DNA from: Cellulophaga sp. Hel_I_12
GTDB taxonomy: Bacteria > Bacteroidota > Bacteroidia > Flavobacteriales > Flavobacteriaceae
Direction of reading: 5' to 3'
DNA: 64,000 nt
Assembly (NCBI RefSeq): GCF_000799565.1
Contig: NZ_JUHB01000001.1
Coordinates: forward strand, 3,227,501 to 3,291,500
Made by a program: the position numbers and the translations under genes. A model generated the notes under the pieces. The model did not search any database. It was not told the origin of the DNA and saw nothing but the letters and a program-made list of their open reading frames with translations. Below are positions 1-64,000 of this stretch, piece by piece. Each line of letters opens with the position of its first letter. The stretch's first letter is position 1.

Positions 1-1247
1 GTCCCTAACATGGTAAAAAATCGTTTATTCGGATTTTTTATATCTGAATGATAATGGCCATCTTCAGTGATGCTGCCGTATTTGTTTAAAAGGTTTTCTC
101 TCGGAACACGAACTTGATGAAACCATATTTTACCGTTATCGACACCGTTTAGTCCTAATTTATACCCATTGTCTTCTATGGTAATACCTTTATATAAAGT
201 ATGGTTTTCATCACGAATGGGCACTAGAATAGCATGCACACCTTCATTTTTACCATTTACGATGAGCTGCGCAAAGACCGATGCCATTTTAGCGTCTAAA
301 GCGTTGCCTATATATTCTTTATTGTCGTTTTTACCTGGTGTGTGAATAACGATGCAATCCTCTTTTGCATCATAAGTAGCCGTGGTTTTTATGCCCCGAA
401 CGTTAGATCCATGCCCAGTTTCTGTCATGGCAAAGCAGCCTAGAAGTTTAGCCGCTCCGGCATCAGATAAATACCTGTCATGATGATATGTAGTGCCTAA
501 TTTTTGAATACTTCCACCAAATAATCCAAATTGAACACCAAACTTTATCGCTAAACTGCCATCTACATACATGAGATGTTCAAAGATAAAAGCATACGAT
601 TCCATATCATTAACACCGCCATATGCTTTAGGATATGCAATGGCTCCGTATTTTTCTTGGGCTAAATAGTGCACTTGATCCAAAACTTTTGCTCTGAAAT
701 CTTCTTTTGTTCTTTGAATGTCCCAATTAAAAATAGGGTTTTTCAGTGTTTCATGAAATTTGGAAACTCCAACTGCAAACTCACCTTTTAAAATAGCATC
801 AATTGCTGAACTATCGTAATAGTCTGAGGTGATTTCTTCAATCACTTCTACATCGAACAAATGATGGTAATGATTGGGCTGTATACCTAAATTAACTTCA
901 ATATGTTTTAATTGCTCGTTTTCTTTTTCGTCTGAATAATAGTAACCCAGCAATCGTTTTGAAAAGCTAGTTAAAGGATAAATATCGCTTTCAATTAATT
1001 TTACTTGTGCATGGTTAATGGTGCTTTTCCATGATTTAATCTCGGAATTAACGGGAGGCGTATCCGGATGTAACCAACTTATAAGTGTTTTTTTTGCGGT
1101 ATGGTCTAAAGTTTCGTCGTTTTCAATAGCTTTTTTTACAACATTTATTTCTGAGGCAGATACCAAATCATCAGACCAAATCACATAAAAAAAGGGAATA
1201 TAGGGGAGTATATTCGCCGTGTAGCTGGTGTTATTTTTATTCTTCAT
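1..1247 (-). CDS. Acyl-CoA oxidase/dehydrogenase family flavoprotein, C-terminus cut by window edge
   Basis: The frame opens with ATG at 1247-1245 on the minus strand and stays open for about 415 codons to the window edge, so the C-terminal part is missing. It should catalyse FAD-dependent alpha,beta-oxidation of an acyl-CoA. Visible support: an N-terminal helical region, a middle region with the motif CFAMTETGHGSNVRG (the substrate/FAD-binding segment typical of acyl-CoA oxidases) and, further on, a stretch resembling the acyl-CoA dehydrogenase middle beta domain with the residues RVPRENLL. The GHGSN motif favours the oxidase-like subgroup over short-chain dehydrogenases. It is transcribed away from ruvB; the two starts lie about 100 bases apart. 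Oxidase versus dehydrogenase chemistry cannot be decided from this part. Confidence 0.85.
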   Translation of the reverse strand, partial: MKNKNNTSYTANILPYIPFFYVIWSDDLVSASEINVVKKAIENDETLDHTAKKTLISWLHPDTPPVNSEIKSWKSTINHAQVKLIESDIYPLTSFSKRLLGYYYSDEKENEQLKHIEVNLGIQPNHYHHLFDVEVIEEITSDYYDSSAIDAILKGEFAVGVSKFHETLKNPIFNWDIQRTKEDFRAKVLDQVHYLAQEKYGAIAYPKAYGGVNDMESYAFIFEHLMYVDGSLAIKFGVQFGLFGGSIQKLGTTYHHDRYLSDAGAAKLLGCFAMTETGHGSNVRGIKTTATYDAKEDCIVIHTPGKNDNKEYIGNALDAKMASVFAQLIVNGKNEGVHAILVPIRDENHTLYKGITIEDNGYKLGLNGVDNGKIWFHQVRVPRENLLNKYGSITEDGHYHSDIKNPNKRFFTMLG

Positions 1248-1336
1248 AAAAGCTGCAATTTTTTTAAGTTATGAAAATACGCTTTTATTGGTATTTAATA
1301 TAAAAAATGCATGTTTTACAAGTGCATAGTTTCTAC

Positions 1337-1344
1337 TATCTTTG
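1337..1344 (+). promoter_or_regulatory. Bacteroidota -7 element TATCTTTG before ruvB
   Basis: TATCTTTG fits the Bacteroidota -7 consensus TAnnTTTG exactly. It ends only six bases before the ATG of ruvB at 1351, so the transcript would start at or very near the start codon (leaderless or nearly so). No exact TTG -33 box sits 19-21 bases upstream. Confidence 0.5.
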
Positions 1345-1350
1345 TCATCT

Positions 1351-2373
1351 ATGAATGAGAATTTAGATCCTACTAATCAGCATTTTTCTCCGGAGGAAGT
1401 TGATATCGACAGAGCTTTAAGACCGGTGAGTTTTGGCGATTTTGCTGGTCAAGATCAAATTTTAGAGAATTTAAAGGTTTTTGTTGAAGCTGCAAATCTA
1501 CGCGGCGAAGCCTTAGATCACACCCTTTTTCATGGACCTCCGGGTTTAGGAAAAACTACCTTAGCGCATATTCTTGCCAATGAATTAGGCGTCGGGATAA
1601 AAATAACTTCTGGACCAGTTTTAGATAAACCAGGCGATTTGGCGGGCTTGTTGACCAATCTTGAGGACCGTGATGTATTGTTTATAGACGAAATACATCG
1701 CTTGAGCCCTATTGTCGAAGAGTATTTGTACTCTGCCATGGAAGATTATAAAATTGATATTATGATTGAGTCAGGACCCAATGCGCGTTCTGTTCAAATA
1801 AACTTAAATCCCTTTACATTAATTGGGGCTACCACACGTTCTGGATTATTAACCGCTCCTATGCGTGCTCGTTTTGGAATTCAAAGTAGGCTGCAATATT
1901 ACTCTACAGAATTGCTATCGACGATTGTAACGCGAAGTGCCGAAATTTTAAAAATGCCGATAACCAACGAAGCAGCTATTGAAATCGCTGGTCGAAGTAG
2001 AGGTACGCCTCGTATTTGTAATGCTCTGTTGCGTAGAGTTCGTGATTTTGCACAAATAAAGGGGAACGGAAAAATAGATATCGAAATATCAAAATTTGCC
2101 CTAAAAGCCTTAAATGTTGATGCACATGGCTTAGACGAAATGGACAATAAAATATTACTCACCTTAATTGATAAGTTTAAAGGGGGTCCTGTTGGGATTA
2201 CCACTTTGGCAACGGCTGTTTCTGAAAGTGCCGAAACCATAGAAGAAGTGTACGAGCCATTTTTAATTCAAGAAGGCTTTATCATGCGTACGCCTAGAGG
2301 TCGCGAGGTAACAGAGCTAGCCTACAAGCATTTAGGAAGAATTAAAGGGAATATTCAAGGAGGTTTATTTTAG
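1351..2373 (+). CDS. ruvB: Holliday junction branch migration DNA helicase RuvB
   Basis: RuvB is the hexameric AAA+ motor that drives Holliday junction branch migration with RuvA (encoded here at 10916) and RuvC. The protein has the Walker A segment [11 protein letters not shown] near residue 50-60, Walker [11 protein letters not shown] near 105, the sensor stretch GATTRSGLL and the C-terminal winged helix with [15 protein letters not shown]. Length from the ATG at 1351 is 340 aa, the usual RuvB length. An in-frame TTG nine bases upstream (1342) is open too, but it lies inside the -7 promoter element, so the ATG is chosen. The gene is followed by 128 bases with no recognisable content, then a P450 gene. 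Confidence 0.97.
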
Positions 2374-2501
2374 AGAAAGCCTTTAATCTGCCTGCCAGAC
2401 ATTTAGTTGGGCATGTAATAAACTAAGAGTAGCGCCAACGCTCCCAGCATTAGGTAGGCGATACAATTATAGCGATAATAGATTCAGTGATTTTTATTTA
2501 A

Positions 2502-3830
2502 ATGAAAAACCTACACACAGTGAACCGTTTAGAGGTCCTTAAGAATAGCAAGCGAATTCTTAAAAACCCTTTGCCTTTTCACAATGAAAAATTTAAGGAA
2601 TTTGGACACACTTTTAAAGTTCAAACCGGTTGGAATCAAGATATTGTGTTTACGAAAAACCCCGGTTTTATAAAGCATATTCTTCAAAAGCAACACAAAG
2701 CATATCAAAAATCTACCTTACAAACTAAAGACTTAGCGAAGTATATTGGCAATGGTATATTAACCTCAAACGGGGAACATTGGCGAACGCATCGCCGTAT
2801 GGTACAACCCGCATTTCATAAGAAAAAGTTAGCCAATTTAATGACGACAGTACGTGAGGCTATTTTGTCTGAAATTAAGGGCATCCCATCTCATAAAACG
2901 GTTGATGTTTATGGCTTAATGAGTAACCTTGCCTTTCAGGTAGTAGCACAATCGCTCTTCAGTAATGACAATATTCGGGAAGAAATGAACCGCTTGCAGT
3001 TTGTAACCGAGACCAATCAGCGTATGTTGATTAAAGAAATGCGTCAACCATACTTAAATTGGTGGTTTAAACTAAGTGGAAAAATAGATAAACATTTAAA
3101 ATTATCTGAAGAAGCAAAACAACTTTTAGGAACTTTAATCAATAACCGACGCGATGCTACCCTTGAAAAAGACGATCTTCTAGATATGCTTTTGCAGGCA
3201 AGGTATGAGGATGGTACGCCCATGCCTCAAAAGCAATTGATCGACGAGGTATTAATTTTATTTACTGCGGGTCATGAAACTACGGCAAATGTGCTTAGTT
3301 TTTTACTGTATTTACTCGCCAAGCATCCCCAAGCGCAAGAGAAAGCATACCAAGAAGCTACAAAGGTAAATTTAGAATCAGATGCTATTTTACCTAACTT
3401 GGCGCAGCTGCCTTATATTCAAAACTGTATTGAAGAGGCTATGCGTTTGTTTCCACCTGCTTACGTAATTGATAGAGTAGCCATTCAAGATGATACTTTT
3501 GAAGACATGCACATCCCAAAAGGTACCATGATTTTGATGAGTATTTATGAGTTGCACAGGCATGAAGATTTTTGGGAAAAGCCAGATAGCTTTTACCCAG
3601 ATCGTTTTAATGAAATCGATAAGAAAGTATATCAAGAGTATTACTATCCTTTTGGTGCAGGACCAAGAATGTGTGTCGGAAATAATTTTGCGATGTATGA
3701 AATGATTATTACCGTTGCCGAAATTCTAAAAAAATATACAATTACCACTGATAGTAACAAGGTAGAGATCAACCCGCTAATTTCTTTAAAACCTAAGGAA
3801 GTGCCTTTACAATTTATCCCCAGAATTTGA
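2502..3830 (+). CDS. Cytochrome P450
   Basis: This 442-aa protein is a soluble bacterial cytochrome P450, a heme monooxygenase. The oxygen-binding I-helix motif AGHETT is at residues 256-261, the K-helix ExxR is E311-R314, and the heme-binding loop FGAGPRMCVG is at 383-392 with the proximal ligand Cys390. There is no signal peptide or membrane anchor. No ferredoxin or ferredoxin reductase is encoded nearby, so electrons must come from elsewhere. The substrate cannot be read from the sequence; flavobacterial P450s of this size are usually of unknown function. A bidirectional terminator follows at 3855-3889, shared with the converging ABC permease gene. Confidence 0.93.
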   Translation: MKNLHTVNRLEVLKNSKRILKNPLPFHNEKFKEFGHTFKVQTGWNQDIVFTKNPGFIKHILQKQHKAYQKSTLQTKDLAKYIGNGILTSNGEHWRTHRRMVQPAFHKKKLANLMTTVREAILSEIKGIPSHKTVDVYGLMSNLAFQVVAQSLFSNDNIREEMNRLQFVTETNQRMLIKEMRQPYLNWWFKLSGKIDKHLKLSEEAKQLLGTLINNRRDATLEKDDLLDMLLQARYEDGTPMPQKQLIDEVLILFTAGHETTANVLSFLLYLLAKHPQAQEKAYQEATKVNLESDAILPNLAQLPYIQNCIEEAMRLFPPAYVIDRVAIQDDTFEDMHIPKGTMILMSIYELHRHEDFWEKPDSFYPDRFNEIDKKVYQEYYYPFGAGPRMCVGNNFAMYEMIITVAEILKKYTITTDSNKVEINPLISLKPKEVPLQFIPRI

Positions 3831-3854
3831 ATAAAATAGATCGAACCAAAACAA

Positions 3855-3889
3855 AAAAGCCTGACTAAAATACTAATAGTCAGGCTTTT
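3855..3889. terminator. Bidirectional intrinsic terminator between P450 and ABC genes
   Basis: A perfect 13-bp stem (AAAAGCCTGACTA at 3855-3867 with TAGTCAGGCTTTT at 3877-3889) closes a 9-nt loop. The A-run on one side and T-run on the other allow termination in both directions, fitting its place between two converging genes. Confidence 0.85.
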
Positions 3890-3906
3890 CTATGAATTCT
3901 TAATAC

Positions 3907-5085
3907 TTACTTCAAAATTGCATTCTCGTCTGAAAATTTCTTGTAACTGAAATACACAGCACCAACAGCAAAGGCTAATAGGGATAGAAGAATCACCGCA
4001 TATTGTACCATATCAATGGTACCCGCCATAATTTCTTTAACGCCAAGACCAATATTTAAAACAGGAATTAAAACCGTGCTCCATGTTAATTCTATTCCTG
4101 GCATCAGTGCCAACACTAAGGGAATAATGATTAACATAATTATAGGGGATGCCTTACTTTGTGCTTCCTTAAAAGAGGTTGCACCCGCTACTAAAGCAAT
4201 AATAAACCCAGATAAAAATAGGGAAAACGGGATCAGTAATAATAAAATCATAGTGATCGACTGAATACTCAACATTTCGCCAATAGCTTCATTAAAAGCA
4301 GGCGGAATACCATCAATAAGTTTAAGTCCCACAATTAAGCCTACTAAATTCAATAAAGCAGGAATAAAACCTAATAAGGAAGCCACAATAGTTTTTCCTA
4401 GAAGTACCTTAAATTTTGAAATGGGCAACGATAAGGTAGTTTCAATTGTTTTGCGTTCTTTTTCTCCTGTTACCAGATCAACAGCCGCTAATAAACAGCC
4501 ACCCCACATGGTGAGTATAAATAAATAAGGAATAAAACCACCAATTCTTTTTCCGATGACTTCTTTTTGTTCTCCGACTTCAACATAGTTTTCGGTAAAC
4601 GGTGTTAATTTTTCGGTAGGAATTTCAAGAGTAGTAATACGTTGTTCCTTTAATTTGGCATTATAGCCTTCAATTAACCTAGTAACACGATTATTTACAT
4701 TGTCTTTAGAGCCATTTCTAAAAATTTGTACTTCACTAGTACTAAGGCTATTCATTTTAGTATCCCAATCGGCAGGGAAAACAATAGCAGTTTGAATGGT
4801 TTCGTCATCAATTAATTGTTTAAAATCTTTTGCCTCTTCATAGACCGTAATTTTATTTAGGGTATCGCTAGAAACAATATCGTAGAAGGAAGAAGGCGCA
4901 TTTACAAGTCCAATTTTTACAGATTTTTCTTGATTGCTTTTTTCAATCATTTCAGTCACCTTCATGGCGCCAAAAATTAAAATAGGCACCAATACAGTGG
5001 GTAAAACAATAGAGTTAATAATCGTTTTTTTATCTCTTAGAAGCTCGGTAAGCTCTTTTTTTATAATTATAAGTAAATCGTTCAT
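3907..5085 (-). CDS. ABC-2 type transporter permease (NatB-like)
   Basis: A 392-aa membrane protein of the ABC-2 exporter permease family. It has one hydrophobic segment near residues 20-42, a long extracytoplasmic domain (about 45-175), then five or six membrane segments from about residue 185 to the end. The conserved stretch DLVTGEKERKTIETTLSLP between the first two C-terminal helices is characteristic of NatB-like permeases. Only 4 bases separate it from the ATPase gene upstream (5090-5845), so the two are one operon and one transporter. NatAB exports sodium in Bacillus; the substrate here is unproven. Confidence 0.88.
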   Translation of the reverse strand: MNDLLIIIKKELTELLRDKKTIINSIVLPTVLVPILIFGAMKVTEMIEKSNQEKSVKIGLVNAPSSFYDIVSSDTLNKITVYEEAKDFKQLIDDETIQTAIVFPADWDTKMNSLSTSEVQIFRNGSKDNVNNRVTRLIEGYNAKLKEQRITTLEIPTEKLTPFTENYVEVGEQKEVIGKRIGGFIPYLFILTMWGGCLLAAVDLVTGEKERKTIETTLSLPISKFKVLLGKTIVASLLGFIPALLNLVGLIVGLKLIDGIPPAFNEAIGEMLSIQSITMILLLLIPFSLFLSGFIIALVAGATSFKEAQSKASPIIMLIIIPLVLALMPGIELTWSTVLIPVLNIGLGVKEIMAGTIDMVQYAVILLSLLAFAVGAVYFSYKKFSDENAILK

Positions 5086-5089
5086 CTTA

Positions 5090-5845
5090 TTACGCTTCTT
5101 TTACACGGTTAATAAATTCTTGAGTTAAATTTTTTGCTTTCATTTCTCCCTTAAAGTTTTCAAAGGTATCGTTGTAAATAATACTTCCATTATTGATAAT
5201 GGCAAGATCATCACACAACAAATCTACCTCACTCATGATATGAGAAGAAAAAATTACCGTTTTGTTATTTTCTTTAGATTCCCGAATAAGTTCAATGATG
5301 CTTTCGGCTGTTATTACATCAAGCCCTGAAGTTGGTTCGTCAAAAATCAGTACTTCTGGGTCATGAACAAGGGTCCGAGCAATCGACACTTTTTGTTTCA
5401 TCCCGGTACTCATTTGTCCCATTCTTTTTTTTCTAAACTCGTTAATACCCAATTTTTCAAACAGATATTCTTTCCTTTCTTTTAACTGAGCTTCAGGAAT
5501 TTTATATAATTTTCCAAAAAAATCAATTGTTTCATCAGGATTTAAACGCTCGTATAAACCGGTAGAACCCGTTAAAAATCCGATGTGTTTCTTAACTTCA
5601 TCACTGTTTTTTAAAATATCAACACCATCGACAATAGCAGTACCCGAAGTTGGCTTAATGATGCCTGCAATCATCCTTAATGTTGTAGTCTTTCCTGCAC
5701 CATTGGGGCCTAGCAATGAAAAAATTCGGCCAGGCTTACAATCAAAGGATATTTCATTGACTGCATTTACAGTAGTGGTTTCTTTTTTGAATCCTTTTTT
5801 GGTGGTTGCCGTAAAAGATTTGGTTAGTTTTTCAATATGTATCAT
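5090..5845 (-). CDS. ABC transporter ATP-binding protein (NatA-like)
   Basis: A 251-aa nucleotide-binding subunit. Walker A GPNGAGKTT is at residues 46-54, the ABC signature STGMKQK at 146-152, Walker B LIFDEP at 166-171 followed by the D-loop, and the H-loop histidine is in SSHIMSE near 202. It should energise the permease encoded immediately downstream at 3907-5085. The STGMKQK signature, rather than LSGGQ, is typical of ABC-2 exporters. The gene diverges from queG across a 119-base gap that contains a candidate promoter for it. Confidence 0.92.
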   Translation of the reverse strand: MIHIEKLTKSFTATTKKGFKKETTTVNAVNEISFDCKPGRIFSLLGPNGAGKTTTLRMIAGIIKPTSGTAIVDGVDILKNSDEVKKHIGFLTGSTGLYERLNPDETIDFFGKLYKIPEAQLKERKEYLFEKLGINEFRKKRMGQMSTGMKQKVSIARTLVHDPEVLIFDEPTSGLDVITAESIIELIRESKENNKTVIFSSHIMSEVDLLCDDLAIINNGSIIYNDTFENFKGEMKAKNLTQEFINRVKEA

Positions 5846-5880
5846 CTAAGTTGTTTAAATTGGTACGCTTTGTTAGTAGT

Positions 5881-5888
5881 CAAAAATA
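5881..5888 (-). promoter_or_regulatory. Candidate -7 element for the ABC exporter operon
   Basis: Read on the minus strand the bases are TATTTTTG, matching TAnnTTTG, 35 bases before the ATG of the ATPase gene. No clear TTG -33 partner was found, so this is a weak call. Confidence 0.35.
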
Positions 5889-5964
5889 AAAATTGTTACA
5901 TTGATACTGTTTTTTTATTTTATGATGCGAATTAAAAATTAATAGTTATACTGGGTTCAAATTT

Positions 5965-6885
5965 ATGTTTTCAAAGGAGAAATATACGCAATTAATAAAA
6001 GATGAAGCAAAAAGACTTGGTTTTTTGTCTTGTGGTATTTCTAAAGCTGATTATTTAGAGCAAGAAGCTCCACGCCTAGAAAAATGGCTGCGAAATAATA
6101 GTCACGGCGAGATGCAATACATGGAAAACCATTTTGACAAACGCTTAGATCCAAGGTTGTTGGTCGATGGTGCAAAATCGGTGGTTTCGCTACTACTGAA
6201 CTATTATCCTGAGGAAACGCAAGTTGATGCTACTTTTAAAATATCAAAATATGCGTATGGCAACGATTATCATCACGTGATAAAAAGTAAACTAAAAGCG
6301 TTACAAGAATTTATTAGTGAAGAAATAGGGGAAGTTAGCGGTCGGGCTTTTGTAGATTCAGCACCTGTATTAGATAAAGCTTGGGCAGCCAAAAGCGGTT
6401 TAGGTTGGATTGGAAAACACAGTAATTTACTCACCCAAAAAGTAGGTTCATTTTATTTTATTGCTGAATTGATCATCGATTTAGAGTTGATCTACGACAC
6501 TCCGGTGACCGACCATTGCGGTACCTGTACAGCTTGTATTGATGCCTGCCCAACGCAAGCCATTACCGAACCTTATGTGGTCGACGGCAGTAAATGTATC
6601 TCCTATTTTACCATCGAATTAAAAAATGAATTGCCCAATGAATTTAAAGGTAAGTTCGATGATTGGGCTTTTGGTTGTGATGTGTGTCAAGATGTTTGCC
6701 CCTGGAATAAGTTTTCAAAACCACATAATGAACCTCTTTTTAATCCGCATCCTGAACTATTGGCACTCACAAAAAAAGATTGGCAAGAACTGACAGAAGA
6801 TGTTTTTAAAAAAGTATTTCAAAAATCCGCTGTAAAGCGAACTAAGTTTTCTGGTTTGAAGCGAAATATTGATTTTTTAGATTAA
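5965..6885 (+). CDS. queG: Epoxyqueuosine reductase QueG
   Basis: QueG performs the last step of queuosine synthesis in tRNA, reducing epoxyqueuosine with cobalamin and two [4Fe-4S] clusters. The 306-aa protein shows the cluster cysteines C185, C188, C191, C195 ([11 protein letters not shown]) and C211, C238, C241, C245 ([10 protein letters not shown]). The proposed catalytic Asp lies in [12 protein letters not shown] near residue 131. Family members run about 300-390 aa; this is the short form without a C-terminal HEAT domain. It stands alone, divergent from the ABC exporter genes. An AT-only dyad overlaps the stop codon at 6871-6891 but lacks GC pairs. Confidence 0.95.
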
Positions 6886-7085
6886 AAAATCAAATGGAAG
6901 AAAGGATTTAAAAGTGCAGCGCTATAGTTTTCATGACTACTTTGCACATTTTATTTAGTGTGATTTTTTAAAGTACTATTTTAAAATGCTATCTTCCATG
7001 ACTATAAGGAGTAAAGGGTCAAATTTCTCCCATATATTTTGTAATTCAGAAATTAGAAGTCAATTTAAAAACCAACCAATTAAAA

Positions 7086-8399
7086 ATGAAAATTAAAAAA
7101 CCTAGTTTAAGCTTTTGGCAAATTTTTAATATGAATGTTGGATTTCTAGGAATTCAATACAGTTTTGGACTCCAACAAACAGCCATCAATCCTATTTTTT
7201 TATACTTAGGGGCATCGGAAGAAATGCTACCTATTTTAAACATTGCTGGGCCAGTTACTGGATTAATTGTACAGCCAATAATTGGAGCTATATCTGACAA
7301 AACTTGGTCTCCAAAATGGGGTAGAAGAAAACCATTTTTTTTACTAGGCGCTATTTTAGGGAGTCTTTGTTTATTTGCCTTTCCATTAAGTCCAACACTA
7401 TGGTTTGCTGTTGGTTTGTTGTGGATTTTAGATGCCGGGAACAATATGGCTATGGAGCCTTACCGTGCTTTTGTCGGTGATAAATTACCAGAAAAACAGT
7501 TGAGTTTTGGGTATCAAATGCAAAGTTTGTTTGTGGGTGGGGGGATTGCACTAGCTATGATGTCTATTATTTGGTTTCAAGACTGGTTCGGTGGCGCTAC
7601 AGAAATCGCTGGTGAAATTCCTAAATGGTTGTATTATTCCTTTTTTATTGGCGCTTTTTTATCGGTGGCAACTATTCTTTGGTCCGTCTTAAAAACACCA
7701 GAAATTGCTCCTTCGGATGAAGAAATGATAGAAATAAACAGCTACAGAGGAATGTCTTTCGCGGATCGTTTTAAAATGCCTTTTAGAGAAATTTCAAAAG
7801 CGGTAAAAGAAATGCCCAAATTTATGTGGAAGCTTTCTGCGGTGTATCTTTTTCAATGGTATGCCTTATTTGTGTATTGGCAGTACATAACACCTTTGTT
7901 TATGTCGACTATGAATTTTGATATTTCAACGGCGGCAGCCCAATCGGCTAAAATGAGTTTAACCTATAATATTGTGACTGCAGTAGTAGCACTGGCCCTA
8001 GTTCCACTAACCCTCAAGTTTGGTGGAAAGAAAATTTATGCATTAAGCCTTTTAGGAACTGCTTTGGCCTTATTCTCAATTCCATATATCGCAGACCCAG
8101 ATCTTGTTTTAGTGCCTATGGTTTTATTTGGAATAGGTTGGGCGGCAATGATGGGAATTCCGTACACCATGGTTTCGAAAATTGTTCCTCAAAACCAACG
8201 AGGCGTTTATATGGGGATTCTAAATATGATGATTGTTATTCCTATGGGAATAGAGACATTAACTTTTGGTCCTATATTTAAATATGTATTAGGAGATAGT
8301 GCCGTCAATGCTATTTTATTTGGCGGGGTGTTTTTTGTAATAGCTGCTGTCTTGGCTTTACGATTAAACGTGGCAGTTGCTAAACAAGAATTAAATTAA
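7086..8399 (+). CDS. MFS sugar permease (SLC45/maltose-sucrose transporter-like)
   Basis: A 437-aa major facilitator protein with about twelve predicted membrane helices. The loop between helices 2 and 3 carries SDKTWSPKWGRRKPF, a form of the MFS signature typical of SLC45 and GPH-like disaccharide carriers. In Bacteroidota such proteins are often predicted maltose or sucrose permeases, but no glycoside hydrolase, SusCD pair or LacI regulator is present here to fix the substrate. The start is the only Met before the first helix. The 200 bases upstream show no convincing promoter; a terminator follows at 8427-8456. Confidence 0.82.
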   Translation: MKIKKPSLSFWQIFNMNVGFLGIQYSFGLQQTAINPIFLYLGASEEMLPILNIAGPVTGLIVQPIIGAISDKTWSPKWGRRKPFFLLGAILGSLCLFAFPLSPTLWFAVGLLWILDAGNNMAMEPYRAFVGDKLPEKQLSFGYQMQSLFVGGGIALAMMSIIWFQDWFGGATEIAGEIPKWLYYSFFIGAFLSVATILWSVLKTPEIAPSDEEMIEINSYRGMSFADRFKMPFREISKAVKEMPKFMWKLSAVYLFQWYALFVYWQYITPLFMSTMNFDISTAAAQSAKMSLTYNIVTAVVALALVPLTLKFGGKKIYALSLLGTALALFSIPYIADPDLVLVPMVLFGIGWAAMMGIPYTMVSKIVPQNQRGVYMGILNMMIVIPMGIETLTFGPIFKYVLGDSAVNAILFGGVFFVIAAVLALRLNVAVAKQELN

Positions 8400-8426
8400 A
8401 AAGGGTATAATTTTAAAAATACAGTT

Positions 8427-8456
8427 AGGCATTAAATACTATTTAATGCCTTTTTT
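8427..8456 (+). terminator. Intrinsic terminator after the MFS permease gene
   Basis: A perfect 11-bp stem (AGGCATTAAAT at 8427-8437 with ATTTAATGCCT at 8441-8451), 3-nt loop and a run of six T. It lies 28 bases after the stop codon. Confidence 0.85.
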
Positions 8457-8492
8457 CTGCATCAATCATAGCATTCTTCCGAAGATTCCATG

Positions 8493-8500
8493 TAAATTTG
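8493..8500 (+). promoter_or_regulatory. -7 element TAAATTTG before maeB
   Basis: TAAATTTG fits TAnnTTTG and sits 19 bases before the ATG of maeB, just downstream of the terminator at 8427-8456. A -33 TTG is not exact in the expected place. Confidence 0.45.
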
Positions 8501-8519
8501 TTTTTCAATAAGCTGTATT

Positions 8520-10808
8520 ATGAGTAAAGAATCTAAACGACGTGAGGCATTAGTGTATCATGCAAAGCCTCAACCAGGCAAAATAAAAATTGTACCCACA
8601 AAACCTTATGCAACCCAGCGCGATTTAGCCTTAGCCTATTCTCCTGGGGTTGCAGAGCCTTGCTTAGAAATAGCTAAAGACAAGGAAAATGTCTACAAAT
8701 ATACCTCCAAAGGAAACTTAGTTGCTGTAATATCAAACGGTACAGCCGTATTAGGATTAGGTAATATTGGTCCTGAAGCTTCAAAGCCCGTCATGGAAGG
8801 TAAAGGCTTGTTGTTTAAAATATTTGCTGATATCGATGGTATGGATATTGAAATTGATACCGAAGATGTAGAGAAATTTATCGAAACGGTAAAAATGATT
8901 GCTCCTACTTTTGGAGGAATTAATTTAGAAGACATAAAAGCACCTGAAGCTTTTGAAATAGAACGCCGATTAAAAGAAGAGCTTGATATTCCGGTAATGC
9001 ATGACGATCAGCATGGAACAGCGATCATCTCAGCCGCCGCGCTTTTAAATGCACTAGAACTGACTCATAAAGGCATCGACGAAGTACGCATCGTTATTAG
9101 TGGGGCAGGGGCAGCCGCAGTTTCTTGTACACGATTGTATAAGGCTTTTGGCGCAAAAGACGAGAATATTGTGATGCTCGATAGTAAAGGGGTTATTAGG
9201 TCAGATAGAGAAACTTTATCTGTAGAGAAATTAGAATTTGCCTCGGATAGAAAAATAGATACCCTTGAAGAAGCAATGGTCGATGCCGATGTTTTTGTGG
9301 GGCTGTCAATAGCCGATATTGTAACGCCAGAGATGTTGTTGTCTATGGCTGCAAATCCTATTGTTTTTGCCATGGCTAATCCTGATCCTGAAATAGAGTA
9401 TGATTTAGCCGTAAAAACTAGAAAAGATATTATTATGGCTACGGGTCGCTCTGACCATCCAAACCAAGTAAATAATGTGCTGGGTTTTCCTTTTATTTTT
9501 AGGGGTGCTTTAGATGTCAGAGCAACAAAGATAAACGAAGCTATGAAAATGGCAGCGGTTAAGGCCTTAGCAGATTTAGCGAAACAGCCAGTCCCCGAGC
9601 AAGTAAATATTGCTTATGGAGAAACTAGACTCACTTTTGGTAAGGAGTATATTATTCCAAAGCCTTTTGACCCAAGACTTATTGCCGAAATACCGCCTGC
9701 AGTAGCTAGAGCTGCTATGGAAAGTGGAGTAGCTAAAAACCCCATAGAAGATTGGGATAAGTATAAAGAAGAATTGTTGCTGCGTTTGGGCAACGACAAT
9801 AAAATTGTTCGTCTACTGCATAACAGGGCTAAGATGAGTCCCAAGAAAATTGTTTTTGCAGAAGCTGAACATTTAGATGTTCTGAAAGCAGCACAAATTG
9901 CTTTTGAAGAAGGCATTGCGATTCCTATTTTATTGGGTAATAAAGAGCTCATTACCGAGCTTAAAAACGAGTTAGAGTTTGATGCTGATTTGATTATTCT
10001 TGATCCAAAAGATAAAGAATCCCTGACACAACGAGATCAGTACGCCACTAAATTTTGGGAGAATAGAAAAAGGAGTGGGGTTTCTCTGTATGGCGCAAAA
10101 TCTAAAATGCGGGAGCGCAACTATTTTGCGGCCATGATGGTTTTAGAAGGGGATGCTGATGGCATGATTTCGGGCTACTCAAGAGCTTACCCAACGGTTG
10201 TGAAACCCATTTTTGAAGTGATAGGTAGGGCTTCAAATGTTAAAAAAGTAGCTACGGTAAATATTATGATTACGGAGCGTGGCCCTTTGTTTTTGGCAGA
10301 CACCTCCATAAATATAGATCCAACAGCTTCCGAGCTTGCTGAAATAGCTAAAATGACGGCCAATGTGGCAACCACATTTGGTTTTGATCCGGTTATGGCG
10401 ATGTTGTCTTATGCTAATTTTGGTTCTTCAAGTCATCCAGATGCAACCAAAGTGCGCGACGCCGTTAAAATTTTACATGAAACAGCTCCTGATTTAGTGG
10501 TTGATGGTGAAGTTCAGATGGATTTTGCCCTAAACAAAGACTTACATCAAAGTAAGTTCCCCTTTTCTAAGTTAGCAGGAAAAAAAGTAAATACCTTAAT
10601 TTTCCCTAATCTGGAGTCTGCCAACATTACCTATAAATTATTGAAAGAATTAAATAAAGCCGATAGTATCGGCCCCATCATGTTAGGGCTCAGAAGATCG
10701 GTTCATATTCTTCAATTAGGGGCAGGGGTTGATGAAATGGTAAATATGGTGGCCATTGCCGTTATTGATGCCCAAGAAAGAGAAAAACGTAAAAAAGCGA
10801 AAGAGTAA
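8520..10808 (+). CDS. maeB: NADP-dependent malic enzyme with C-terminal phosphotransacetylase-like domain
   Basis: MaeB oxidatively decarboxylates malate to pyruvate, yielding NADPH. The 762-aa length is typical for the fused form. Residues about 15-430 form the malic enzyme part, with the Tyr-containing YSPGVAEPC segment, the metal and substrate stretch PVMHDDQHGTA and a Rossmann motif VISGAGAAA. Residues about 430-760 resemble phosphate acetyltransferase; in MaeB this domain is regulatory and binds acetyl-CoA rather than acting as an enzyme. It has its own terminator-promoter boundary upstream and stands 107 bases before ruvA. Confidence 0.96.
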   Translation: MSKESKRREALVYHAKPQPGKIKIVPTKPYATQRDLALAYSPGVAEPCLEIAKDKENVYKYTSKGNLVAVISNGTAVLGLGNIGPEASKPVMEGKGLLFKIFADIDGMDIEIDTEDVEKFIETVKMIAPTFGGINLEDIKAPEAFEIERRLKEELDIPVMHDDQHGTAIISAAALLNALELTHKGIDEVRIVISGAGAAAVSCTRLYKAFGAKDENIVMLDSKGVIRSDRETLSVEKLEFASDRKIDTLEEAMVDADVFVGLSIADIVTPEMLLSMAANPIVFAMANPDPEIEYDLAVKTRKDIIMATGRSDHPNQVNNVLGFPFIFRGALDVRATKINEAMKMAAVKALADLAKQPVPEQVNIAYGETRLTFGKEYIIPKPFDPRLIAEIPPAVARAAMESGVAKNPIEDWDKYKEELLLRLGNDNKIVRLLHNRAKMSPKKIVFAEAEHLDVLKAAQIAFEEGIAIPILLGNKELITELKNELEFDADLIILDPKDKESLTQRDQYATKFWENRKRSGVSLYGAKSKMRERNYFAAMMVLEGDADGMISGYSRAYPTVVKPIFEVIGRASNVKKVATVNIMITERGPLFLADTSINIDPTASELAEIAKMTANVATTFGFDPVMAMLSYANFGSSSHPDATKVRDAVKILHETAPDLVVDGEVQMDFALNKDLHQSKFPFSKLAGKKVNTLIFPNLESANITYKLLKELNKADSIGPIMLGLRRSVHILQLGAGVDEMVNMVAIAVIDAQEREKRKKAKE

Positions 10809-10915
10809 TTTTTCAGGAAGTTAAATTTTTAAGGAGTAAAAATTTTGAAGCTTTAGTGACCATAGAAGATTTTTAATTTAGCTAAGAGCCAGAACCAACA
10901 ACGAGAATAGCAGTT

Positions 10916-11497
10916 ATGATTCATCATTTAAAAGGAAAGTTAGTAGAGAAAAATCCTACACATGTAGTAGTAGAGTGTGGGGGTGTGGGTTATTTTGTCA
11001 ACATCTCTTTACATACGTTTTCTAAAATTTTAGATGCTGAAAATATTAGCCTTTTTACACATCTTCAAGTAAAGGAAGATTCTCATACCTTATTTGGTTT
11101 TTATGAGAAATCTGAAAGGGAAATTTTTAGACTTTTACTGTCGGTCTCAGGAATAGGATCAAGCACGGCCCGAACGATGCTTTCTTCCATGGAGCCCATG
11201 CAAATTAGAGATGCTATAGCGACTAGTAACGTTGCCTCTATACAGTCTGTAAAGGGTATAGGAGCAAAAACTGCACAACGTGTAATTCTAGATTTGAAGG
11301 ACAAAGTTTTAAAAATCTACGATATTGACGAAGTTTCAGCCACTTTAAACAATACAAATAAAGATGAAGCGTTATCTGCTTTAGAAGTTCTTGGTTTTGT
11401 GCGTAAGCAATCTGAAAGGGTTGTGGACAAAATCGTAAGTCAAGATGCTTCCTTAAGCGTGGAAGATATCATAAAGCTTTCACTCAAAAATTTGTAA
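10916..11497 (+). CDS. ruvA: Holliday junction branch migration protein RuvA
   Basis: RuvA is the junction-binding tetramer that loads RuvB. The 193-aa protein has an N-terminal OB fold (residues 1-62, starting MIHHLKGKLVEK), a central pair of helix-hairpin-helix motifs (LLSVSGIGSSTARTML and IQSVKGIGAKTAQRVI, about 72-125) and the small C-terminal RuvB-interacting domain (about 148-193). Its length is normal. ruvB lies about 8.5 kb away, so the two subunits are not in one operon here. The stop codon is followed after five bases by the sprA start, an arrangement that recurs in flavobacteria. Confidence 0.97.
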   Translation: MIHHLKGKLVEKNPTHVVVECGGVGYFVNISLHTFSKILDAENISLFTHLQVKEDSHTLFGFYEKSEREIFRLLLSVSGIGSSTARTMLSSMEPMQIRDAIATSNVASIQSVKGIGAKTAQRVILDLKDKVLKIYDIDEVSATLNNTNKDEALSALEVLGFVRKQSERVVDKIVSQDASLSVEDIIKLSLKNL

Positions 11498-11502
11498 GAA
11501 GT

Positions 11503-14500
11503 TTGAAAAAAAGGGCAAAATTAATCCTTAAATCTTCTAGATTTAGGCTACTACTGGTATCTGTAATTTTCTTTGGTGTCTCGCACATGACCTATGCGCA
11601 AGAGACAACTGAACAAGAAAATGACTCTGTACAAACAGGAATAGCACTAGGGAAACTTCAATTAAAAAATCCTAAAAGTATCCTTTCAAGGTACACCTAC
11701 GATCCAAAATTAGATCGTTATTTTTATTCAGAATCTGTTGGAAATTTTGATATTAGCTATCCTATTATTTTAACGCCGCAGGAGTATCAAGCACTAGCCC
11801 GAAAAGAAAATATGAGATCTTATTTTAAAGATAAGATTGATGCCTACTCCGGAAAAAAAGAAGGAAGTGAAGAAGCAAGAAAAAATTTACTACCCAATTT
11901 CTACGTAAACAATAATTTTTTTGAGTCTGTTTTTGGAGGTAATACCATTGAAGTAATTCCTCAAGGATCTATTGCTATGGATTTAGGAGTGCTTTGGCAA
12001 AAGAACGACAATCCATCACTTTCGCCGCGCCAAAGGACAAATTTAGCCTTTGATTTTGATCAACAAATTCGGTTGAGCATGTTAGGTAAAATAGGGGAGC
12101 GGTTACAAGTAAACGCCAACTATGATACCGAAGCAACTTTTGATTTTCAAAATATAGTTAAGTTAGATTACACACCGACAGAAGATGATATTTTACAGAA
12201 AATTGAAGTTGGTAATGTAAATATGCCCTTAAACAGTTCTTTAATACAAGGAGCTCAGAGTCTTTTTGGGATTAAAACCCAACTACAATTTGGAAAAACT
12301 ACAGTAACTACCGTATTTTCGGACCAACAATCTCAGAACAGTACCGTAGTAGCTCAAGGGGGAGGTACCCTAAATGACTTTTCAATTACAGCCCTTGATT
12401 ACGAAGAAGACAAACACTTTTTCTTATCACAATTTTTTAGAGATACGTACGATAATGCCTTGATTAATTATCCGTATAAAAATACACCCGTACAAATTAC
12501 ACGTATTGAGGTTTGGGTCACCAATAGAAGCCAACAAACGCTAAATGTTCGAAATGTAGTGGCTATTCAGGATTTAGGAGAAGCACAAGCAGAAAAAACA
12601 AGAATAGGTAGGTTAAATGGTAATCCTCCTGGGTTTTTTAATAGCAGTACTGCAGGTGATTTACCTAGAAATGGAGCCAACGATTTTGACCCTAAATTAA
12701 TAGATAACGGAGGAGTTTTAACAGCTCAAATTAGAGATATTGCAACCGTTGAGGCAGGTTTTAATGTGCCAGGTTATCAAATAAATCAAGGCTTTGATTA
12801 TGCTATTCTAGAAAACGCAAGAAAACTAGAAGAAGTACGTGACTTTCAATTCGATCAGCAATTAGGGTATATTTCTTTAAATCAACGCTTGAGTAACGAT
12901 GAGGTTTTAGCAGTGGCCTATCAATACACCTACAAAGGTCAAGTGTATCAAGTAGGTGAGTTTGCTAACGGTGGCATTGATGCCACTACCGTTTCGGGCG
13001 GTGCAAGTCCTATCATCAATAACAACACCCTAATTCTTAAATTATTAAAAAGTAACGTTACGAATGTTTCTGATCCCATATGGGATTTAATGATGAAGAA
13101 CATCTATACCACAGGTGCATTTAGGCTAAGTCAAGAAGATTTTAAGTTAAATATTTTATATTCAGATCCCACCCCAAGGAACTATATTACGAAAGTAAAT
13201 GACAATGGATGGCCTGCTAATTTAGAGGAACGTATTTTATTAAACCTCTTTAACTTAGACCGCTTAAATATTTACAATGATGCACAGCCTGGTGGTGATG
13301 GTTTTTTTGATTTCGTACCAGGAGTAACCGTCGATACCCAAAGTGGTAGAATTATATTTACAAAAGTCGAGCCTTTTGGAGCGTTTTTATTTGAGACCTT
13401 AGGGGGTGGAGTATACGATGTAACTAATGAGCAGGGCTATAACGAAAATCAAAAGAAATACGTTTTTAGGAGCATGTACTCCCTTACCAAGGCTGCTGCT
13501 TTAGAAGACGCCGATAAAAACAAATTTTTATTAAAAGGACGCTATAAATCCGAAGGAAATAATGGTATTCCTATTGGGGCTTTTAATGTTCCTCGTGGAT
13601 CAGTTCGCGTTACTGCGGGTGGTCGCCAGTTACAAGAAGGGATAGATTACACTGTAAATTATATTGCAGGAACGGTTCAAATAACAGACCCTTCTTTACA
13701 AGCTTCAAATACACCTATTAACATATCGGTCGAAAATACAGCGGTTTTTGGACAACAAGCTAGAAGGTATACGGGTATTAATATAGAACATCAAATTAAT
13801 AATAATTTTGTGCTAGGTGGTACGCTTATAAATTTAAATGAAAGACCTCAAACCCAAAAAGCAAATTATGGCTTAGAGCCTGTAAACAATACTATTTTTG
13901 GATTGAATGGCAATTTTTCAACTGAAGTTCCTTTTTTAACTAGGTTAGTCAATAAATTACCAAACATAGATACCGATGTTCCATCTAACGTATCGGTACG
14001 GGGAGAAGTCGCTTTTTTAAGTCCTGGAACGCCAAAAAATGATGATTTTAATGGAGAATCAACCACGTATTTAGATGATTTTGAAGGCGCACAATCCTTA
14101 ATCGATATCCGCTCTTCTCTAGGATGGTCGTTAGCAAGTACCCCATTAGAATTTTTACCAGGGGGACAATTAGCAGGCAGTTCGCCGACTGATGATGCCA
14201 ATTTAGAAAATGGATATGGGCGTTCAAAAATGGCTTGGTATTCCGTGGATCCCATATTTTATTCTATTAGAGATAGACCTTCAGGCATTTCTGATTCAGA
14301 TGTTTCCTTGAATCAGACCAGACGTGTTTTTATCGATGAGGTATTTCCTGAAACCGACCAAGCGCAAGGCCAGTCCAGAGTTCAAACTACCTTAGATTTG
14401 GTGTATTACCCAAATACAAAAGGCCCCTATAATAACAATCCTAATTTTGCGACAGAACAGCCCAATCAAAAATGGGGCGGGATGATGCGTCCTTTAAGTA

Positions 14501-17500
14501 GTACCAATTTTGAGCAATCGAATGTTGAATTCGTGCAGTTTTGGGTCTTAGATCCTTATGTAGACGGAGTTGCAACGAGCGCAGGAGAATTAGTGTTTAA
14601 CTTAGGAAATATTTCAGAAGACATTTTAAAAGACGGTCGTAAGCAATACGAAAACGGCTTGCCAGGCGTACAAAGTAATGACTTGGTGGCGCCAACATCT
14701 TGGGGTCAAGTACCCGCAACACAGTCTTTAGTGTATGCCTTTGATGTGAATGAAAATAATAGAGGTTTGCAAGATGTGGGCTTTGATGGTTTAAATGATG
14801 CTGATGAAGCATCGGTTTACTCGAACAATACAGGCGCTGACCCTGCTTTAGATAACTACCAATATTACTTAAATAGAGAAGGTGGAATATTAGAACGCTA
14901 TTTAGATTTTAACAACCCAGAGGGGAACTCTCCGGTACAAGTAACCAATACCAATAGGGGTTCAACCACCTTACCTGATGTTGAAGATATTGATCGCGAT
15001 TTAACTATGAATACCATTAATAGTTATTACGAGTATCGGGTTGCGATTAAACCCAACACCACTATTAATGATCAGTATGTTACTGATATTAGAGAGAATG
15101 TACTTTCGGGAAATAATATTCCTGATGGTTCTGAGGTTCGAAGCCGTTGGATTCAATATAAAATTCCATTAAGTAACTTTTCGAATGCTATAGGAGGAAT
15201 ATCAGATTTTAGATCCATCAGTTTTTTAAGGATGTACTTAACAGGTTTTTCAAGTGATGTATCACTGCGTTTTGCAACTCTAGATTTGGTGCGAGGTGAT
15301 TGGAGAACGTATGCTAAAACATTACAACCAGGGGTTGACGATAACGTTGCTGACGATATGACCTTAGTTGATGTAAATACCGTGAACATCACAGAAAATG
15401 AGCGAAGAGAACCTATCCCTTATAAATTACCGCCAGGGGTTATCCGAGAACAATTGAACAACAACAATACCTTAATTCGTCAAAATGAGCAATCCTTATC
15501 TTTTGCGGTTGAAAATCTAGAGCCACAAGATTCAAGAGGGGTATTTAAAAATATAAATATAGATGTTCGTCAGTATAAAAAATTGAGAATGTTTATGCAT
15601 GCGGAAGAGATTTCAGATTCAGATTACTTAGATGGTGAAATACCTTTAGTTGGTTTTTTAAGAATCGGAACAGATTTCTCTCAAAATTTTTATCAAATAG
15701 AAATTCCTTTATCGTTTACTGATTTTGGCGCTACGCAAGCTGAAGATATATGGCCAGAAATGAACGAATTGGCTATAGATTTAGCTGATTTGAGTAAAGT
15801 AAAATCTTTTGGCATTGCCAATCAAACCTTAAATCAGATTAGTTATTACGATATTATTGATGGCGATGCTATTCCTGTAACAGAATTTGCTCCTAGAACG
15901 CTTGGCGTTACCAGAATTGGTATCAAAGGAAACCCATCTTTAGGCAGTTTACGAAGTATGATGGTGGGTGTAAAAAACCAAAGTTCTCAATTTGCAAGGG
16001 GAGAAGTTTGGTTTAATGAGTTGCGCTTGGCAGGTTTAGATAATAACGGCGGATGGGCAAGTATTGCAGCCGTAGATTTAAATATTGCAGATTTTGCTGA
16101 TGTTTCTGCCACAGGTAGCAAAAGTACTTCAGGCTTTGGAGCCGTAGATCAAATGCCAAATGAAAGAGCTCGTGAAGATGCGATATCCTATGATGTGGTG
16201 ACCAACTTAAACATGGGACAATTACTTCCTAAAAAATGGGGAATTCAATTACCATTTAATTATGGGGTATCCGAACAAATGATTACTCCAGAGTTCGATC
16301 CTGTTTATGATGATTTAAAGTTAAACGATCGTATTGCAGCTGAAACAACACAGGAAGGGAAAGATCAAGTTTTACAACAAGCCGAAGATTACACCAAAAG
16401 AACAAGTATTAACCTCATTGGAGTTCGAAAAAATAGAGGGGAAGAGGCCGAGGAAAACTTTTACGATATCGAAAACTTTACCTTTAATTACTCCTACAAT
16501 GAAACAAATCATCGTGATTTCGAAATAGCCAATTTACAAGAGCAAAATGTAACTACTGGCTTTGTATATAACCATAGTTTTAAACCCTTGACTGTTGCAC
16601 CTTTTGTAAAAAAGGACTCACTGTTTACTGGTGCGTATTGGAAATGGTTAAAGGAATTAAATTTGAGTTTACTACCTTCTACGGTGACTGTAAATTCTAA
16701 CATCAATCGAAATTTTAACCAACAACAGTTTAGAGATGTTTTGGAGCCAGGTGTTGATGCCTTAGATTTGCCACTACTGCAACAACGGAATTATTTGTTT
16801 AATTGGCAGTATGCCTTAAATTATACCTTAACAAAATCATTGCGCCTAAATATTCAGGCCTCAAATAGTAATATTGTTCGGAATTACTTTAACCAAGATA
16901 ATAACTCAGCCTCTTTAATTAATCAAGAATTAGATATCTGGGATGGTTTTTGGGATATTGGAGAACCCAATAGGCATGCACAACAATTGCAATTAAATTA
17001 CGATTTGCCGTTTAAATTGGTACCCGTATTAGACTTTATTACTGGGCAATACAGCTACACGAGTAATTTTGACTGGCAACGTGGTGGCGATGCATTAATT
17101 GAAGTTGCAGGAGAAACTATAAATACGGTTCAAAACTCGCACAGACATGAGTTTTCTTCGAATATGAATTTGCAGAAGTTGTATGATTTAGTAGGTCTTA
17201 AAAAGGTAAAAGGCAATGCAAAAGCCTTGGCGGTTAGCTCAAAGACAAGCGATAAAAATGAAAACACGAATAAAACAAGTCCTTTATTTAATACGTTTAT
17301 AGATGTTGTCACAATGGTAAAGCGTTTAAATGTGGCTTACGAGCAAACAAGTGGAACAGCCTTACCAGGATACACCCAGTCTATTGGGTTTTTAGGAACA
17401 ACAAGACCTTCATTAGGCTTTGTTTTTGGTAGCCAACAAGCCGATGTGCGTTTTGAAGCCGCAAGAAATGGATGGCTTACCACCTTTTCAGACTTTAACC

Positions 17501-18654
17501 AGCAATTTGTTCAAAATATTAATACGCGTTTAAATATCACAGCGACAGCCCAGCCTGTAAAGGATTTAACCATCGACTTAAGTGCAGATAGACAGTATCA
17601 AAAAAGGTATGAAGAAAGCTTTAGAATCGATGAAATTGGCCCCAATGATTATTTGTATAATAATTTGTTAGGAAACGATTTTGGCAACTTTAGTGTTTCA
17701 ACAGTCATGTTAGGAACAGTTTTTAGTCAAAGCGATGAATTTACTTCAGAAACTTTTGAAACATTTAAGCAGAACCGAATTACAATAGCAAATAGACTCC
17801 TATCTGATAGAGGTCAAGCCCCAGGAGCACTAGATGCTGACGGTTTTCCAGAACAGTATGGGAAAACAAGTCAAGAAGTATTGTTACCTGCTTTTTTTGC
17901 CGCTTATACCGGACAAGGTGTAGATCGCGTAAATTTAGATGCCTTTAGAGATATTCCTATTCCAAACTGGACTTTGAAGTATACGGGTTTAATGAATATT
18001 AAATGGTTTAAGAGTAAGTTTAAGCGTTTCTCCATTAATCATGGCTACAGAGCGGCTTACAGTATCAACTCTTTTCAGACAAATTTAGAGAAAGTACAAT
18101 TACTTTCTGAAGGTCTGCCAGCTGTAAATGCAGAAAATTTAGATTTATTACCAGATAACATTATAAGCAATGTAGTGCTCACCGATGAATTTAACCCTTT
18201 AGTAAAAGTAGATTTTGAAATGAAAAATTCTATGAGTGTTTTGGCAGAAGTGCGCACCAATAGAACTTTATCCTTAAGCTTTGATAATAGTTTACTTACT
18301 GAAATTAATGGGAAAGACTATACCGTTGGACTTGGTTATCGCTTTAAAGATGTACAAATGGTCACCAATATTGGAGGACAAAAAACACGGTTAAAAGGCG
18401 ATTTAAACATTAAATTAGATGCCACCTTACGGGATAACATAACCTATATTAGAAATTTAGATTTAGACAATAATCAAATTACCTCAGGGCAAAATTTATT
18501 TAATGTAAAGTTTAATGTAGATTATGCACTGACTAAAAATGTGAATGCTTTATTTTTCTACGATCATTCGTTTTCTCAGTTTGCCGTTTCTACAGCATTT
18601 CCACAAACCACGATAAATACCGGCTTTACTATTCGCTATAATTTTGGTAATTAA
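11503..18654 (+). CDS. sprA: T9SS outer-membrane translocon protein SprA (gliding motility)
   Basis: SprA is the giant beta-barrel pore of the type IX secretion system, needed for gliding and for export of CTD-bearing proteins. The 2383-aa product has the expected size (about 2400 aa). Residues 1-33 form a signal peptide ending near YAQE; the rest is rich in beta-strand-like alternation, with the N-terminal stretch LSRYTYDPKLDRYFYSE and the C-terminal strand GFTIRYNFGN ending in an outer-membrane-type residue pattern. The only in-frame start before the signal peptide is TTG at 11503, five bases after the ruvA stop, so translational coupling with ruvA is likely. Its clients may include the CHU_C protein at 47743. 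Confidence 0.96.
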   Translation: MKKRAKLILKSSRFRLLLVSVIFFGVSHMTYAQETTEQENDSVQTGIALGKLQLKNPKSILSRYTYDPKLDRYFYSESVGNFDISYPIILTPQEYQALARKENMRSYFKDKIDAYSGKKEGSEEARKNLLPNFYVNNNFFESVFGGNTIEVIPQGSIAMDLGVLWQKNDNPSLSPRQRTNLAFDFDQQIRLSMLGKIGERLQVNANYDTEATFDFQNIVKLDYTPTEDDILQKIEVGNVNMPLNSSLIQGAQSLFGIKTQLQFGKTTVTTVFSDQQSQNSTVVAQGGGTLNDFSITALDYEEDKHFFLSQFFRDTYDNALINYPYKNTPVQITRIEVWVTNRSQQTLNVRNVVAIQDLGEAQAEKTRIGRLNGNPPGFFNSSTAGDLPRNGANDFDPKLIDNGGVLTAQIRDIATVEAGFNVPGYQINQGFDYAILENARKLEEVRDFQFDQQLGYISLNQRLSNDEVLAVAYQYTYKGQVYQVGEFANGGIDATTVSGGASPIINNNTLILKLLKSNVTNVSDPIWDLMMKNIYTTGAFRLSQEDFKLNILYSDPTPRNYITKVNDNGWPANLEERILLNLFNLDRLNIYNDAQPGGDGFFDFVPGVTVDTQSGRIIFTKVEPFGAFLFETLGGGVYDVTNEQGYNENQKKYVFRSMYSLTKAAALEDADKNKFLLKGRYKSEGNNGIPIGAFNVPRGSVRVTAGGRQLQEGIDYTVNYIAGTVQITDPSLQASNTPINISVENTAVFGQQARRYTGINIEHQINNNFVLGGTLINLNERPQTQKANYGLEPVNNTIFGLNGNFSTEVPFLTRLVNKLPNIDTDVPSNVSVRGEVAFLSPGTPKNDDFNGESTTYLDDFEGAQSLIDIRSSLGWSLASTPLEFLPGGQLAGSSPTDDANLENGYGRSKMAWYSVDPIFYSIRDRPSGISDSDVSLNQTRRVFIDEVFPETDQAQGQSRVQTTLDLVYYPNTKGPYNNNPNFATEQPNQKWGGMMRPLSSTNFEQSNVEFVQFWVLDPYVDGVATSAGELVFNLGNISEDILKDGRKQYENGLPGVQSNDLVAPTSWGQVPATQSLVYAFDVNENNRGLQDVGFDGLNDADEASVYSNNTGADPALDNYQYYLNREGGILERYLDFNNPEGNSPVQVTNTNRGSTTLPDVEDIDRDLTMNTINSYYEYRVAIKPNTTINDQYVTDIRENVLSGNNIPDGSEVRSRWIQYKIPLSNFSNAIGGISDFRSISFLRMYLTGFSSDVSLRFATLDLVRGDWRTYAKTLQPGVDDNVADDMTLVDVNTVNITENERREPIPYKLPPGVIREQLNNNNTLIRQNEQSLSFAVENLEPQDSRGVFKNINIDVRQYKKLRMFMHAEEISDSDYLDGEIPLVGFLRIGTDFSQNFYQIEIPLSFTDFGATQAEDIWPEMNELAIDLADLSKVKSFGIANQTLNQISYYDIIDGDAIPVTEFAPRTLGVTRIGIKGNPSLGSLRSMMVGVKNQSSQFARGEVWFNELRLAGLDNNGGWASIAAVDLNIADFADVSATGSKSTSGFGAVDQMPNERAREDAISYDVVTNLNMGQLLPKKWGIQLPFNYGVSEQMITPEFDPVYDDLKLNDRIAAETTQEGKDQVLQQAEDYTKRTSINLIGVRKNRGEEAEENFYDIENFTFNYSYNETNHRDFEIANLQEQNVTTGFVYNHSFKPLTVAPFVKKDSLFTGAYWKWLKELNLSLLPSTVTVNSNINRNFNQQQFRDVLEPGVDALDLPLLQQRNYLFNWQYALNYTLTKSLRLNIQASNSNIVRNYFNQDNNSASLINQELDIWDGFWDIGEPNRHAQQLQLNYDLPFKLVPVLDFITGQYSYTSNFDWQRGGDALIEVAGETINTVQNSHRHEFSSNMNLQKLYDLVGLKKVKGNAKALAVSSKTSDKNENTNKTSPLFNTFIDVVTMVKRLNVAYEQTSGTALPGYTQSIGFLGTTRPSLGFVFGSQQADVRFEAARNGWLTTFSDFNQQFVQNINTRLNITATAQPVKDLTIDLSADRQYQKRYEESFRIDEIGPNDYLYNNLLGNDFGNFSVSTVMLGTVFSQSDEFTSETFETFKQNRITIANRLLSDRGQAPGALDADGFPEQYGKTSQEVLLPAFFAAYTGQGVDRVNLDAFRDIPIPNWTLKYTGLMNIKWFKSKFKRFSINHGYRAAYSINSFQTNLEKVQLLSEGLPAVNAENLDLLPDNIISNVVLTDEFNPLVKVDFEMKNSMSVLAEVRTNRTLSLSFDNSLLTEINGKDYTVGLGYRFKDVQMVTNIGGQKTRLKGDLNIKLDATLRDNITYIRNLDLDNNQITSGQNLFNVKFNVDYALTKNVNALFFYDHSFSQFAVSTAFPQTTINTGFTIRYNFGN

Positions 18655-18891
18655 TGGCGTGCTGACCATTTCTGAATGCACCAGTACTTGTTTGTTGTAG
18701 GTTTCAGTATTGAAATTTACTAATACCAATTTACAAATTCATTTATTATAAAAAGGCCATTTTACAACAAGGCTTCTGAATGTATCAAGTTTACGAGTTT
18801 ATTTTTTTAGAATTCAACATCTAAAATAGGCTTGCGATACCAAATAAGGGTAGGGCTAGGTTTTTTAATAAGGATTGAAATCGCACTTTTT
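18655..18891. other. Gene-free gap between sprA and the gcvH promoter
   Basis: No open frame of note and no terminator hairpin with a T-run was found after sprA. The only structure is a short loose repetition of TTCTGAATG (near 18672 and 18775), probably chance. Confidence 0.3.
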
Positions 18892-18923
18892 TTTGAATAC
18901 CTAATATTAATATTTTACATTTG
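18892..18923 (+). promoter_or_regulatory. Full Bacteroidota promoter of gcvH
   Basis: A TTTG -33 box at 18892-18895 and a TACATTTG -7 box at 18916-18923 are separated by 20 bases, matching the Bacteroidota housekeeping consensus in both boxes and spacing. The start codon follows 28 bases after the -7 box. Confidence 0.7.
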
Positions 18924-18951
18924 TTTTCTAAACAGATAGAAATACGACATT

Positions 18952-19332
18952 ATGAATATTCCCTCAGAATTAAAATATACAAAAGATCACGAATGGGTTA
19001 AAATAGAAGGAGATACCGCTACAGTGGGTATAACTGATTTTGCGCAAAGTGAACTTGGTGATATTGTTTATGTAGAAGTTGAGACTTTAGATGAAACCTT
19101 AGGTAAAGATGAAGTTTTCGGAACCGTTGAAGCCGTTAAAACAGTTTCAGATTTGTTTTTACCTCTTTCAGGTGAAATTATTGCCTTTAATGAAGGTTTA
19201 GAAGATAACCCAGAAGATGTAAATTCTGATCCTTACGGAAAAGGGTGGATGATAAAAATTAAAATTAGCGATAGCTCCGAAATTGATTCACTGTTAAGTG
19301 AGGCTGATTATAAGGAACTAGTGGGTGCTTAA
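18952..19332 (+). CDS. gcvH: Glycine cleavage system H protein
   Basis: GcvH carries the lipoyl arm that shuttles the aminomethyl group between the P, T and L proteins of glycine cleavage. The 126-aa protein has the normal length and the lipoylation site Lys63 in [11 protein letters not shown]. The other subunits are not in this window. A strong promoter precedes it. Its last eight bases overlap the GTG start of the VanZ-like gene, so the two are co-translated. The gcvH-vanZ-tonB order is common in flavobacteria. Confidence 0.97.
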
Positions 19333-19714
19333 AAAATATAGGTTTACAATTTTGTTTATAAGCTGGATGGTGTTCATTACATTACTCAGCTTATTTACGT
19401 TTAAAGGCGTCGGCAAAATAGCATCCAACCTCCAGATACCACATTTTGATAAAATAGTACACTTTATGTTTTATTTTTTAGCGACTATTTTAGGGAGCTT
19501 TGCCTTAAGGGAACTAAAAACTAAAATAAAGTTAAAAACTGCTTTGATGTACGTGCTTGGATTTTCTATCATTTATGGTACGATTATTGAGCTATTTCAG
19601 TACAGCTTTACGGAGCACAGACAGGGTGATTTTTTTGATATGGCGGCAAATTCATTGGGAGCATTCATGGGTTGGTTAGTCTCAAAACGGTTAATTAAAA
19701 AACGAATTACCTAA
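19325..19714 (+). CDS. VanZ family membrane protein
   Basis: A 129-aa protein with four predicted membrane helices and the VanZ-family features [12 protein letters not shown] and the E-x-x-Q-x-x-x-x-x-R segment [21 protein letters not shown]. VanZ homologues are linked to teicoplanin resistance in Gram-positives, but in Bacteroidota the function is unknown. The GTG start at 19325 overlaps gcvH by eight bases; a later Met near residue 12-14 would cut into the first helix. The protein is short for the family but complete. Confidence 0.85.
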
Positions 19715-19781
19715 AAAATAAAAAAAAATTCTCGTATTTATAAATAAATAATTAAATTAGCTCACATTAAATCTTTGAACT

Positions 19782-20501
19782 ATGGAATTAAAAAAGAATC
19801 CTAAAGCAGATATCTCAAGAAATAGCGGTCTATTTTTTGTTGGAGGTTTGGCTTTGGTAATGTTTCTTACTTGGCAAGCCTTGGAGTACAAAAAATATGA
19901 CGATGTAGTAAACTACGACATTTCTCAAAATATCGATGATTTACTAGATGAAGAAGTTCCAATGACTGAACAAATAAAAACACCGCCGCCACCGCCGCCA
20001 CCACCAGCTCCTGAAATAATTGAAGTTGTGGAAGATGAGGCTGATGTTCCTGAAACAGTTATTAAAGATACAGAATCGAATGAAGATGAAGTAGTTGCTG
20101 AAGTAGCTGATATTGAAGTGGCTGAAGTAGTAGAAGATTTAGACATTCCCTTCTCTGTTATTGAAGATGTGCCTATTTTTCCAGGCTGTGAAAGTGAAAA
20201 AAGTAAAGGAGCTAAAGCGTTAAGAGATTGTTTTCAAGAACAAATGTTCAAGCATATCAGTAAAAACTTTAGATATCCTGAAATTTCTCAAGAAATGGGG
20301 GTACAAGGTAAAGTTTATGTAAACTTTGTAATTCAGAAAGATGGGAGTATTGGTAGCGTTAGAATGCGTGGACCAGATAAAAACCTAGAAGCTGAAGCTG
20401 CTCGTATTATTAGTAAGCTTCCAAAAATGACACCTGGTAAGCAAAGAGGTAGAGCAGTTAGAGTACCATTTAGTATTCCAATTACCTTCAAATTACAGTA
20501 A
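19782..20501 (+). CDS. Energy transducer TonB
   Basis: TonB couples the inner-membrane proton gradient to outer-membrane receptors. The 239-aa protein has one N-terminal membrane segment (about residues 16-34), a proline run of eight near residues 68-75 followed by acidic repeats that span the periplasm, and a C-terminal TonB domain (about 140-239) with YPEISQEMGVQGKVYVNF and the FSIPITFKL end. ExbBD are not nearby. A sequence AATCTTTG at 19770-19777 is a near match to the -7 consensus and ends four bases before the ATG. The downstream neighbour is a second, related tonB. Confidence 0.93.
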   Translation: MELKKNPKADISRNSGLFFVGGLALVMFLTWQALEYKKYDDVVNYDISQNIDDLLDEEVPMTEQIKTPPPPPPPPAPEIIEVVEDEADVPETVIKDTESNEDEVVAEVADIEVAEVVEDLDIPFSVIEDVPIFPGCESEKSKGAKALRDCFQEQMFKHISKNFRYPEISQEMGVQGKVYVNFVIQKDGSIGSVRMRGPDKNLEAEAARIISKLPKMTPGKQRGRAVRVPFSIPITFKLQ

Positions 20502-20523
20502 TCTATTTTTGACACTATAGAAT

Positions 20524-20552
20524 AAACCCGAAGACATTGTCTCGGGTTTTTT
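20524..20552 (+). terminator. Intrinsic terminator after the first tonB
   Basis: AAACCCG (20524-20530) pairs with CGGGTTT (20543-20549), with inner AGAC/GTCT pairing around a 3-nt loop, followed by T-rich sequence. It lies 22 bases after the stop codon. Confidence 0.8.
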
Positions 20553-20630
20553 GTTTAATAGCTTTAAGGGCAGGATAATTTTTATCATTGTTTCCACTAG
20601 CTTTTTTAACCCAAAACTTTTTTTACAACT

Positions 20631-20662
20631 AAAAATCCCGAACCTAGGCTCGGGATTTTTTT
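20631..20662 (+). terminator. Second intrinsic terminator between the two tonB genes
   Basis: AAATCCCGA pairs with TCGGGATTT around a loop containing the palindrome CCTAGG, followed by a run of nine or more T. It is about 80 bases beyond the first terminator and only about 50 bases before the next ATG, so it either ends a short unseen transcript or forms part of the leader of the second tonB. Confidence 0.7.
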
Positions 20663-20714
20663 TTGGTACGTTTCTTGTATTTAACAAAATAGTAACACTT
20701 TAAACATTCCTATT

Positions 20715-21515
20715 ATGAAAAAAAGTACAAAAAGTACTGCAACAGTCCACGGCAATGGGTTGTGCAGCGAAACGCCCCATGTTGTAAGCTCCAAAGGGAG
20801 CAAACAAGACGCAAATTTACGAAAAAACGGATTTGTTCACTTCCAGATCGGTTTAATTTTGGCGATGTTGCTCGTCTATTTTGGTTTAGAGTATGCTTTT
20901 AATAAAAAACAACCAAAGCTGATGACGCAACAAGTAGAAATTCCAGAGCTTGTTGAATTCCCTCCTACAGATTTTGTTATCGAAAAAGAAGAAGTCACTA
21001 AAAAAGTTTTTCAAAAAGCAACTAGTCTTGATGAATTTATAGTGGTTGATGACCCCGTTGAGGTTCCAAATAGTTTAGAATACAAGAACGAACCTACTAA
21101 AAATTCAGCTCCTTTAGATGTTGATGCAATTATTGTAGCGCCAAAGGATGAAGATCCTAACATCGTAATCCCGATCGCAGCTTTAGAAGATGCACCTATT
21201 TTTCCTGGCTGTGAAAATGTTCCGAAAGTGGAACGTCAAACGTGTTTTCAAGCTCAAATGCAGAAGCACATCAAAAAAAACTTCAAATACCCAGAAGCAG
21301 CAATAGCCACTGGAACAAAGGGTAAAGTTTATGTGATGTTTACCATCGGGAAACAAGGGTTTATAGAAGATGTTCAATTAAAAGGACCTGCAGAAATTCT
21401 TGAAAGGGAAGCTGCTCGAATTATTGATAAATTACCACAAATGACCCCGGGAAAGCAACATTTGAAACCCGTAAAAGTGTCGTTTAGTATCCCTATTAAT
21501 TTTCAATTACACTAA
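20715..21515 (+). CDS. Second energy transducer TonB
   Basis: A 266-aa paralogue of the upstream TonB. The membrane segment is at about residues 44-61, preceded by an unusually long cytoplasmic tail of more than 40 residues; the periplasmic linker lacks a long proline run. The C-terminal domain (about 160-266) parallels the first TonB closely, including APIFPGCE, KGKVYVMF and PGKQ, and ends FSIPINFQLH. The paired cysteines in FPGCE and TCFQ are shared by both copies. The N-terminal tail is encoded by DNA that looks richer in G and C than its surroundings (about 20745-20815). A terminator follows. Confidence 0.92.
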   Translation: MKKSTKSTATVHGNGLCSETPHVVSSKGSKQDANLRKNGFVHFQIGLILAMLLVYFGLEYAFNKKQPKLMTQQVEIPELVEFPPTDFVIEKEEVTKKVFQKATSLDEFIVVDDPVEVPNSLEYKNEPTKNSAPLDVDAIIVAPKDEDPNIVIPIAALEDAPIFPGCENVPKVERQTCFQAQMQKHIKKNFKYPEAAIATGTKGKVYVMFTIGKQGFIEDVQLKGPAEILEREAARIIDKLPQMTPGKQHLKPVKVSFSIPINFQLH

Positions 21516-21537
21516 AAAACTTGGTTTTTAAGAATTT

Positions 21538-21572
21538 AACTCGTTAGGCCTTACACCTAACGAGTTTTTTTT
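21538..21572 (+). terminator. Intrinsic terminator after the second tonB
   Basis: An 11-bp perfect stem, AACTCGTTAGG (21538-21548) with CCTAACGAGTT (21556-21566), a 7-nt loop and a run of eight T. Confidence 0.88.
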
Positions 21573-21628
21573 AGGGATACAGATCATTGCTAACACCTTG
21601 TTAAAAATACACAAACCTTTTAATTTCG

Positions 21629-21659
21629 TTGGAGAAATAGCAATCTGGATGTATCTTTG
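21629..21659 (+). promoter_or_regulatory. Full Bacteroidota promoter of the ctaB/oxidase block
   Basis: TTG at 21629-21631 and TATCTTTG at 21652-21659, spaced by 20 bases, match both consensus boxes. The ctaB ATG follows 20 bases after the -7 box. Confidence 0.72.
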
Positions 21660-21679
21660 CACTCCAATAAACGAACCGA

Positions 21680-22579
21680 ATGAAAACGGCAGTTAGTGCA
21701 GCAAAAGAAGCTTCTTTGTCTTTGATTTTTGCTGATTTTAAGGAAATTACCAAAGCAAGACTTTCTATAAGTGTTGTGTTTTCTGCTATTGCTGGTTACC
21801 TACTTGGGGCACCTGAGGTACACTGGTTGCCAATACTTCTCTTAGCTTTTGGTGGTTATTGTATGGTTGGGGCATCCAATGCCTATAATCAAGTGATTGA
21901 AAAAGACTTAGACGCCTTGATGAATAGAACTAAGAATAGACCTATTCCAGCGGGTAGAATGTCTGTTAATCAGGCCTTAGTGATAGCGGTAGTTTTAACC
22001 ATCATCGGATTGGTTTGCTTATATATCCTGAATCCAAAAACAGCCATGTTTGGAGCCATCTCCATATTCTTATATACGAGCGCTTATACCCCTTTAAAAA
22101 CAATGACACCACTTTCTGTTTTTGTCGGGGCCATCCCTGGTGCTATCCCTTTTATGCTGGGCTGGGTAGCAGCTACCAATGATTTCGGTATTGAACCAGG
22201 AACACTTTTTATGATTCAGTTTTTTTGGCAATTTCCTCACTTTTGGGCCTTAGGTTGGATGCTCGATGATGATTATAAAAAAGGTGGCTTTAAAATGTTG
22301 CCCACCGGTAAAAAAGACAAAGGAACTGCACTACAGATTATTATGTATACCATTTGGATGATCCTAATTTCTATAGTGCCTGTATTTGGGTTTACTGGAA
22401 AATTAGAATTATCTATTCCAGCTGCACTAATCGTTTTTATATTAGGGCTTGTGATGTTGTTTTTTGCTTTTAAATTATATGAAAAACGTGATAACCCCGC
22501 TGCAAAAAAATTAATGTTAGCAAGTGTAAGTTATATTACACTCATGCCCCTTGTTTATGTGATTGATAAATTTTTATAA
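21680..22579 (+). CDS. ctaB: Protoheme IX farnesyltransferase (heme O synthase)
   Basis: This UbiA-family membrane prenyltransferase converts heme B to heme O for heme-copper oxidases (also named cyoE). The 299-aa protein has about nine membrane helices. The first Asp-rich loop NAYNQVIEKDLDALMNRTKNR-type motif (about residues 67-92) binds Mg2+-prenyl diphosphate, and the second loop contains LDDDYKKGGFKML (about 195-210). Eight bases separate it from the next gene, a subunit III homologue, so it heads an operon for oxidase subunits and assembly. Confidence 0.95.
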   Translation: MKTAVSAAKEASLSLIFADFKEITKARLSISVVFSAIAGYLLGAPEVHWLPILLLAFGGYCMVGASNAYNQVIEKDLDALMNRTKNRPIPAGRMSVNQALVIAVVLTIIGLVCLYILNPKTAMFGAISIFLYTSAYTPLKTMTPLSVFVGAIPGAIPFMLGWVAATNDFGIEPGTLFMIQFFWQFPHFWALGWMLDDDYKKGGFKMLPTGKKDKGTALQIIMYTIWMILISIVPVFGFTGKLELSIPAALIVFILGLVMLFFAFKLYEKRDNPAAKKLMLASVSYITLMPLVYVIDKFL

Positions 22580-22586
22580 AAAATAA

Positions 22587-23165
22587 ATGGATTTAACAGA
22601 AAGTACATTAGAAGTAAAACAAGGCAGAGCAAAACAAATGATGCTTTGGTTTGGTATAGCAAGTCTATTAATGACCTTTGCAGGCTGGACGAGTGCTTAC
22701 ATAGTGAGTAGTACGAGAGAGGATTGGTTGAAAGATTTTAATTTGCCATCATCATTTTATATCAGTACGGTATTGTTAATTATAAGCAGTTTTACTTATA
22801 TTTTAGCAAAAAAAGCGATGAAAGAAGGTAAATCTTCACGTTGCACTACATTTTTATACAGTACACTTGGCTTGGGTATAGCCTTTATTAGCTTTCAATT
22901 TATTGGTTTTTCAGAAATTGTATCTCAAGGGTATTATTTTACAGGACCCTCCAGCAGTGTTACTACTTCTTATATATTTTTGATAGCTATGGTGCATATT
23001 TTGCATGTAGTCGCCGGATTGATATCATTAATAGTGGTGATTTATAATCAATCTAAAGGGAAATATACCCCTACAAATTTATTGGGATTACAATTAGGAG
23101 CTACTTTTTGGCATTTCTTAGATTTACTTTGGTTATATTTAATTCTGTTTTTTTACTTTTATTAA
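22587..23165 (+). CDS. Heme-copper oxidase subunit III, short form
   Basis: A 192-aa membrane protein with about five predicted helices that matches cytochrome c oxidase subunit III. The helix with MVHILHVVAGLIS and the C-terminal ATFWHFLDLLWLYLILFFY are the conserved family segments. It follows ctaB by seven bases and precedes a second, longer subunit III gene, after a 153-base gap that contains a promoter-like -7 element. Two subunit III genes in tandem are common in flavobacterial oxidase clusters; whether both are in the same enzyme is not known from the sequence. Confidence 0.9.
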   Translation: MDLTESTLEVKQGRAKQMMLWFGIASLLMTFAGWTSAYIVSSTREDWLKDFNLPSSFYISTVLLIISSFTYILAKKAMKEGKSSRCTTFLYSTLGLGIAFISFQFIGFSEIVSQGYYFTGPSSSVTTSYIFLIAMVHILHVVAGLISLIVVIYNQSKGKYTPTNLLGLQLGATFWHFLDLLWLYLILFFYFY

Positions 23166-23259
23166 GGTATAAAAATGGCTTAAAAAGCTTAGCTCATTAG
23201 AAATATTCGGTTTACAATTAAGAAACATTATTTTTTATACATTTTTTAAAAGCAAAAAT

Positions 23260-23288
23260 TTTGTTTAGTTAAAAAAAATGTAAATTTG
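23260..23288 (+). promoter_or_regulatory. Candidate promoter of the second subunit III gene
   Basis: TAAATTTG at 23281-23288 fits the -7 consensus. A TTTG at 23260-23263 lies 17 bases upstream, shorter than the usual 19-21, so only the -7 box is convincing. Confidence 0.42.
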
Positions 23289-23318
23289 TGAAAAATTTAT
23301 TAACGCTATAATATAAGT

Positions 23319-24296
23319 ATGGATACTACGGTTACAACGGGTGAAGAAGAAAATGTATGGGGTGGTGGCAACAGGCCACTTGGAGCGAGTTATGGAAAAT
23401 TGATGATGTGGTTTTTCATTGTTTCTGATGCTTTAACATTTTCGGGTTTTCTTGCAGCTTATGGTTTTACAAGATTTAAGTTTATAGAAACATGGCCTAT
23501 TGCGGATGAAGTATTTACCCACGTACCTTTTGTTCATGGAAATTACCCCATGATTTATGTGGCCTTGATGACCTTTATTTTAATTATGTCATCAGTGACT
23601 ATGGTTTTAGCCGTAGATGCTGGTCACAAGTTGCAAAAAAATAAGGTGATTTGGTATATGTTTTTAACCGTTATCGGTGGGGCTATTTTCGTAGGCTCGC
23701 AAGCTTGGGAATGGGCTACTTTTATCAAGGGAGATTATGGTGCTATCGAAACAAAAGGGGGTAGAATATTACAATTTGTAGATGCCAACACAGGGGATAG
23801 AGTTGCTATAGCAGATTTTGCTAAAATAATTGAAGATGAGCGAGAACAACTCACTAGAAGTGAAGGTTTTTGGTTTATGGATGAAGGGTCTTTACCAACC
23901 TATACCGTAAATGAAGTTGTACAAGGGTTTCAAGCGAGTCCAAACATCCTAGTTCGTACAGAAATGAAAGATGAAAACGGACATAAAACGATACTGTCAC
24001 GAGAAGACTCTTTGCTAAAATTAAATAAAGAAGCAACCATTGTTGTAGAAGGAGCAAATCTTGTTCGCAATGAATATGGTAGTAGATTATTTGCTGATTT
24101 TTTCTTTTTCATTACGGGGTTTCATGGTTTCCACGTTTTCTCGGGAGTTATAATTAATATCATTATATTCTTTAATGTTATTTTAGGCACATACGAAAGA
24201 AGAAAGAGTTATGAAATGGTTGAAAAAGTAGCGCTATACTGGCACTTTGTAGATTTAGTATGGGTATTTGTATTTACATTCTTCTACTTGGTATAA
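23319..24296 (+). CDS. Heme-copper oxidase subunit III, long form with hydrophilic insertion
   Basis: A 325-aa subunit III. Helices cover about residues 25-50, 70-92, 105-128, then 245-275 and 298-325, with the family segments FHGFHVFSGVI and LYWHFVDLVWVFVFTFFYL at the C-terminus. Between helices three and four, about residues 140-245, there is a charged, non-membrane insertion of roughly 100 residues that is absent from the short paralogue upstream. The gene precedes the subunit IV gene by 20 bases. Homology is clear; the role of the insertion is unknown. Confidence 0.92.
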   Translation: MDTTVTTGEEENVWGGGNRPLGASYGKLMMWFFIVSDALTFSGFLAAYGFTRFKFIETWPIADEVFTHVPFVHGNYPMIYVALMTFILIMSSVTMVLAVDAGHKLQKNKVIWYMFLTVIGGAIFVGSQAWEWATFIKGDYGAIETKGGRILQFVDANTGDRVAIADFAKIIEDEREQLTRSEGFWFMDEGSLPTYTVNEVVQGFQASPNILVRTEMKDENGHKTILSREDSLLKLNKEATIVVEGANLVRNEYGSRLFADFFFFITGFHGFHVFSGVIINIIIFFNVILGTYERRKSYEMVEKVALYWHFVDLVWVFVFTFFYLV

Positions 24297-24316
24297 TAGA
24301 TTAAAAAATAGATAAA

Positions 24317-24700
24317 ATGGCACACGATCATAAATTAGAAATTTTTAGAGGTTTAGTTAAATTTAAGTCCAATGTTAGTAAAATATGGGGAGTACTTATA
24401 TTTTTAACCCTGGTGACTACTGTAGAAGTAGTATTGGGGATTATAAAACCTGCATATTTAGTTCAATCATCCTTTTTAGGAATGCATTTACTAAACTGGA
24501 TTTTTATTATTTTAACCCTAGTAAAAGCCTATTATATAGCCTGGGACTTTATGCACTTAAGAGATGAACGTAGTGCATTAAGAAGAACTATTGTTTGGAC
24601 GCCTATATTCTTAGTGTCTTATTTAATATTCATTTTGCTTTTTGAAGCAGACTACATTCACGAAGTGTATTCTAACGGTTTTGTAAAGTGGAATTTTTAA
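24317..24700 (+). CDS. Cytochrome c oxidase subunit IV family protein
   Basis: A 127-aa protein with three predicted membrane helices (about residues 24-45, 54-74, 93-113), matching the prokaryotic subunit IV (COX4_pro/CyoD-like) family. The motif YYIAWDFMHLRDERSALRR between helices two and three is typical. It lies directly after the long subunit III gene and ends at a strong terminator, so subunits III and IV are likely co-transcribed. Subunits I and II are outside the window. Confidence 0.88.
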   Translation: MAHDHKLEIFRGLVKFKSNVSKIWGVLIFLTLVTTVEVVLGIIKPAYLVQSSFLGMHLLNWIFIILTLVKAYYIAWDFMHLRDERSALRRTIVWTPIFLVSYLIFILLFEADYIHEVYSNGFVKWNF

Positions 24701-24730
24701 ATTAAAAGAACTATAATTAAGAGTTAAAAG

Positions 24731-24757
24731 AGACGGTTTTACGACCGTCTTTTTTTA
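24731..24757 (+). terminator. Intrinsic terminator after subunit IV
   Basis: AGACGGT (24731-24737) pairs with ACCGTCT (24744-24750) around a 6-nt loop, followed by a run of eight T. Confidence 0.85.
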
Positions 24758-24905
24758 TTTTTGTACTTTAAATTTAGATGTTTAAAATTTTTCGTTTTCA
24801 TCTCATTGTTATATTTAAGTTTTAAAGCAACACAGGGCTTTACTTATGTCGAATATGAGCTTTGAAACAGATAAAAAATTAGAGCGCTAAATAATAGATT
24901 AGCTT

Positions 24906-25538
24906 ATGAAAAAGACATTTGTTTTAGTTGTTTTATTTGTGTTTCCAATAGTAGTTTATTTGTTTTTTGCTTCCGGAGTAAATAATTTTGGAAAACTTCC
25001 AGTGCTTACTGAAAATATCCAAGACGTTAGTGCGTATAACGCACAGGTAACTTTTGAAGATAAAATAACAATACTTGGTTTTTTGGGAGCTGATGTAGAT
25101 CTAAAAAAGGGAAACGCCTTCAACTTAAATCAAAAAGTTTATAAGCGTTTTTATGAATTTAAGGATTTTCAGTTCATCATGATCGTACCCAAAGGAACTG
25201 AAAGTAAAGTGGAGGAATTGCAAAAAGAACTGAATGAATTAGCTGATGTAAGTAAATGGAAATTTATCTTTATTGAACCTTCCGAGATTGTTTCGGTATT
25301 TTCTAGCTTAAAAACCAATTTAGAGTTAGACGCTAGCTACAGTACCCCCTATGTTTTTATTATTGATAAAGATAAATCTTTAAGAGGGAGGGATAAAGAA
25401 GAAGATAACGCTATTTTATATGGTTTTGATGCAACTTCAGTAGCAGAAATAAACAATAAAATGATCGATGATGTTAAAATTATTTTGGCAGAATATCGCC
25501 TTGCACTAAAGAAAAATAATGCGAATCGCGATATTTAA
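24906..25538 (+). CDS. Conserved membrane-anchored protein, probable cysteine-less Sco/thioredoxin-like fold
   Basis: I do not recognise a named family with certainty. The 210-aa protein has an N-terminal membrane anchor (residues 4-25) and an extracytoplasmic domain whose order of strands and helices, and the C-terminal part with FIIDKDKSLRGRDKEEDN, resembles Sco and other thioredoxin-fold proteins. It contains no cysteine, so it could not bind copper or do thiol chemistry as Sco does. It lies between the oxidase subunit genes and a normal Sco gene, so a role in oxidase assembly is plausible but inferred from position only. Confidence 0.6.
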   Translation: MKKTFVLVVLFVFPIVVYLFFASGVNNFGKLPVLTENIQDVSAYNAQVTFEDKITILGFLGADVDLKKGNAFNLNQKVYKRFYEFKDFQFIMIVPKGTESKVEELQKELNELADVSKWKFIFIEPSEIVSVFSSLKTNLELDASYSTPYVFIIDKDKSLRGRDKEEDNAILYGFDATSVAEINNKMIDDVKIILAEYRLALKKNNANRDI

Positions 25539-25604
25539 GAACCTCAAAACTAGTTGATGTTAAACGAAAATAGCGCTGAGCATTAAGAGCTTTAAAAATA
25601 TTAC

Positions 25605-26330
25605 ATGAAAAATAATTACACCTACGTTTGGGTTTCTGCCATCATTTTAATTTTTGGGATTATTTTTATTCCAAAAATTATTACTAGGCTCAAAACAGGC
25701 AGCGTAGTCGAAGCAGATCGTTTAAATCGAGCGAATAACAGCGGTGATTTGGCCTATATAGTTTTGAATGGTGAAAAAAGAAAAGTTCCTAATTTCGCTT
25801 TTACGAACCAAGATAGCTTGCTGATCACTAATGACGATTTTAAAAACAAAGTATATTTAGTGGAATTTTTCTTTACGACTTGCCCTACTATATGTCCTAT
25901 CATGAATGAGAACTTAGTAGAAATTCAAAATCAATTTAAGGACTTTGATAATTTAGGAGTAGCCTCTTTTACTATTAATCCGGAGTACGATACCCCTTCG
26001 GTTTTAAAGCAATATGCAGAAAAATATGGGATCACCAATATGAATTGGCATCTGATGACAGGAGATACCAAAGCTATATACGATTTAGCCAATAGTGGGT
26101 TCAATATTTTTGCAAAACAGATGCCTGATGCACCAGGTGGATTTGAACATGCAGGAATGTTCGCTTTGGTCGATAAACAGGGATTCTTACGATCTCGTGT
26201 TGATGATTTTGGAAATCCAATTATATACTACCGAGGCACCATAGCTGAAAGGGAGGGCGAAAATGACCATGGCGAAAAGGAACAAATAGGTATTTTAAAA
26301 GAGGATATTAAAAAATTATTGGAAGAATAG
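25605..26330 (+). CDS. SCO1/SenC family copper chaperone
   Basis: Sco proteins deliver copper to the CuA site of subunit II of cytochrome oxidase and act as thiol reductants. The 241-aa protein has a membrane anchor (about residues 8-26) and the copper motif TTCPTICP with C93 and C97 spaced CxxxC. The third copper ligand His is likely the one in GGFEHAGMF near residue 182. The gene is followed after two bases by the DUF420 gene, forming an assembly-factor operon. Confidence 0.94.
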   Translation: MKNNYTYVWVSAIILIFGIIFIPKIITRLKTGSVVEADRLNRANNSGDLAYIVLNGEKRKVPNFAFTNQDSLLITNDDFKNKVYLVEFFFTTCPTICPIMNENLVEIQNQFKDFDNLGVASFTINPEYDTPSVLKQYAEKYGITNMNWHLMTGDTKAIYDLANSGFNIFAKQMPDAPGGFEHAGMFALVDKQGFLRSRVDDFGNPIIYYRGTIAEREGENDHGEKEQIGILKEDIKKLLEE

Positions 26331-26332
26331 TC

Positions 26333-26869
26333 ATGGACGCACTAGAAAAAAGAGAAAAAGAATTTAATAAACTGATAACCATAGTTTCTATTATCGTTCC
26401 AGTAGTTGTGGCGATTTTATTTACGGTAAAATTACCGAATGTAAATTCATTAAGCTTTTTGCCCCCAATTTATGCAAGTATTAACGGCATAACTGCTGTT
26501 TTACTGGTTTTGGCAGTTTTCGCTATTAAAAATGGAAATCGAAAAGTACATCAAAACTTAATGACGACCTGTATTGGCTTATCATTAGTATTTTTAATCA
26601 TGTACATAGGGTACCATATGACTTCAGACTCTACGAAATTCGGTGGTGAGGGCCTCATAAAATACCTTTATTATTTTATTCTAATCACACATATCATTCT
26701 TTCTATAGTGATTATCCCTTTAGTGCTTAGAACCTATGCCAAGGCCTATTTAAAAAAATTTGAGGAACATAGAAAATTAGCGAAAATAACATTTCCTATT
26801 TGGTTGTATGTGGCTATAACAGGTGTGATTGTATATATCATGATATCTCCTTATTACGTTCACGCTTAA
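26333..26869 (+). CDS. DUF420 membrane protein (CtaM/YozB-like oxidase assembly factor)
   Basis: A 178-aa protein with five predicted membrane helices. The family hallmark histidines occur in KVHQNLM, GYHM and ITHIIL, and the C-terminal stretch ITFPIWLYVAITGVIVY is conserved. DUF420 proteins (CtaM or YozB in Firmicutes) are needed for maturation of aa3-type heme-copper oxidase, which fits the neighbouring Sco and oxidase subunits. The start ATG is two bases after the Sco stop. Confidence 0.87.
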   Translation: MDALEKREKEFNKLITIVSIIVPVVVAILFTVKLPNVNSLSFLPPIYASINGITAVLLVLAVFAIKNGNRKVHQNLMTTCIGLSLVFLIMYIGYHMTSDSTKFGGEGLIKYLYYFILITHIILSIVIIPLVLRTYAKAYLKKFEEHRKLAKITFPIWLYVAITGVIVYIMISPYYVHA

Positions 26870-26881
26870 ATCTAGTATGCC

Positions 26882-27100
26882 ATGAAGTTAAAAATTATTG
26901 TTTTACTCTTTGTAATCTTGTTCATCCCGACGCTAACAGAAGCGCAGTGTGCCATGTGCCGTGCTGTTTTAGAAAGCGAAGAAGGGCAAAGTACGGCAGA
27001 AGGTATTAATGATGGTATTGTATACTTAATGGCTATTCCATACATCTTAGTTGGAGCATTATTTTATTTTGTGTATCGTAAAATGAGGCATCAAGCCTAA
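26882..27100 (+). CDS. Small secreted/membrane protein with CxxC motif
   Basis: A 72-aa protein with a signal peptide (residues 1-21, ending TEAQ), an immediately following CAMC motif and one C-terminal membrane helix (about 47-65) ending in a basic tail. The cysteine pair placed just after the signal cleavage site would sit in the periplasm and could bind a metal or take part in thiol exchange. It is the last gene of the Sco-DUF420 operon (12-base gap) and small proteins of this type are common beside DUF420 in flavobacteria. Function is not established. Confidence 0.8.
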   Translation: MKLKIIVLLFVILFIPTLTEAQCAMCRAVLESEEGQSTAEGINDGIVYLMAIPYILVGALFYFVYRKMRHQA

Positions 27101-27321
27101 TTTTTTCAATCAACTACGAATCTCTAGCCTTCCATGAAACATAGGTTTACGCTACTGTTTCCTTCACTTCAGTCTGAGGTTAGCCCAATCTTTTAGGCTG
27201 TTTATAGCTCAAATTATTTTTTTAACATTTATTTAAGTCTATTGCTGTAACAGAATCTACTTTTCTATAGTCTCTTGTATAATGACTGGTTTAGAATCTT
27301 TTATCCAACTAAAGAAACAGC

Positions 27322-28569
27322 ATGTTTGATATAGAAAGATGGCAAGAAATTTTTGATACCATACGTAAAAATAAATTACGAACTTTTCTCACGGGACTTT
27401 CCGTGGCTTCAGGGATCTTTATTTTAGTTATTTTATTAGGGTTTGGTCAGGGCATGCAAAATGGTATTGCCCAAGAATTTGAGGGCGATGCGGCTACTAG
27501 TATTTGGGTTTGGACACAAACCACCCAAAAGGAATATAAGGGCCTAAACCCAGGTAGACAAATTCAATTTAGGAATGAAGATTACAATACCATTGTGAAT
27601 AAAATGGATTTGAATATTGAAAATAAATCAAAATTTTACCGTCCAAGAAGCATAACAACTACCTATGGGAATGATGCTTTAATTTATCAAGTTTTAGGGA
27701 CAACTCCTGAGGTTCAGTTTATAGAAAATGAAAGCTTACTAGCGGGTAGGTTTTTGAATGAAGAGGATGAAAAGCAAGTTCGTAAAGTGGCCATCATAAG
27801 TGCCAAAATTAAAAGAGAAGCTTTTAAAAAGGTTGAAAATCCTGTTGGAGAAATCATCAAAATATCAAACATACCTTTCACCATAGTTGGTATTTATAAG
27901 GAGAAAGGTGGCGATCAAGAAGAAGATCGTATCTTCATTCCTGTGACTACAGCGCAAAGAGTTTTCAATGGTGCTGATAAGTTAGATAACTTAAGTTTTT
28001 CATTACCTCCTGTCGCCAACTTTGATGATGCAGTGGCCCAATCCATACAATTTAAAAATAAAGTAGAAACATTTTTAAAACAAAAGCATTCCGTTGCGCC
28101 TGATGATCAAGGTGGAGTAGGTATTTACAATCCTATGGAAGAAGCAAAGCGGTTTTATAGTCTCACAGGAAACATAAAATTATTTTTTTGGTTTGTTGGT
28201 GTCTGTACCATTATCGCTGGGGTTGTTGGGGTAAGTAATATTATGCTCATAGTCGTAAAAGAACGTACAAAAGAAATTGGGATTAGAAAAGCATTAGGCG
28301 CCAAGCCTTGGGCTATCATTGGGATGATTCTTCATGAATCGATCTTTGTGACCGCTATTTCAGGATTTACAGGATTAATTTTAAGTATGGGGCTCCTAGA
28401 AATTATAGGGCCGAATATAGAGGTCGATTATATCGTAAATCCATCTGTAAATTTCAACGTAGCATTAGCCACCGTATTTTTATTGGTTCTTTCAGGAGCC
28501 ATTGCAGGTTTTTTTCCTGCTTGGCGTGCTGCTACTATACACACTATTGATGCCCTACGAGATGATTAA
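27322..28569 (+). CDS. MacB/FtsX-type ABC transporter permease (first module, A)
   Basis: A 415-aa permease of the MacB family without its own ATPase domain. A cytoplasmic start FDIERWQEIFDTI leads to helix one (about 22-42), then a periplasmic MacB_PCD domain (about 45-270), and three C-terminal helices (about 285-400) with the FtsX coupling segment SNIMLIVVKERTKEIGIRKALGA. The end PAWRAATIHTIDALR is typical. It opens a permease-permease-adaptor set whose ATPase is missing; the ATPase at 31167 is the likely partner. A 37-base stretch (28226-28262) is identical to the next gene. Confidence 0.92.
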   Translation: MFDIERWQEIFDTIRKNKLRTFLTGLSVASGIFILVILLGFGQGMQNGIAQEFEGDAATSIWVWTQTTQKEYKGLNPGRQIQFRNEDYNTIVNKMDLNIENKSKFYRPRSITTTYGNDALIYQVLGTTPEVQFIENESLLAGRFLNEEDEKQVRKVAIISAKIKREAFKKVENPVGEIIKISNIPFTIVGIYKEKGGDQEEDRIFIPVTTAQRVFNGADKLDNLSFSLPPVANFDDAVAQSIQFKNKVETFLKQKHSVAPDDQGGVGIYNPMEEAKRFYSLTGNIKLFFWFVGVCTIIAGVVGVSNIMLIVVKERTKEIGIRKALGAKPWAIIGMILHESIFVTAISGFTGLILSMGLLEIIGPNIEVDYIVNPSVNFNVALATVFLLVLSGAIAGFFPAWRAATIHTIDALRDD

Positions 28570-28583
28570 CAAACAAACCAACT

Positions 28584-29843
28584 ATGTTTAATAGAGATCG
28601 CTGGAGAGAAATCATTGAGGTATTAACGAGTAATTTGTTTAGGACTATTTTAACCGCTTTTGGTGTTTTTTGGGGGATCTTAATTTTGATTATTCTTTTA
28701 GCAGCAGGCAAAGGCTTAGAAAACGGGATTAAAACCGATTTTGGAGATATAGCTACCAACACTATGTTTATGTGGTCTCAAGCTACTTCAAAGGAGTATC
28801 AAGGACTTCCTAAAGGACGACGTTTTTCTTTTAAAATAGAGGATGTTACCGCCTTAAAAGAGAACATTTCAGAGCTACGTTTTATTTCACCACGAAACCA
28901 ATTGGGTGGGTTCAGAGGAGAAAACAACGTTGTCAAAGGAATAAAAGTTGGTGCATTTAATGTATATGGTGACTATCCTGAGATTATTAAGCAAGATCCA
29001 ATGAAAATAACATTGGGTCGCTTCATCAACCAGACTGATATTGATGAAAAGCGTAAAATAGCTATCATTGGCGAAGGAGTAAGGACGGCATTATATGAAA
29101 AAGAAGAAGAGATTTTAGGATCATACATAAAAATTCAAGGGGTAAATTTTATGGTGGTGGGCACTTACAAAAAAAATAGTAATAATGGTGATGGCGAAGA
29201 AGGGCAAAAAGAAATTTTTGTACCCTTTACAGCTTTTTCACAAGCTTTCAATAGAGGTAATGATGTAGGTTGGATGGCCATCACGGCGAATGATGGCTCT
29301 TCTATTACAAGTCTCAAAGAAGGCATCATTAATTTGATGAAAAAAAATAGGAAAATTCATCCTGAAGATGATCGTGCTATTGGTAATTTTGATTTGTACG
29401 AGCAGTTTAATAGGGTAGAAAGCTTGTTTACGGCTATGCGTTTAATCGCCTATTTTGTAGGTATTTTAGTTTTAATTTCGGGTGTTATTGGGGTAAGTAA
29501 TATTATGCTCATAGTCGTAAAAGAGCGTACCAAAGAAATCGGTATTCGCAGAGCCCTTGGGGAAGATCCATGGTCGATTAAGCTACAAATTTTAATGGAA
29601 TCTATTTTTTTGACAATTATTTCAGGTATGGGAGGAATTATATTTGGAGCCTTGTTTATTTATGGAGTAAATGCACTTTTAGATGCCGTTGGTCCTGTAG
29701 ATATGTTTTTAAATCCAAGTGTAAGTTTGGGTGTGGTGCTCATTGCACTGATGATCTTAATAGTTTCTGGCTTATTTGCTGGTTTTATCCCTGCTCAAAG
29801 TGCTATTAAAGTAAAACCAATAGATGCTTTGAGGGCAGAATAA
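28584..29843 (+). CDS. MacB/FtsX-type ABC transporter permease (first module, B)
   Basis: A 419-aa permease with the same architecture as its upstream neighbour: first helix (about 20-42), periplasmic domain and three C-terminal helices, with SNIMLIVVKERTKEIGIRRALG in the coupling region and PAQSAIKVKPIDALRAE at the end. It is 14 bases after the first permease, so the two probably form a heterodimer. Overall the paralogues differ widely, yet 29488-29524 is base-for-base identical to 28226-28262, suggesting a small gene conversion. Confidence 0.92.
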   Translation: MFNRDRWREIIEVLTSNLFRTILTAFGVFWGILILIILLAAGKGLENGIKTDFGDIATNTMFMWSQATSKEYQGLPKGRRFSFKIEDVTALKENISELRFISPRNQLGGFRGENNVVKGIKVGAFNVYGDYPEIIKQDPMKITLGRFINQTDIDEKRKIAIIGEGVRTALYEKEEEILGSYIKIQGVNFMVVGTYKKNSNNGDGEEGQKEIFVPFTAFSQAFNRGNDVGWMAITANDGSSITSLKEGIINLMKKNRKIHPEDDRAIGNFDLYEQFNRVESLFTAMRLIAYFVGILVLISGVIGVSNIMLIVVKERTKEIGIRRALGEDPWSIKLQILMESIFLTIISGMGGIIFGALFIYGVNALLDAVGPVDMFLNPSVSLGVVLIALMILIVSGLFAGFIPAQSAIKVKPIDALRAE

Positions 29844-29896
29844 CAAATAGAAATCAATCAAATGATCCGTGGTTAACGGAGATAAATCAATTTACA

Positions 29897-31009
29897 ATGA
29901 AAAAAAGAATCACCATCATCATTTTACTTTTAATCGTGGCTTCATTTGGAGGAGCCATGTATTATTTATATCAAAAAAATGCAGAAGATCCAATTACCTA
30001 TGAAACTGAGGGAGCTTCTATCCAAACCATCGTAAAAAAAACAATGGCTACCGGTAGTATTTTACCATTAGAAGAAGTGCTTATAAAACCAAATATTTCT
30101 GGAGTTATCGAAGAAATTTATGTGGAGGGTGGCGATTATGTAAAATCTGGAGATTTATTAGCCAAAATCAAAATAGTGCCCAATCTTAACGCTTTAAATG
30201 ATGCTAGTAATGGTATTCAAGATGCAAAAATTAATTTAAATGATCAGAATCGGAATTATGAACGTCAAAAAACTTTATTTGATAAAGGGGTAATTTCTCA
30301 AGTAGATTTAGAACGTGCGCAAGTAACACGTGATCAGGCCAAACAAAGTTATAGTGCAGCAAACAAGAGGTATGATATTGTAAAAACTGGAACCACTAGT
30401 GGATATGGAAATTCAGCAAATACCTTGATAAGAGCAACGGTTAATGGGATGGTGTTAGAAGTGCCTGTGGAAGTCGGGAATCAAGTAATCGAAAGTAATA
30501 ATTTTAATGAAGGGACCACTATTGCGGCGATTGCAGATATTGATAAAATGATTTTTGAGGGTAAAATTGATGAGTCTGAAGTAGGTAAAGTAAAAGAAAA
30601 TTTACCTTTAGAAATTACTGTAGGAGCCATAGAAAATAAGGTGTTTCCTGCGGTCTTAGATTATATAGCCCCAAAAGGAAAAGCTGAAAATGGAGCCATA
30701 CAATTTGAAATAAAAGGGACACTAAAAAAGCAAGATGCTGTTTTTATAAGAGCTGGTTTAAGTGCGAACGCCTCTATTATATTGGCGAGGGCAGATAGTG
30801 TCCTATCAATAAAAGAAGCTTTGGTACAATACGATGATAAAACTAAAAAACCTTTTGTTGAAAAAGCGATCGGAGAACAAAAATTTGAACGCACAGCTAT
30901 TGAATTAGGTATTAGCGATGGGATTAATGTGGAGGTGAAGTCAGGAATTAATTTAAAAGACAAAATTAAAGTTTGGAATATCCTTATAAAAGAAGAAGAA
31001 AGTAATTAG
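29897..31009 (+). CDS. HlyD/MacA-type periplasmic adaptor (first module)
   Basis: A 370-aa membrane fusion protein. An N-terminal anchor (residues 5-23) is followed by the two halves of a biotinyl-lipoyl domain (KPNISGVIEEIYVEGGDYVKSGD and, later, IRATVNGMVLEVPVE) separated by an alpha-helical hairpin, then beta-barrel domains. MacA-like adaptors link the MacB permease to TolC. It ends the first permease-permease-adaptor set; the ATPase gene starts 157 bases later with its own possible promoter. It is clearly paralogous to the adaptor at 34389. Confidence 0.92.
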   Translation: MKKRITIIILLLIVASFGGAMYYLYQKNAEDPITYETEGASIQTIVKKTMATGSILPLEEVLIKPNISGVIEEIYVEGGDYVKSGDLLAKIKIVPNLNALNDASNGIQDAKINLNDQNRNYERQKTLFDKGVISQVDLERAQVTRDQAKQSYSAANKRYDIVKTGTTSGYGNSANTLIRATVNGMVLEVPVEVGNQVIESNNFNEGTTIAAIADIDKMIFEGKIDESEVGKVKENLPLEITVGAIENKVFPAVLDYIAPKGKAENGAIQFEIKGTLKKQDAVFIRAGLSANASIILARADSVLSIKEALVQYDDKTKKPFVEKAIGEQKFERTAIELGISDGINVEVKSGINLKDKIKVWNILIKEEESN

Positions 31010-31119
31010 ATTTGAATATAAAATAAATGTTTCATTTTCATAGCGTTATATCCTTCTAAGGGTTATTTGCAAGCTTAATTTTTATTTTAACAGATATTAT
31101 TTACATTATGGTGTAACAA

Positions 31120-31134
31120 TTACAACATTTGTAA
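31120..31134. promoter_or_regulatory. Inverted repeat upstream of the MacB ATPase gene
   Basis: TTACAA (31120-31125) and TTGTAA (31129-31134) form a perfect 6-bp dyad around CAT. It overlaps AACATTTG, a near match to the -7 consensus, 35 bases before the ATG at 31167. It could be an operator on a promoter that splits the export cluster into two transcripts. Chance occurrence in AT-rich DNA cannot be excluded. Confidence 0.35.
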
Positions 31135-31166
31135 GTCTAACAGTCAATAAATAAACAAAACCTAAT

Positions 31167-31868
31167 ATGATTGAAATTAAAAACCTTCATAAATCGTATA
31201 AAATGGGAAGCAATTCCCTTCATGTATTAAAAGGAATCAACTTTTCTGTAGAAGAAGGCGAGTTGGTGGCAATCATGGGTTCATCAGGTTCGGGTAAATC
31301 AACCTTATTGAACATTTTAGGGATGTTAGATGAGTTAGACGAAGGTTCCTATACTTTAGACGGTGTTCCTATTAAGAATTTAAACGAAACCAAAGCGGCA
31401 CAGTATCGCAATAAGTTTTTAGGCTTTATTTTTCAATCTTTTAATTTAATAAACTACAAAAGTGCATTAGAAAATGTAGCATTGCCGCTGTATTATCAAA
31501 AGGTTGGGCGTAAAGAACGTCAAGAAAAAGCCTTGAAGTATCTAGAACAAGTAGGTCTAAAAGAATGGGCTACTCACTTGCCTAGCGAACTATCAGGAGG
31601 TCAAAAGCAACGTGTAGCTATCGCTCGAGCTATGGCTGCAGAACCCAAGGTATTGTTAGCAGATGAGCCAACGGGGGCTTTGGATAGCACAACTTCATAT
31701 GAGGTAATGGACTTAATTCAAAAAATTAACGATGCGGGTAATACCATTTTAGTGGTCACCCATGAACCCGATATTGCCGATATGTGCAAACGCATTGTTC
31801 ATTTAAAGGATGGAGTCATTGTGGAGGATAAAAAAGTTAAGCAAGTAAGGGCATCACAATATGTTTAG
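31167..31868 (+). CDS. MacB/LolD-type ABC transporter ATP-binding protein
   Basis: A 233-aa ATPase. Walker A GSSGSGKST is at residues 38-46, the signature LSGGQKQRV at 142-150, Walker B VLLADEPTGALD near 162-173 and the H-loop in VVTHEPD. The sequence is of the MacB/LolD group that pairs with FtsX-like permeases. It is the only ATPase gene in the eight-gene export cluster, so it probably serves both permease pairs. Its last eight bases overlap the next permease gene. Confidence 0.94.
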   Translation: MIEIKNLHKSYKMGSNSLHVLKGINFSVEEGELVAIMGSSGSGKSTLLNILGMLDELDEGSYTLDGVPIKNLNETKAAQYRNKFLGFIFQSFNLINYKSALENVALPLYYQKVGRKERQEKALKYLEQVGLKEWATHLPSELSGGQKQRVAIARAMAAEPKVLLADEPTGALDSTTSYEVMDLIQKINDAGNTILVVTHEPDIADMCKRIVHLKDGVIVEDKKVKQVRASQYV

Positions 31869-33090
31869 TAGAGATAATTGGCAAGAAATTTTTGAGACGA
31901 TTCAAAAAAACAAACTACGTACCTTTTTGTCTGGCTTCACTGTGGCCATAGGAATATTTATTTTTGTGGTACTTTTTGGCTTTGGCAATGGCTTGACCAA
32001 TACCTTTAATAAGTTTTTTGGCGACGATGCTACGAATGTTATTTTTGTTTTTCCTGGTCGAACGACCGTTCCTTATATGGGCTATAAAGCCAATAGGATT
32101 ATAGAGTTTGATAATAGTGATTTAAAAGATATTGAGAAAAATTTCGGAATGTTCATTGAATACACAACGCCCCGAATTAATAGAAGCAGTTTAGTAAAAT
32201 ACAATAACGAATCCAATAATTATCCAAATCGTGGGGTAGGGCCTGCACATCAATATAACGAGAAAACAATTATGATGTTTGGTCGCTATCTCAATCAAAA
32301 TGATATTGAAGAGAAAGCCAAGGTCGCTGTTATCGGTAGGTTAGTTTCTCAAGATTTGTTCAAAGATAAAAATCCAATGGGAGAGTTTATCGATATCGGC
32401 GGAAGTTCTTTTAAGGTAGTTGGTGTTTTTCAAGATGACGGCGGAGACAATGAAGAGCGTGTTATTTATATTCCCTTTACAACACGACAATTAATTGAAA
32501 AGAATACGGATAAGCTCAACCAAATCATTATTGGGTTTAAACCAGAAATTGGCTATGCAGGCTCTATGGCTTTTCAAAATAGTTTAAAGAAATTCTTCCA
32601 ATCTAAAAAATACATCAATCCCAAAGATGAGAATGGGATTAATTTAAGAAATGTAGCCGATCAATTACAGCAAAATCAGCAATTGGCAGTTGTTTTACAA
32701 TTAATAGTTTCTTTTGTTGCTTTTGGTACTATCATCGCGGGAATAATAGGTATCAGCAATATCATGGTTTTTGTGGTAAAAGAACGTACCAAAGAATTGG
32801 GTATACGAAAGGCATTAGGGGCAACGCCAAAATCGGTTATTGGTACCATTTTATTAGAATCTATTTTCATCACAACTATTTCTGGTTTTGTAGGGATGAT
32901 TATTGGGATCGCTGTCCTGAGTTCTTTAGGAGGAGCTTTAGATGACTATTTTATTACAAATCCATATATAGATATAGGGGTGGCTATTTTTGCAACTTTT
33001 ATTCTCATTATTTGTGGAGGAATCGCTGGTTATATTCCAGCGAAAAGGGCTTCAAAAATCAAACCTATTGTAGCATTAAGAGACGAATAA
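31861..33090 (+). CDS. MacB/FtsX-type ABC transporter permease (second module, A)
   Basis: A 409-aa permease, start overlapping the ATPase gene by eight bases. It begins with FSRDNWQEIFETI like the 27322 permease, has helix one (about 21-42), a periplasmic MacB_PCD domain, and C-terminal helices with SNIMVFVVKERTKELGIRKALGA as the ATPase-coupling segment and the end PAKRASKIKPIVALRDE. It is the positional and sequence counterpart of the first permease of module one, which points to duplication of the whole set. Confidence 0.93.
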   Translation: MFSRDNWQEIFETIQKNKLRTFLSGFTVAIGIFIFVVLFGFGNGLTNTFNKFFGDDATNVIFVFPGRTTVPYMGYKANRIIEFDNSDLKDIEKNFGMFIEYTTPRINRSSLVKYNNESNNYPNRGVGPAHQYNEKTIMMFGRYLNQNDIEEKAKVAVIGRLVSQDLFKDKNPMGEFIDIGGSSFKVVGVFQDDGGDNEERVIYIPFTTRQLIEKNTDKLNQIIIGFKPEIGYAGSMAFQNSLKKFFQSKKYINPKDENGINLRNVADQLQQNQQLAVVLQLIVSFVAFGTIIAGIIGISNIMVFVVKERTKELGIRKALGATPKSVIGTILLESIFITTISGFVGMIIGIAVLSSLGGALDDYFITNPYIDIGVAIFATFILIICGGIAGYIPAKRASKIKPIVALRDE

Positions 33091-33091
33091 T

Positions 33092-34354
33092 ATGAAATTT
33101 ATATTTGATAGCAACACCTGGCAGGAGATTTTTGGTTCTATTGGAAAGAATAAGACTAGAACGGCAATTACCATTATTGGAGTGCTTTGGGGGATTTTTA
33201 TTTATATTGCCTTGGCCGGAGCGGCCAAAGGTTTAGATAATGGTTTTGAACGAGCTTTTGAAAGTACAGCAATGAATAGCATGTTCGTTTGGGCGCAGAG
33301 CGCAAGTATGCCCTTTGAAGGTTTTAAAACAGATCGTCAATTACAATTAAAATTAGGCGATGTAACAACCTTGCAAAATAGGTTGCCTGAAATACAATAT
33401 ATAGCGCCAAGAAACGCCAATGGAGTTTTTGACGGTAGTCCGGCAAGTGTTATTAGAGGAACTAAATCAAGTACTTCGCCTGTTTATGGGGATTATCCTA
33501 TTTATACGAAAATAGCAACCAAGAAAATATATGATGGTGGGCGTTTTATTAATGATGAAGATATCGCCCAATCCAGAAAAATTGCGGTAATCGGAGAAAG
33601 AACACAAAAAGAGCTTTATGAAGAAGGTGAAGAACCAATTGGATCTTTTTTAAAGGTGGATAATATTTATTTTCAGGTTGTTGGCGTTCATAAATTTGTT
33701 CCAGGAGGCGGTTTTGAAGGGGATACGGATATTTTTATACCTTATACAACGTTTAAAAAACTGTACAATACTGGAGATAACGTAGATTGGTTAACCATCG
33801 CAGCCTATAATGACGCCGATGTTATTCAAGTGGAAAAGGATGTAAAAGCAGTTCTAAAAAGTATCCATAGTGTTAATCCAAAAGACGAAAGGGCTTTTGG
33901 TGCTTTTAATTTAGGAGAAATTTTTAATAGAATAAGTGGTTTTGCTAAAGGATTAACGTTTTTATCGCTCATTGTAGGTGTTGCTACTATTTTAGCAGGT
34001 GTCATCAGTATCGGAAACATACTGTTGATTTCTGTCAAAGAACGCACAAAAGAATTAGGAGTTCGAAGAGCCTTAGGTGCAACTCCAGCTGAGGTCAGAA
34101 ATCAAATTATATTAGAATCAGTTTTTCTAACCATTGTTGCCGGTATTTTAGGTATTATTTTAGGTGCTGGTGTACTTAGACTTATAGACTTTTTTACGCA
34201 AGACACTGATTTTCCATATACAAATCCAACATTGCCCATCCCTTATGTTTTAGGTGCTTTGGCAATCATGATAATTTTAGGTACGTTAATAGGTTTAATT
34301 CCAGCACAAAGAGCTGTAAGTATAAAACCTATAGATGCGCTTAGAGAAGAGTAA
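33092..34354 (+). CDS. MacB/FtsX-type ABC transporter permease (second module, B)
   Basis: A 420-aa permease one base after the preceding gene. It shares the family plan: helix one (about 22-44), a periplasmic domain and three C-terminal helices, with GNILLISVKERTKELGVRRALGA in the coupling region and the end PAQRAVSIKPIDALREE. It corresponds to the second permease of module one. With its neighbour it would form a heterodimer with the ATPase at 31167. Confidence 0.93.
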   Translation: MKFIFDSNTWQEIFGSIGKNKTRTAITIIGVLWGIFIYIALAGAAKGLDNGFERAFESTAMNSMFVWAQSASMPFEGFKTDRQLQLKLGDVTTLQNRLPEIQYIAPRNANGVFDGSPASVIRGTKSSTSPVYGDYPIYTKIATKKIYDGGRFINDEDIAQSRKIAVIGERTQKELYEEGEEPIGSFLKVDNIYFQVVGVHKFVPGGGFEGDTDIFIPYTTFKKLYNTGDNVDWLTIAAYNDADVIQVEKDVKAVLKSIHSVNPKDERAFGAFNLGEIFNRISGFAKGLTFLSLIVGVATILAGVISIGNILLISVKERTKELGVRRALGATPAEVRNQIILESVFLTIVAGILGIILGAGVLRLIDFFTQDTDFPYTNPTLPIPYVLGALAIMIILGTLIGLIPAQRAVSIKPIDALREE

Positions 34355-34388
34355 CAAACGAAACCAATAAAAAGTAAATATTTTTAAA

Positions 34389-35519
34389 ATGAAAAAAGTA
34401 GTAAAATACGTAGTAATTGTTCTTTTAGTAATAGCAGCACTTTGGGCGGCCATGTTTTTTATAAGAACCAATAGTAAATCGGCAATTACTTATGAAACTA
34501 AGCAGCCTTTTATTTCCAATATTGAAAAGAAAACTGTCGCTACTGGAAAAGTAGTTCCTGTAGATGAAATTTTGATAAAGCCGCAAATCTCTGGTATTAT
34601 TGAAGAAGTTTATTTAGAAGAAGGTGTAAAAGTAAAAGCGGGAGACCTTATTGCTAAAATTAAAGTGGTTCCTAACGAACAATCCTTAAATCAGGCAAGT
34701 GGTAGAGTTCAAAATGCACAATTGAACTTAAACAATGCAAAAATTGAATATGATCGTAATAAGGCCATATTTGATAAAGGTGTTATTTCTAGCCAAGACT
34801 TCAATACTTTCCAGTTAAGATATAACCAAGCGCAACAGGAATTAAGTAACGCAAGAGCGGATTACCAAATTATTAATAAAGGTTCTGCTGCGGGTTCTTC
34901 TATGGCAAATACCATTATTAGAGCCACAGTATCTGGCACCATTTTAGAGATTCCCGTAAAAGAAGGAGATCAAGTAATTCAAAGTAACAACTTTAATGAT
35001 GGTACTACTATCGCAACCATTGCGGATTTATCGAAAATGATTTTTGAAGGTAAAGTAGACGAAGGCGAGGTAGGTAAATTAAAAGTAGGCGCACCCTTAG
35101 AGATTAGCTTAGGTGCCATAAACGATAAAAAATTCAGTGCTAAATTACGTTTTATTGCTCCTAAGGGGGTAGAAGAATCGGGAGCGGTACAATTTAAGAT
35201 TGAAGGTGACGTAAATGTAGACGATGATGTTTTAATTCGAGCTGGGTACAGTGCCAATGCCTCTTTGGTTTTAGAAACAAAGGAGAATATATTGGTTATT
35301 CCTGAGGCTTTATTGCAATTTGATAAATCTACTGATAAGCCTTACGTTGAAGTATCTGTTGGTGATCAGGTATTTGAAAGAAGAGAAGTAGAGATAGGTA
35401 TTTCTGACGGAATTAATGTGGAAATTATTTCAGGATTAACAGAAGCCGATAAGGTAAAAGTTTGGAATAAAACAGAACCCATCAAAAAAAATACTGAAGA
35501 AGAGTCATCAAAAGCATAA
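34389..35519 (+). CDS. HlyD/MacA-type periplasmic adaptor (second module)
   Basis: A 376-aa adaptor with an N-terminal anchor (residues 5-25), split lipoyl domain (KPQISGIIEEVYLEEGVKVKAGD-like segment and RATVSGTILEIPVKEGD), a hairpin and C-terminal beta domains. It is paralogous to the 29897 adaptor, including shared runs such as VIQSNNFNDGTTIA. It ends with a charged tail rich in E, S and K. It precedes the TolC gene by 41 bases and completes an ATPase-permease-permease-adaptor-TolC operon. Confidence 0.93.
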   Translation: MKKVVKYVVIVLLVIAALWAAMFFIRTNSKSAITYETKQPFISNIEKKTVATGKVVPVDEILIKPQISGIIEEVYLEEGVKVKAGDLIAKIKVVPNEQSLNQASGRVQNAQLNLNNAKIEYDRNKAIFDKGVISSQDFNTFQLRYNQAQQELSNARADYQIINKGSAAGSSMANTIIRATVSGTILEIPVKEGDQVIQSNNFNDGTTIATIADLSKMIFEGKVDEGEVGKLKVGAPLEISLGAINDKKFSAKLRFIAPKGVEESGAVQFKIEGDVNVDDDVLIRAGYSANASLVLETKENILVIPEALLQFDKSTDKPYVEVSVGDQVFERREVEIGISDGINVEIISGLTEADKVKVWNKTEPIKKNTEEESSKA

Positions 35520-35560
35520 GATTTCATCAATCCTAAGAAAACAATCAAAAAACAAATCAC

Positions 35561-36910
35561 ATGAAATTTAAAATAGTACTCATAGCTTTTCTTTTTTCTG
35601 TTGCCTTTATAAGTGCGCAGACAAAAAAATGGACACTTCAAGAATGTGTAGCATACGCGGTAGATAACAATTTAACCATAGAACAATTTGAGCTCGATTT
35701 AGAAACTGTAAAGATTGAAAAATCAGATGCTATTGGTGACTTTTTGCCTGGCTTAAATGCATCTAGTTCAGTGGCGGGGCAAACCGGACTTTCTTTTGAT
35801 CCGACAACAAACCAAGCGGTAACGACCACTATTTTTACAGCCACAGGAGGTTTAAGTTCTAACGTTACATTATTTGATGGCTTACGTAATGTACATCGCT
35901 TAAATAGAGCTAAAATGAATGCGATATCAAGTCAATATCGTTTAGATGATTTAAAAGATGATATCCGTTTAAATGTAGCGGTTGCTTATTTGAATGTTTT
36001 ATCGAACAAAGAATCTTTGCGTGTTTTCCAAGCACAATATTCATTTACAAAACAAGATTTAATTCGTACTGAAGAATTGGTAGATGCTGGTGTGGTTCCT
36101 CGAGGCGATTTGCTAGAATTAGAAGCAACGGCAGCAAATCAAGAACAGCAAATTGTAAATTCTGAAAATGCTATTTTGATTGCTAGAATTAATTTAGCCC
36201 AATTATTACAAATTACCGATTACGAAAATTTTGACATTGTCGATGAATCTTTTGATATACCGCCTTCAGAGGTTTTAACAAATTCTCCAAAAACGATATA
36301 TGAAAAAGCATTAACCTTTAGAAACGATATTAAGTTTTCTGAATTAAATGTTGAACTAGCTAAAAAAGACTTGCAAATTAGCAAAGGAGCTTTATTACCT
36401 ACCATTGGTGCTTTTTTCAATTATAACACTAGATACTCAAGTCAGGAACGTTTTGATGTTACCACACAAGAATTTTTTAGAGAAAGTTTTAAAGACCAAT
36501 TGTGGATTAATGATGGTATTTCTTATGGAGCTCAACTAAGTATTCCTATTTTCAACGGTTTTGGTGTAAAAAACAATATAAAGCGCTCTAAGATAAATAT
36601 CGATAGAGCAAATATTCAATTAGAACAAGAGAAATTAGCCTTAGAAACTACGGTAAACCAAGCCTATGTTGACGTTAAAAATCTTTCAAAAGCTTATGAA
36701 GCAGCGGGAAAAACGGTTGCAGCGCGCAGATTAGCATACGAATATTCAAAAGAACGATTTGATGTTGGCTTAATGAACTCTTTCGATTTTAGCCAAGCAC
36801 AAGCTAGAGTAGATGATGCAGAAGCACAATTAATCCGTACTAAATACGATTATATTTTTAGATTAAAAGTATTAGAATTCTATTTTGGAATGCCTATTTC
36901 TTTAGATTAG
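35561..36910 (+). CDS. TolC family outer-membrane efflux protein
   Basis: A 449-aa protein with a signal peptide (residues 1-19, ending SAQ) and the two outer-membrane efflux repeats of TolC (about 25-210 and 230-430), including the alpha-helical periods such as LELEATAANQEQQIV. The segment WTLQECVAYAVDNNLTIE at the mature N-terminus is typical of Bacteroidota TolC proteins. It is the last gene of the MacAB-like cluster and should provide the outer-membrane exit duct for both adaptor modules. Confidence 0.93.
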   Translation: MKFKIVLIAFLFSVAFISAQTKKWTLQECVAYAVDNNLTIEQFELDLETVKIEKSDAIGDFLPGLNASSSVAGQTGLSFDPTTNQAVTTTIFTATGGLSSNVTLFDGLRNVHRLNRAKMNAISSQYRLDDLKDDIRLNVAVAYLNVLSNKESLRVFQAQYSFTKQDLIRTEELVDAGVVPRGDLLELEATAANQEQQIVNSENAILIARINLAQLLQITDYENFDIVDESFDIPPSEVLTNSPKTIYEKALTFRNDIKFSELNVELAKKDLQISKGALLPTIGAFFNYNTRYSSQERFDVTTQEFFRESFKDQLWINDGISYGAQLSIPIFNGFGVKNNIKRSKINIDRANIQLEQEKLALETTVNQAYVDVKNLSKAYEAAGKTVAARRLAYEYSKERFDVGLMNSFDFSQAQARVDDAEAQLIRTKYDYIFRLKVLEFYFGMPISLD

Positions 36911-36985
36911 TACCAAACTCTTTTTAGGTATAGCATAGTGAAACCCATAAGCAATTATTGGTTTTTTTGTTTTGCCTGATGCATG

Positions 36986-36993
36986 TATCTTTG
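36986..36993 (+). promoter_or_regulatory. -7 element TATCTTTG before tsaB
   Basis: TATCTTTG matches TAnnTTTG and ends four bases before the ATG at 36998. As for ruvB, the transcript should be leaderless or nearly so. The upstream in-frame ATG at 36983 overlaps this element and is therefore unlikely to be the start. Confidence 0.5.
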
Positions 36994-36997
36994 CCTT

Positions 36998-37672
36998 ATG
37001 GCAATAATTTTAAACCTAGAAACAGCAACGACTAATTGTTCTGTAAGCATAGCGGAAAACGGCAAACTCATCGCATTAAAAGAGTACAACAGCGCTGACT
37101 ATTCTCATGCAGAGCAATTGCACCTTTTTATTGAATCTGCACTTAGAGATGCGAATTTAAGCCTAGCAAATATAGAGGCGATTGCTGTGAGTAAAGGCCC
37201 AGGGTCTTATACGGGTTTACGAATTGGCGTTTCGGCGGCAAAAGGGCTTTGCTATGCCTTAGATATTCCATTAATTGCAATCTCGACCTTAAAAAGCATG
37301 GCCTACCAAGCAAAAGGGGAACCCATAGATTTTATCATACCTGTTTTAGATGCGAGAAGAATGGAAGTTTATTCTTGTGTTTTTGATACCCACCTAAATG
37401 AACTTAGACCCACCAAGGCTGAGCTTATTGACGCATATTCTTTTGAGGCGTATAGTAGCCAAGGTACGGTTTTGTTGCTAGGAAGCGGTGCTGAAAAGTG
37501 TAAGGAGCCTTTAAAAAGCAAACCCAACATCAAGTATAGAACAGCGCTTATTCCTTCTGCAAAAGATATGGTAAGCCTCTCATTTAAAAAGTTCAAAGAA
37601 AACAACTTTGAAAATGTTGCTTACTTTGAACCTTATTATTTAAAAGATTTTATGCTGCAGAAAAAGCTATAG
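36998..37672 (+). CDS. tsaB: tRNA threonylcarbamoyladenosine biosynthesis protein TsaB
   Basis: TsaB is the ASKHA-fold partner of TsaD in making the t6A modification of ANN-decoding tRNAs. The 224-aa protein starts MAIILNLETATTNCSVSIA and contains SHAEQLH and the family stretch VSKGPGSYTGLRIGVSAAKGLC (about residues 65-85). Length is normal. The start at 36998 gives the canonical N-terminus; an upstream ATG at 36983 would add five residues encoded within the promoter. No partner tsa genes are in the window. Confidence 0.94.
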   Translation: MAIILNLETATTNCSVSIAENGKLIALKEYNSADYSHAEQLHLFIESALRDANLSLANIEAIAVSKGPGSYTGLRIGVSAAKGLCYALDIPLIAISTLKSMAYQAKGEPIDFIIPVLDARRMEVYSCVFDTHLNELRPTKAELIDAYSFEAYSSQGTVLLLGSGAEKCKEPLKSKPNIKYRTALIPSAKDMVSLSFKKFKENNFENVAYFEPYYLKDFMLQKKL

Positions 37673-37739
37673 AACAATATTTTTTTTAAAGGGCAAAAAG
37701 TTTAAAAACTAATAGCATATAAAACCATTTTTTCTATTA

Positions 37740-37760
37740 TCTCGCTTCTCGCTTCTCGCA
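37740..37760. repeat. Three tandem 7-bp repeats (TCTCGCT)
   Basis: TCTCGCT TCTCGCT TCTCGCA in the gap between the converging tsaB and mscS genes. No gene or terminator is associated; it is a small simple repeat. Confidence 0.8.
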
Positions 37761-37815
37761 ACGAAACGATAACTATAGTTATATTTAAAACTTAACACCT
37801 AAAATTCAAAACTTT

Positions 37816-38640
37816 TTAAGCTTGTTTGTTGTATTGCACGACTTGTGGGAATGGAATTTCAATACCTTCTTTATCAAAGGCCAATTTGGTTTCCTCTAAT
37901 ACGTGAAAGTGTGCATCCCAAAAATCTTCATTTTTGGCCCAGAAGCGCAAGGTTAAATTTACGGAACTATCTGCTAAAGCATCTACGTAAACTACAGGTT
38001 CAGGATCTTTTAGGATGCTCTCTTTCGAGGCACAAATGTCTAATAATATATCTTTTGCTTTTTTAAGATTAGATCCATATCCAATACCAATGATAATTTT
38101 ATCCCTGCGAGTATCTTTAGCATTGTAATTAATAATGTTATTATTCGAAAGTTGACCGTTAGGCACTATTGCTAGTTGATTCCCAAAGGTGGTCAATTTT
38201 GTGGTGAAAATTGATATTTCTTGTACGGTACCATCTACGCCTTGAGCTGAAATAAAATCCCCCACTTTAAAAGGCTTGAAAAGTAAAATGAGTACACCGC
38301 CTGCAAAGTTAGCTAATGAACCTTGTAGGGCTAAACCAATAGCCAAACCAGCTGCACCAATAATGGCGACAAGAGATGAAGATTGTACCCCAAGTTGAGT
38401 GATGACTAAAACAAAAAGTATTATTTTAAGCACAATACTGATTAAACTTTGTAAAAAAGTTTCTAGAGAAGGATCATACTCGTGCTTTTTAAAAAAGCTT
38501 TTCACCATCCTGTTGATAAACCTAATCGACCACAGACCCACAATAAATAGGATGATGGCTAAAATTAAATGTGGCAAGGAGTCCCACAGCCACTTGATGG
38601 CATTATCTATATGTATTTGATAATTTGCTAAGTCTTTCAT
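37816..38640 (-). CDS. Small-conductance mechanosensitive channel (MscS family)
   Basis: A 274-aa MscS channel that opens on membrane tension to release solutes during osmotic downshock. Three N-terminal helices (about residues 20-110) end in the pore helix with AIIGAAGLAIGLALQGSLANFAGG, followed by the beta domain (GDFISAQGVDGTVQEI) and the alpha-beta C-terminal vestibule. The start is placed at the ATG 38640 (MKDLANYQ); an upstream in-frame ATG at 38718 would add 26 residues that do not look like channel sequence, and a weak -7-like CAAAGAAC (38678-38685, complement) lies between the two. Confidence 0.92.
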   Translation of the reverse strand: MKDLANYQIHIDNAIKWLWDSLPHLILAIILFIVGLWSIRFINRMVKSFFKKHEYDPSLETFLQSLISIVLKIILFVLVITQLGVQSSSLVAIIGAAGLAIGLALQGSLANFAGGVLILLFKPFKVGDFISAQGVDGTVQEISIFTTKLTTFGNQLAIVPNGQLSNNNIINYNAKDTRRDKIIIGIGYGSNLKKAKDILLDICASKESILKDPEPVVYVDALADSSVNLTLRFWAKNEDFWDAHFHVLEETKLAFDKEGIEIPFPQVVQYNKQA

Positions 38641-38790
38641 ATTTAGTTCTATTTTTAATACTATACTTCTTGAAGTACAAAGAACGTAAAATGAATAGCA
38701 TATTACAACCTCATTCATGGATAGCGGTAAAACTATTGTCTTTAGAATTATTTTAAGGTACGTATGAGCTTTTCGACATTAATGGGCATA

Positions 38791-38817
38791 AAAAAAAGCG
38801 CAATTTGCGCTTTTTTT
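38791..38817 (-). terminator. Intrinsic terminator after the dodecin gene
   Basis: AAAAAAAGCGCAA pairs with TTGCGCTTTTTTT around AATTT; the GCGC core and the flanking A and T runs allow termination, chiefly of the minus-strand dodecin transcript that ends at 38860. Confidence 0.75.
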
Positions 38818-38859
38818 CTAGAATAAATCTTCCAACAGTTTTCTTTTGGGTTTTCTATG

Positions 38860-39060
38860 TTAATTCACCTCAAAGGTAATTTTTACATTAACCCGATAAT
38901 CTACAATTTTTCCGTCTTGAACTGTTGCACTTTGTTCGTTAATATACACAGATCGTATATTTTTAACACTTTTTGAGGCCTGAGATACCGCGTTTTTTGC
39001 TGCATCTTCCCATCCCTTTTCAGAATTTGCCAAAACTTCAATTACTTTTAAAATGGCCAT
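38860..39060 (-). CDS. Dodecin family protein
   Basis: Dodecins are 12-meric flavin storage and photoprotection proteins. The 66-aa product has the whole fold: N-terminal strand MAILKVIEVLANSEKGWEDA, a helix, and the two C-terminal strands with SVYINEQSATVQDGKIVDYRV ending KITFEV. The Trp in KGWEDA is the usual flavin-stacking residue. It stands alone, 71 bases downstream of the Nfu gene on the same strand, and ends at a GCGC-core terminator. Confidence 0.93.
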   Translation of the reverse strand: MAILKVIEVLANSEKGWEDAAKNAVSQASKSVKNIRSVYINEQSATVQDGKIVDYRVNVKITFEVN

Positions 39061-39131
39061 AATAGTTGTTTTATATGTTTCTCTGAAGATAAGAAATTTA
39101 GCATGAAATCGAAAAAATTCTTAGCCTTAAA

Positions 39132-40034
39132 TTAGCCATTCAGAGCAACCACGTGCTGCACTTGATCTCCCATCATATTTTTTAACATATTTTCAATGCC
39201 ATTTTTTAAAGTAAATGTTGACGAGGGGCATCCACTACAAGCACCTTGCAAAATTACATTGACTGTTTTACTGGGTTCATCATAAGATTTAAAAAGAATA
39301 TTACCACCATCACTAGCTACAGCAGGCTTTACATATTCTTCTAATATATCGATAATTTTTTTTGAGGTATCGTCTAAATTAGCATCTTGCAATTGCGTTT
39401 TAGGAGCTTCGGCCTTTTTTTGTACAACACTTTCAGCTGTTACTACTTCATGTCCATCGGCAATGAAATTGCGAATCAATTCTCTAATATCAAAAGTTAC
39501 TTCATTCCAGTCTGCAACATCATATTTAGTAACTGAAACATAATTCTCATCAAAAAAAACTTCTTTTACAAAGGGTAAGTGAAATAATTTTTTAGCTAGT
39601 GAAGAATCTTTCGCTTCATCGATATTCTTAAATTCAAAAGCGGTGGGTACAATAGCTTTATTCGCAACAAATTTCATTACCGCTGGGTTCGGTGTGCTTT
39701 CGGCATACACTGTGGCAGGTACTTTTTTAGGATCTTTATTTTCATAAACAATAGGTTCACCACTATTCAGGTATTCTACCAACTGTTGGGCAACCTCGTC
39801 TTTTACATCATCCCATGCTACAATACTAAAACGCTCCAAGGCTATAAAGTTCGATGCGATATATACGGTTTTTACAAAGGGTAGATAAAATAATTGTTGT
39901 GCTAAAGGAGAATTTTTAGCCTCGTCGATATCCTTGTATTCGTAATTAGTGCTATTCGTTATAAAATGATTGGTATCAAATTTAAGGATGGCCGGGTTAT
40001 TAGTTTCGACTATCGTAATAGAAAATTCTTTCAT
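39132..40034 (-). CDS. NifU/Nfu-type Fe-S scaffold with duplicated N-terminal domain
   Basis: A 300-aa Nfu-like protein for carrying Fe-S clusters to target enzymes. Two tandem N-terminal Nfu_N domains are visible, residues about 1-80 and 110-190, each with NPA.-KF at the start and IDEAK..LA..LF.LPFVK; the C-terminal NifU domain (about 220-300) has the cluster motif GACSGCPSSTFTLKNGIE with the CxxC pair. The start is the ATG at 40034; the TTG at 40043 further upstream is not preferred. A TACTTTTG element lies upstream at 40051-40058. Confidence 0.93.
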   Translation of the reverse strand: MKEFSITIVETNNPAILKFDTNHFITNSTNYEYKDIDEAKNSPLAQQLFYLPFVKTVYIASNFIALERFSIVAWDDVKDEVAQQLVEYLNSGEPIVYENKDPKKVPATVYAESTPNPAVMKFVANKAIVPTAFEFKNIDEAKDSSLAKKLFHLPFVKEVFFDENYVSVTKYDVADWNEVTFDIRELIRNFIADGHEVVTAESVVQKKAEAPKTQLQDANLDDTSKKIIDILEEYVKPAVASDGGNILFKSYDEPSKTVNVILQGACSGCPSSTFTLKNGIENMLKNMMGDQVQHVVALNG

Positions 40035-40050
40035 CTCTTTCAATTTTTTA

Positions 40051-40058
40051 CAAAAGTA
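40051..40058 (-). promoter_or_regulatory. -7 element TACTTTTG before the Nfu gene
   Basis: On the minus strand the bases read TACTTTTG, matching TAnnTTTG, 16 bases before the ATG at 40034. No TTG box at the expected distance. Confidence 0.4.
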
Positions 40059-40287
40059 CGAAATGAATTAGCGTGTTTTTTTTAATCAGCACGAAATTAT
40101 TTTTTTCATTTAAAAGAAGTGGATAGCCTAGATCACCAATTTTTGGTAAAAACAGTTTTTAAGAAGCCTATAACAGCTAAACCTTGACATATGTTTTTCA
40201 AGCATAAGCATATCTCTGCATAATATTGTTATATTTAACTCGTTATATTTTATATTTGAAGCTTTACAACATTTGCACTCCAAAAAC

Positions 40288-41307
40288 ATGACCCTAAAAA
40301 AACGCTATTCGTTTTTAATGACCTTCGCTTTTAGCCTTTTTACCTGGGCACAGGAAGGAATTCCAGTATATTTTGATTACCTGTCTGATAATTATTACCT
40401 GGTTCATCCTTCTATGGCAGGGATCGGTGAAGGTGGAAAAGTACGACTTACCGCCAGAAAACAGTGGTTTGATATTGATGATGCCCCTAACTTACAAACT
40501 TTAAATGCCCATTATAGGGTAGGTGATAGAAGTGGCATCGGGGCTATTTTATTTAATGATGCCAATGGGTATCATTCTCAATCAGGTTTAAAACTTACCT
40601 ACGCCCATCATTTAAGATTGGGTGGGGAGATACGGAGTTTAAATCAACTATCTTTTGGTTTAAGTACTACGATTTTACAAAGTAGCTTGGATGAAAGCGA
40701 GTTCAGGTCGGTCACTCCGGACCCGGCATTAGTGGGTTCTAAAATAAGTGATGCTTATTTTAATATAGATTTAGGAATGTCTTATAATTTTCTGGAATTT
40801 TATGCACATGCCACTGTACTAAATGCCCTGAGTAGTAAAAGAAACATTTATTACAAGGATAGAACCGATAACCCTAATATTGGAATATTTGATAATTTAA
40901 GAAGGTATTTATTTTCCGTGGGCTATGTGTTTGGAAGGGATGATTGGCAATTTGAGCCATCTACCTTGTTCCAGATGACAGATTTTACCCAAGAAAAAAC
41001 AATAGATATAAATGCAAAAGTCTATCGAAATATGGATTTTGGAACCGTATGGGGTGGTGTATCTTATCGAAGAAGTTTTGATGGCGCTCAGTATGCTACA
41101 GGGACAACTTTTGGTCAACAAAGGTTACAATTAATAACACCGATTGTTGGTCTAAATTATAAAAACTTTATGGTTTCTTATAATTACTCGTATCAAATGG
41201 GTGATATTCGATTTGATAATGGTGGTTTTCATCAAATTACCTTAGGGTTCGACTTTTTACAATCAGAAAAACGCTACGATTGTAAATGTCCGGCCGTGAA
41301 TTATTAA
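40288..41307 (+). CDS. PorP/SprF-type T9SS membrane protein, orphan
   Basis: A 339-aa outer-membrane protein with a signal peptide (residues 1-22, ending WAQ) and the PorP/SprF family pattern: the N-terminal YLVHPSMAGIGEGGKVRLTARKQWF motif and strands rich in aromatic residues and glycine to the end. It carries a C-terminal cysteine pair in YDCKCPAVNY. The start is ATG 40288; the TTG at 40273 is not used because it yields no better signal peptide. Unlike the PorP at 50662 it has no adjacent CHU_C gene, so its partner protein is encoded elsewhere. Confidence 0.87.
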   Translation: MTLKKRYSFLMTFAFSLFTWAQEGIPVYFDYLSDNYYLVHPSMAGIGEGGKVRLTARKQWFDIDDAPNLQTLNAHYRVGDRSGIGAILFNDANGYHSQSGLKLTYAHHLRLGGEIRSLNQLSFGLSTTILQSSLDESEFRSVTPDPALVGSKISDAYFNIDLGMSYNFLEFYAHATVLNALSSKRNIYYKDRTDNPNIGIFDNLRRYLFSVGYVFGRDDWQFEPSTLFQMTDFTQEKTIDINAKVYRNMDFGTVWGGVSYRRSFDGAQYATGTTFGQQRLQLITPIVGLNYKNFMVSYNYSYQMGDIRFDNGGFHQITLGFDFLQSEKRYDCKCPAVNY

Positions 41308-41375
41308 TAGGCATTCAGCGAATTTTTTAATCCACTAGGTCGGAATAAATAAAAATAGCAATACCAGATAAAAAT

Positions 41376-41409
41376 AAAAAATCCTGTGGCTTTAGCACAG
41401 GATTTTTTT
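41376..41409. terminator. Bidirectional intrinsic terminator between PorP and VWA genes
   Basis: AAAAAATCCTGTG (41376-41388) pairs with CACAGGATTTTTT around a 7-nt loop. The A- and T-runs fit the convergent genes on both sides. Confidence 0.87.
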
Positions 41410-41421
41410 GCTTTCTAAGCA

Positions 41422-42621
41422 TTATTCATCCCACTTGTAATTCTTTTTTTCTGCTTGCCTTTTAATGGCAAGCAACATCGCGTTTTCAAGTTCCCCTGTC
41501 GCTTTTTCTTGATTTTTTAATAGGTAGCTTTCGCGTTGTTTATTCAGATTTTGAATTTCAGTTTGGATGCTTGTTCTTGAGGCTTTTTTATCCGCAATGT
41601 AGGCTTCAATTTCTTTATTCGATTTTTGTTTTAATGCTGTAGGAAGTAGGTTTTTATCAATTTTTGAAACATCAAACGCTGAGTCATCAGCGGCGTCTAC
41701 TAAATCCCAAGACGAATTATTGTAAAGTCTAGAGCTTTTGCTCACTGCTCTTTTAACAGCAACTGCCTCTTCAACTTCCATGGCATTCGCATCTTGTAAG
41801 GATTGTTTTTTTAGCTTAGCACTCCCTAAGGAACCGTAAGAAATATAGGTACTGTTCAATTTTGTATTTAACTGAACAATATCGGCATCATAGGGCGTGT
41901 TGATGTACGCTATTCTTTTGTTATGGTCGATGGCCATATAGTCGCCTCCGGTTAAAATTGCAGCGTCTTTCCACTGGCTAGAAATCCCTTGTTGGTAATT
42001 GCCACAGAATAGGGTGTTTACGACCACATTTTTTTCTTTGGCGTTAGCTACCGCATCTTTATAATTTAGCTTTCCTTGTGTAAAAGGCTCGTTTCCGGCA
42101 ATGAAAATTAATTTAAGATGATCAGCATTTTTGCCCCAATCTAATTGGCTAAGTGATGTTTGTATAACCTTACCGCAGTATTCTTCACCACCATTAGTGC
42201 TTAAGGAGAATAACTTTTCTGATATTTCGTCTAAATCACTTGTAAAACCCAAAACTTGTTGAATATACCCTTCGTGTGAAGAAAGATCATCATTGCCATA
42301 TTGATACAAAGCAATTTCTAAATTAGGACGAATATAATCGGTATATGGTGCATTTCCACAAGGTGCTTTTACGTAAGCAAATTTATTTACAATATCCCAC
42401 AATTGAGATTTTGCTTGAGCTATAAGTCCGTCCATGCTGTTGCTAGTATCTAATAAAAGAGCAACTTTTACGGTATTTGTAGTATGCTTATGGGAAATAA
42501 CCTGGCATTGAGCCATTAAAGTTTCTGGTATCTTATCCTTAAGGTTTAATTCGGAACCATACGTTGTACTCATCGTTAAGGCCATAATTCCAAAGCTTAC
42601 TATTTTTATACTATTTTTCAT
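41422..42621 (-). CDS. Secreted von Willebrand factor A domain protein
   Basis: A 399-aa protein with a signal peptide (residues 1-23) and a VWA domain (about 50-230). The metal-ion adhesion site is intact at its first part, with ALLLDTSNSMDG (DxSxS), and STNGGEE and AGNEPF supply later MIDAS elements. The C-terminal third is charged and rich in coiled-coil-like heptads (about 320-399). It lacks a CHU_C or other T9SS sorting domain and any LPXTG signal. It stands alone; the ligand is unknown. The upstream region 42622-42838 has no clear promoter. Confidence 0.82.
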   Translation of the reverse strand: MKNSIKIVSFGIMALTMSTTYGSELNLKDKIPETLMAQCQVISHKHTTNTVKVALLLDTSNSMDGLIAQAKSQLWDIVNKFAYVKAPCGNAPYTDYIRPNLEIALYQYGNDDLSSHEGYIQQVLGFTSDLDEISEKLFSLSTNGGEEYCGKVIQTSLSQLDWGKNADHLKLIFIAGNEPFTQGKLNYKDAVANAKEKNVVVNTLFCGNYQQGISSQWKDAAILTGGDYMAIDHNKRIAYINTPYDADIVQLNTKLNSTYISYGSLGSAKLKKQSLQDANAMEVEEAVAVKRAVSKSSRLYNNSSWDLVDAADDSAFDVSKIDKNLLPTALKQKSNKEIEAYIADKKASRTSIQTEIQNLNKQRESYLLKNQEKATGELENAMLLAIKRQAEKKNYKWDE

Positions 42622-42838
42622 AGGTCTATATTTTAAAGAATTAAATGTTATGGGATAAATCTATGCCTAAAGTTTTTTGGAAAAAATAGCCAATGAGGGA
42701 ACCTGCCTTTTCAATGCGTCTAGGTGCATGATGAGTTTGTTAAAGGGCTAAAACCATGTAATATGTAGGTTAAACTCTTGTTTTTCCATTTTTTAGTATC
42801 ATTTAAAACAACTAAGTTTATCCTCATATTGCATAGTG

Positions 42839-45034
42839 ATGTATAAAGTAGTAATTGTACTAAGTATTTTCTTTTTAGGCTGTTTTACGAGTTTTTCGCA
42901 AAACAGTCCGGCAAACTATAGCTTTGAAATTAAGGGGTCTGTTACAGGAAAAGAAAATAGAGCACCAATTTCTGGGGTTCGAGTAACCACGAGTAGTGGC
43001 GGCTATACCGTAACGAATGGTTTAGGCGAGTTTAAAATTAAAGCATTTATAGGGGATCAACTGCGTTTTGAGAGTACCGAGTTTCAAACCGTTTATCACC
43101 GAATACAAGGCGATGATGATGTCGATGTATTGGTGCAAGATTACGTACAAGAGGTTAAAAGTAATACTGACATAGAGGCTCAAAGTACTATTCGATCTAT
43201 ATCTTTTACAGATTCTGCTAGCTATTATAAAAAAATAAATATTGATAAAAGTATCGACTTTGTCACTAAGGCAATTAGTGAAATTGGGCCAAGAGGAGAC
43301 AAAAAAGCACTAGCCAAAGCCTATACCACCTTGGGAGAAATATATCAATATTACAAACAATACGATTTGGCTATTGACGCCCTTACAGCTGCATTAGCGG
43401 CTGAAAAATCAACAAAAACTGAACTCTTGTTGGCCACTAATTATTTGTTACAACAAGAGTTTTTAAACGCAGAAAATAGCTATACCAAGGTTTTAAAGAA
43501 AAAAGGAATTTCAAATGTTGAAAAAATTCAAGCATACGAAGGTCTAGGGGATGCTTTTCAGGGTTTAAAAAGAAATAAAAGTGCTATTGAGAATTACACT
43601 AAAGGCTTGGATCTCGCTAAAACGAGTGGCATTTCATCTAAAATTACAGATTTAAATTCAAAAATAGGCGATGCACTTGTGGCTGATGATAATATAGAAA
43701 AAGCTCAAGTCTACTATGGGAACTCCTTGCAACTTTCTAAGCAACAAACACCTCAAAGAGCAGTCCAAGAAAAGGAAAAGGTAGCTGATTTTTACAACCA
43801 ACAAAATCAGTTTGACAAAGAGGTGGTGCTGCGAAAAAAAAGTTTAGAAGATTTAAAAGCGCTACAGCAACCAACGGCGAGAGTAGTGAAAAATGGTCCT
43901 GTTGGGATCAATTCAGATTCTATTTCTTCACAACGCATCAAATACAAAATTGGGAACGCCTATTTGCTGCAACAAAAGTATGATGAAGCGATTCCATTTT
44001 TAGAAGAAAGTATTAAAGAAGCAAATGATGATGATGATTTAATTGTTCAAAAAGATGCCACGCGTAAATTATCAGAAGTCTTTGAGTACAAGGGCGATTT
44101 TTCAAAGGCATACGAAACCTACCAAAAATATGTAGCGCTAGTTGATACGCTATATATTAGAAAGGAACAAGAAATTTCGAGAGCTGCTCGTTTCAATCGA
44201 GAAATTACAACAAAACAAAACCGAATTTCAGGCTTAGAAAAGGAGCGAGAACTGTACCAAAGTAAGTTCGATTTAGCCTTGACGAGTGAGCAACTCGTAG
44301 AACGTCAAAAGTGGTTTATCTATTCTTTAGTCTTCGGTATAGTACTTTTGGGTTTAACGACTTACTTTTTTTATCGAAGTAACAGGCAACAAAAGCTAGC
44401 CAATAACTTATTGGCTTTAAAATCGCTCCGTTCACAAATGAATCCACATTTTATTTTTAATGCTCTAAATTCTGTAAATAATTACATTGCTAAAAGTGAT
44501 GAACGAAGTGCAAACAGGTATTTAAGTGAATTTTCTACGCTCATGCGCGCCGTTTTAGAAAATTCAGAAGAAGATTTTATTCCCTTAAGTAAAGAAATAG
44601 AATTGATAGAACTCTACACGAAACTAGAACATTCTCGATTTGCAGATAAGTTTGAGTATACCATAAGCGTAGAAGAACATATAGATGTTGAGGCTTATGA
44701 CATTCCGCCCATGCTACTTCAACCTTATATTGAAAATGCCATTTGGCATGGTTTGAGGTATAAAGACGAAAAAGGCTTTTTGAAAATAGACTTAAAAGCA
44801 AAAGCAAAAGATGTCATTGAAATTAGCATCATTGATAATGGTGTCGGCAGAAAAAAATCTGCAGCCCTAAAAACTACCCATCAAAAAATGCAAAAGTCAA
44901 AGGGGATGGGTAATATCAAAAAAAGAATCGATATTTTAAACGACATGTATAAAGACACTGTAGATGTTTTTATAACCGACTTATATGAGGACGGGACAGG
45001 AACAAAGGTGATTTTTATTTTAAAAAAAAGATAG
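42839..45034 (+). CDS. LytS-type sensor histidine kinase with CarboxypepD-like and TPR sensor region
   Basis: A 731-aa membrane kinase. After a signal peptide (1-21) come a carboxypeptidase-regulatory-like beta domain (about 29-90), TPR repeats (about 150-430), a coiled coil, one membrane helix (about 491-512) and the His_kinase (LytS/PF06580) domain, with the phosphorylated His in SQMNPHFIFNALNSV near residue 537, and an ATPase domain with PYIENAIWHGL and DNGVGRKK. The start is ATG 42839; a GTG three bases earlier is also open. Four bases separate it from the cognate LytTR regulator. The signal sensed is unknown. Confidence 0.93.
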   Translation: MYKVVIVLSIFFLGCFTSFSQNSPANYSFEIKGSVTGKENRAPISGVRVTTSSGGYTVTNGLGEFKIKAFIGDQLRFESTEFQTVYHRIQGDDDVDVLVQDYVQEVKSNTDIEAQSTIRSISFTDSASYYKKINIDKSIDFVTKAISEIGPRGDKKALAKAYTTLGEIYQYYKQYDLAIDALTAALAAEKSTKTELLLATNYLLQQEFLNAENSYTKVLKKKGISNVEKIQAYEGLGDAFQGLKRNKSAIENYTKGLDLAKTSGISSKITDLNSKIGDALVADDNIEKAQVYYGNSLQLSKQQTPQRAVQEKEKVADFYNQQNQFDKEVVLRKKSLEDLKALQQPTARVVKNGPVGINSDSISSQRIKYKIGNAYLLQQKYDEAIPFLEESIKEANDDDDLIVQKDATRKLSEVFEYKGDFSKAYETYQKYVALVDTLYIRKEQEISRAARFNREITTKQNRISGLEKERELYQSKFDLALTSEQLVERQKWFIYSLVFGIVLLGLTTYFFYRSNRQQKLANNLLALKSLRSQMNPHFIFNALNSVNNYIAKSDERSANRYLSEFSTLMRAVLENSEEDFIPLSKEIELIELYTKLEHSRFADKFEYTISVEEHIDVEAYDIPPMLLQPYIENAIWHGLRYKDEKGFLKIDLKAKAKDVIEISIIDNGVGRKKSAALKTTHQKMQKSKGMGNIKKRIDILNDMYKDTVDVFITDLYEDGTGTKVIFILKKR

Positions 45035-45038
45035 GTAA

Positions 45039-45767
45039 ATGTTAAACGCAATCCTTGTAGAAGACGAAGCAAATAGCAGAGAAATTCTACGTAATTATAT
45101 CTTAAAATACTGCCCAGAAGTTACTTTAGTCGGGGAGGCTTCCACCATAAAAGAGGGTTTAGCTTTGATAAAAGAAAACGATTTAGATTTGGTTTTTTTA
45201 GATGTTGAAATGCCCTTCGGCAATGCTTTTGATTTATTAGATCAAGTTGCAGACCGTACGTTTGAAACGGTTTTTGTGACGGCCTATAATCATTATGCGC
45301 TTGATGCACTGAACAACCACGCAGCCTATTATTTGATGAAACCTATCAGTATCGATGAATTAATAAAGGCGGTAGCTTATGTGAAAGAAATTAGGCAGAA
45401 AGAAAATGCGCTGGATGATAAAATTTTAAAGACGAACCTAAAAAGTGTAGAAGGAAAAATAACCTTGCCTCAGCAAGATGGTTTTCAAGTATTAAACGTT
45501 GCCGATATCATCTATTGCAAGGCCGATGACAATTACACAGAAATTTATCTAGAAAACAAAAAAATTGTGGTGAGTAAAACACTCAAATATTTTGAAGAAG
45601 CTTTATCAGAATTTCCGTTTGCTAGAATCCACAAATCGTATTTAGTGAACGTAAACGAAGTGATTAAATATGTAAAAGGTAAGGGAGGAAGTGTTATCGT
45701 ATCAAATGGAAAAGAACTATTAGTATCATCCTCAAAGAAAAAAGATTTATTGGCTTATTTTGAGTAA
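45039..45767 (+). CDS. LytTR family response regulator
   Basis: The 242-aa regulator has a receiver domain (residues 1-120) with the phosphoacceptor Asp55 in LVFLDVEMP and a C-terminal LytTR DNA-binding domain (about 140-240) with the FARIHKSYLVNVNEV motif. It is separated by four bases from the upstream histidine kinase and so forms a two-component pair. Its target genes cannot be seen from the sequence. Confidence 0.95.
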   Translation: MLNAILVEDEANSREILRNYILKYCPEVTLVGEASTIKEGLALIKENDLDLVFLDVEMPFGNAFDLLDQVADRTFETVFVTAYNHYALDALNNHAAYYLMKPISIDELIKAVAYVKEIRQKENALDDKILKTNLKSVEGKITLPQQDGFQVLNVADIIYCKADDNYTEIYLENKKIVVSKTLKYFEEALSEFPFARIHKSYLVNVNEVIKYVKGKGGSVIVSNGKELLVSSSKKKDLLAYFE

Positions 45768-45999
45768 GAAAAAGGGTATGAAAAGTTTCAGGTTTCATGT
45801 TTAAAGTTGAGCAGGAAAACAAGTTCAAGATTCAAATTCAAAAATTGTCTAAAGTCTAATGAATTTTCTTTATCAGCCTTGTTTATTTTCAATTATTAGT
45901 AATCAAAACAACAGCCAATTTAAACCTGAAAGAAATTTAAACTGAATTTTTTGAACCTTAAACTTTAAACCCTTTAAACTTGAAACAAACTTTTTTATT
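45768..45999. repeat. Intergenic AT-rich stretch with imperfect inverted repeat
   Basis: The gap holds loose copies of TTTAAAGTT and TTCAAATTCAA-like words. GTTTAAAGTT (45799-45808) faces AACTTTAAAC (45961-45970), about 150 bases apart. Such simple-sequence words are frequent between flavobacterial genes. No gene or terminator seen. Confidence 0.4.
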
Positions 46000-46509
46000 A
46001 TGATTATAAAAACTATCAACGGAAAAACGCCTGAAATTGGGGAAGATTGCTTTATAGCTGAAAATGCTGTTATCGTGGGCGAAGTGAGTATGGGAAAACA
46101 ATGTAGTATTTGGTATAATGCTGTGCTTCGCGGTGATGTTCATTTTATAAAAATGGGTGATAAAGTGAATGTGCAAGATGGCGCAGTTATCCATGCTACG
46201 TATAAAAAATCACCAACGACTATTGGGAATAACGTATCTATTGGTCATAACGCTATAGTTCACGGCTGTACCATAAAAAACAATGTTTTAATTGGGATGG
46301 GAAGTATTATTATGGATGACTGTGTGATAGAGAGCAATAGCATTATTGCTGCAGGGGCCGTAGTTACCAAGGGAACCCATGTAGCATCAGGAAGTATTTA
46401 TGCAGGAATGCCAGCCAAGAAAATAAAAGATATAAGCCCAGAGCTTAGTAAAGGTGAAATAGATAGAATAGCAGAAAGCTATGTAATGTATTCGGGATGG
46501 TTTAAATAA
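46000..46509 (+). CDS. Gamma carbonic anhydrase family protein
   Basis: A 169-aa left-handed beta-helix protein of the gamma carbonic anhydrase (YrdA/PaaY) family. Hexapeptide repeats run from about residue 15 to 140, and the metal-binding histidines are in AVIHATYKKS and SIGHNAIVHGC. The arrangement suggests a zinc or iron site, though many members lack measurable anhydrase activity. The gene stands alone, 232 bases after the LytTR gene and 208 bases before fabD. Confidence 0.88.
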   Translation: MIIKTINGKTPEIGEDCFIAENAVIVGEVSMGKQCSIWYNAVLRGDVHFIKMGDKVNVQDGAVIHATYKKSPTTIGNNVSIGHNAIVHGCTIKNNVLIGMGSIIMDDCVIESNSIIAAGAVVTKGTHVASGSIYAGMPAKKIKDISPELSKGEIDRIAESYVMYSGWFK

Positions 46510-46687
46510 TAGATCTATTTGTGCGTAGACATAAAAAAGTTCGGTAGCTTTCTAGCTGTTTCTAAAAATTGAGGTACCTAGGGTAGGGCAGCTTTTCTTC
46601 TGCACAATAGTGTTAGAATGAAATTATGCTGTACACATCAGTTTTTTTAATTTGTAATCGACTTCTAATTCCTATTTTCTAATTTAT

Positions 46688-46695
46688 TACTTTTG
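46688..46695 (+). promoter_or_regulatory. -7 element TACTTTTG before fabD
   Basis: TACTTTTG matches TAnnTTTG, 22 bases before the ATG at 46718. No TTG box sits 19-21 bases upstream. Confidence 0.42.
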
Positions 46696-46717
46696 CTCTT
46701 ATTAAAAATAGACAAAC

Positions 46718-47602
46718 ATGAACGCATATATATTTCCGGGTCAAGGGGCACAATTTGTAGGGATGGGTTTAGAACTTTACGAGAAATACCCCATAGCACA
46801 ACAGCTTTTTGAACAAGCAAATAGTATTCTAGGCTTTAGTATCACTGATGTGATGTTTGAAGGTACGGCTGAGACTTTAAAGGAAACAAAGGTAACCCAA
46901 CCAGCAATTTTCCTACATTCTGTAATCATGAGTAAGGTAATGGGGGAGTCGTTTAAACCCAATATGGTTGCTGGACATTCTTTAGGTGAATTCTCTGCGC
47001 TAGTTGCTAATGGAACCTTAAATTTTGAAGATGCTCTGACATTAGTCTCTAAAAGAGCTTTAGCCATGCAAAAAGCATGTGAATTAAAGCCAAGTACCAT
47101 GGCAGCGGTATTAGCTTTAGCTGATGATGTTGTGGAAAATATATGTGCACAAGTACCTGGCATTGTCGTAGCTGCAAATTATAACTGCCCAGGTCAATTG
47201 GTAATTTCTGGAGAAGTAGATGCCGTAAATATAGCCTGCGAGCGGTTAAAAGAAGCTGGTGCTCGCCGTGCTTTAGTGTTACCTGTAGGCGGTGCTTTTC
47301 ACTCACCATTAATGGAGCCAGCACGAGAAGAATTAGCGGCGGCCATAGAGAGCACTAAATTTAATACGCCTGTATGCCCTATTTATCAGAATGTGAGTAC
47401 TACTGCGGTGAATACCGCTGATGCCATTAAAAAAAATCTAATTTCACAATTGACCGCGCCAGTAAAATGGACACAAAGTGTACAAAATATGATTAAAGAT
47501 GGTGCCACCCTTTTTACCGAAGTAGGACCCGGTAAAGTATTACAGGGACTGGTAAAAAAAATTGACCCGAATGCAAACGCTGTCTCAGCAGAATTGGGCT
47601 AG
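46718..47602 (+). CDS. fabD: Malonyl CoA-acyl carrier protein transacylase
   Basis: FabD moves malonyl from CoA to acyl carrier protein in fatty acid synthesis. The 294-aa protein has the N-terminal oxyanion motif PGQGAQFVGMG, the nucleophile Ser88 in GHSLGEF and the catalytic His195 in GGAFHSPLM. Length is normal. No other fab genes are adjacent here. Confidence 0.96.
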   Translation: MNAYIFPGQGAQFVGMGLELYEKYPIAQQLFEQANSILGFSITDVMFEGTAETLKETKVTQPAIFLHSVIMSKVMGESFKPNMVAGHSLGEFSALVANGTLNFEDALTLVSKRALAMQKACELKPSTMAAVLALADDVVENICAQVPGIVVAANYNCPGQLVISGEVDAVNIACERLKEAGARRALVLPVGGAFHSPLMEPAREELAAAIESTKFNTPVCPIYQNVSTTAVNTADAIKKNLISQLTAPVKWTQSVQNMIKDGATLFTEVGPGKVLQGLVKKIDPNANAVSAELG

Positions 47603-47687
47603 GTATTTGATTGTCAATTTATTTACATCGATTAAGGCAGCATTTTATCTTCTAAGTTAATATCTTGATTATATTTTGACTAATATT

Positions 47688-47706
47688 GATATGTCTGTCA
47701 CATATC
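47688..47706. repeat. Short inverted repeat before the CHU_C gene
   Basis: GATATG (47688-47693) and CATATC (47701-47706) flank a 7-nt centre, 37 bases before the ATG at 47743. It could be an operator; by length alone it could be chance. Confidence 0.3.
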
Positions 47707-47742
47707 GATAAATATTTTTCATTTCTTTTTAAATACTAAAAT

Positions 47743-50643
47743 ATGGAAATCAAAAAACTAAATAAACTATTTTTTAGTTACGCAGCGGCTCTTAAATTTA
47801 AAAAGAGTGTGTTGCTATTGGGTTTTTTTATGCTTCCCTTTTTAGGGTTTAACCAAGCGACGGTCGTGGTTTCTGCGATTGATAACGTGGCTACTGAGGG
47901 CACTTCAGCTGGTGATACCGGAATATTTCAAATAGATTTAGGTACTTTAAATACTACAGGAGCCAGTGTTACGGTAGAATTTGTTTTAGGCGGCACTGCA
48001 ACAACAGGTGTCGATTATGAAAATTTTGGGAATAATGTGGTGATAGCCAATGGAGCAAGGACAGCACAAATAGTAGTAACGACAATAGACGATCTAGATT
48101 TTGAAGGTAATGAAAGCATAGCTCTTCGATTAACCGGTACCAGTAATGCTGCTTTCACAGTGGCAGGTAATGCCAGTAGCAATGCAAGTATTATACTGGT
48201 CGATGATGATGGGTGTTCCTCTGGAAACCTCGCACCAACGCTTAATAACCCTATAGAAACACGCTATTGTTCTGATTTTGAGGTAGATTTATCAGGTTTT
48301 ATTTCAAGTGCAACACCACCAGGCACTACCTTAAGGTGGAGTACAAATCCAAGTCCAAATCCAAATAATGAAGCTTCCTTTTTACAAAGTTCCATCATTA
48401 CTACGGGAGGTGATTACTACGGTTTTTATTACGGTACCTTTAACGGTGCGCCTTGTATTAGTCCTGTCGTGGCGATACCGACGATTACTTTCGACGTAAA
48501 GCCGCTTTTGGGAACCCCAAACAATAACAATCAGGCCTGTAATAGACTTCTTTCTGGTAATTTTTCATTGGATTTAGATGATACATTAGATGGTGAAACT
48601 GCGGGTGGTTTTTGGAATTTAATTGATGCGCCCAACGGCGAATCGACTAGTATAGACGGGAATAATAGAGTGAGCTATTTAAATCAGCCTGCAGGCGAGT
48701 ATGTATATACCTATACACCAAATTATGCGAGTGCACCGAGTTGTACTCCTGAAAGTATAGAAGTAGTTGTTTTTGTGACAGATTGTGCCCTAAATTGTGA
48801 TGCGGGAAATAGACCGCCAGAACTAAATACAGGAATACCAACAACCGTTTGTGTTGATGAAAATAACAATACTGTCGATTTAAGTGACTATACCAATACT
48901 CCCGCACCAGCTGGCACGAACCTTATTTGGAGTAGAAATAGTGATTTTAATAGAGCAGATGCCTATTTAAACAGCACAATAATCGGACAAACAGGAACCT
49001 ATTATGCCTTTTTTCTTGATGAAGTAAATAATTGTGCAAGCCCTTACTTGGCGGTATCCATAATTTTTATTACCAAACCGGAAATTCTAGAATTTACCGA
49101 AAATGCACTTTGTAATGAAGGGATTATGACCTTAAGTGCAACAGCAACTTCTGGAAGTGTTATAAATTGGTATGACAGCCTCACGAGTACAACAGCATTA
49201 GAACAAAATTCAGCAAATTTCACAACACCAAATTTAACAACATCCACGACGTATTATGTTGAAGCTGTTTTAAATGGGTGTTCTTCCGATAGGCAAGCTG
49301 TAATTGCGACTATTAACAACGACCCTATTGTTCAGGCTACCGGTACTGCAATAGAAGCTTGCAATATTGTAGGTGCTGATGTATCTAATCTCATTGATCT
49401 CTTTTCTGGGCTTACACAAGAGGTTTCTGGTAGTTGGGTACTTAGCTCAGGTCCTTCAACATCCGTAGTCATTTCAACCGATGGTTTTGTAGATTTTGAA
49501 GGTTTGCCCTTGGGCACTTACACCTTTACATTTACTACAAATACTGCTGTAGCTCCTTGTTCTGAAACTTCAGCTTTGGTAACTGTACGTGTCATAGCAT
49601 GTATCATAGATAGTGATGGTGACGGTTTAAGTGATGAGGATGAAATTGCAATAGGTACAAATCCAAATAATCAAGATTCAGATAATGATGGTATTTTAGA
49701 CGCTGTTGAGGTAGGGGATGATATTGCTAACCCCTTAGATGGTGATGGCGATGGTATCATTGATGCCTTAGATTCTAATACTTTAGATACAGATATGGAT
49801 GGTGTTGTAGATCAATTAGATCCTGCAAACACCAACCCATGTATTCCAGATAATACCGTAGGAATGTGTGATACCGATGGTGATGGTATTAGTGACGGTA
49901 TTGAGATTGCGAACGGCTCTGACCCTTTAGATCCCTGTGATCCTAATTTAACGCCTAATTGTGCCCCAGACCCCATAGATTTACAAATCATAAAAACGGT
50001 AGATAATTTAAGACCTGTTGTTGATGATGAAATACTATTTACAATCACCTTGACGAATTTAAGTGCAAACAGAGTAATCAGTATTATGATCAATGAATTA
50101 TTAACTACTGCTAGGGGCTTTGAATACGTTTCTCACACAGTAACCAATGGACAATATAACAGCGGTTTGGGTACTTGGAACATTGAAGAAATGCAAGCTA
50201 ACGAAGAATACATACTTAGCATTACGGCCAAAGTTTTAGAGTTTGGAGATTATACGAATACAGCTGAAATTACCTCATCTTTTCCGATCGATGCCGTAGA
50301 AGAAAATAACGTATCATCCATTACCCTGGATGTCATTAGTAGAAATATTCAAGATTGTGGATTCATGTATAATCAATTTTCTCCTAATGGCGACGGTATT
50401 AATGATTTTTTAGTAGTGAACTGTATTGAAAACTACCCAAATAATACTTTAGAAATATTTGATCGCTATGGCAATCAAGTGTATAAAGCCGCCAATTATG
50501 ATAATTTATGGGATGGAACAGGCAAAAATGGAGCGGTACCTAAAGGCACTTATTATTATGTTTTAAATTTAGGGTTGCGCTCAGATCTTCCAGATTCAGA
50601 AGCAGCACCCATACAAAGAGGATGGATTCAAATTATACGATAA
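47743..50643 (+). CDS. Large secreted protein with Calx-beta, TSP3 and CHU_C (T9SS type B) domain
   Basis: A 966-aa surface or secreted protein. After a signal peptide (1-38, ending GFNQ) come a Calx-beta domain (about 40-155), Ig-like repeats (160-615), calcium-binding thrombospondin type 3 repeats rich in DxDxDG (about 621-740), a DUF11 domain (746-866) and a C-terminal CHU_C domain (about 866-966) with FSPNGDGINDFLVV. CHU_C is the type B sorting signal for T9SS export through SprA. Eighteen bases later comes a PorP/SprF-like gene, the usual partner of such proteins. Adhesin-like function is inferred. Confidence 0.9.
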   Translation: MEIKKLNKLFFSYAAALKFKKSVLLLGFFMLPFLGFNQATVVVSAIDNVATEGTSAGDTGIFQIDLGTLNTTGASVTVEFVLGGTATTGVDYENFGNNVVIANGARTAQIVVTTIDDLDFEGNESIALRLTGTSNAAFTVAGNASSNASIILVDDDGCSSGNLAPTLNNPIETRYCSDFEVDLSGFISSATPPGTTLRWSTNPSPNPNNEASFLQSSIITTGGDYYGFYYGTFNGAPCISPVVAIPTITFDVKPLLGTPNNNNQACNRLLSGNFSLDLDDTLDGETAGGFWNLIDAPNGESTSIDGNNRVSYLNQPAGEYVYTYTPNYASAPSCTPESIEVVVFVTDCALNCDAGNRPPELNTGIPTTVCVDENNNTVDLSDYTNTPAPAGTNLIWSRNSDFNRADAYLNSTIIGQTGTYYAFFLDEVNNCASPYLAVSIIFITKPEILEFTENALCNEGIMTLSATATSGSVINWYDSLTSTTALEQNSANFTTPNLTTSTTYYVEAVLNGCSSDRQAVIATINNDPIVQATGTAIEACNIVGADVSNLIDLFSGLTQEVSGSWVLSSGPSTSVVISTDGFVDFEGLPLGTYTFTFTTNTAVAPCSETSALVTVRVIACIIDSDGDGLSDEDEIAIGTNPNNQDSDNDGILDAVEVGDDIANPLDGDGDGIIDALDSNTLDTDMDGVVDQLDPANTNPCIPDNTVGMCDTDGDGISDGIEIANGSDPLDPCDPNLTPNCAPDPIDLQIIKTVDNLRPVVDDEILFTITLTNLSANRVISIMINELLTTARGFEYVSHTVTNGQYNSGLGTWNIEEMQANEEYILSITAKVLEFGDYTNTAEITSSFPIDAVEENNVSSITLDVISRNIQDCGFMYNQFSPNGDGINDFLVVNCIENYPNNTLEIFDRYGNQVYKAANYDNLWDGTGKNGAVPKGTYYYVLNLGLRSDLPDSEAAPIQRGWIQIIR

Positions 50644-50661
50644 TAGCTTAAGCATTTGTAA

Positions 50662-51633
50662 ATGAACTTTTTAAATAAAACATTTTTCTGGGTATTGCTA
50701 CTCTTTATAGGAACATTAAGCTTTAGCTATGGGCAACGTGAACCTCAATATACACAGTACATGTATAATATTGGGAGTTTTAATCCAGCTTATGTAGGTT
50801 CTGTTGAAAATACTGAAATTACAGCAGCCTATAGGTCGCAGTGGGAAGGAGTACCAGGAGCGCCTAAAACCATTCGTATAGGAATTAATTTACCTTTTTC
50901 AAACGAAAAAAACGGATTAGGTTTTAATGTGGTCAATGATGAATTAGGCCCCTCAACACAGACCTATTTTGATGTTTCATATTCTTTTCAAGTGAATATT
51001 TCTGATGCAACAAAACTTTCATTCGGTGTGGATGCGGGTGGTGCTTTGTTAAATGTAGATTATTCTAAAGGCGATTTTGAAATCATTAATGAGCCACTCT
51101 TAAGTGCTAATTCGTTCAATAATTTTTATCCTACTATTGGAGCAGGGATGTTTGTTTATGGGGAAAATTGGTATACCGGTATTTCCGTTCCTAATTTTTT
51201 AACTGATATTATTTACAATGATGAGGTTTCTGTATTTATTGAAGATAAGCCCCAATTTAATTTAATAGGAGGTTATGTGTTTGACCTATCCGATGGCTTA
51301 AAATTTAAACCGGCATTTCTATTAAATTATTTAGAAGGACTTCCGCTCAACGCAAATATATCAACAAACTTTTTAATAAGTGACGTTGTAACTTTAGGGG
51401 CTTCGTATAGGTTCGATAATGCGGTTAGTGGTTTGGCTGGTATTCAGCTTTCGAATAGCACCTTTGTGGGCTATTCTTATGATTATAGCGTTAATGGTTT
51501 TTCGACCTTTAATGATGGTTCTCACGAAATAGTTCTTAAATTTTACCTAGGAAAAGATAGCGGAAACAAGCGTAAAGATGCTAAAAACGCGAAAGGGAAA
51601 CCAAAACAAATTGATACGCCGAGATTCTTTTAA
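50662..51633 (+). CDS. PorP/SprF-type T9SS membrane protein
   Basis: A 323-aa outer-membrane protein with a signal peptide (1-24, ending SYGQ) and the PorP/SprF family motif REPQYTQYMYNIGSFNPAYVGS at the mature N-terminus, followed by barrel-like strands. The C-terminal 25 residues are lysine-rich. SprF-type proteins help export the neighbouring CHU_C or SprB-like protein. It is 18 bases after the CHU_C gene and 11 bases before the OmpA-like gene: a standard T9SS surface module. Confidence 0.94.
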   Translation: MNFLNKTFFWVLLLFIGTLSFSYGQREPQYTQYMYNIGSFNPAYVGSVENTEITAAYRSQWEGVPGAPKTIRIGINLPFSNEKNGLGFNVVNDELGPSTQTYFDVSYSFQVNISDATKLSFGVDAGGALLNVDYSKGDFEIINEPLLSANSFNNFYPTIGAGMFVYGENWYTGISVPNFLTDIIYNDEVSVFIEDKPQFNLIGGYVFDLSDGLKFKPAFLLNYLEGLPLNANISTNFLISDVVTLGASYRFDNAVSGLAGIQLSNSTFVGYSYDYSVNGFSTFNDGSHEIVLKFYLGKDSGNKRKDAKNAKGKPKQIDTPRFF

Positions 51634-51644
51634 TACTTTAGAAA

Positions 51645-53576
51645 ATGAAATTTAAAAATATCTTATTGTTTTTTTTAATGACTAGTACAGTAACTTTTGG
51701 ACAAAAGATATCAAAAGGGGATTACTACTTTTACGAATATGCGTATAAAGATGCCATTAGAGAATATAACAAGGAACAAAGTAAAAAAAAATTAAGCCAT
51801 CAGCAGTACTTAAATTTAGCGGATGCCTATCTAAAAATCGGCAATTTTGAAAAGGCTTCAACACTTTATATCAGTAGCTATGAACGGGATAGCACCTTGG
51901 CAAATACCTATTTAAATAAATTATTATTGTCTGTAGCTAAAAGTGGTACTCCTGAAAAGCTGAAGAACTATGTCACAGAATTCAAATCATTTTTTAGCAA
52001 AGAATTATTAGAAAATGCAGCCTTTAATTTTGAAATATTAGCAAATAGTAAAAATGAAAGTTTAGACTTTTATATCTTCAATTGTAATCTAAATAGTGCT
52101 CAAGCAGATTTTTCACCGGCATTTTACAAAGATGAAGTGTTGTTTACAAGCGGTAGAAACAGTAGAAGCAAGTCTAAAAAGAAAATTTACGAACCTACAG
52201 GGGAAGCTTATTTAGATATTTATTCGGGTAAAATTCAGCCCGATGGTGATCTTACCGTTCCTAAGACCTTTGCTAAAATTCCATATTCGAACTACCATAA
52301 AGCAACACCATTTTATGTAGATGAGTTAGATCTACTCATTTATATGCTATCAAATGCTGACGGCGGTGAGTTGTTATTTGACAAAAACATGAAAAATACC
52401 TTAGCGATAGGTTCTGTTACTAAGAATGGAAATTTTCAATATTTATTAAGAGACTTAAGCACATCCTTTTATTATCCATTTTATGAGGCAAGTACTGAGA
52501 AACTATACTTTGCTGCCGATTTTGAGGGGGGTTACGGTGGTACGGATATATATTATGTATTTACCAATAAAGGGCAGATTATGTCTGCTCCCGTAAATTT
52601 AGGGCCTAGAATCAATTCTCCAGGCAATGAGGTAGCCCCTTATATTTTTGAAGGTAATTTATATTTTTCTTCAGATATTTTTTTCGGTCTTGGCGATATG
52701 GATATTTATACAGCTAAAATGCAGGAAGATGATATCTACAGCATTCCCGTAAACTTAGGACCAGGAATAAACAGCCCTGGTCACGACTTTGGTTTTATTA
52801 TTAAAAGAAATACAGCAGGTTTTTTAGGTTATTTTTCGTCGAATAGAGAGGGAGGAAAAGGTCAAGATGATATTTACGGTTTTAAAGTAAATGAAAAGCC
52901 AGGACTTAAAACTTTGGTTGTAAAAGGACTCGTTGAAAACCCAAGCACAACTCGGGGCATAAAAAATACCATAGTTCAACTTTTAGACGAAGAAGGTAAT
53001 TTTTTAAAGGAAACTGCTACCAATGATGATGGCGAATTTCAATTTGAAATACCGTTTAGAAGCGCTTACGCCATAAAGGCCATGAAAACTGGATACGGAA
53101 GTTTTTCATCATCGTTCTCATTAATTTCAGAAGAAGAACAACAGTTTTTGAATATCAGTTTGCCTTTTATAGAAGATATCGTTGAAGAAAAAGAAAACCA
53201 GACCGTTTTAAAACTTAAGAAGTTTAAATTCAATGGTAGGTCAAGTACTATTACAGAGGCAATAGCCCTAGAATTAGATAAAGTGGTGAAAATAGCACAA
53301 AGTTTTCCAACGATTAAACTAAGTATAGAATCACACACGAACAGTCGGGGGAGCGGTGCCAGTAACATTGCCCTATCAGAGGCTAGATCCAAGGCTATTA
53401 AAAGCTATTTAATTTCAAAAGGTCTTCCTGAGAATACCATAAATACTGTCGTTGGTTATGGAGAAACTAAATTAACAAATCAATGTAAGGACGGTGTTTT
53501 TTGTCTTGAGTTTTTACATGAACAAAACGTACGGTCTTATATAAGGGTCTTAAATTACGAGGAGATAAAAAAATAA
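51645..53576 (+). CDS. TPR-PD40-OmpA family outer-membrane protein (T9SS-associated)
   Basis: A 643-aa protein with a signal peptide (1-19), a TPR region (about 25-120), a beta-propeller of PD40/WD40-like repeats (about 150-390, with FTSGRNSRSKSKK and LYFSSD), a carboxypeptidase-like beta domain (about 425-500) and a C-terminal OmpA peptidoglycan-binding domain (about 525-640, with LSIESHTNSRGSGASNIALSEARSKAI split over its motif). Proteins of this plan (PorE-like) tether T9SS to peptidoglycan. It completes the CHU_C-PorP-OmpA operon. Confidence 0.9.
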   Translation: MKFKNILLFFLMTSTVTFGQKISKGDYYFYEYAYKDAIREYNKEQSKKKLSHQQYLNLADAYLKIGNFEKASTLYISSYERDSTLANTYLNKLLLSVAKSGTPEKLKNYVTEFKSFFSKELLENAAFNFEILANSKNESLDFYIFNCNLNSAQADFSPAFYKDEVLFTSGRNSRSKSKKKIYEPTGEAYLDIYSGKIQPDGDLTVPKTFAKIPYSNYHKATPFYVDELDLLIYMLSNADGGELLFDKNMKNTLAIGSVTKNGNFQYLLRDLSTSFYYPFYEASTEKLYFAADFEGGYGGTDIYYVFTNKGQIMSAPVNLGPRINSPGNEVAPYIFEGNLYFSSDIFFGLGDMDIYTAKMQEDDIYSIPVNLGPGINSPGHDFGFIIKRNTAGFLGYFSSNREGGKGQDDIYGFKVNEKPGLKTLVVKGLVENPSTTRGIKNTIVQLLDEEGNFLKETATNDDGEFQFEIPFRSAYAIKAMKTGYGSFSSSFSLISEEEQQFLNISLPFIEDIVEEKENQTVLKLKKFKFNGRSSTITEAIALELDKVVKIAQSFPTIKLSIESHTNSRGSGASNIALSEARSKAIKSYLISKGLPENTINTVVGYGETKLTNQCKDGVFCLEFLHEQNVRSYIRVLNYEEIKK

Positions 53577-53609
53577 AGGAGCAATCCTAGCAAACAAATG
53601 TAGCAATGC

Positions 53610-54245
53610 CTATTTTATTTCTATTTTTTCTCCATAAAATTTGGGTTGTTTATTGGTGAGTAAATCTATAAAGACCTTCACTCTAGCAAAATACTCTCTT
53701 ACATTAACCTTTAAACCACTAGGGCTAGAAACATCTTTCGCATTAAAGCCAATGGCATTAAGCCCTTTTTTTTGAGCGATATAAATGGCTCTATCGTTGT
53801 GAAATTTTTGTGAAATTATAGTCGCATTATCTAAGCCAAAAATATGCTTAGCTCTAACCATGGAGTCTAAGGTTCTAAAACCAGCATAATCTAGAAAAAT
53901 CTTTTCCGCAGGAATTCCCGCTGCGATTAAATCTTTTTTAATGGTGTTGGGTTCGTTATAATAAATGCTTCCATTATCACCACTTACCAGAATAAATTCA
54001 ATTTTTTTCGCATTAAATAAAGCAACAGCAGCGGCTATTCTATTTGAATAATAGGTGTTAGGCAAGCCATTTGTTAGTTTCTTTGCTGTCCCTAAAATAA
54101 TACCAACGGTGTTTTTAGGTATCTTTTGGGTAGAGGTGTAGGTTTTGCTTTTCGTTGCGCTATCAATAACATAATTAGATAAGAATAACATCATTCCGAA
54201 TAAAAATAGTATACTTAGAAAAGTTAAGAGAATTTTTTTTATCAT
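53610..54245 (-). CDS. SanA/YdcF-like (DUF218) membrane protein
   Basis: A 211-aa protein with one N-terminal membrane helix (5-25) and a DUF218 domain containing IILGTAKKLTNGLP, YYSNRIAAAVALF and FILVSGDNG. SanA in E. coli affects the permeability barrier to vancomycin; ElyC affects envelope synthesis. The length fits SanA. It reads toward the OmpA gene and has a promoter-like TATCTTTA at 54264-54271 upstream. Confidence 0.87.
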   Translation of the reverse strand: MIKKILLTFLSILFLFGMMLFLSNYVIDSATKSKTYTSTQKIPKNTVGIILGTAKKLTNGLPNTYYSNRIAAAVALFNAKKIEFILVSGDNGSIYYNEPNTIKKDLIAAGIPAEKIFLDYAGFRTLDSMVRAKHIFGLDNATIISQKFHNDRAIYIAQKKGLNAIGFNAKDVSSPSGLKVNVREYFARVKVFIDLLTNKQPKFYGEKIEIK

Positions 54246-54263
54246 GGAACAATTCTTGTAGGA

Positions 54264-54295
54264 TAAAGATAATTAAAAGCATTGAAGTTTAACAA
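54264..54295 (-). promoter_or_regulatory. Candidate promoter of the SanA-like gene
   Basis: On the minus strand TTG (54295-54293) is followed after 21 bases by TATCTTTA (54271-54264), one base off the TAnnTTTG consensus. The ATG is 18 bases further. Confidence 0.38.
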
Positions 54296-54337
54296 GCTAT
54301 ACCAAAGACTATTTTGGTTTAAAAAAGTCGCCTAGAA

Positions 54338-55996
54338 ATGAATATTATCCCTAACCAAACCTCATTAATGATAAAGAATCCTATGATGGTTCTTTTTATT
54401 CTATTCTTTTTTGCCTCATGTGTAAGTATCCCTAAATACAATGAGCAAATAGCGGGGCTTCATAGCCCAGAAGACCTAAAATCGGATGTGGACAAATCGT
54501 ACAAAAAGCTTAAAAAGTTGCATCCTAAGCTCTATCAATTTGTATCCAAAGAAAGGCTAGATTTTAAATTTGATAGCTTAAAACAAAGCATCACTGCCCC
54601 CATGAGCAGTACAGATTTTTATAAGAAATTAGCTCCAGTAGTATTCGAAATTCGTCAAGGGCACATTGGTATCAGTCCGCCTTCAAAACGATATACCAAA
54701 AATGAGCGAAAAGAATTGCGCAAAAATGAATTTGAATTCTACAATTTAGATTTTGAACAAGTGGAGGATGCTTTTTTAGTGAAAGATAATTTCGGTATCG
54801 ACAGTACCATTATAGGTGCTGAAGTTTTAAAAATACGTGAAGAACCTATTGAAGACTTGGTGCGTGAGTATAAAAAATATGTCTCTTCAGATGGCTACAA
54901 TACTACTTTTGAGGATCGTTTTGTGGCCCTGCGCTTTTCAGGTTTATATTATAAAGACAAAGGATATTTAGACAGTCTCCCCATTACCTTAAGCAAGAAC
55001 GACAGCATATTCATAAAAACATTGAGGCGAATTCCTAAAGATTCGATCAAGAATATTTTAAAAATCAGGGATTCACTCGCTGCCAAAGACTCCACGACAA
55101 TAGATAAAAAAGAAGTAAAACTTAGCAAACAGGAAAAAAAAGCAAGAAAGCAAAAATTAAAGCAGAACTATAAAAATGATTTGAAATACGGCTATATTAG
55201 GCGTAAGAGTCTGCCAAAAGAAACTAAATTTTACACACGTAATTTTGATTTTATCGGTGAAGATAGCAGCATCGCCTATATGAAAATTAGTAATTTTAAA
55301 AATGGCAATTATAAGGCGTTTTATAAGGAGGTTTTTACTAAAATTGATTCTGCTGATACCAAGAATTTAATTATCGATTTAAGAGATAATACCGGTGGTC
55401 GATTGGCTGAAATAGCTAAGTTATATACTTATTTGACAGATGATGTACATCAATTTGTTGAAAAGGGACAAACATTAACACGCTTTCCTTTTCTAAAATC
55501 GAGGTTCTCAAGTGAAAACACTTTTTTAGGAAAAACCTTGGGGGTGTTAATGACACCCATAGCAGCACCTATTGAATTACTCAAGGGAAGTAAAAAAAAT
55601 GGAATACGATATTATAGATTTCCTAGTTCTAAAAGGAATCTTGACCCTGACCCCTTAAATTATAAAGGAAAACTTTATGTTTTAATTAATGGAAATTCTT
55701 TTTCGGCGTCTTCTATTTTATCGACAAAATTACAAGCTACAAAACGCGCAATATTTGTGGGTGAAGAAACGGGAGGGCATTACAATGGCACTGTTGCAGG
55801 CATGTCTAAATTTGTAGCATTGCCAAATTCTAAAGTAAGTTTATCTTTTGGAATGTTGCAAATTCAAGCGCCACACCAAACTGAAATAAATGGGTATGGT
55901 ATTATTCCGGATATAGAAATAATTCCCACTAAAAAGGAGCGAATCGACAATATTGACCCTGAATTAAATTGGATTTTGCAGGACATAAAGAAGTAA
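54338..55996 (+). CDS. S41 family peptidase, probable lipoprotein
   Basis: A 552-aa protein. The segment FILFFFASC gives a lipobox with Cys28, so it is probably a lipoprotein. The S41 protease core is in the C-terminal half: MKISNFKNG, DLRDNTGGRLAEIA, and the nucleophile Ser in INGNSFSASSILSTK, then VGEETGGHYNG. The middle (about 210-275) is lysine-rich and unusual for the family. The start used is the first ATG; the ATG at 54368 would give a shorter, more ordinary lipoprotein signal. Substrate unknown. It stands alone between SanA and the light-stress operon. Confidence 0.82.
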   Translation: MNIIPNQTSLMIKNPMMVLFILFFFASCVSIPKYNEQIAGLHSPEDLKSDVDKSYKKLKKLHPKLYQFVSKERLDFKFDSLKQSITAPMSSTDFYKKLAPVVFEIRQGHIGISPPSKRYTKNERKELRKNEFEFYNLDFEQVEDAFLVKDNFGIDSTIIGAEVLKIREEPIEDLVREYKKYVSSDGYNTTFEDRFVALRFSGLYYKDKGYLDSLPITLSKNDSIFIKTLRRIPKDSIKNILKIRDSLAAKDSTTIDKKEVKLSKQEKKARKQKLKQNYKNDLKYGYIRRKSLPKETKFYTRNFDFIGEDSSIAYMKISNFKNGNYKAFYKEVFTKIDSADTKNLIIDLRDNTGGRLAEIAKLYTYLTDDVHQFVEKGQTLTRFPFLKSRFSSENTFLGKTLGVLMTPIAAPIELLKGSKKNGIRYYRFPSSKRNLDPDPLNYKGKLYVLINGNSFSASSILSTKLQATKRAIFVGEETGGHYNGTVAGMSKFVALPNSKVSLSFGMLQIQAPHQTEINGYGIIPDIEIIPTKKERIDNIDPELNWILQDIKK

Positions 55997-56103
55997 GGAC
56001 GTATTACTAGGGAATCATTAGAGTAAGACTTGCAGTAGCCTCTAAGTTTTCACCTTTAAGTCGATGAAAATCGTACACATCACTTGGCAACTCTTAAAAC
56101 ATT

Positions 56104-56157
56104 GTTATAATGTTTAACTTTTCGTAATATTTGTTAAACATTTTGTATTTTCGTAAT
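56104..56157 (+). promoter_or_regulatory. Two-part upstream element of the photoprotection operon
   Basis: GTTATAATGTTTAA (56104-56117) and TAAACATTTTGTATT (56135-56149) occur here and again at 61078-61123 with the same 31-base start-to-start spacing. Here AATGTTTAAC (56109-56118) and GTTAAACATT (56133-56142) also form a perfect inverted repeat, and TTTTCGTAAT occurs twice (56119-56128, 56148-56157). The operon start is 36 bases further. Confidence 0.6.
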
Positions 56158-56192
56158 GAAATTATGAATTTCTTATTTACAAAATAGAAGCT

Positions 56193-56363
56193 ATGTTTGG
56201 ATTATTTAAAAAAAAATCAGAGAAAGAAGTACTGCAAAAACAATATAAGGACTTATTGAATGAAGCCTATAAACTGTCTACCGTAAATCGCAAGGCAAGC
56301 GATGATAAAACCTATGAAGCAGAGCAAGTCATGAAAAAAATTGATGCCCTCAACGAAGATTAA
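56193..56363 (+). CDS. Lacal_2735 family small protein
   Basis: A 56-aa protein starting MFGLFKKKSEKE and continuing as a helical, charged sequence with AYKLSTVNRKASDDKTYEAE. I recognise it as a Lacal_2735-type flavobacterial small protein; its function is unknown. The ATG at 56193 follows the two-part promoter element by 36 bases. Ten bases separate it from the glutathione peroxidase gene, so it opens the eight-gene operon. Confidence 0.82.
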   Translation: MFGLFKKKSEKEVLQKQYKDLLNEAYKLSTVNRKASDDKTYEAEQVMKKIDALNED

Positions 56364-56373
56364 AAAATAGCGA

Positions 56374-56907
56374 ATGAATTTTTTGGAAAATTTAAAATTT
56401 ACGACATCAAAAGGTAAAGATACAATAGCACCTAAAGAATCTATCTATACCATTAGCATAAACGATATACACGGTACACCGCTAGTATTAGAAAAATTTA
56501 AAGGAAAGTACATTTTATTTGTAAACGTGGCATCAGAATGTGGTTTTACAAGCCAGTATTCTGACCTTCAAAAGTTGTATAAAGCTTACCAAGAGAAGTT
56601 AGTTATAATTGGTGCTCCATGCAATCAGTTTGGAGGGCAAGAGCCTGGAGATGAAAACCAAATCACATCGTTTTGCGAGCTTAATTTTGGGGTCAGTTTT
56701 CCCTTAACCGAAAAGTTGGCTGTAAAAGGCCCAAGTCAACATCCTTTATACCAATGGCTTACCGATAAAAATAAAAATGGAAAAAAGAGTAGTACGGTAA
56801 AGTGGAACTTTCAGAAATATCTTGTGGATGATACAGGGCATCTAGTGGATGTATTTTATTCGATTACAAAACCATTAAGTACTAAAATAACCAAATACTT
56901 CAAATAA
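56374..56907 (+). CDS. Glutathione peroxidase family protein
   Basis: A 177-aa thiol peroxidase of the glutathione peroxidase family. The peroxidatic Cys56 is in NVASECGFTSQY, and the Gln and Trp of the catalytic tetrad are in NQFGGQEPG and KWNFQKYLV. It is the cysteine form, not selenocysteine. There is no signal peptide, so it acts in the cytoplasm, probably with thioredoxin. It is in the operon with photolyases, fitting a role against light-induced peroxides. Confidence 0.93.
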   Translation: MNFLENLKFTTSKGKDTIAPKESIYTISINDIHGTPLVLEKFKGKYILFVNVASECGFTSQYSDLQKLYKAYQEKLVIIGAPCNQFGGQEPGDENQITSFCELNFGVSFPLTEKLAVKGPSQHPLYQWLTDKNKNGKKSSTVKWNFQKYLVDDTGHLVDVFYSITKPLSTKITKYFK

Positions 56908-56924
56908 GAAATTTATTTAAAATA

Positions 56925-57344
56925 ATGGCTTCAGTTAAAAAACCAGACTATGTAGTTTTTGATGCAGATAAAGAAAAATATGATGCAGCCTTAAAACCCT
57001 ATGCCACAAGTGTAGGAGCTCCGGTGATTACTACGCAAGATACCGTTTCTTGGAAAAATCGAAATATTCACCAAGTAAATAAACAAATTGGTGCAAAGTA
57101 CCAGGAGCTAAAAGCGGAGTTCGATGGCTTAATGGAGCAGTTTGAGTACAATAACTTGGTGTACAGTGCTTCATTTAATTTTGAGCCTATTGTTGGTTTT
57201 ACCTATTATTTATACAGAAATGCTGCGGAAGAAGCCTTCTTATCCGTAATTGCGCCTGATGAATGTAACTTTGATTATATAGGTACTTTTAAATTAAATG
57301 CGGATAAAATTTGGCAAAAAATTAAACATACAGACGAAAAATAA
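56925..57344 (+). CDS. DUF2452 protein
   Basis: A 139-aa protein that I place in DUF2452 by KKPDYVVFDADKEKYDAALKPY and SVGAPVITTQDTVSWKNR. It has no signal peptide. Function is unknown; it lies in the operon 17 bases after the peroxidase gene and two bases before TIGR03643. Confidence 0.83.
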   Translation: MASVKKPDYVVFDADKEKYDAALKPYATSVGAPVITTQDTVSWKNRNIHQVNKQIGAKYQELKAEFDGLMEQFEYNNLVYSASFNFEPIVGFTYYLYRNAAEEAFLSVIAPDECNFDYIGTFKLNADKIWQKIKHTDEK

Positions 57345-57346
57345 GC

Positions 57347-57628
57347 ATGGATAATAATTTTACAGAACGACAAGCGGATAGAATTATAGAAATGGCTTGG
57401 GAAGATAGAACCCCTTTTGAAGCCATCGAATTTCAATTTGGATTGCCCGAAAAGGAAGTTATTAAGTTTATGCGTGCTAACTTAAAAGAATCAAGTTTTA
57501 AACGCTGGCGTAAAAGAGTAAACAGTGGTGTAAGTCAAAAACATCTAAAAAAGCGTAATCCGGAAATAAGCAGGTTTAAATGTTCAAGACAAAAAGCGAT
57601 TTCAGGAAATAAAATTAGCAAGCGTTAA
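57347..57628 (+). CDS. TIGR03643 family protein
   Basis: A 93-aa basic protein with ERQADRIIEMAWEDRTPFEAI and LPEKEVIKFMR, typical of TIGR03643, which is commonly found beside photolyase/cryptochrome genes. It shares its final base with the ATG of the next gene (57628). The lysine/arginine-rich C-terminus suggests a nucleic acid contact, but no function is proven. Confidence 0.85.
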   Translation: MDNNFTERQADRIIEMAWEDRTPFEAIEFQFGLPEKEVIKFMRANLKESSFKRWRKRVNSGVSQKHLKKRNPEISRFKCSRQKAISGNKISKR

Positions 57629-58734
57629 TGGCAAAGCACATTCCAAACTTTCCTACAGACTATGACGCAATTTTACAGCGAATAGCTAATGTAAGCCCCA
57701 AGGAGTACGCAAAATCTCGAAACTATATTGATGGAGCTGTTAGCTATTTATCACCTTATATTTCAAGAGGAGTTGTTTCGACAAAGCAGGTTTTTCAATT
57801 GGTGTTAGCAAAGGGCTATGCTCCAAACTCTATTGAAAAATTTATTCAAGAGTTGGCCTGGAGAGATTATTGGCAGCAAGTTTGGAGGGTAAAAAGCAAC
57901 GAAATAAACACCGATTTAAAACATGAGCAACAATCGGTTATCAATCACGAAATGCCTTCAGCTATTCTTGAAGCGACTACCGAAATTGAAGCTATAGACG
58001 AAGCTATTGCCGCATTTTATGAAACTGGATACCTGCATAACCATGTACGCATGTACTTGGCCTCCATCAGTTGTAATGTGGCCCAGAGTCATTGGAAACA
58101 TCCTGCACAATGGATGTATTACCATTTATTAGATGGCGATTGGGCAAGCAATGCGCTTAGTTGGCAATGGGTGGTTGGGGCAAACAGCAATAAAAAGTAC
58201 TATGCAAATCAGGAAAATATAAATAGGTATTGCCATACCCATCAAAACAATACCTTTTTAGATGTGGATTATGAGGCACTTCCTGAAATGGCGATTCCTA
58301 CTGTTTTAAAAGCAACCGTACAGGCCAAATTAGTGACTCCATTACCTCTTAAAACCCCTATACAAGTAGATCAAACGAAACCTAGTTGTATTTATAACTA
58401 CTATAATTTAGACCCCATTTGGCGAAAAGAAGAAGCTGTGAATCGCATTCTTTTGTTAGAACCATCAGTTTTTGAACAGTATCCAATAGGACAAAAAGCG
58501 GTCGATTTTATGTTGGCCTTGGCTAAAAACATACCTAATATTCAAGTATACGTTGGTGAGTTCACTGAATTATTGAAAGAATACCAACTTTCGAAATTAT
58601 ATTACAAGGAACACCCTTTAAATACAAAGTATACAGGAACAGAAGACACTAGAGATTGGATGTTTGGTGTGAAAGGGTATTATCCTTCATTTTTTGCTTT
58701 TTGGAAGAAATGTAAAAAGGAATTACGATTTTAA
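57628..58734 (+). CDS. Photolyase-like FAD-binding protein with apparently permuted domain order
   Basis: A 368-aa protein. Residues about 1-230 match the helical FAD-binding half of photolyases, with the N-terminal SYLSPYISRGVVS, WRDYWQQVWR and the WASNALSWQWVVGANSNKKYYAN segment. The usual N-terminal antenna-binding alpha/beta half is absent in front of it. After a linker, residues about 265-330 read RILLLEPSVFEQYPIGQKA and VYVGEFTELLKEY, which resemble the antenna domain start of the photolyase encoded at 59516 ([19 protein letters not shown]). The domain order is thus likely reversed. Overlap by one base with the gene before suggests coupling. Confidence 0.8.
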   Translation: MAKHIPNFPTDYDAILQRIANVSPKEYAKSRNYIDGAVSYLSPYISRGVVSTKQVFQLVLAKGYAPNSIEKFIQELAWRDYWQQVWRVKSNEINTDLKHEQQSVINHEMPSAILEATTEIEAIDEAIAAFYETGYLHNHVRMYLASISCNVAQSHWKHPAQWMYYHLLDGDWASNALSWQWVVGANSNKKYYANQENINRYCHTHQNNTFLDVDYEALPEMAIPTVLKATVQAKLVTPLPLKTPIQVDQTKPSCIYNYYNLDPIWRKEEAVNRILLLEPSVFEQYPIGQKAVDFMLALAKNIPNIQVYVGEFTELLKEYQLSKLYYKEHPLNTKYTGTEDTRDWMFGVKGYYPSFFAFWKKCKKELRF

Positions 58735-58744
58735 AAGAAAGCTT

Positions 58745-59377
58745 ATGCATTACACAAAGCAAGAAATAGAACAATTAGATCGTGTGCAACGCATCAAGTT
58801 TATCAATGCGGTTTCAGGAGTAAAAGCAGCTAATTTAATTGGAACAATTTCTGAAAAGGGAATCACAAATGTTGCTATTTTCAATTCGGTGATGCATTTG
58901 GGTAGCGATCCTGCATTAATGGGTTTTATTTTACGTCCGGTGGGTGATGTGCCGCGCCATACCTACGAAAATATGCTAAAAAATGGTAGCTACACGATTA
59001 ATCATGTCAACACTTCCATCATAAAAAAAGCACATTATACCTCTGCTAAATTTGATGATGGCGAATCGGAGTTTCGGCATTGTGCACTTACGGAAGAGTT
59101 TGTGGATGGGATAGTAGCTCCCTTCGTAAAAGAAAGTCACTTAAAAATAGGTTTAAAATATATCGAATCGATTCCCATAGAACGTAATGGCACCATCTTG
59201 GTTATCGGTGAAATAGAACATTTAATAATCCCTCAAAATGCCATTAGAGAGGCCGACGATATTGATTTATCGGAAATCAATTCTGTGGGAATCTCGGGTT
59301 TAAATACCTATTATGACCTAAAGAAGCTGGAGCGATTCCCTTATGTGAGAAGAAATGAAGTTCCAGATTTCAAGTAA
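58745..59377 (+). CDS. Flavin reductase family protein
   Basis: A 210-aa flavoprotein of the flavin reductase / DIM6-NTAB family, with a split-barrel FMN-binding core: [21 protein letters not shown] and [11 protein letters not shown] in the centre. The ATG at 58745 is chosen because the longer frame would start inside the photolyase-like gene. It could supply reduced flavin to the photolyases or act on other substrates; the operon position favours the first. Ten bases after the previous stop. Confidence 0.86.
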
Positions 59378-59382
59378 AAAAA

Positions 59383-59529
59383 ATGAAAAAACAATACCTA
59401 CCAGAAAAAATATGCGTGGTTTGCGACCGACCCTTTTCATGGCGAAAAAAATGGGAGAAAAACTGGGATGAGGTAAAGTACTGTAGCGATAAATGTAGAA
59501 TGCATAAAAAGACCCATGTCAAAAACTAA
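59383..59529 (+). CDS. DUF2256 zinc ribbon protein
   Basis: A 48-aa protein that begins [20 protein letters not shown] and has a second cysteine pair YCSDKC, so it forms a CxxC...CxxxC zinc ribbon. DUF2256 is a frequent neighbour or fusion partner of cryptochrome genes. It starts five bases after the flavin reductase stop and overlaps the photolyase gene by 14 bases. Confidence 0.85.
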
Positions 59530-61009
59530 GCATAAAAAAGTTCATCTTATATTTCCCCATCAACTGTTTAAAGAAAATCCACTTTTTAAACACCAATATC
59601 CTATTTATTTAGTGGAAGAGTTTCTTTTTTTTAAGCAATATCCCTTTCACAAACAAAAAATAGCGTTCCATAGAGCTACTATGAAATTCTACGAAGCTTA
59701 TTTAAAAGAGAATGGCTTTGAGGTGCATTATATAGCGGCACAAGATAAAATTGCAGATATTCGTGAATTAATACCCTATTTAAAAAATGATGGAGTTCAA
59801 GAAATAAATTATATCAATCCGGTTGATAATTGGTTAGAAAAACGCCTAGCCACTAGCGCCTCATCCCTAGGTATAAAACAAAATAGTTTTGAATCGCCTT
59901 TGTTCTTAAGTTCAAATGATGCTTTAAAAGATTTTTTTAAGCCTGATAAAAAAAAGTTTCACCAAACTACTTTTTACACCAATGAACGTAAAAAGCGTAA
60001 TATTCTAATCGTTGGAGATGAGCAGCCAGAAGGCGGTAAATGGACTTACGATACCGAAAACCGAAAAAAATATCCAACTAAAAAGCAAGCCCCTAATATT
60101 CAATTTCCCGATACGGACGATTTTTATAAAGAAGCTAAAACCTACGTGGAAACTAATTTTTCTAAGAATTACGGAGAACTTTCAGACAGCTTTCGCTACC
60201 CAAATACCTTTGCAAAAACTGAAAAATGGTTTGCTGATTTTTTAAGCCAACGATTTTTAGAGTTCGGAACCTTTGAAGATGCCATTGTGAAGCACAATTC
60301 AATTTTGCATCACAGTGTAGTAAGCCCAATGTTAAATATAGGCTTAATTACACCAGAAGAAATAATTGATAAGGCAGTATTATTTGCAACAGAAAATGAT
60401 ATTCCCATAAATTCTACCGAAGGCTTCGTACGGCAAATTGTAGGATGGAGAGAGTTTATACGTGGAATTTATGTAAGTAAAGGAAGTTATGAACGCACCA
60501 AGAATTTCTGGGGTTTTAAACGCAAAATACCAAAGTCATTTTACGAGGGAACAACAGGTATTGAACCCTTAGACGATACTATTAAAAGTGTTCTTAAAAC
60601 CGGCTATTGCCATCATATAGAACGCTTAATGATAGTAGGTAACTTTATGCTGTTGTGTGAATTTGATCCCGATGAAGTGTACCAATGGTTTATGGAGCTC
60701 TTTATCGATGCCTATGATTGGGTTATGGTACCTAATGTATATGGTATGAGTCAATTTTCAGATGGGGGTCTAATGGCAACCAAACCCTATATTAGCGGAA
60801 GTAATTATCTAATGAAAATGAGTAATTATCAAAAAGGAGCGTGGCAAGAAACTTGGGATGGACTTTTTTGGCGTTTTATGCACGTGCATCGAGAATTTTT
60901 CCTTTCAAATCCGCGATTAAGCATGTTGGTTAGGATGTATGACAAAATGCCTGAGGATAAGAAGAATAGTCACCAACAAAATGCAAATTTGTTTTTAAAT
61001 CAGCTGTGA
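59516..61009 (+). CDS. FeS-BCP (PhrB/CryB-like) photolyase without the iron-sulphur cysteines
   Basis: A 497-aa protein of the bacterial (6-4) photolyase/cryptochrome FeS-BCP type. The N-terminal alpha/beta domain has [19 protein letters not shown], and the C-terminal catalytic domain has [26 protein letters not shown] and [22 protein letters not shown]. The motif YCxxC that binds the [4Fe-4S] cluster in Agrobacterium PhrB reads Y438-Q439-K440-G441-A442 here, and only two cysteines occur in the whole protein, so a cluster cannot form. It probably repairs (6-4) photoproducts by light; activity is inferred. Its start overlaps DUF2256 by 14 bases. Confidence 0.9.
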
Positions 61010-61356
61010 TTTTACCTTTTGGTGATTACGATAACCTATAAAATTAGGAATATTAAAACCTATTTGGTTAAAATAGTGTTATAATGTTTAAACATTGCTT
61101 AAAATAAATAAACATTTTGTATTATTGTTAATAAAATTTAATGCTTAGTTGTCATTTTATTTGGTAAACAATGCTAGCTAAAATATGTTTGCTAACTGCT
61201 ATAGTATAAAAGCGCTAGAATAGTTAGGTTATCGTATTTTTAAATTATTTGTTTTGATTTAAATCATTCTAAATAATAGGGAAAACGGTACCAAATAGAG
61301 CCTAAAACATAGCATTAAATCAATAATAATAAATTAACTATAAACGATTTAGATTT
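61010..61356. other. Long AT-rich gap with a second copy of the operon element
   Basis: This 347-base stretch holds no open frame of note. Its main structure is the two-part element at 61078-61123 (identical 14- and 15-base words to the one before 56193) and the palindrome AATGTTTAAACATT at 61083-61096. From the element to the ATG at 61357 is 233 bases, a long leader if transcription starts there. Confidence 0.5.
61078..61123 (+). promoter_or_regulatory. Two-part upstream element, second copy
   Basis: GTTATAATGTTTAA at 61078-61091 and TAAACATTTTGTATT at 61109-61123, spaced exactly as in the copy at 56104-56149. The palindrome AATGTTTAAACATT covers 61083-61096. It lies upstream of the small gene at 61357. 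Confidence 0.6.
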
Positions 61357-61578
61357 ATGGATGCAATGGATAGAGCCTTAGAGTTCGAAAGCCGTAAAAT
61401 GTCCGGTATGACCACAAGTGATAGAGTAGAATCATCTAGAGAGGTAAAGGCATTAATATTAGAGCTTAATGAAATATATAAGAAAGATAAAAACGAAGAG
61501 ATTATGGATGTCATGAAAAGACTTACCGTGATAAAACGTAAAATTGAAAAACGTTTGTTGGGAAGACCAACAGCTTAA
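61357..61578 (+). CDS. Small conserved-looking protein of unknown function
   Basis: A 73-aa, highly charged, helical protein starting MDAMDRALEFESRKMSGM with the conserved-looking ESSREVKALILELNEIYKK. I do not recognise a family. It is preceded, at a distance, by the same two-part element as the light-stress operon and so may share its control. A terminator follows closely. The absence of a signal peptide and its size suggest a small regulator or chaperone, but no function can be given. Confidence 0.62.
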   Translation: MDAMDRALEFESRKMSGMTTSDRVESSREVKALILELNEIYKKDKNEEIMDVMKRLTVIKRKIEKRLLGRPTA

Positions 61579-61601
61579 GCTATAATTTTTTACTCAGAAG
61601 C

Positions 61602-61638
61602 AAAGCGCAAAAAAAATTAATTTTTTTTGCGCTTTTTT
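61602..61638. terminator. Bidirectional terminator with a 34-bp perfect palindrome
   Basis: AAAGCGC followed by eight A and TT, then its complement, form a perfect palindrome at 61602-61635, with a GCGC core on each side and a T-run to 61638. It lies between the converging genes at 61357 and 61671 and could end both transcripts. Confidence 0.83.
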
Positions 61639-61670
61639 ATACTTTTTAAGCAGAAGACTTGGAGTAGGTC

Positions 61671-62651
61671 TTAGGGTAGTTCTGTTTCGTTTTTAGTGAT
61701 ATGTATAATGGCATCTCCTTGATTTACGATAGGCGATTGGTTTACACAAATCACATGACCAGAGAAGTTTGATTTTTGTATTTTATCAAAATTTCCGAAG
61801 GGATCCGACACACTTCCTAAGCTATCACCGACCTTTACATATTGCCCAAGTTGAACCGTAGGATGGAAAAGTCCAGAAAATTTGGCTCTTATCCATGTGG
61901 AATCTTCTACAAGAAACAAGGTGTCGGGTTTAGGAATTAATGAAGAGAGCTCTTTTTGAAAACTCCTAATCCCTAATTCTTGCATGACCCTTAGTGCACC
62001 GGATATACCGGTTCTGGTGATGACAGGATTAATATTTAACGATTTACCTCCCTCAAATAGCAATACTTTTTTGTCTAGCTTATAAAGGGTCTCTCTAAAA
62101 GATTTTTCTCTTTTAGCACTCTTAATAATAAAGCTAGTCCCAAAGGTTTTAGCTAATTGAAGACTTTCATGATCGTTTTTTCCAATTCGTATTTGAGGGC
62201 TATTAAAGCGGCTATCGCCTCCCGTATGAAAATCGATACAATAGCTTATGTGAGGTACAATCTCTTTCACAATATGATAGGCAAATCTGCTGGCTAATGA
62301 TCCTGTACGCGTACCCGGAAAAACACGATTTAAGTCTCTTCCATCGGGGAATTCTCTAGTTTGACTTAAAAATCCGAAAACATTTACAACAGGAATACAT
62401 ATAACCATTCCTGCATTTGGAATATGGTATTTTTTAGCAATTATTTTCCGAACAATCTCAACACCATTTACCTCGTTGCCATGAATGCCTCCCGTAAATA
62501 AAATTGAAGGCCCTTTTAGTTTGGCTCTAGATATAATAATAGGAACTTCAATGCTGGTACCGGTATGTAATTTCGCAATATTTAAAGAAAGCTGATAGGT
62601 TTTACCAGGTAAAATAGTTTCTCCTAGTATTTTAACTTTATTACTCGGCAT
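61671..62651 (-). CDS. Succinylglutamate desuccinylase/aspartoacylase family zinc hydrolase
   Basis: A 326-aa zinc carboxypeptidase-like protein. Zinc ligands are H57 and E60 in [10 protein letters not shown] and H142 in CIDFHTGG; substrate-contact Arg residues lie in [12 protein letters not shown] (105 and 109). The C-terminal part (about 250-326) looks like a barrel-sandwich (biotinyl-lipoyl-like) domain with [13 protein letters not shown]. The ATG at 62651 is used rather than the TTG at 62660. It overlaps the rimK stop by 11 bases. Pairing with RimK suggests it acts on peptides or amino-acid tails added by RimK; this is inference. Confidence 0.88.
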
Positions 62652-63516
62652 TTCGTTCAAGATATTTTATGATTTGTCCTGCAATATCTTTTCCAGTCGC
62701 ATGCTCTATACCTTCTAAGCCTGGTGATGAGTTTACCTCTAAAATTAAAGGACCTCTAGCAGATTGCAGCATATCAACACCAGCAATACCTAATCCTAGA
62801 GATTTTGCGGCACGTATGGCAGCGTTTTCTTCCTCATCCGACAGTTCTATAATATTGGCAGATCCACCACGGTGTAAATTAGATCTAAATTCACCCTCCT
62901 TGGCTTGTCGTTTCATGGCACCAACAACCACACCATCTACAACAAAAGCTCTGATATCTGCCCCTTTTGCTTCTTTAATAAATTCTTGTACGATCACCCT
63001 GGCCTGTAATCCGTTAAATGCTTCTAAAATAGATTCAGCAGAATTTCTATTATCTGCCAACATAACGCCTAAACCTTGAGTTCCTTCTAATAATTTAATC
63101 ACTAATGGGGCGCCACCCACTTTATCAATAATACCACTCACTTCTTTCGAATAGTTACTAAAAACTGTTTTGGGTAGGCCCAAACCTGCTCGAGACAGTA
63201 TTTGTAAACTTCTTAGTTTATCTCGAGACCGTACCAAAGCCTGAGATTCTGTCGCCGAAAAAACTTTCATCATTTCAAATTGGCGAACTACAGCGGTTCC
63301 GTAAAAGGTAAATGAAGCTCCAATCCTTGGGATAATAGCATTAATATCAGTTATTTCTTCCCCTTTATAAATAATGCCAGGTTTCTTTTTTTCGATAACT
63401 AAATCGCATTTCGTATGGTTAATCACAACAACCTCATGGCCTTTTTTCTCACCAGCTTCTACAAGCCTTTTGGTAGAATACAAGTTTTGATTGGCAGATA
63501 ATATAGCAATTTTCAT
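62641..63516 (-). CDS. rimK: Ribosomal protein S6--L-glutamate ligase RimK-type ATP-grasp enzyme
   Basis: RimK adds glutamate residues to the C-terminus of ribosomal protein S6 in E. coli. The 291-aa protein is close to it along its whole length: [41 protein letters not shown], the ATP-grasp strand stretch [32 protein letters not shown] and [13 protein letters not shown] near the end. The ATG at 63516 matches the E. coli start; an in-frame ATG nine bases further out (63525) is also possible. It overlaps the hydrolase gene by 11 bases. A TATCTTTG element lies upstream at 63672-63679. Confidence 0.93.
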
Positions 63517-63670
63517 GTTTTTCATGTTTTTCTAAGAAATAAGTAAAGGATATTTGGTGGTTAAAACGCGTGCACTAATCATAAATACTAAACTAAAGAA
63601 TAATGCCAAGGTTCAAATTGATTTTTGGGTATAAAAATTTAAAGTACTAAAAAACTCTCATTTACCTGTG

Positions 63671-63901
63671 TCAAAGATACTTTTTTAAATCTAAGTTTTT
63701 TATTTGATTAGGATAAGGTAGTATTTTGTTGGGCTGATTGACCTTTAAAGGATCATCAACATTCACAAGTTCCTTATAAGTAAAAGTGGGACCATTGGCT
63801 AATTTAGAAACCATGGTAGTGCTAGATTCACAATCGCACTCAATAGCGGCTAGTGTAATAGCTACTTCACCAACTTGGATAGCATCATTACAATAGATTA
63901 T
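63671..63901 (-). pseudogene. Unidentified open-frame remnant at the right end
   Basis: A minus-strand frame of 76 codons plus stop, ending with TGA at 63673-63671, that lacks any ATG before the Met of MVSKLANGP (63814). The codon use looks like coding sequence and includes NVDDPLKVNQPNKILPYPNQ, but I recognise no family. It could be the decayed tail of a gene whose 5' part is lost, because an in-frame TAA precedes it at 63904-63902. The frame ends 155 bases upstream of the rimK start and overlaps a rimK promoter candidate. Confidence 0.3.
63672..63679 (-). promoter_or_regulatory. Candidate -7 element TATCTTTG upstream of rimK
   Basis: On the minus strand TATCTTTG matches the consensus. It is about 155 bases before the rimK ATG, which is long, and it also encodes the end of the open-frame remnant. 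Weak call. Confidence 0.3.
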
Positions 63902-64000
63902 TTAAATTTAAGTCGAGAAATTGACGACAAAGGTCTTCCTATTTATTTGTGAAAATCGTCAACATGCTAATGATTGTAAATTTCAAAGGGTTACTAGGAA

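Follow-up and report, generated by a model that had tools for sequence, protein, structure and literature searches.

Known relatives of LitR and CarH are repressors released by light, according to the available text of two reports (PMC6739363, PMC9758184). CarH, the class I LitR of Thermus thermophilus, Bacillus megaterium and Myxococcus xanthus, is an AdoCbl-dependent, light-released repressor acting on carotenoid genes. The class II LitR proteins of Pseudomonas, PplR1-3 of P. putida and PmlR2 of P. mendocina, are likewise presented as repressors in the accessible part of PMC9758184. Light also induces the carotenoid genes of a flavobacterium, Chryseobacterium lacus; as far as the available portion of that study goes, car/lit operon genes were not found, the regulator was left open and no operator is described (PMC7064467).

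We analysed a 64-kb stretch (the window) of a contig of Cellulophaga sp. Hel_I_12, which has a genome of 4.03 Mb. A preliminary description had singled out two words, GTTATAATGTTTAA at 56104 and 61078 and TAAACATTTTGTATT at 56135 and 61109, as an element flanking a photoprotection gene block. Direct reading bears out that both words are base-identical, with a start-to-start distance of 31 in either copy, and that the 17 bases between them are unlike. Together the words make up a single element, an inverted repeat of 32 bp, TTGTTTAA-N16-TTAAACAA (the box), followed after 4 nt by a putative Bacteroidota-type -7 promoter element (consensus TAnnTTTG); word 2 corresponds to the right half-site and the beginning of this -7 element. 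The half-sites are TAAACA facing each other over 18 bp and fit the TnnACA recognised by CarH proteins. The features of the locus are as follows.

56104..56149, + strand: two-word span of copy 1 (word 1 at 56104-56117, word 2 at 56135-56149)
56110..56141, + strand: putative operator box copy 1, ATGTTTAA-N16-TTAAACAT, 26.7 bits, with half-sites TGTTTA at 56111-56116 and TAAACA at 56135-56140 (+ strand)
56146..56153, + strand: putative -7 element TATTTTCG, 36 nt after the box start, an imperfect TAnnTTTG
56193..61009, + strand: eight-gene operon, as judged from gene spacing, with DUF6435, GSHPx (56374), DUF2452 (56925), DUF2805 (57347), photolyase FAD domain (57628), flavin reductase (58745), DUF2256 (59383) and DPRP photolyase-related protein (59516)
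61064..61095, + strand: weaker box TTGGTTAA-N16-TTTAAACA..., 11.3 bits, overlapping copy 2
61078..61123, + strand: two-word span of copy 2
61084..61115, + strand: putative operator box copy 2, ATGTTTAA-N16-ATAAACAT, 18.2 bits
61120..61127, + strand: putative -7 element TATTATTG, 36 nt after the box start, imperfect
61357..61578, + strand: 73-aa gene, function unknown, probable target of copy 2
61602..61635, + strand: terminator-like hairpin (pattern match only) closing the copy-2 unit

With up to three mismatches allowed, the two-word pattern matched the window at the two copies and nowhere else, against an expectation of 0 from 100 dinucleotide shuffles of the window. The 4.03-Mb genome has exactly two occurrences of word 2, both in the window, and none of its reversed control. 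A scoring matrix built solely from 47 sites of relatives ranked the box at 56110 first in the 64 kb, that at 61084 second and the weaker box at 61064 third, the next site reaching just 1.2 bits; the weaker box and copy 2 have the palindrome ATGTTTAAACAT in common. As a signal, the words hold in their inverted-repeat core, which is conserved, but are over-fit at their full 14 and 15 bases, since GTTATA and TTTTGTATT are flanks outside that core.

The box precedes the photolyase operon in all 11 other genera with a DPRP photolyase and rhodopsin in 6/6 readable loci, including that of Cellulophaga (one of seven rhodopsin hits, L092, is a fragment and was excluded); it is also found at fasciclin genes. 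Among the photolyase loci, just 29 of 80 have an upstream box; 13 of those lacking one have less than 3 kb of upstream sequence, and the remainder are true misses, some of them in Flavobacteriales. Four of five close photolyase homologues were aligned, L076 being omitted for an in-frame stop. A 16-bp spacer alone is enriched, with 39 sites, each other spacing accounting for at most 2. A CarH-like merR gene heads the carotenoid operon, and in 27 of 29 of its loci the box spans the start codon of this gene (a thirtieth locus, L049, was excluded as the search pattern missed its start). For loci L223-L251 (29 loci, 18 read and 11 left out), the best box stands at -18 to -24 from the assumed start in 11 of the 18 read (two with 3 mismatches) and further upstream in 6 (L235 with 4 mismatches, L237 with 3); L236 has no box. 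This conservation upstream of homologous genes lends good support to the earlier proposal of shared control by a bound regulator, and the box is most likely a binding site, conserved across flavobacteria, for a CarH relative.

Within the Cellulophaga genome, both window copies and the box at merR match the consensus with 2-3 mismatches. TGTTTA-N18-TAAACA with 1 mismatch is in mild excess (59 versus 43 in the control); a longer pattern gives 10 versus 0 matches at 0-1 mismatch and no genome-wide enrichment at 3 mismatches (218 versus 219). Two of the ten matches fall within genes and are probably chance. The genome also holds three identical matches at 37-56 kb.

The preliminary description had placed the regulator outside the window, and the two MerR_1 genes detected genome-wide both lie elsewhere. 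One is the candidate regulator:

G000:C1:3588543-3589442, - strand: candidate MerR regulator, 300 aa, about 297 kb beyond the right end of the window, first gene of an apparent operon merR-crtI-crtB-crtZ-crtI-lycopene-cyclase

Box number follows this gene. The 111 genomes with it average 5.32 boxes versus 0.77 in the reversed control, and the 29 genomes without it average 1.10 versus 0.90. Fewer than 2 boxes were found in 5 of the 111, and at least 2 in 6 of the 29, one of which is 96% complete (G116, 3 boxes, control 1). Eighteen genomes with a weaker MerR homologue only (E 1e-20 to 1e-50) have no excess (0.22 versus 0.61). These per-genome counts were transcribed by hand, and 9 of the MerR-negative genomes, like the absence of TetR in 34 genomes, were obtained by subtraction.

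The MerR protein scores 48.5 bits against PF13411 (cut-off 21.6) and is predicted to fold into a four-helix bundle and a Rossmann-type cobalamin-binding domain, as in CarH; the NCBIfam CarH model gives 65.5 bits for a cut-off of 400. We aligned 59 of the best 120 of 8000 scored homologues. All 59 have an RxWE[RK]RY recognition helix, none in the strict form RxWERRY. Wx9EH is kept in 58/59, as is GxxW together with EH, and ExHxxG in 59/59; the SxT/V position reads SYF in 58 and SYL in one, and the classic B12 motif D/ExHx2G/P-x41-SxT/V-x22-27-GG is complete in none of the 59. The His after Trp, the upper ligand of the light state, is also missing (WH 0/59, WQ 58/59), and the SignatureFinder light-response signature (GxxW, EH, GxxH, GxxxP) is not found, GxxH occurring in 0/59 and NExH in 59/59. 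Since the full B12 motif, GxxH and the His after Trp are absent in 59/59, the chromophore, presumably cobalamin, is uncertain.

Taken from the sequence, the box is very probably the operator of an autoregulated, light-relieved MerR repressor of the CarH/LitR type, the gene of which lies at another chromosomal site. In the dark, the regulator would be bound at the box and would block RNA polymerase, because the box overlaps the -7 element or ends 4 nt upstream of it. In the light, it would be released, and its own gene would be induced jointly with those for photolyases, peroxidase, flavin enzymes, rhodopsin and carotenoid synthesis and with the 73-aa gene. Light, already suggested in the preliminary description, is the likely signal, as rhodopsin, carotenoid operon and photolyases carry the same site. 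We infer physical binding and repression rather than activation.

The protein may instead be a MerR-type activator, or its signal may be not light but a stress such as singlet oxygen or peroxide; we consider this unlikely. Peroxidase and flavin enzyme genes do belong to the operon, the set of canonical B12 and bis-His residues is incomplete, and at offset +36 from the box start 21 of the 62 sites from relatives have TAnnTTT[GAC] (9 the strict TAnnTTTG), which puts the box just upstream of the -7 element, near the site of action of MerR activators. MerR activators use a single fixed promoter geometry, however, and here at least two positions of the -7 element with respect to the box occur, the strict TAnnTTTG also being present at offset -5 in 12 of 62 sites, where the match is partly supplied by the box itself. 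The presence of one box at both rhodopsin and photolyase genes also speaks against this reading, as does the light-released repression described for known LitR/CarH relatives in the available text of PMC6739363 and PMC9758184.

The light-relieved repressor would act on both units of the locus. Domain matches confirm the eight-gene operon of photolyases, peroxidase and flavin enzymes downstream of copy 1, the first ATG of which (56193) is 43 nt past word 2 rather than 36 as first given. Copy 2 begins 68 nt past the last stop codon of the operon (61009); it does precede a small gene of unknown function, as initially described, but at a distance. The gap of 224 nt ahead of the 73-aa frame leaves room for a small RNA in 61133-61356 as the actual target of copy 2, and the folding z of -2.18 (3/200 shuffles equally good) would fit. 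We regard this as improbable: a search of 55900-61700 gave no Rfam match up to E 0.1, the terminator-like hairpin comes after the 73-aa frame, and in relatives homologues of the 73-aa gene lie in box-headed folE/DUF2805 operons (L126, L150, L167, L171) or, in L117, right next to a box.

Binding of the box by a TetR-type protein with a PF17931 C-terminal domain is less likely than binding by MerR, and on the whole improbable. TetR proteins too bind inverted repeats; the Cellulophaga tetR gene itself carries a box, and in two of the 11 genera (L095, L098) the photolyase operon starts with a tetR gene. Boxes are more numerous in MerR+ TetR+ than in MerR+ TetR- genomes (5.86 versus 3.44, p = 1e-5, a value that ignores phylogeny among related genomes), in part because the TetR gene is itself boxed, and two TetR+ genomes that are incomplete and gave no MerR hit carry 10 boxes (G079, 81% complete) and 4 (G147, 73%). 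Against this, the 25 MerR+ TetR- genomes still average 3.44 boxes versus 0.68 in the control, the sole near-complete TetR+ MerR- genome (G059) has 0 versus 4, six genomes with TetR and just a distant MerR average 2.17, and it is the merR start codon that lies under the box. Box number per genome tracks the MerR gene, not TetR. A dedicated sigma factor reading the words as -35/-10-like parts, an alternative already named in the preliminary description and suggested by their fixed spacing and by a sigma-like gene seen by eye near merR in one relative (L105), is very improbable and finds no support. What lies beside the ordinary -7-like box is a spaced inverted repeat, the core of which is a palindrome with equal halves and a middle under weak constraint; gene starts lie at varying distances from it, and no sigma gene was seen by eye with the Cellulophaga merR/crt operon.

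Many flavobacteria carry rhodopsin, and in the open-licence full-text literature we found no regulator that jointly switches on flavobacterial rhodopsin, carotenoid and photorepair genes; the available portions of PMC9723704 and PMC11796333 do not mention the box. Our analysis supplies a candidate protein, a base-exact operator and a list of target genes. If the CarH relative binds the box, light would co-induce DNA-repair, carotenoid and rhodopsin genes, and the residues missing from this natural CarH variant would reveal which elements of the B12 light switch are dispensable.

Compared with known CarH/LitR-type repressors, the layout of the proposed operator is new. The flavobacterial protein resembles CarH in its MerR DNA-binding domain and its modelled four-helix bundle and Rossmann-type domain, in keeping Wx9EH and ExHxxG, in a half-site, TAAACA, that fits TnnACA, and in heading a crt operon. 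Unlike CarH, which recognises tandem 11-bp TnnACA direct repeats, it would read inverted half-sites 18 bp apart; it lacks SxT/V..GG and the His after Trp (found in many CarH, not all), and its box is also present at photolyase, rhodopsin and fasciclin genes. As described in the available text of PMC9758184, class II LitR likewise governs light-induced photolyase, SDR, cryptochrome-like and folE genes through two spaced half-sites with a TnnACA core. Its box, TGTACA-N12-TGTACA, differs from the N16-spaced one here, its signal comes from a short LOV protein, unlike in our proposal, and according to that paper it keeps the four-helix-bundle part only, whereas both B12-type subdomains are modelled here. 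Rhodopsin and the carotenoid operon, boxed here, set the flavobacterial system further apart from class II LitR. We tentatively raise the possibility, somewhat short of an even chance, that flavobacteria use a distinct CarH/LitR class, with canonical B12-tail and bis-His residues lost, widely spaced inverted half-sites, a single autoregulated light switch for rhodopsin phototrophy and for carotenoid, photorepair and pterin genes, and a photochemistry unlike that of known CarH.

The preliminary description reported two words at 56104/56135 (copy 1, before an eight-gene photolyase operon) and again at 61078/61109 (copy 2), and both are indeed base-identical and 31 nt apart in the two copies. A window scan (G000:C1:3227501-3291500) at 3 mismatches returned only these two matches (0 in 100 shuffles), and the 4.03-Mb chromosome has no copy of word 2 beyond these two. 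Read jointly, the words contain the inverted repeat TGTTTA-N18-TAAACA. We propose the 32-bp inverted repeat inside them (the box) as the putative operator of a CarH-like MerR regulator encoded outside the window. Copy 2 (window 61064-61115) comprises three consecutive half-sites, the middle one a perfect palindrome, ATGTTTAAACAT, common to two overlapping boxes.

The long form of the box, TTGTTTAA-N16-TTAAACAA, occurs 10 times in the own genome (G000) at up to one mismatch, versus 0 for the reversed control pattern; eight of the 10 lie upstream of genes and two within genes.

Boxed genes and loci, own genome
Rhodopsin gene (PF01036); divergent neighbor, beta-carotene dioxygenase gene (PF15461)
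TetR gene, then an ABC1-like gene (by eye)
Second photolyase operon: Polyketide_cyc match (weak, under cut-off), SDR, 436-aa photolyase-like protein (by eye)
634593 (L025), fasciclin-domain protein
533876, fasciclin-like gene cluster (neighbor by Pfam, boxed gene by eye)
CHRD protein
Porph_ging protein
Outer-membrane-type gene (by eye)

At 2-3 mismatches, many chance sites appear, but the two window copies are also recovered, as is the start of the MerR gene. This gene heads merR-crtI-crtB-crtZ-crtI-lycopene cyclase (crt names by eye from translations). Fasciclin-type lipoprotein genes carry the box repeatedly (G000:C1 532671-533972, L016, L017, L030; 634593, L025), with four box-like sites of 1-3 mismatches inside 1.3 kb at one fasciclin gene cluster. 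Three identical box-like matches (G000:C1:37538, 40798 and 55584) are apparently copies of one repeated sequence.

The photolyase-related protein of the eight-gene operon (DPRP) is present in 12 of 30 genomes searched, own included, and the box precedes the photolyase operon in all 11 others (0-2 mismatches, spacing 16), bearing out the expectation that the element would recur in relatives. Rhodopsin has an upstream box in 6/6 readable loci, own included, with a best spacing of 16 every time. Across 80 named photolyase loci, spacing 16 yielded 13, 26 and 12 sites at 0, 1 and 2 mismatches, and any other spacing from 8 to 24 at most two sites with 0-1 mismatch. The box lies upstream of photolyase in 29 of these loci, by title Flavobacteriales (one called just Bacteroidia). 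The other 51 have no upstream box; 13 of them offer less than 3 kb to inspect, and the remainder include five Dyadobacter loci and also Flavobacteriales (e.g. L104, L109, L119, L120). At L076, a photolyase homologue of genome G026, the search reported one in-frame TAA in a 66% identical photolyase-related gene. Some relatives have paired boxes whose starts are 42-44 bp apart, as though a pair of regulator units bound adjacently.

Box pairs in relatives
G034:C1:29499/29542
G044:C3:283201/283243
G017:C3:325307/325350
G107:C9:133799/133841
G115:C33:549525/549569

Box number tracks the MerR gene.

Boxes per genome versus reversed control
MerR orthologue (n=111): 5.32 vs 0.77
Distant MerR homologue only (n=9): 1.67 vs 0.56
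No MerR (n=29): 1.10 vs 0.90
No MerR, at least 90% complete (n=16 of the 29): 0.75 vs 0.88
Other families of the order, MerR E<=1e-50 (n=14): 1.93 vs 0.43
Other families, weaker MerR homologues (n=18): 0.22 vs 0.61, no excess
Other families, no MerR (n=46): 0.41 vs 0.35

Exceptions occur both ways: 5/111 MerR genomes have fewer than two boxes, and 6/29 MerR-less genomes have at least two. A TetR-type protein, whose gene comes first after the box in two of the 11 relatives (L095, L098), was the rival candidate for the regulator. Two incomplete genomes with TetR and no MerR have 10 and 4 boxes, but we consider TetR an unlikely explanation of the boxes, since the single near-complete genome of this kind has 0 and the 25 genomes with MerR and no TetR still have 3.44 boxes vs 0.68 in the control.

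At merR itself, TTGTTTAA-N16-ATGAACAA lies at exactly -24 in 27 of 29 loci, with the start codon inside the right half-site. The second codon is AAC in 28/29, whereas AAC makes up 245 of the 654 other Asn codons of these genes. L056 is the sole exception, and there the ATG comes after the right half-site. Further genomes have an apparent TTG start, or an ATG one codon earlier, in unchanged box register; in others the box stands 39-76 nt upstream of merR and the start region is free. Judged from sequence, the box at the merR start is a constraint on DNA, which points to autoregulation of merR. Relatives also have a second box right behind the merR end (e.g. G034:C3:224352, G143:C1:738584, G044:C5:21140), where TATATTTG abuts the right half-site in several; this box probably serves the next gene.

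The Bacteroidota -7 box has the consensus TAnnTTTG. Of 62 sites, 21 carry TAnnTTT[GAC] at +36, counted from the box start, and 12 carry TAnnTTTG at -5, in overlap with the left half-site; a -7-like element likewise overlaps the left half-site in merR promoters. A -7 box is present at +36 in each window copy too, though an imperfect one (TATTTTCG, TATTATTG). A classic MerR activator requires one fixed place in the promoter spacer; several box placements, each over the promoter, fit better with a repressor that would block the promoter by sitting over it.

We take the 73-aa gene (61357..61578, + strand) as the probable target of copy 2, since its homologues either share operons headed by a box with genes that by eye are folE-like and DUF2805-like (L126, L150, L167, L171) or directly adjoin a box (L117), and a terminator-like hairpin after the gene ends at 61635. 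We found 315 homologues, with no Pfam domain in the 120 listed. The 224-nt leader (window 61133-61356) folds better than 197/200 shuffles (z -2.18).

Thermus CarH and the own MerR protein are similar both in sequence (phmmer E 4.7e-11) and in modelled fold. Among 59 MerR homologues, Wx9EH is kept in 58 and ExHxxG in 59, whereas none of the 59 has the His adjoining Trp, none has GxxH and none the complete SxT/V..GG tail. Since an excerpt of PMC8156234 says that both signature motifs define CarH, and some residues are missing, we regard the protein, on its residues, as CarH-like and not a CarH. Light-released CarH/LitR regulons are already known; the flavobacterial operator, inverted layout, variant regulator signature and rhodopsin inclusion are new as far as the open-licence full-text papers searched show, where we found no prior description of them. 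From the set of genes that carry the box, and from the Pseudomonas LitR regulon as given in an excerpt of PMC9758184, we infer that light would be the signal.
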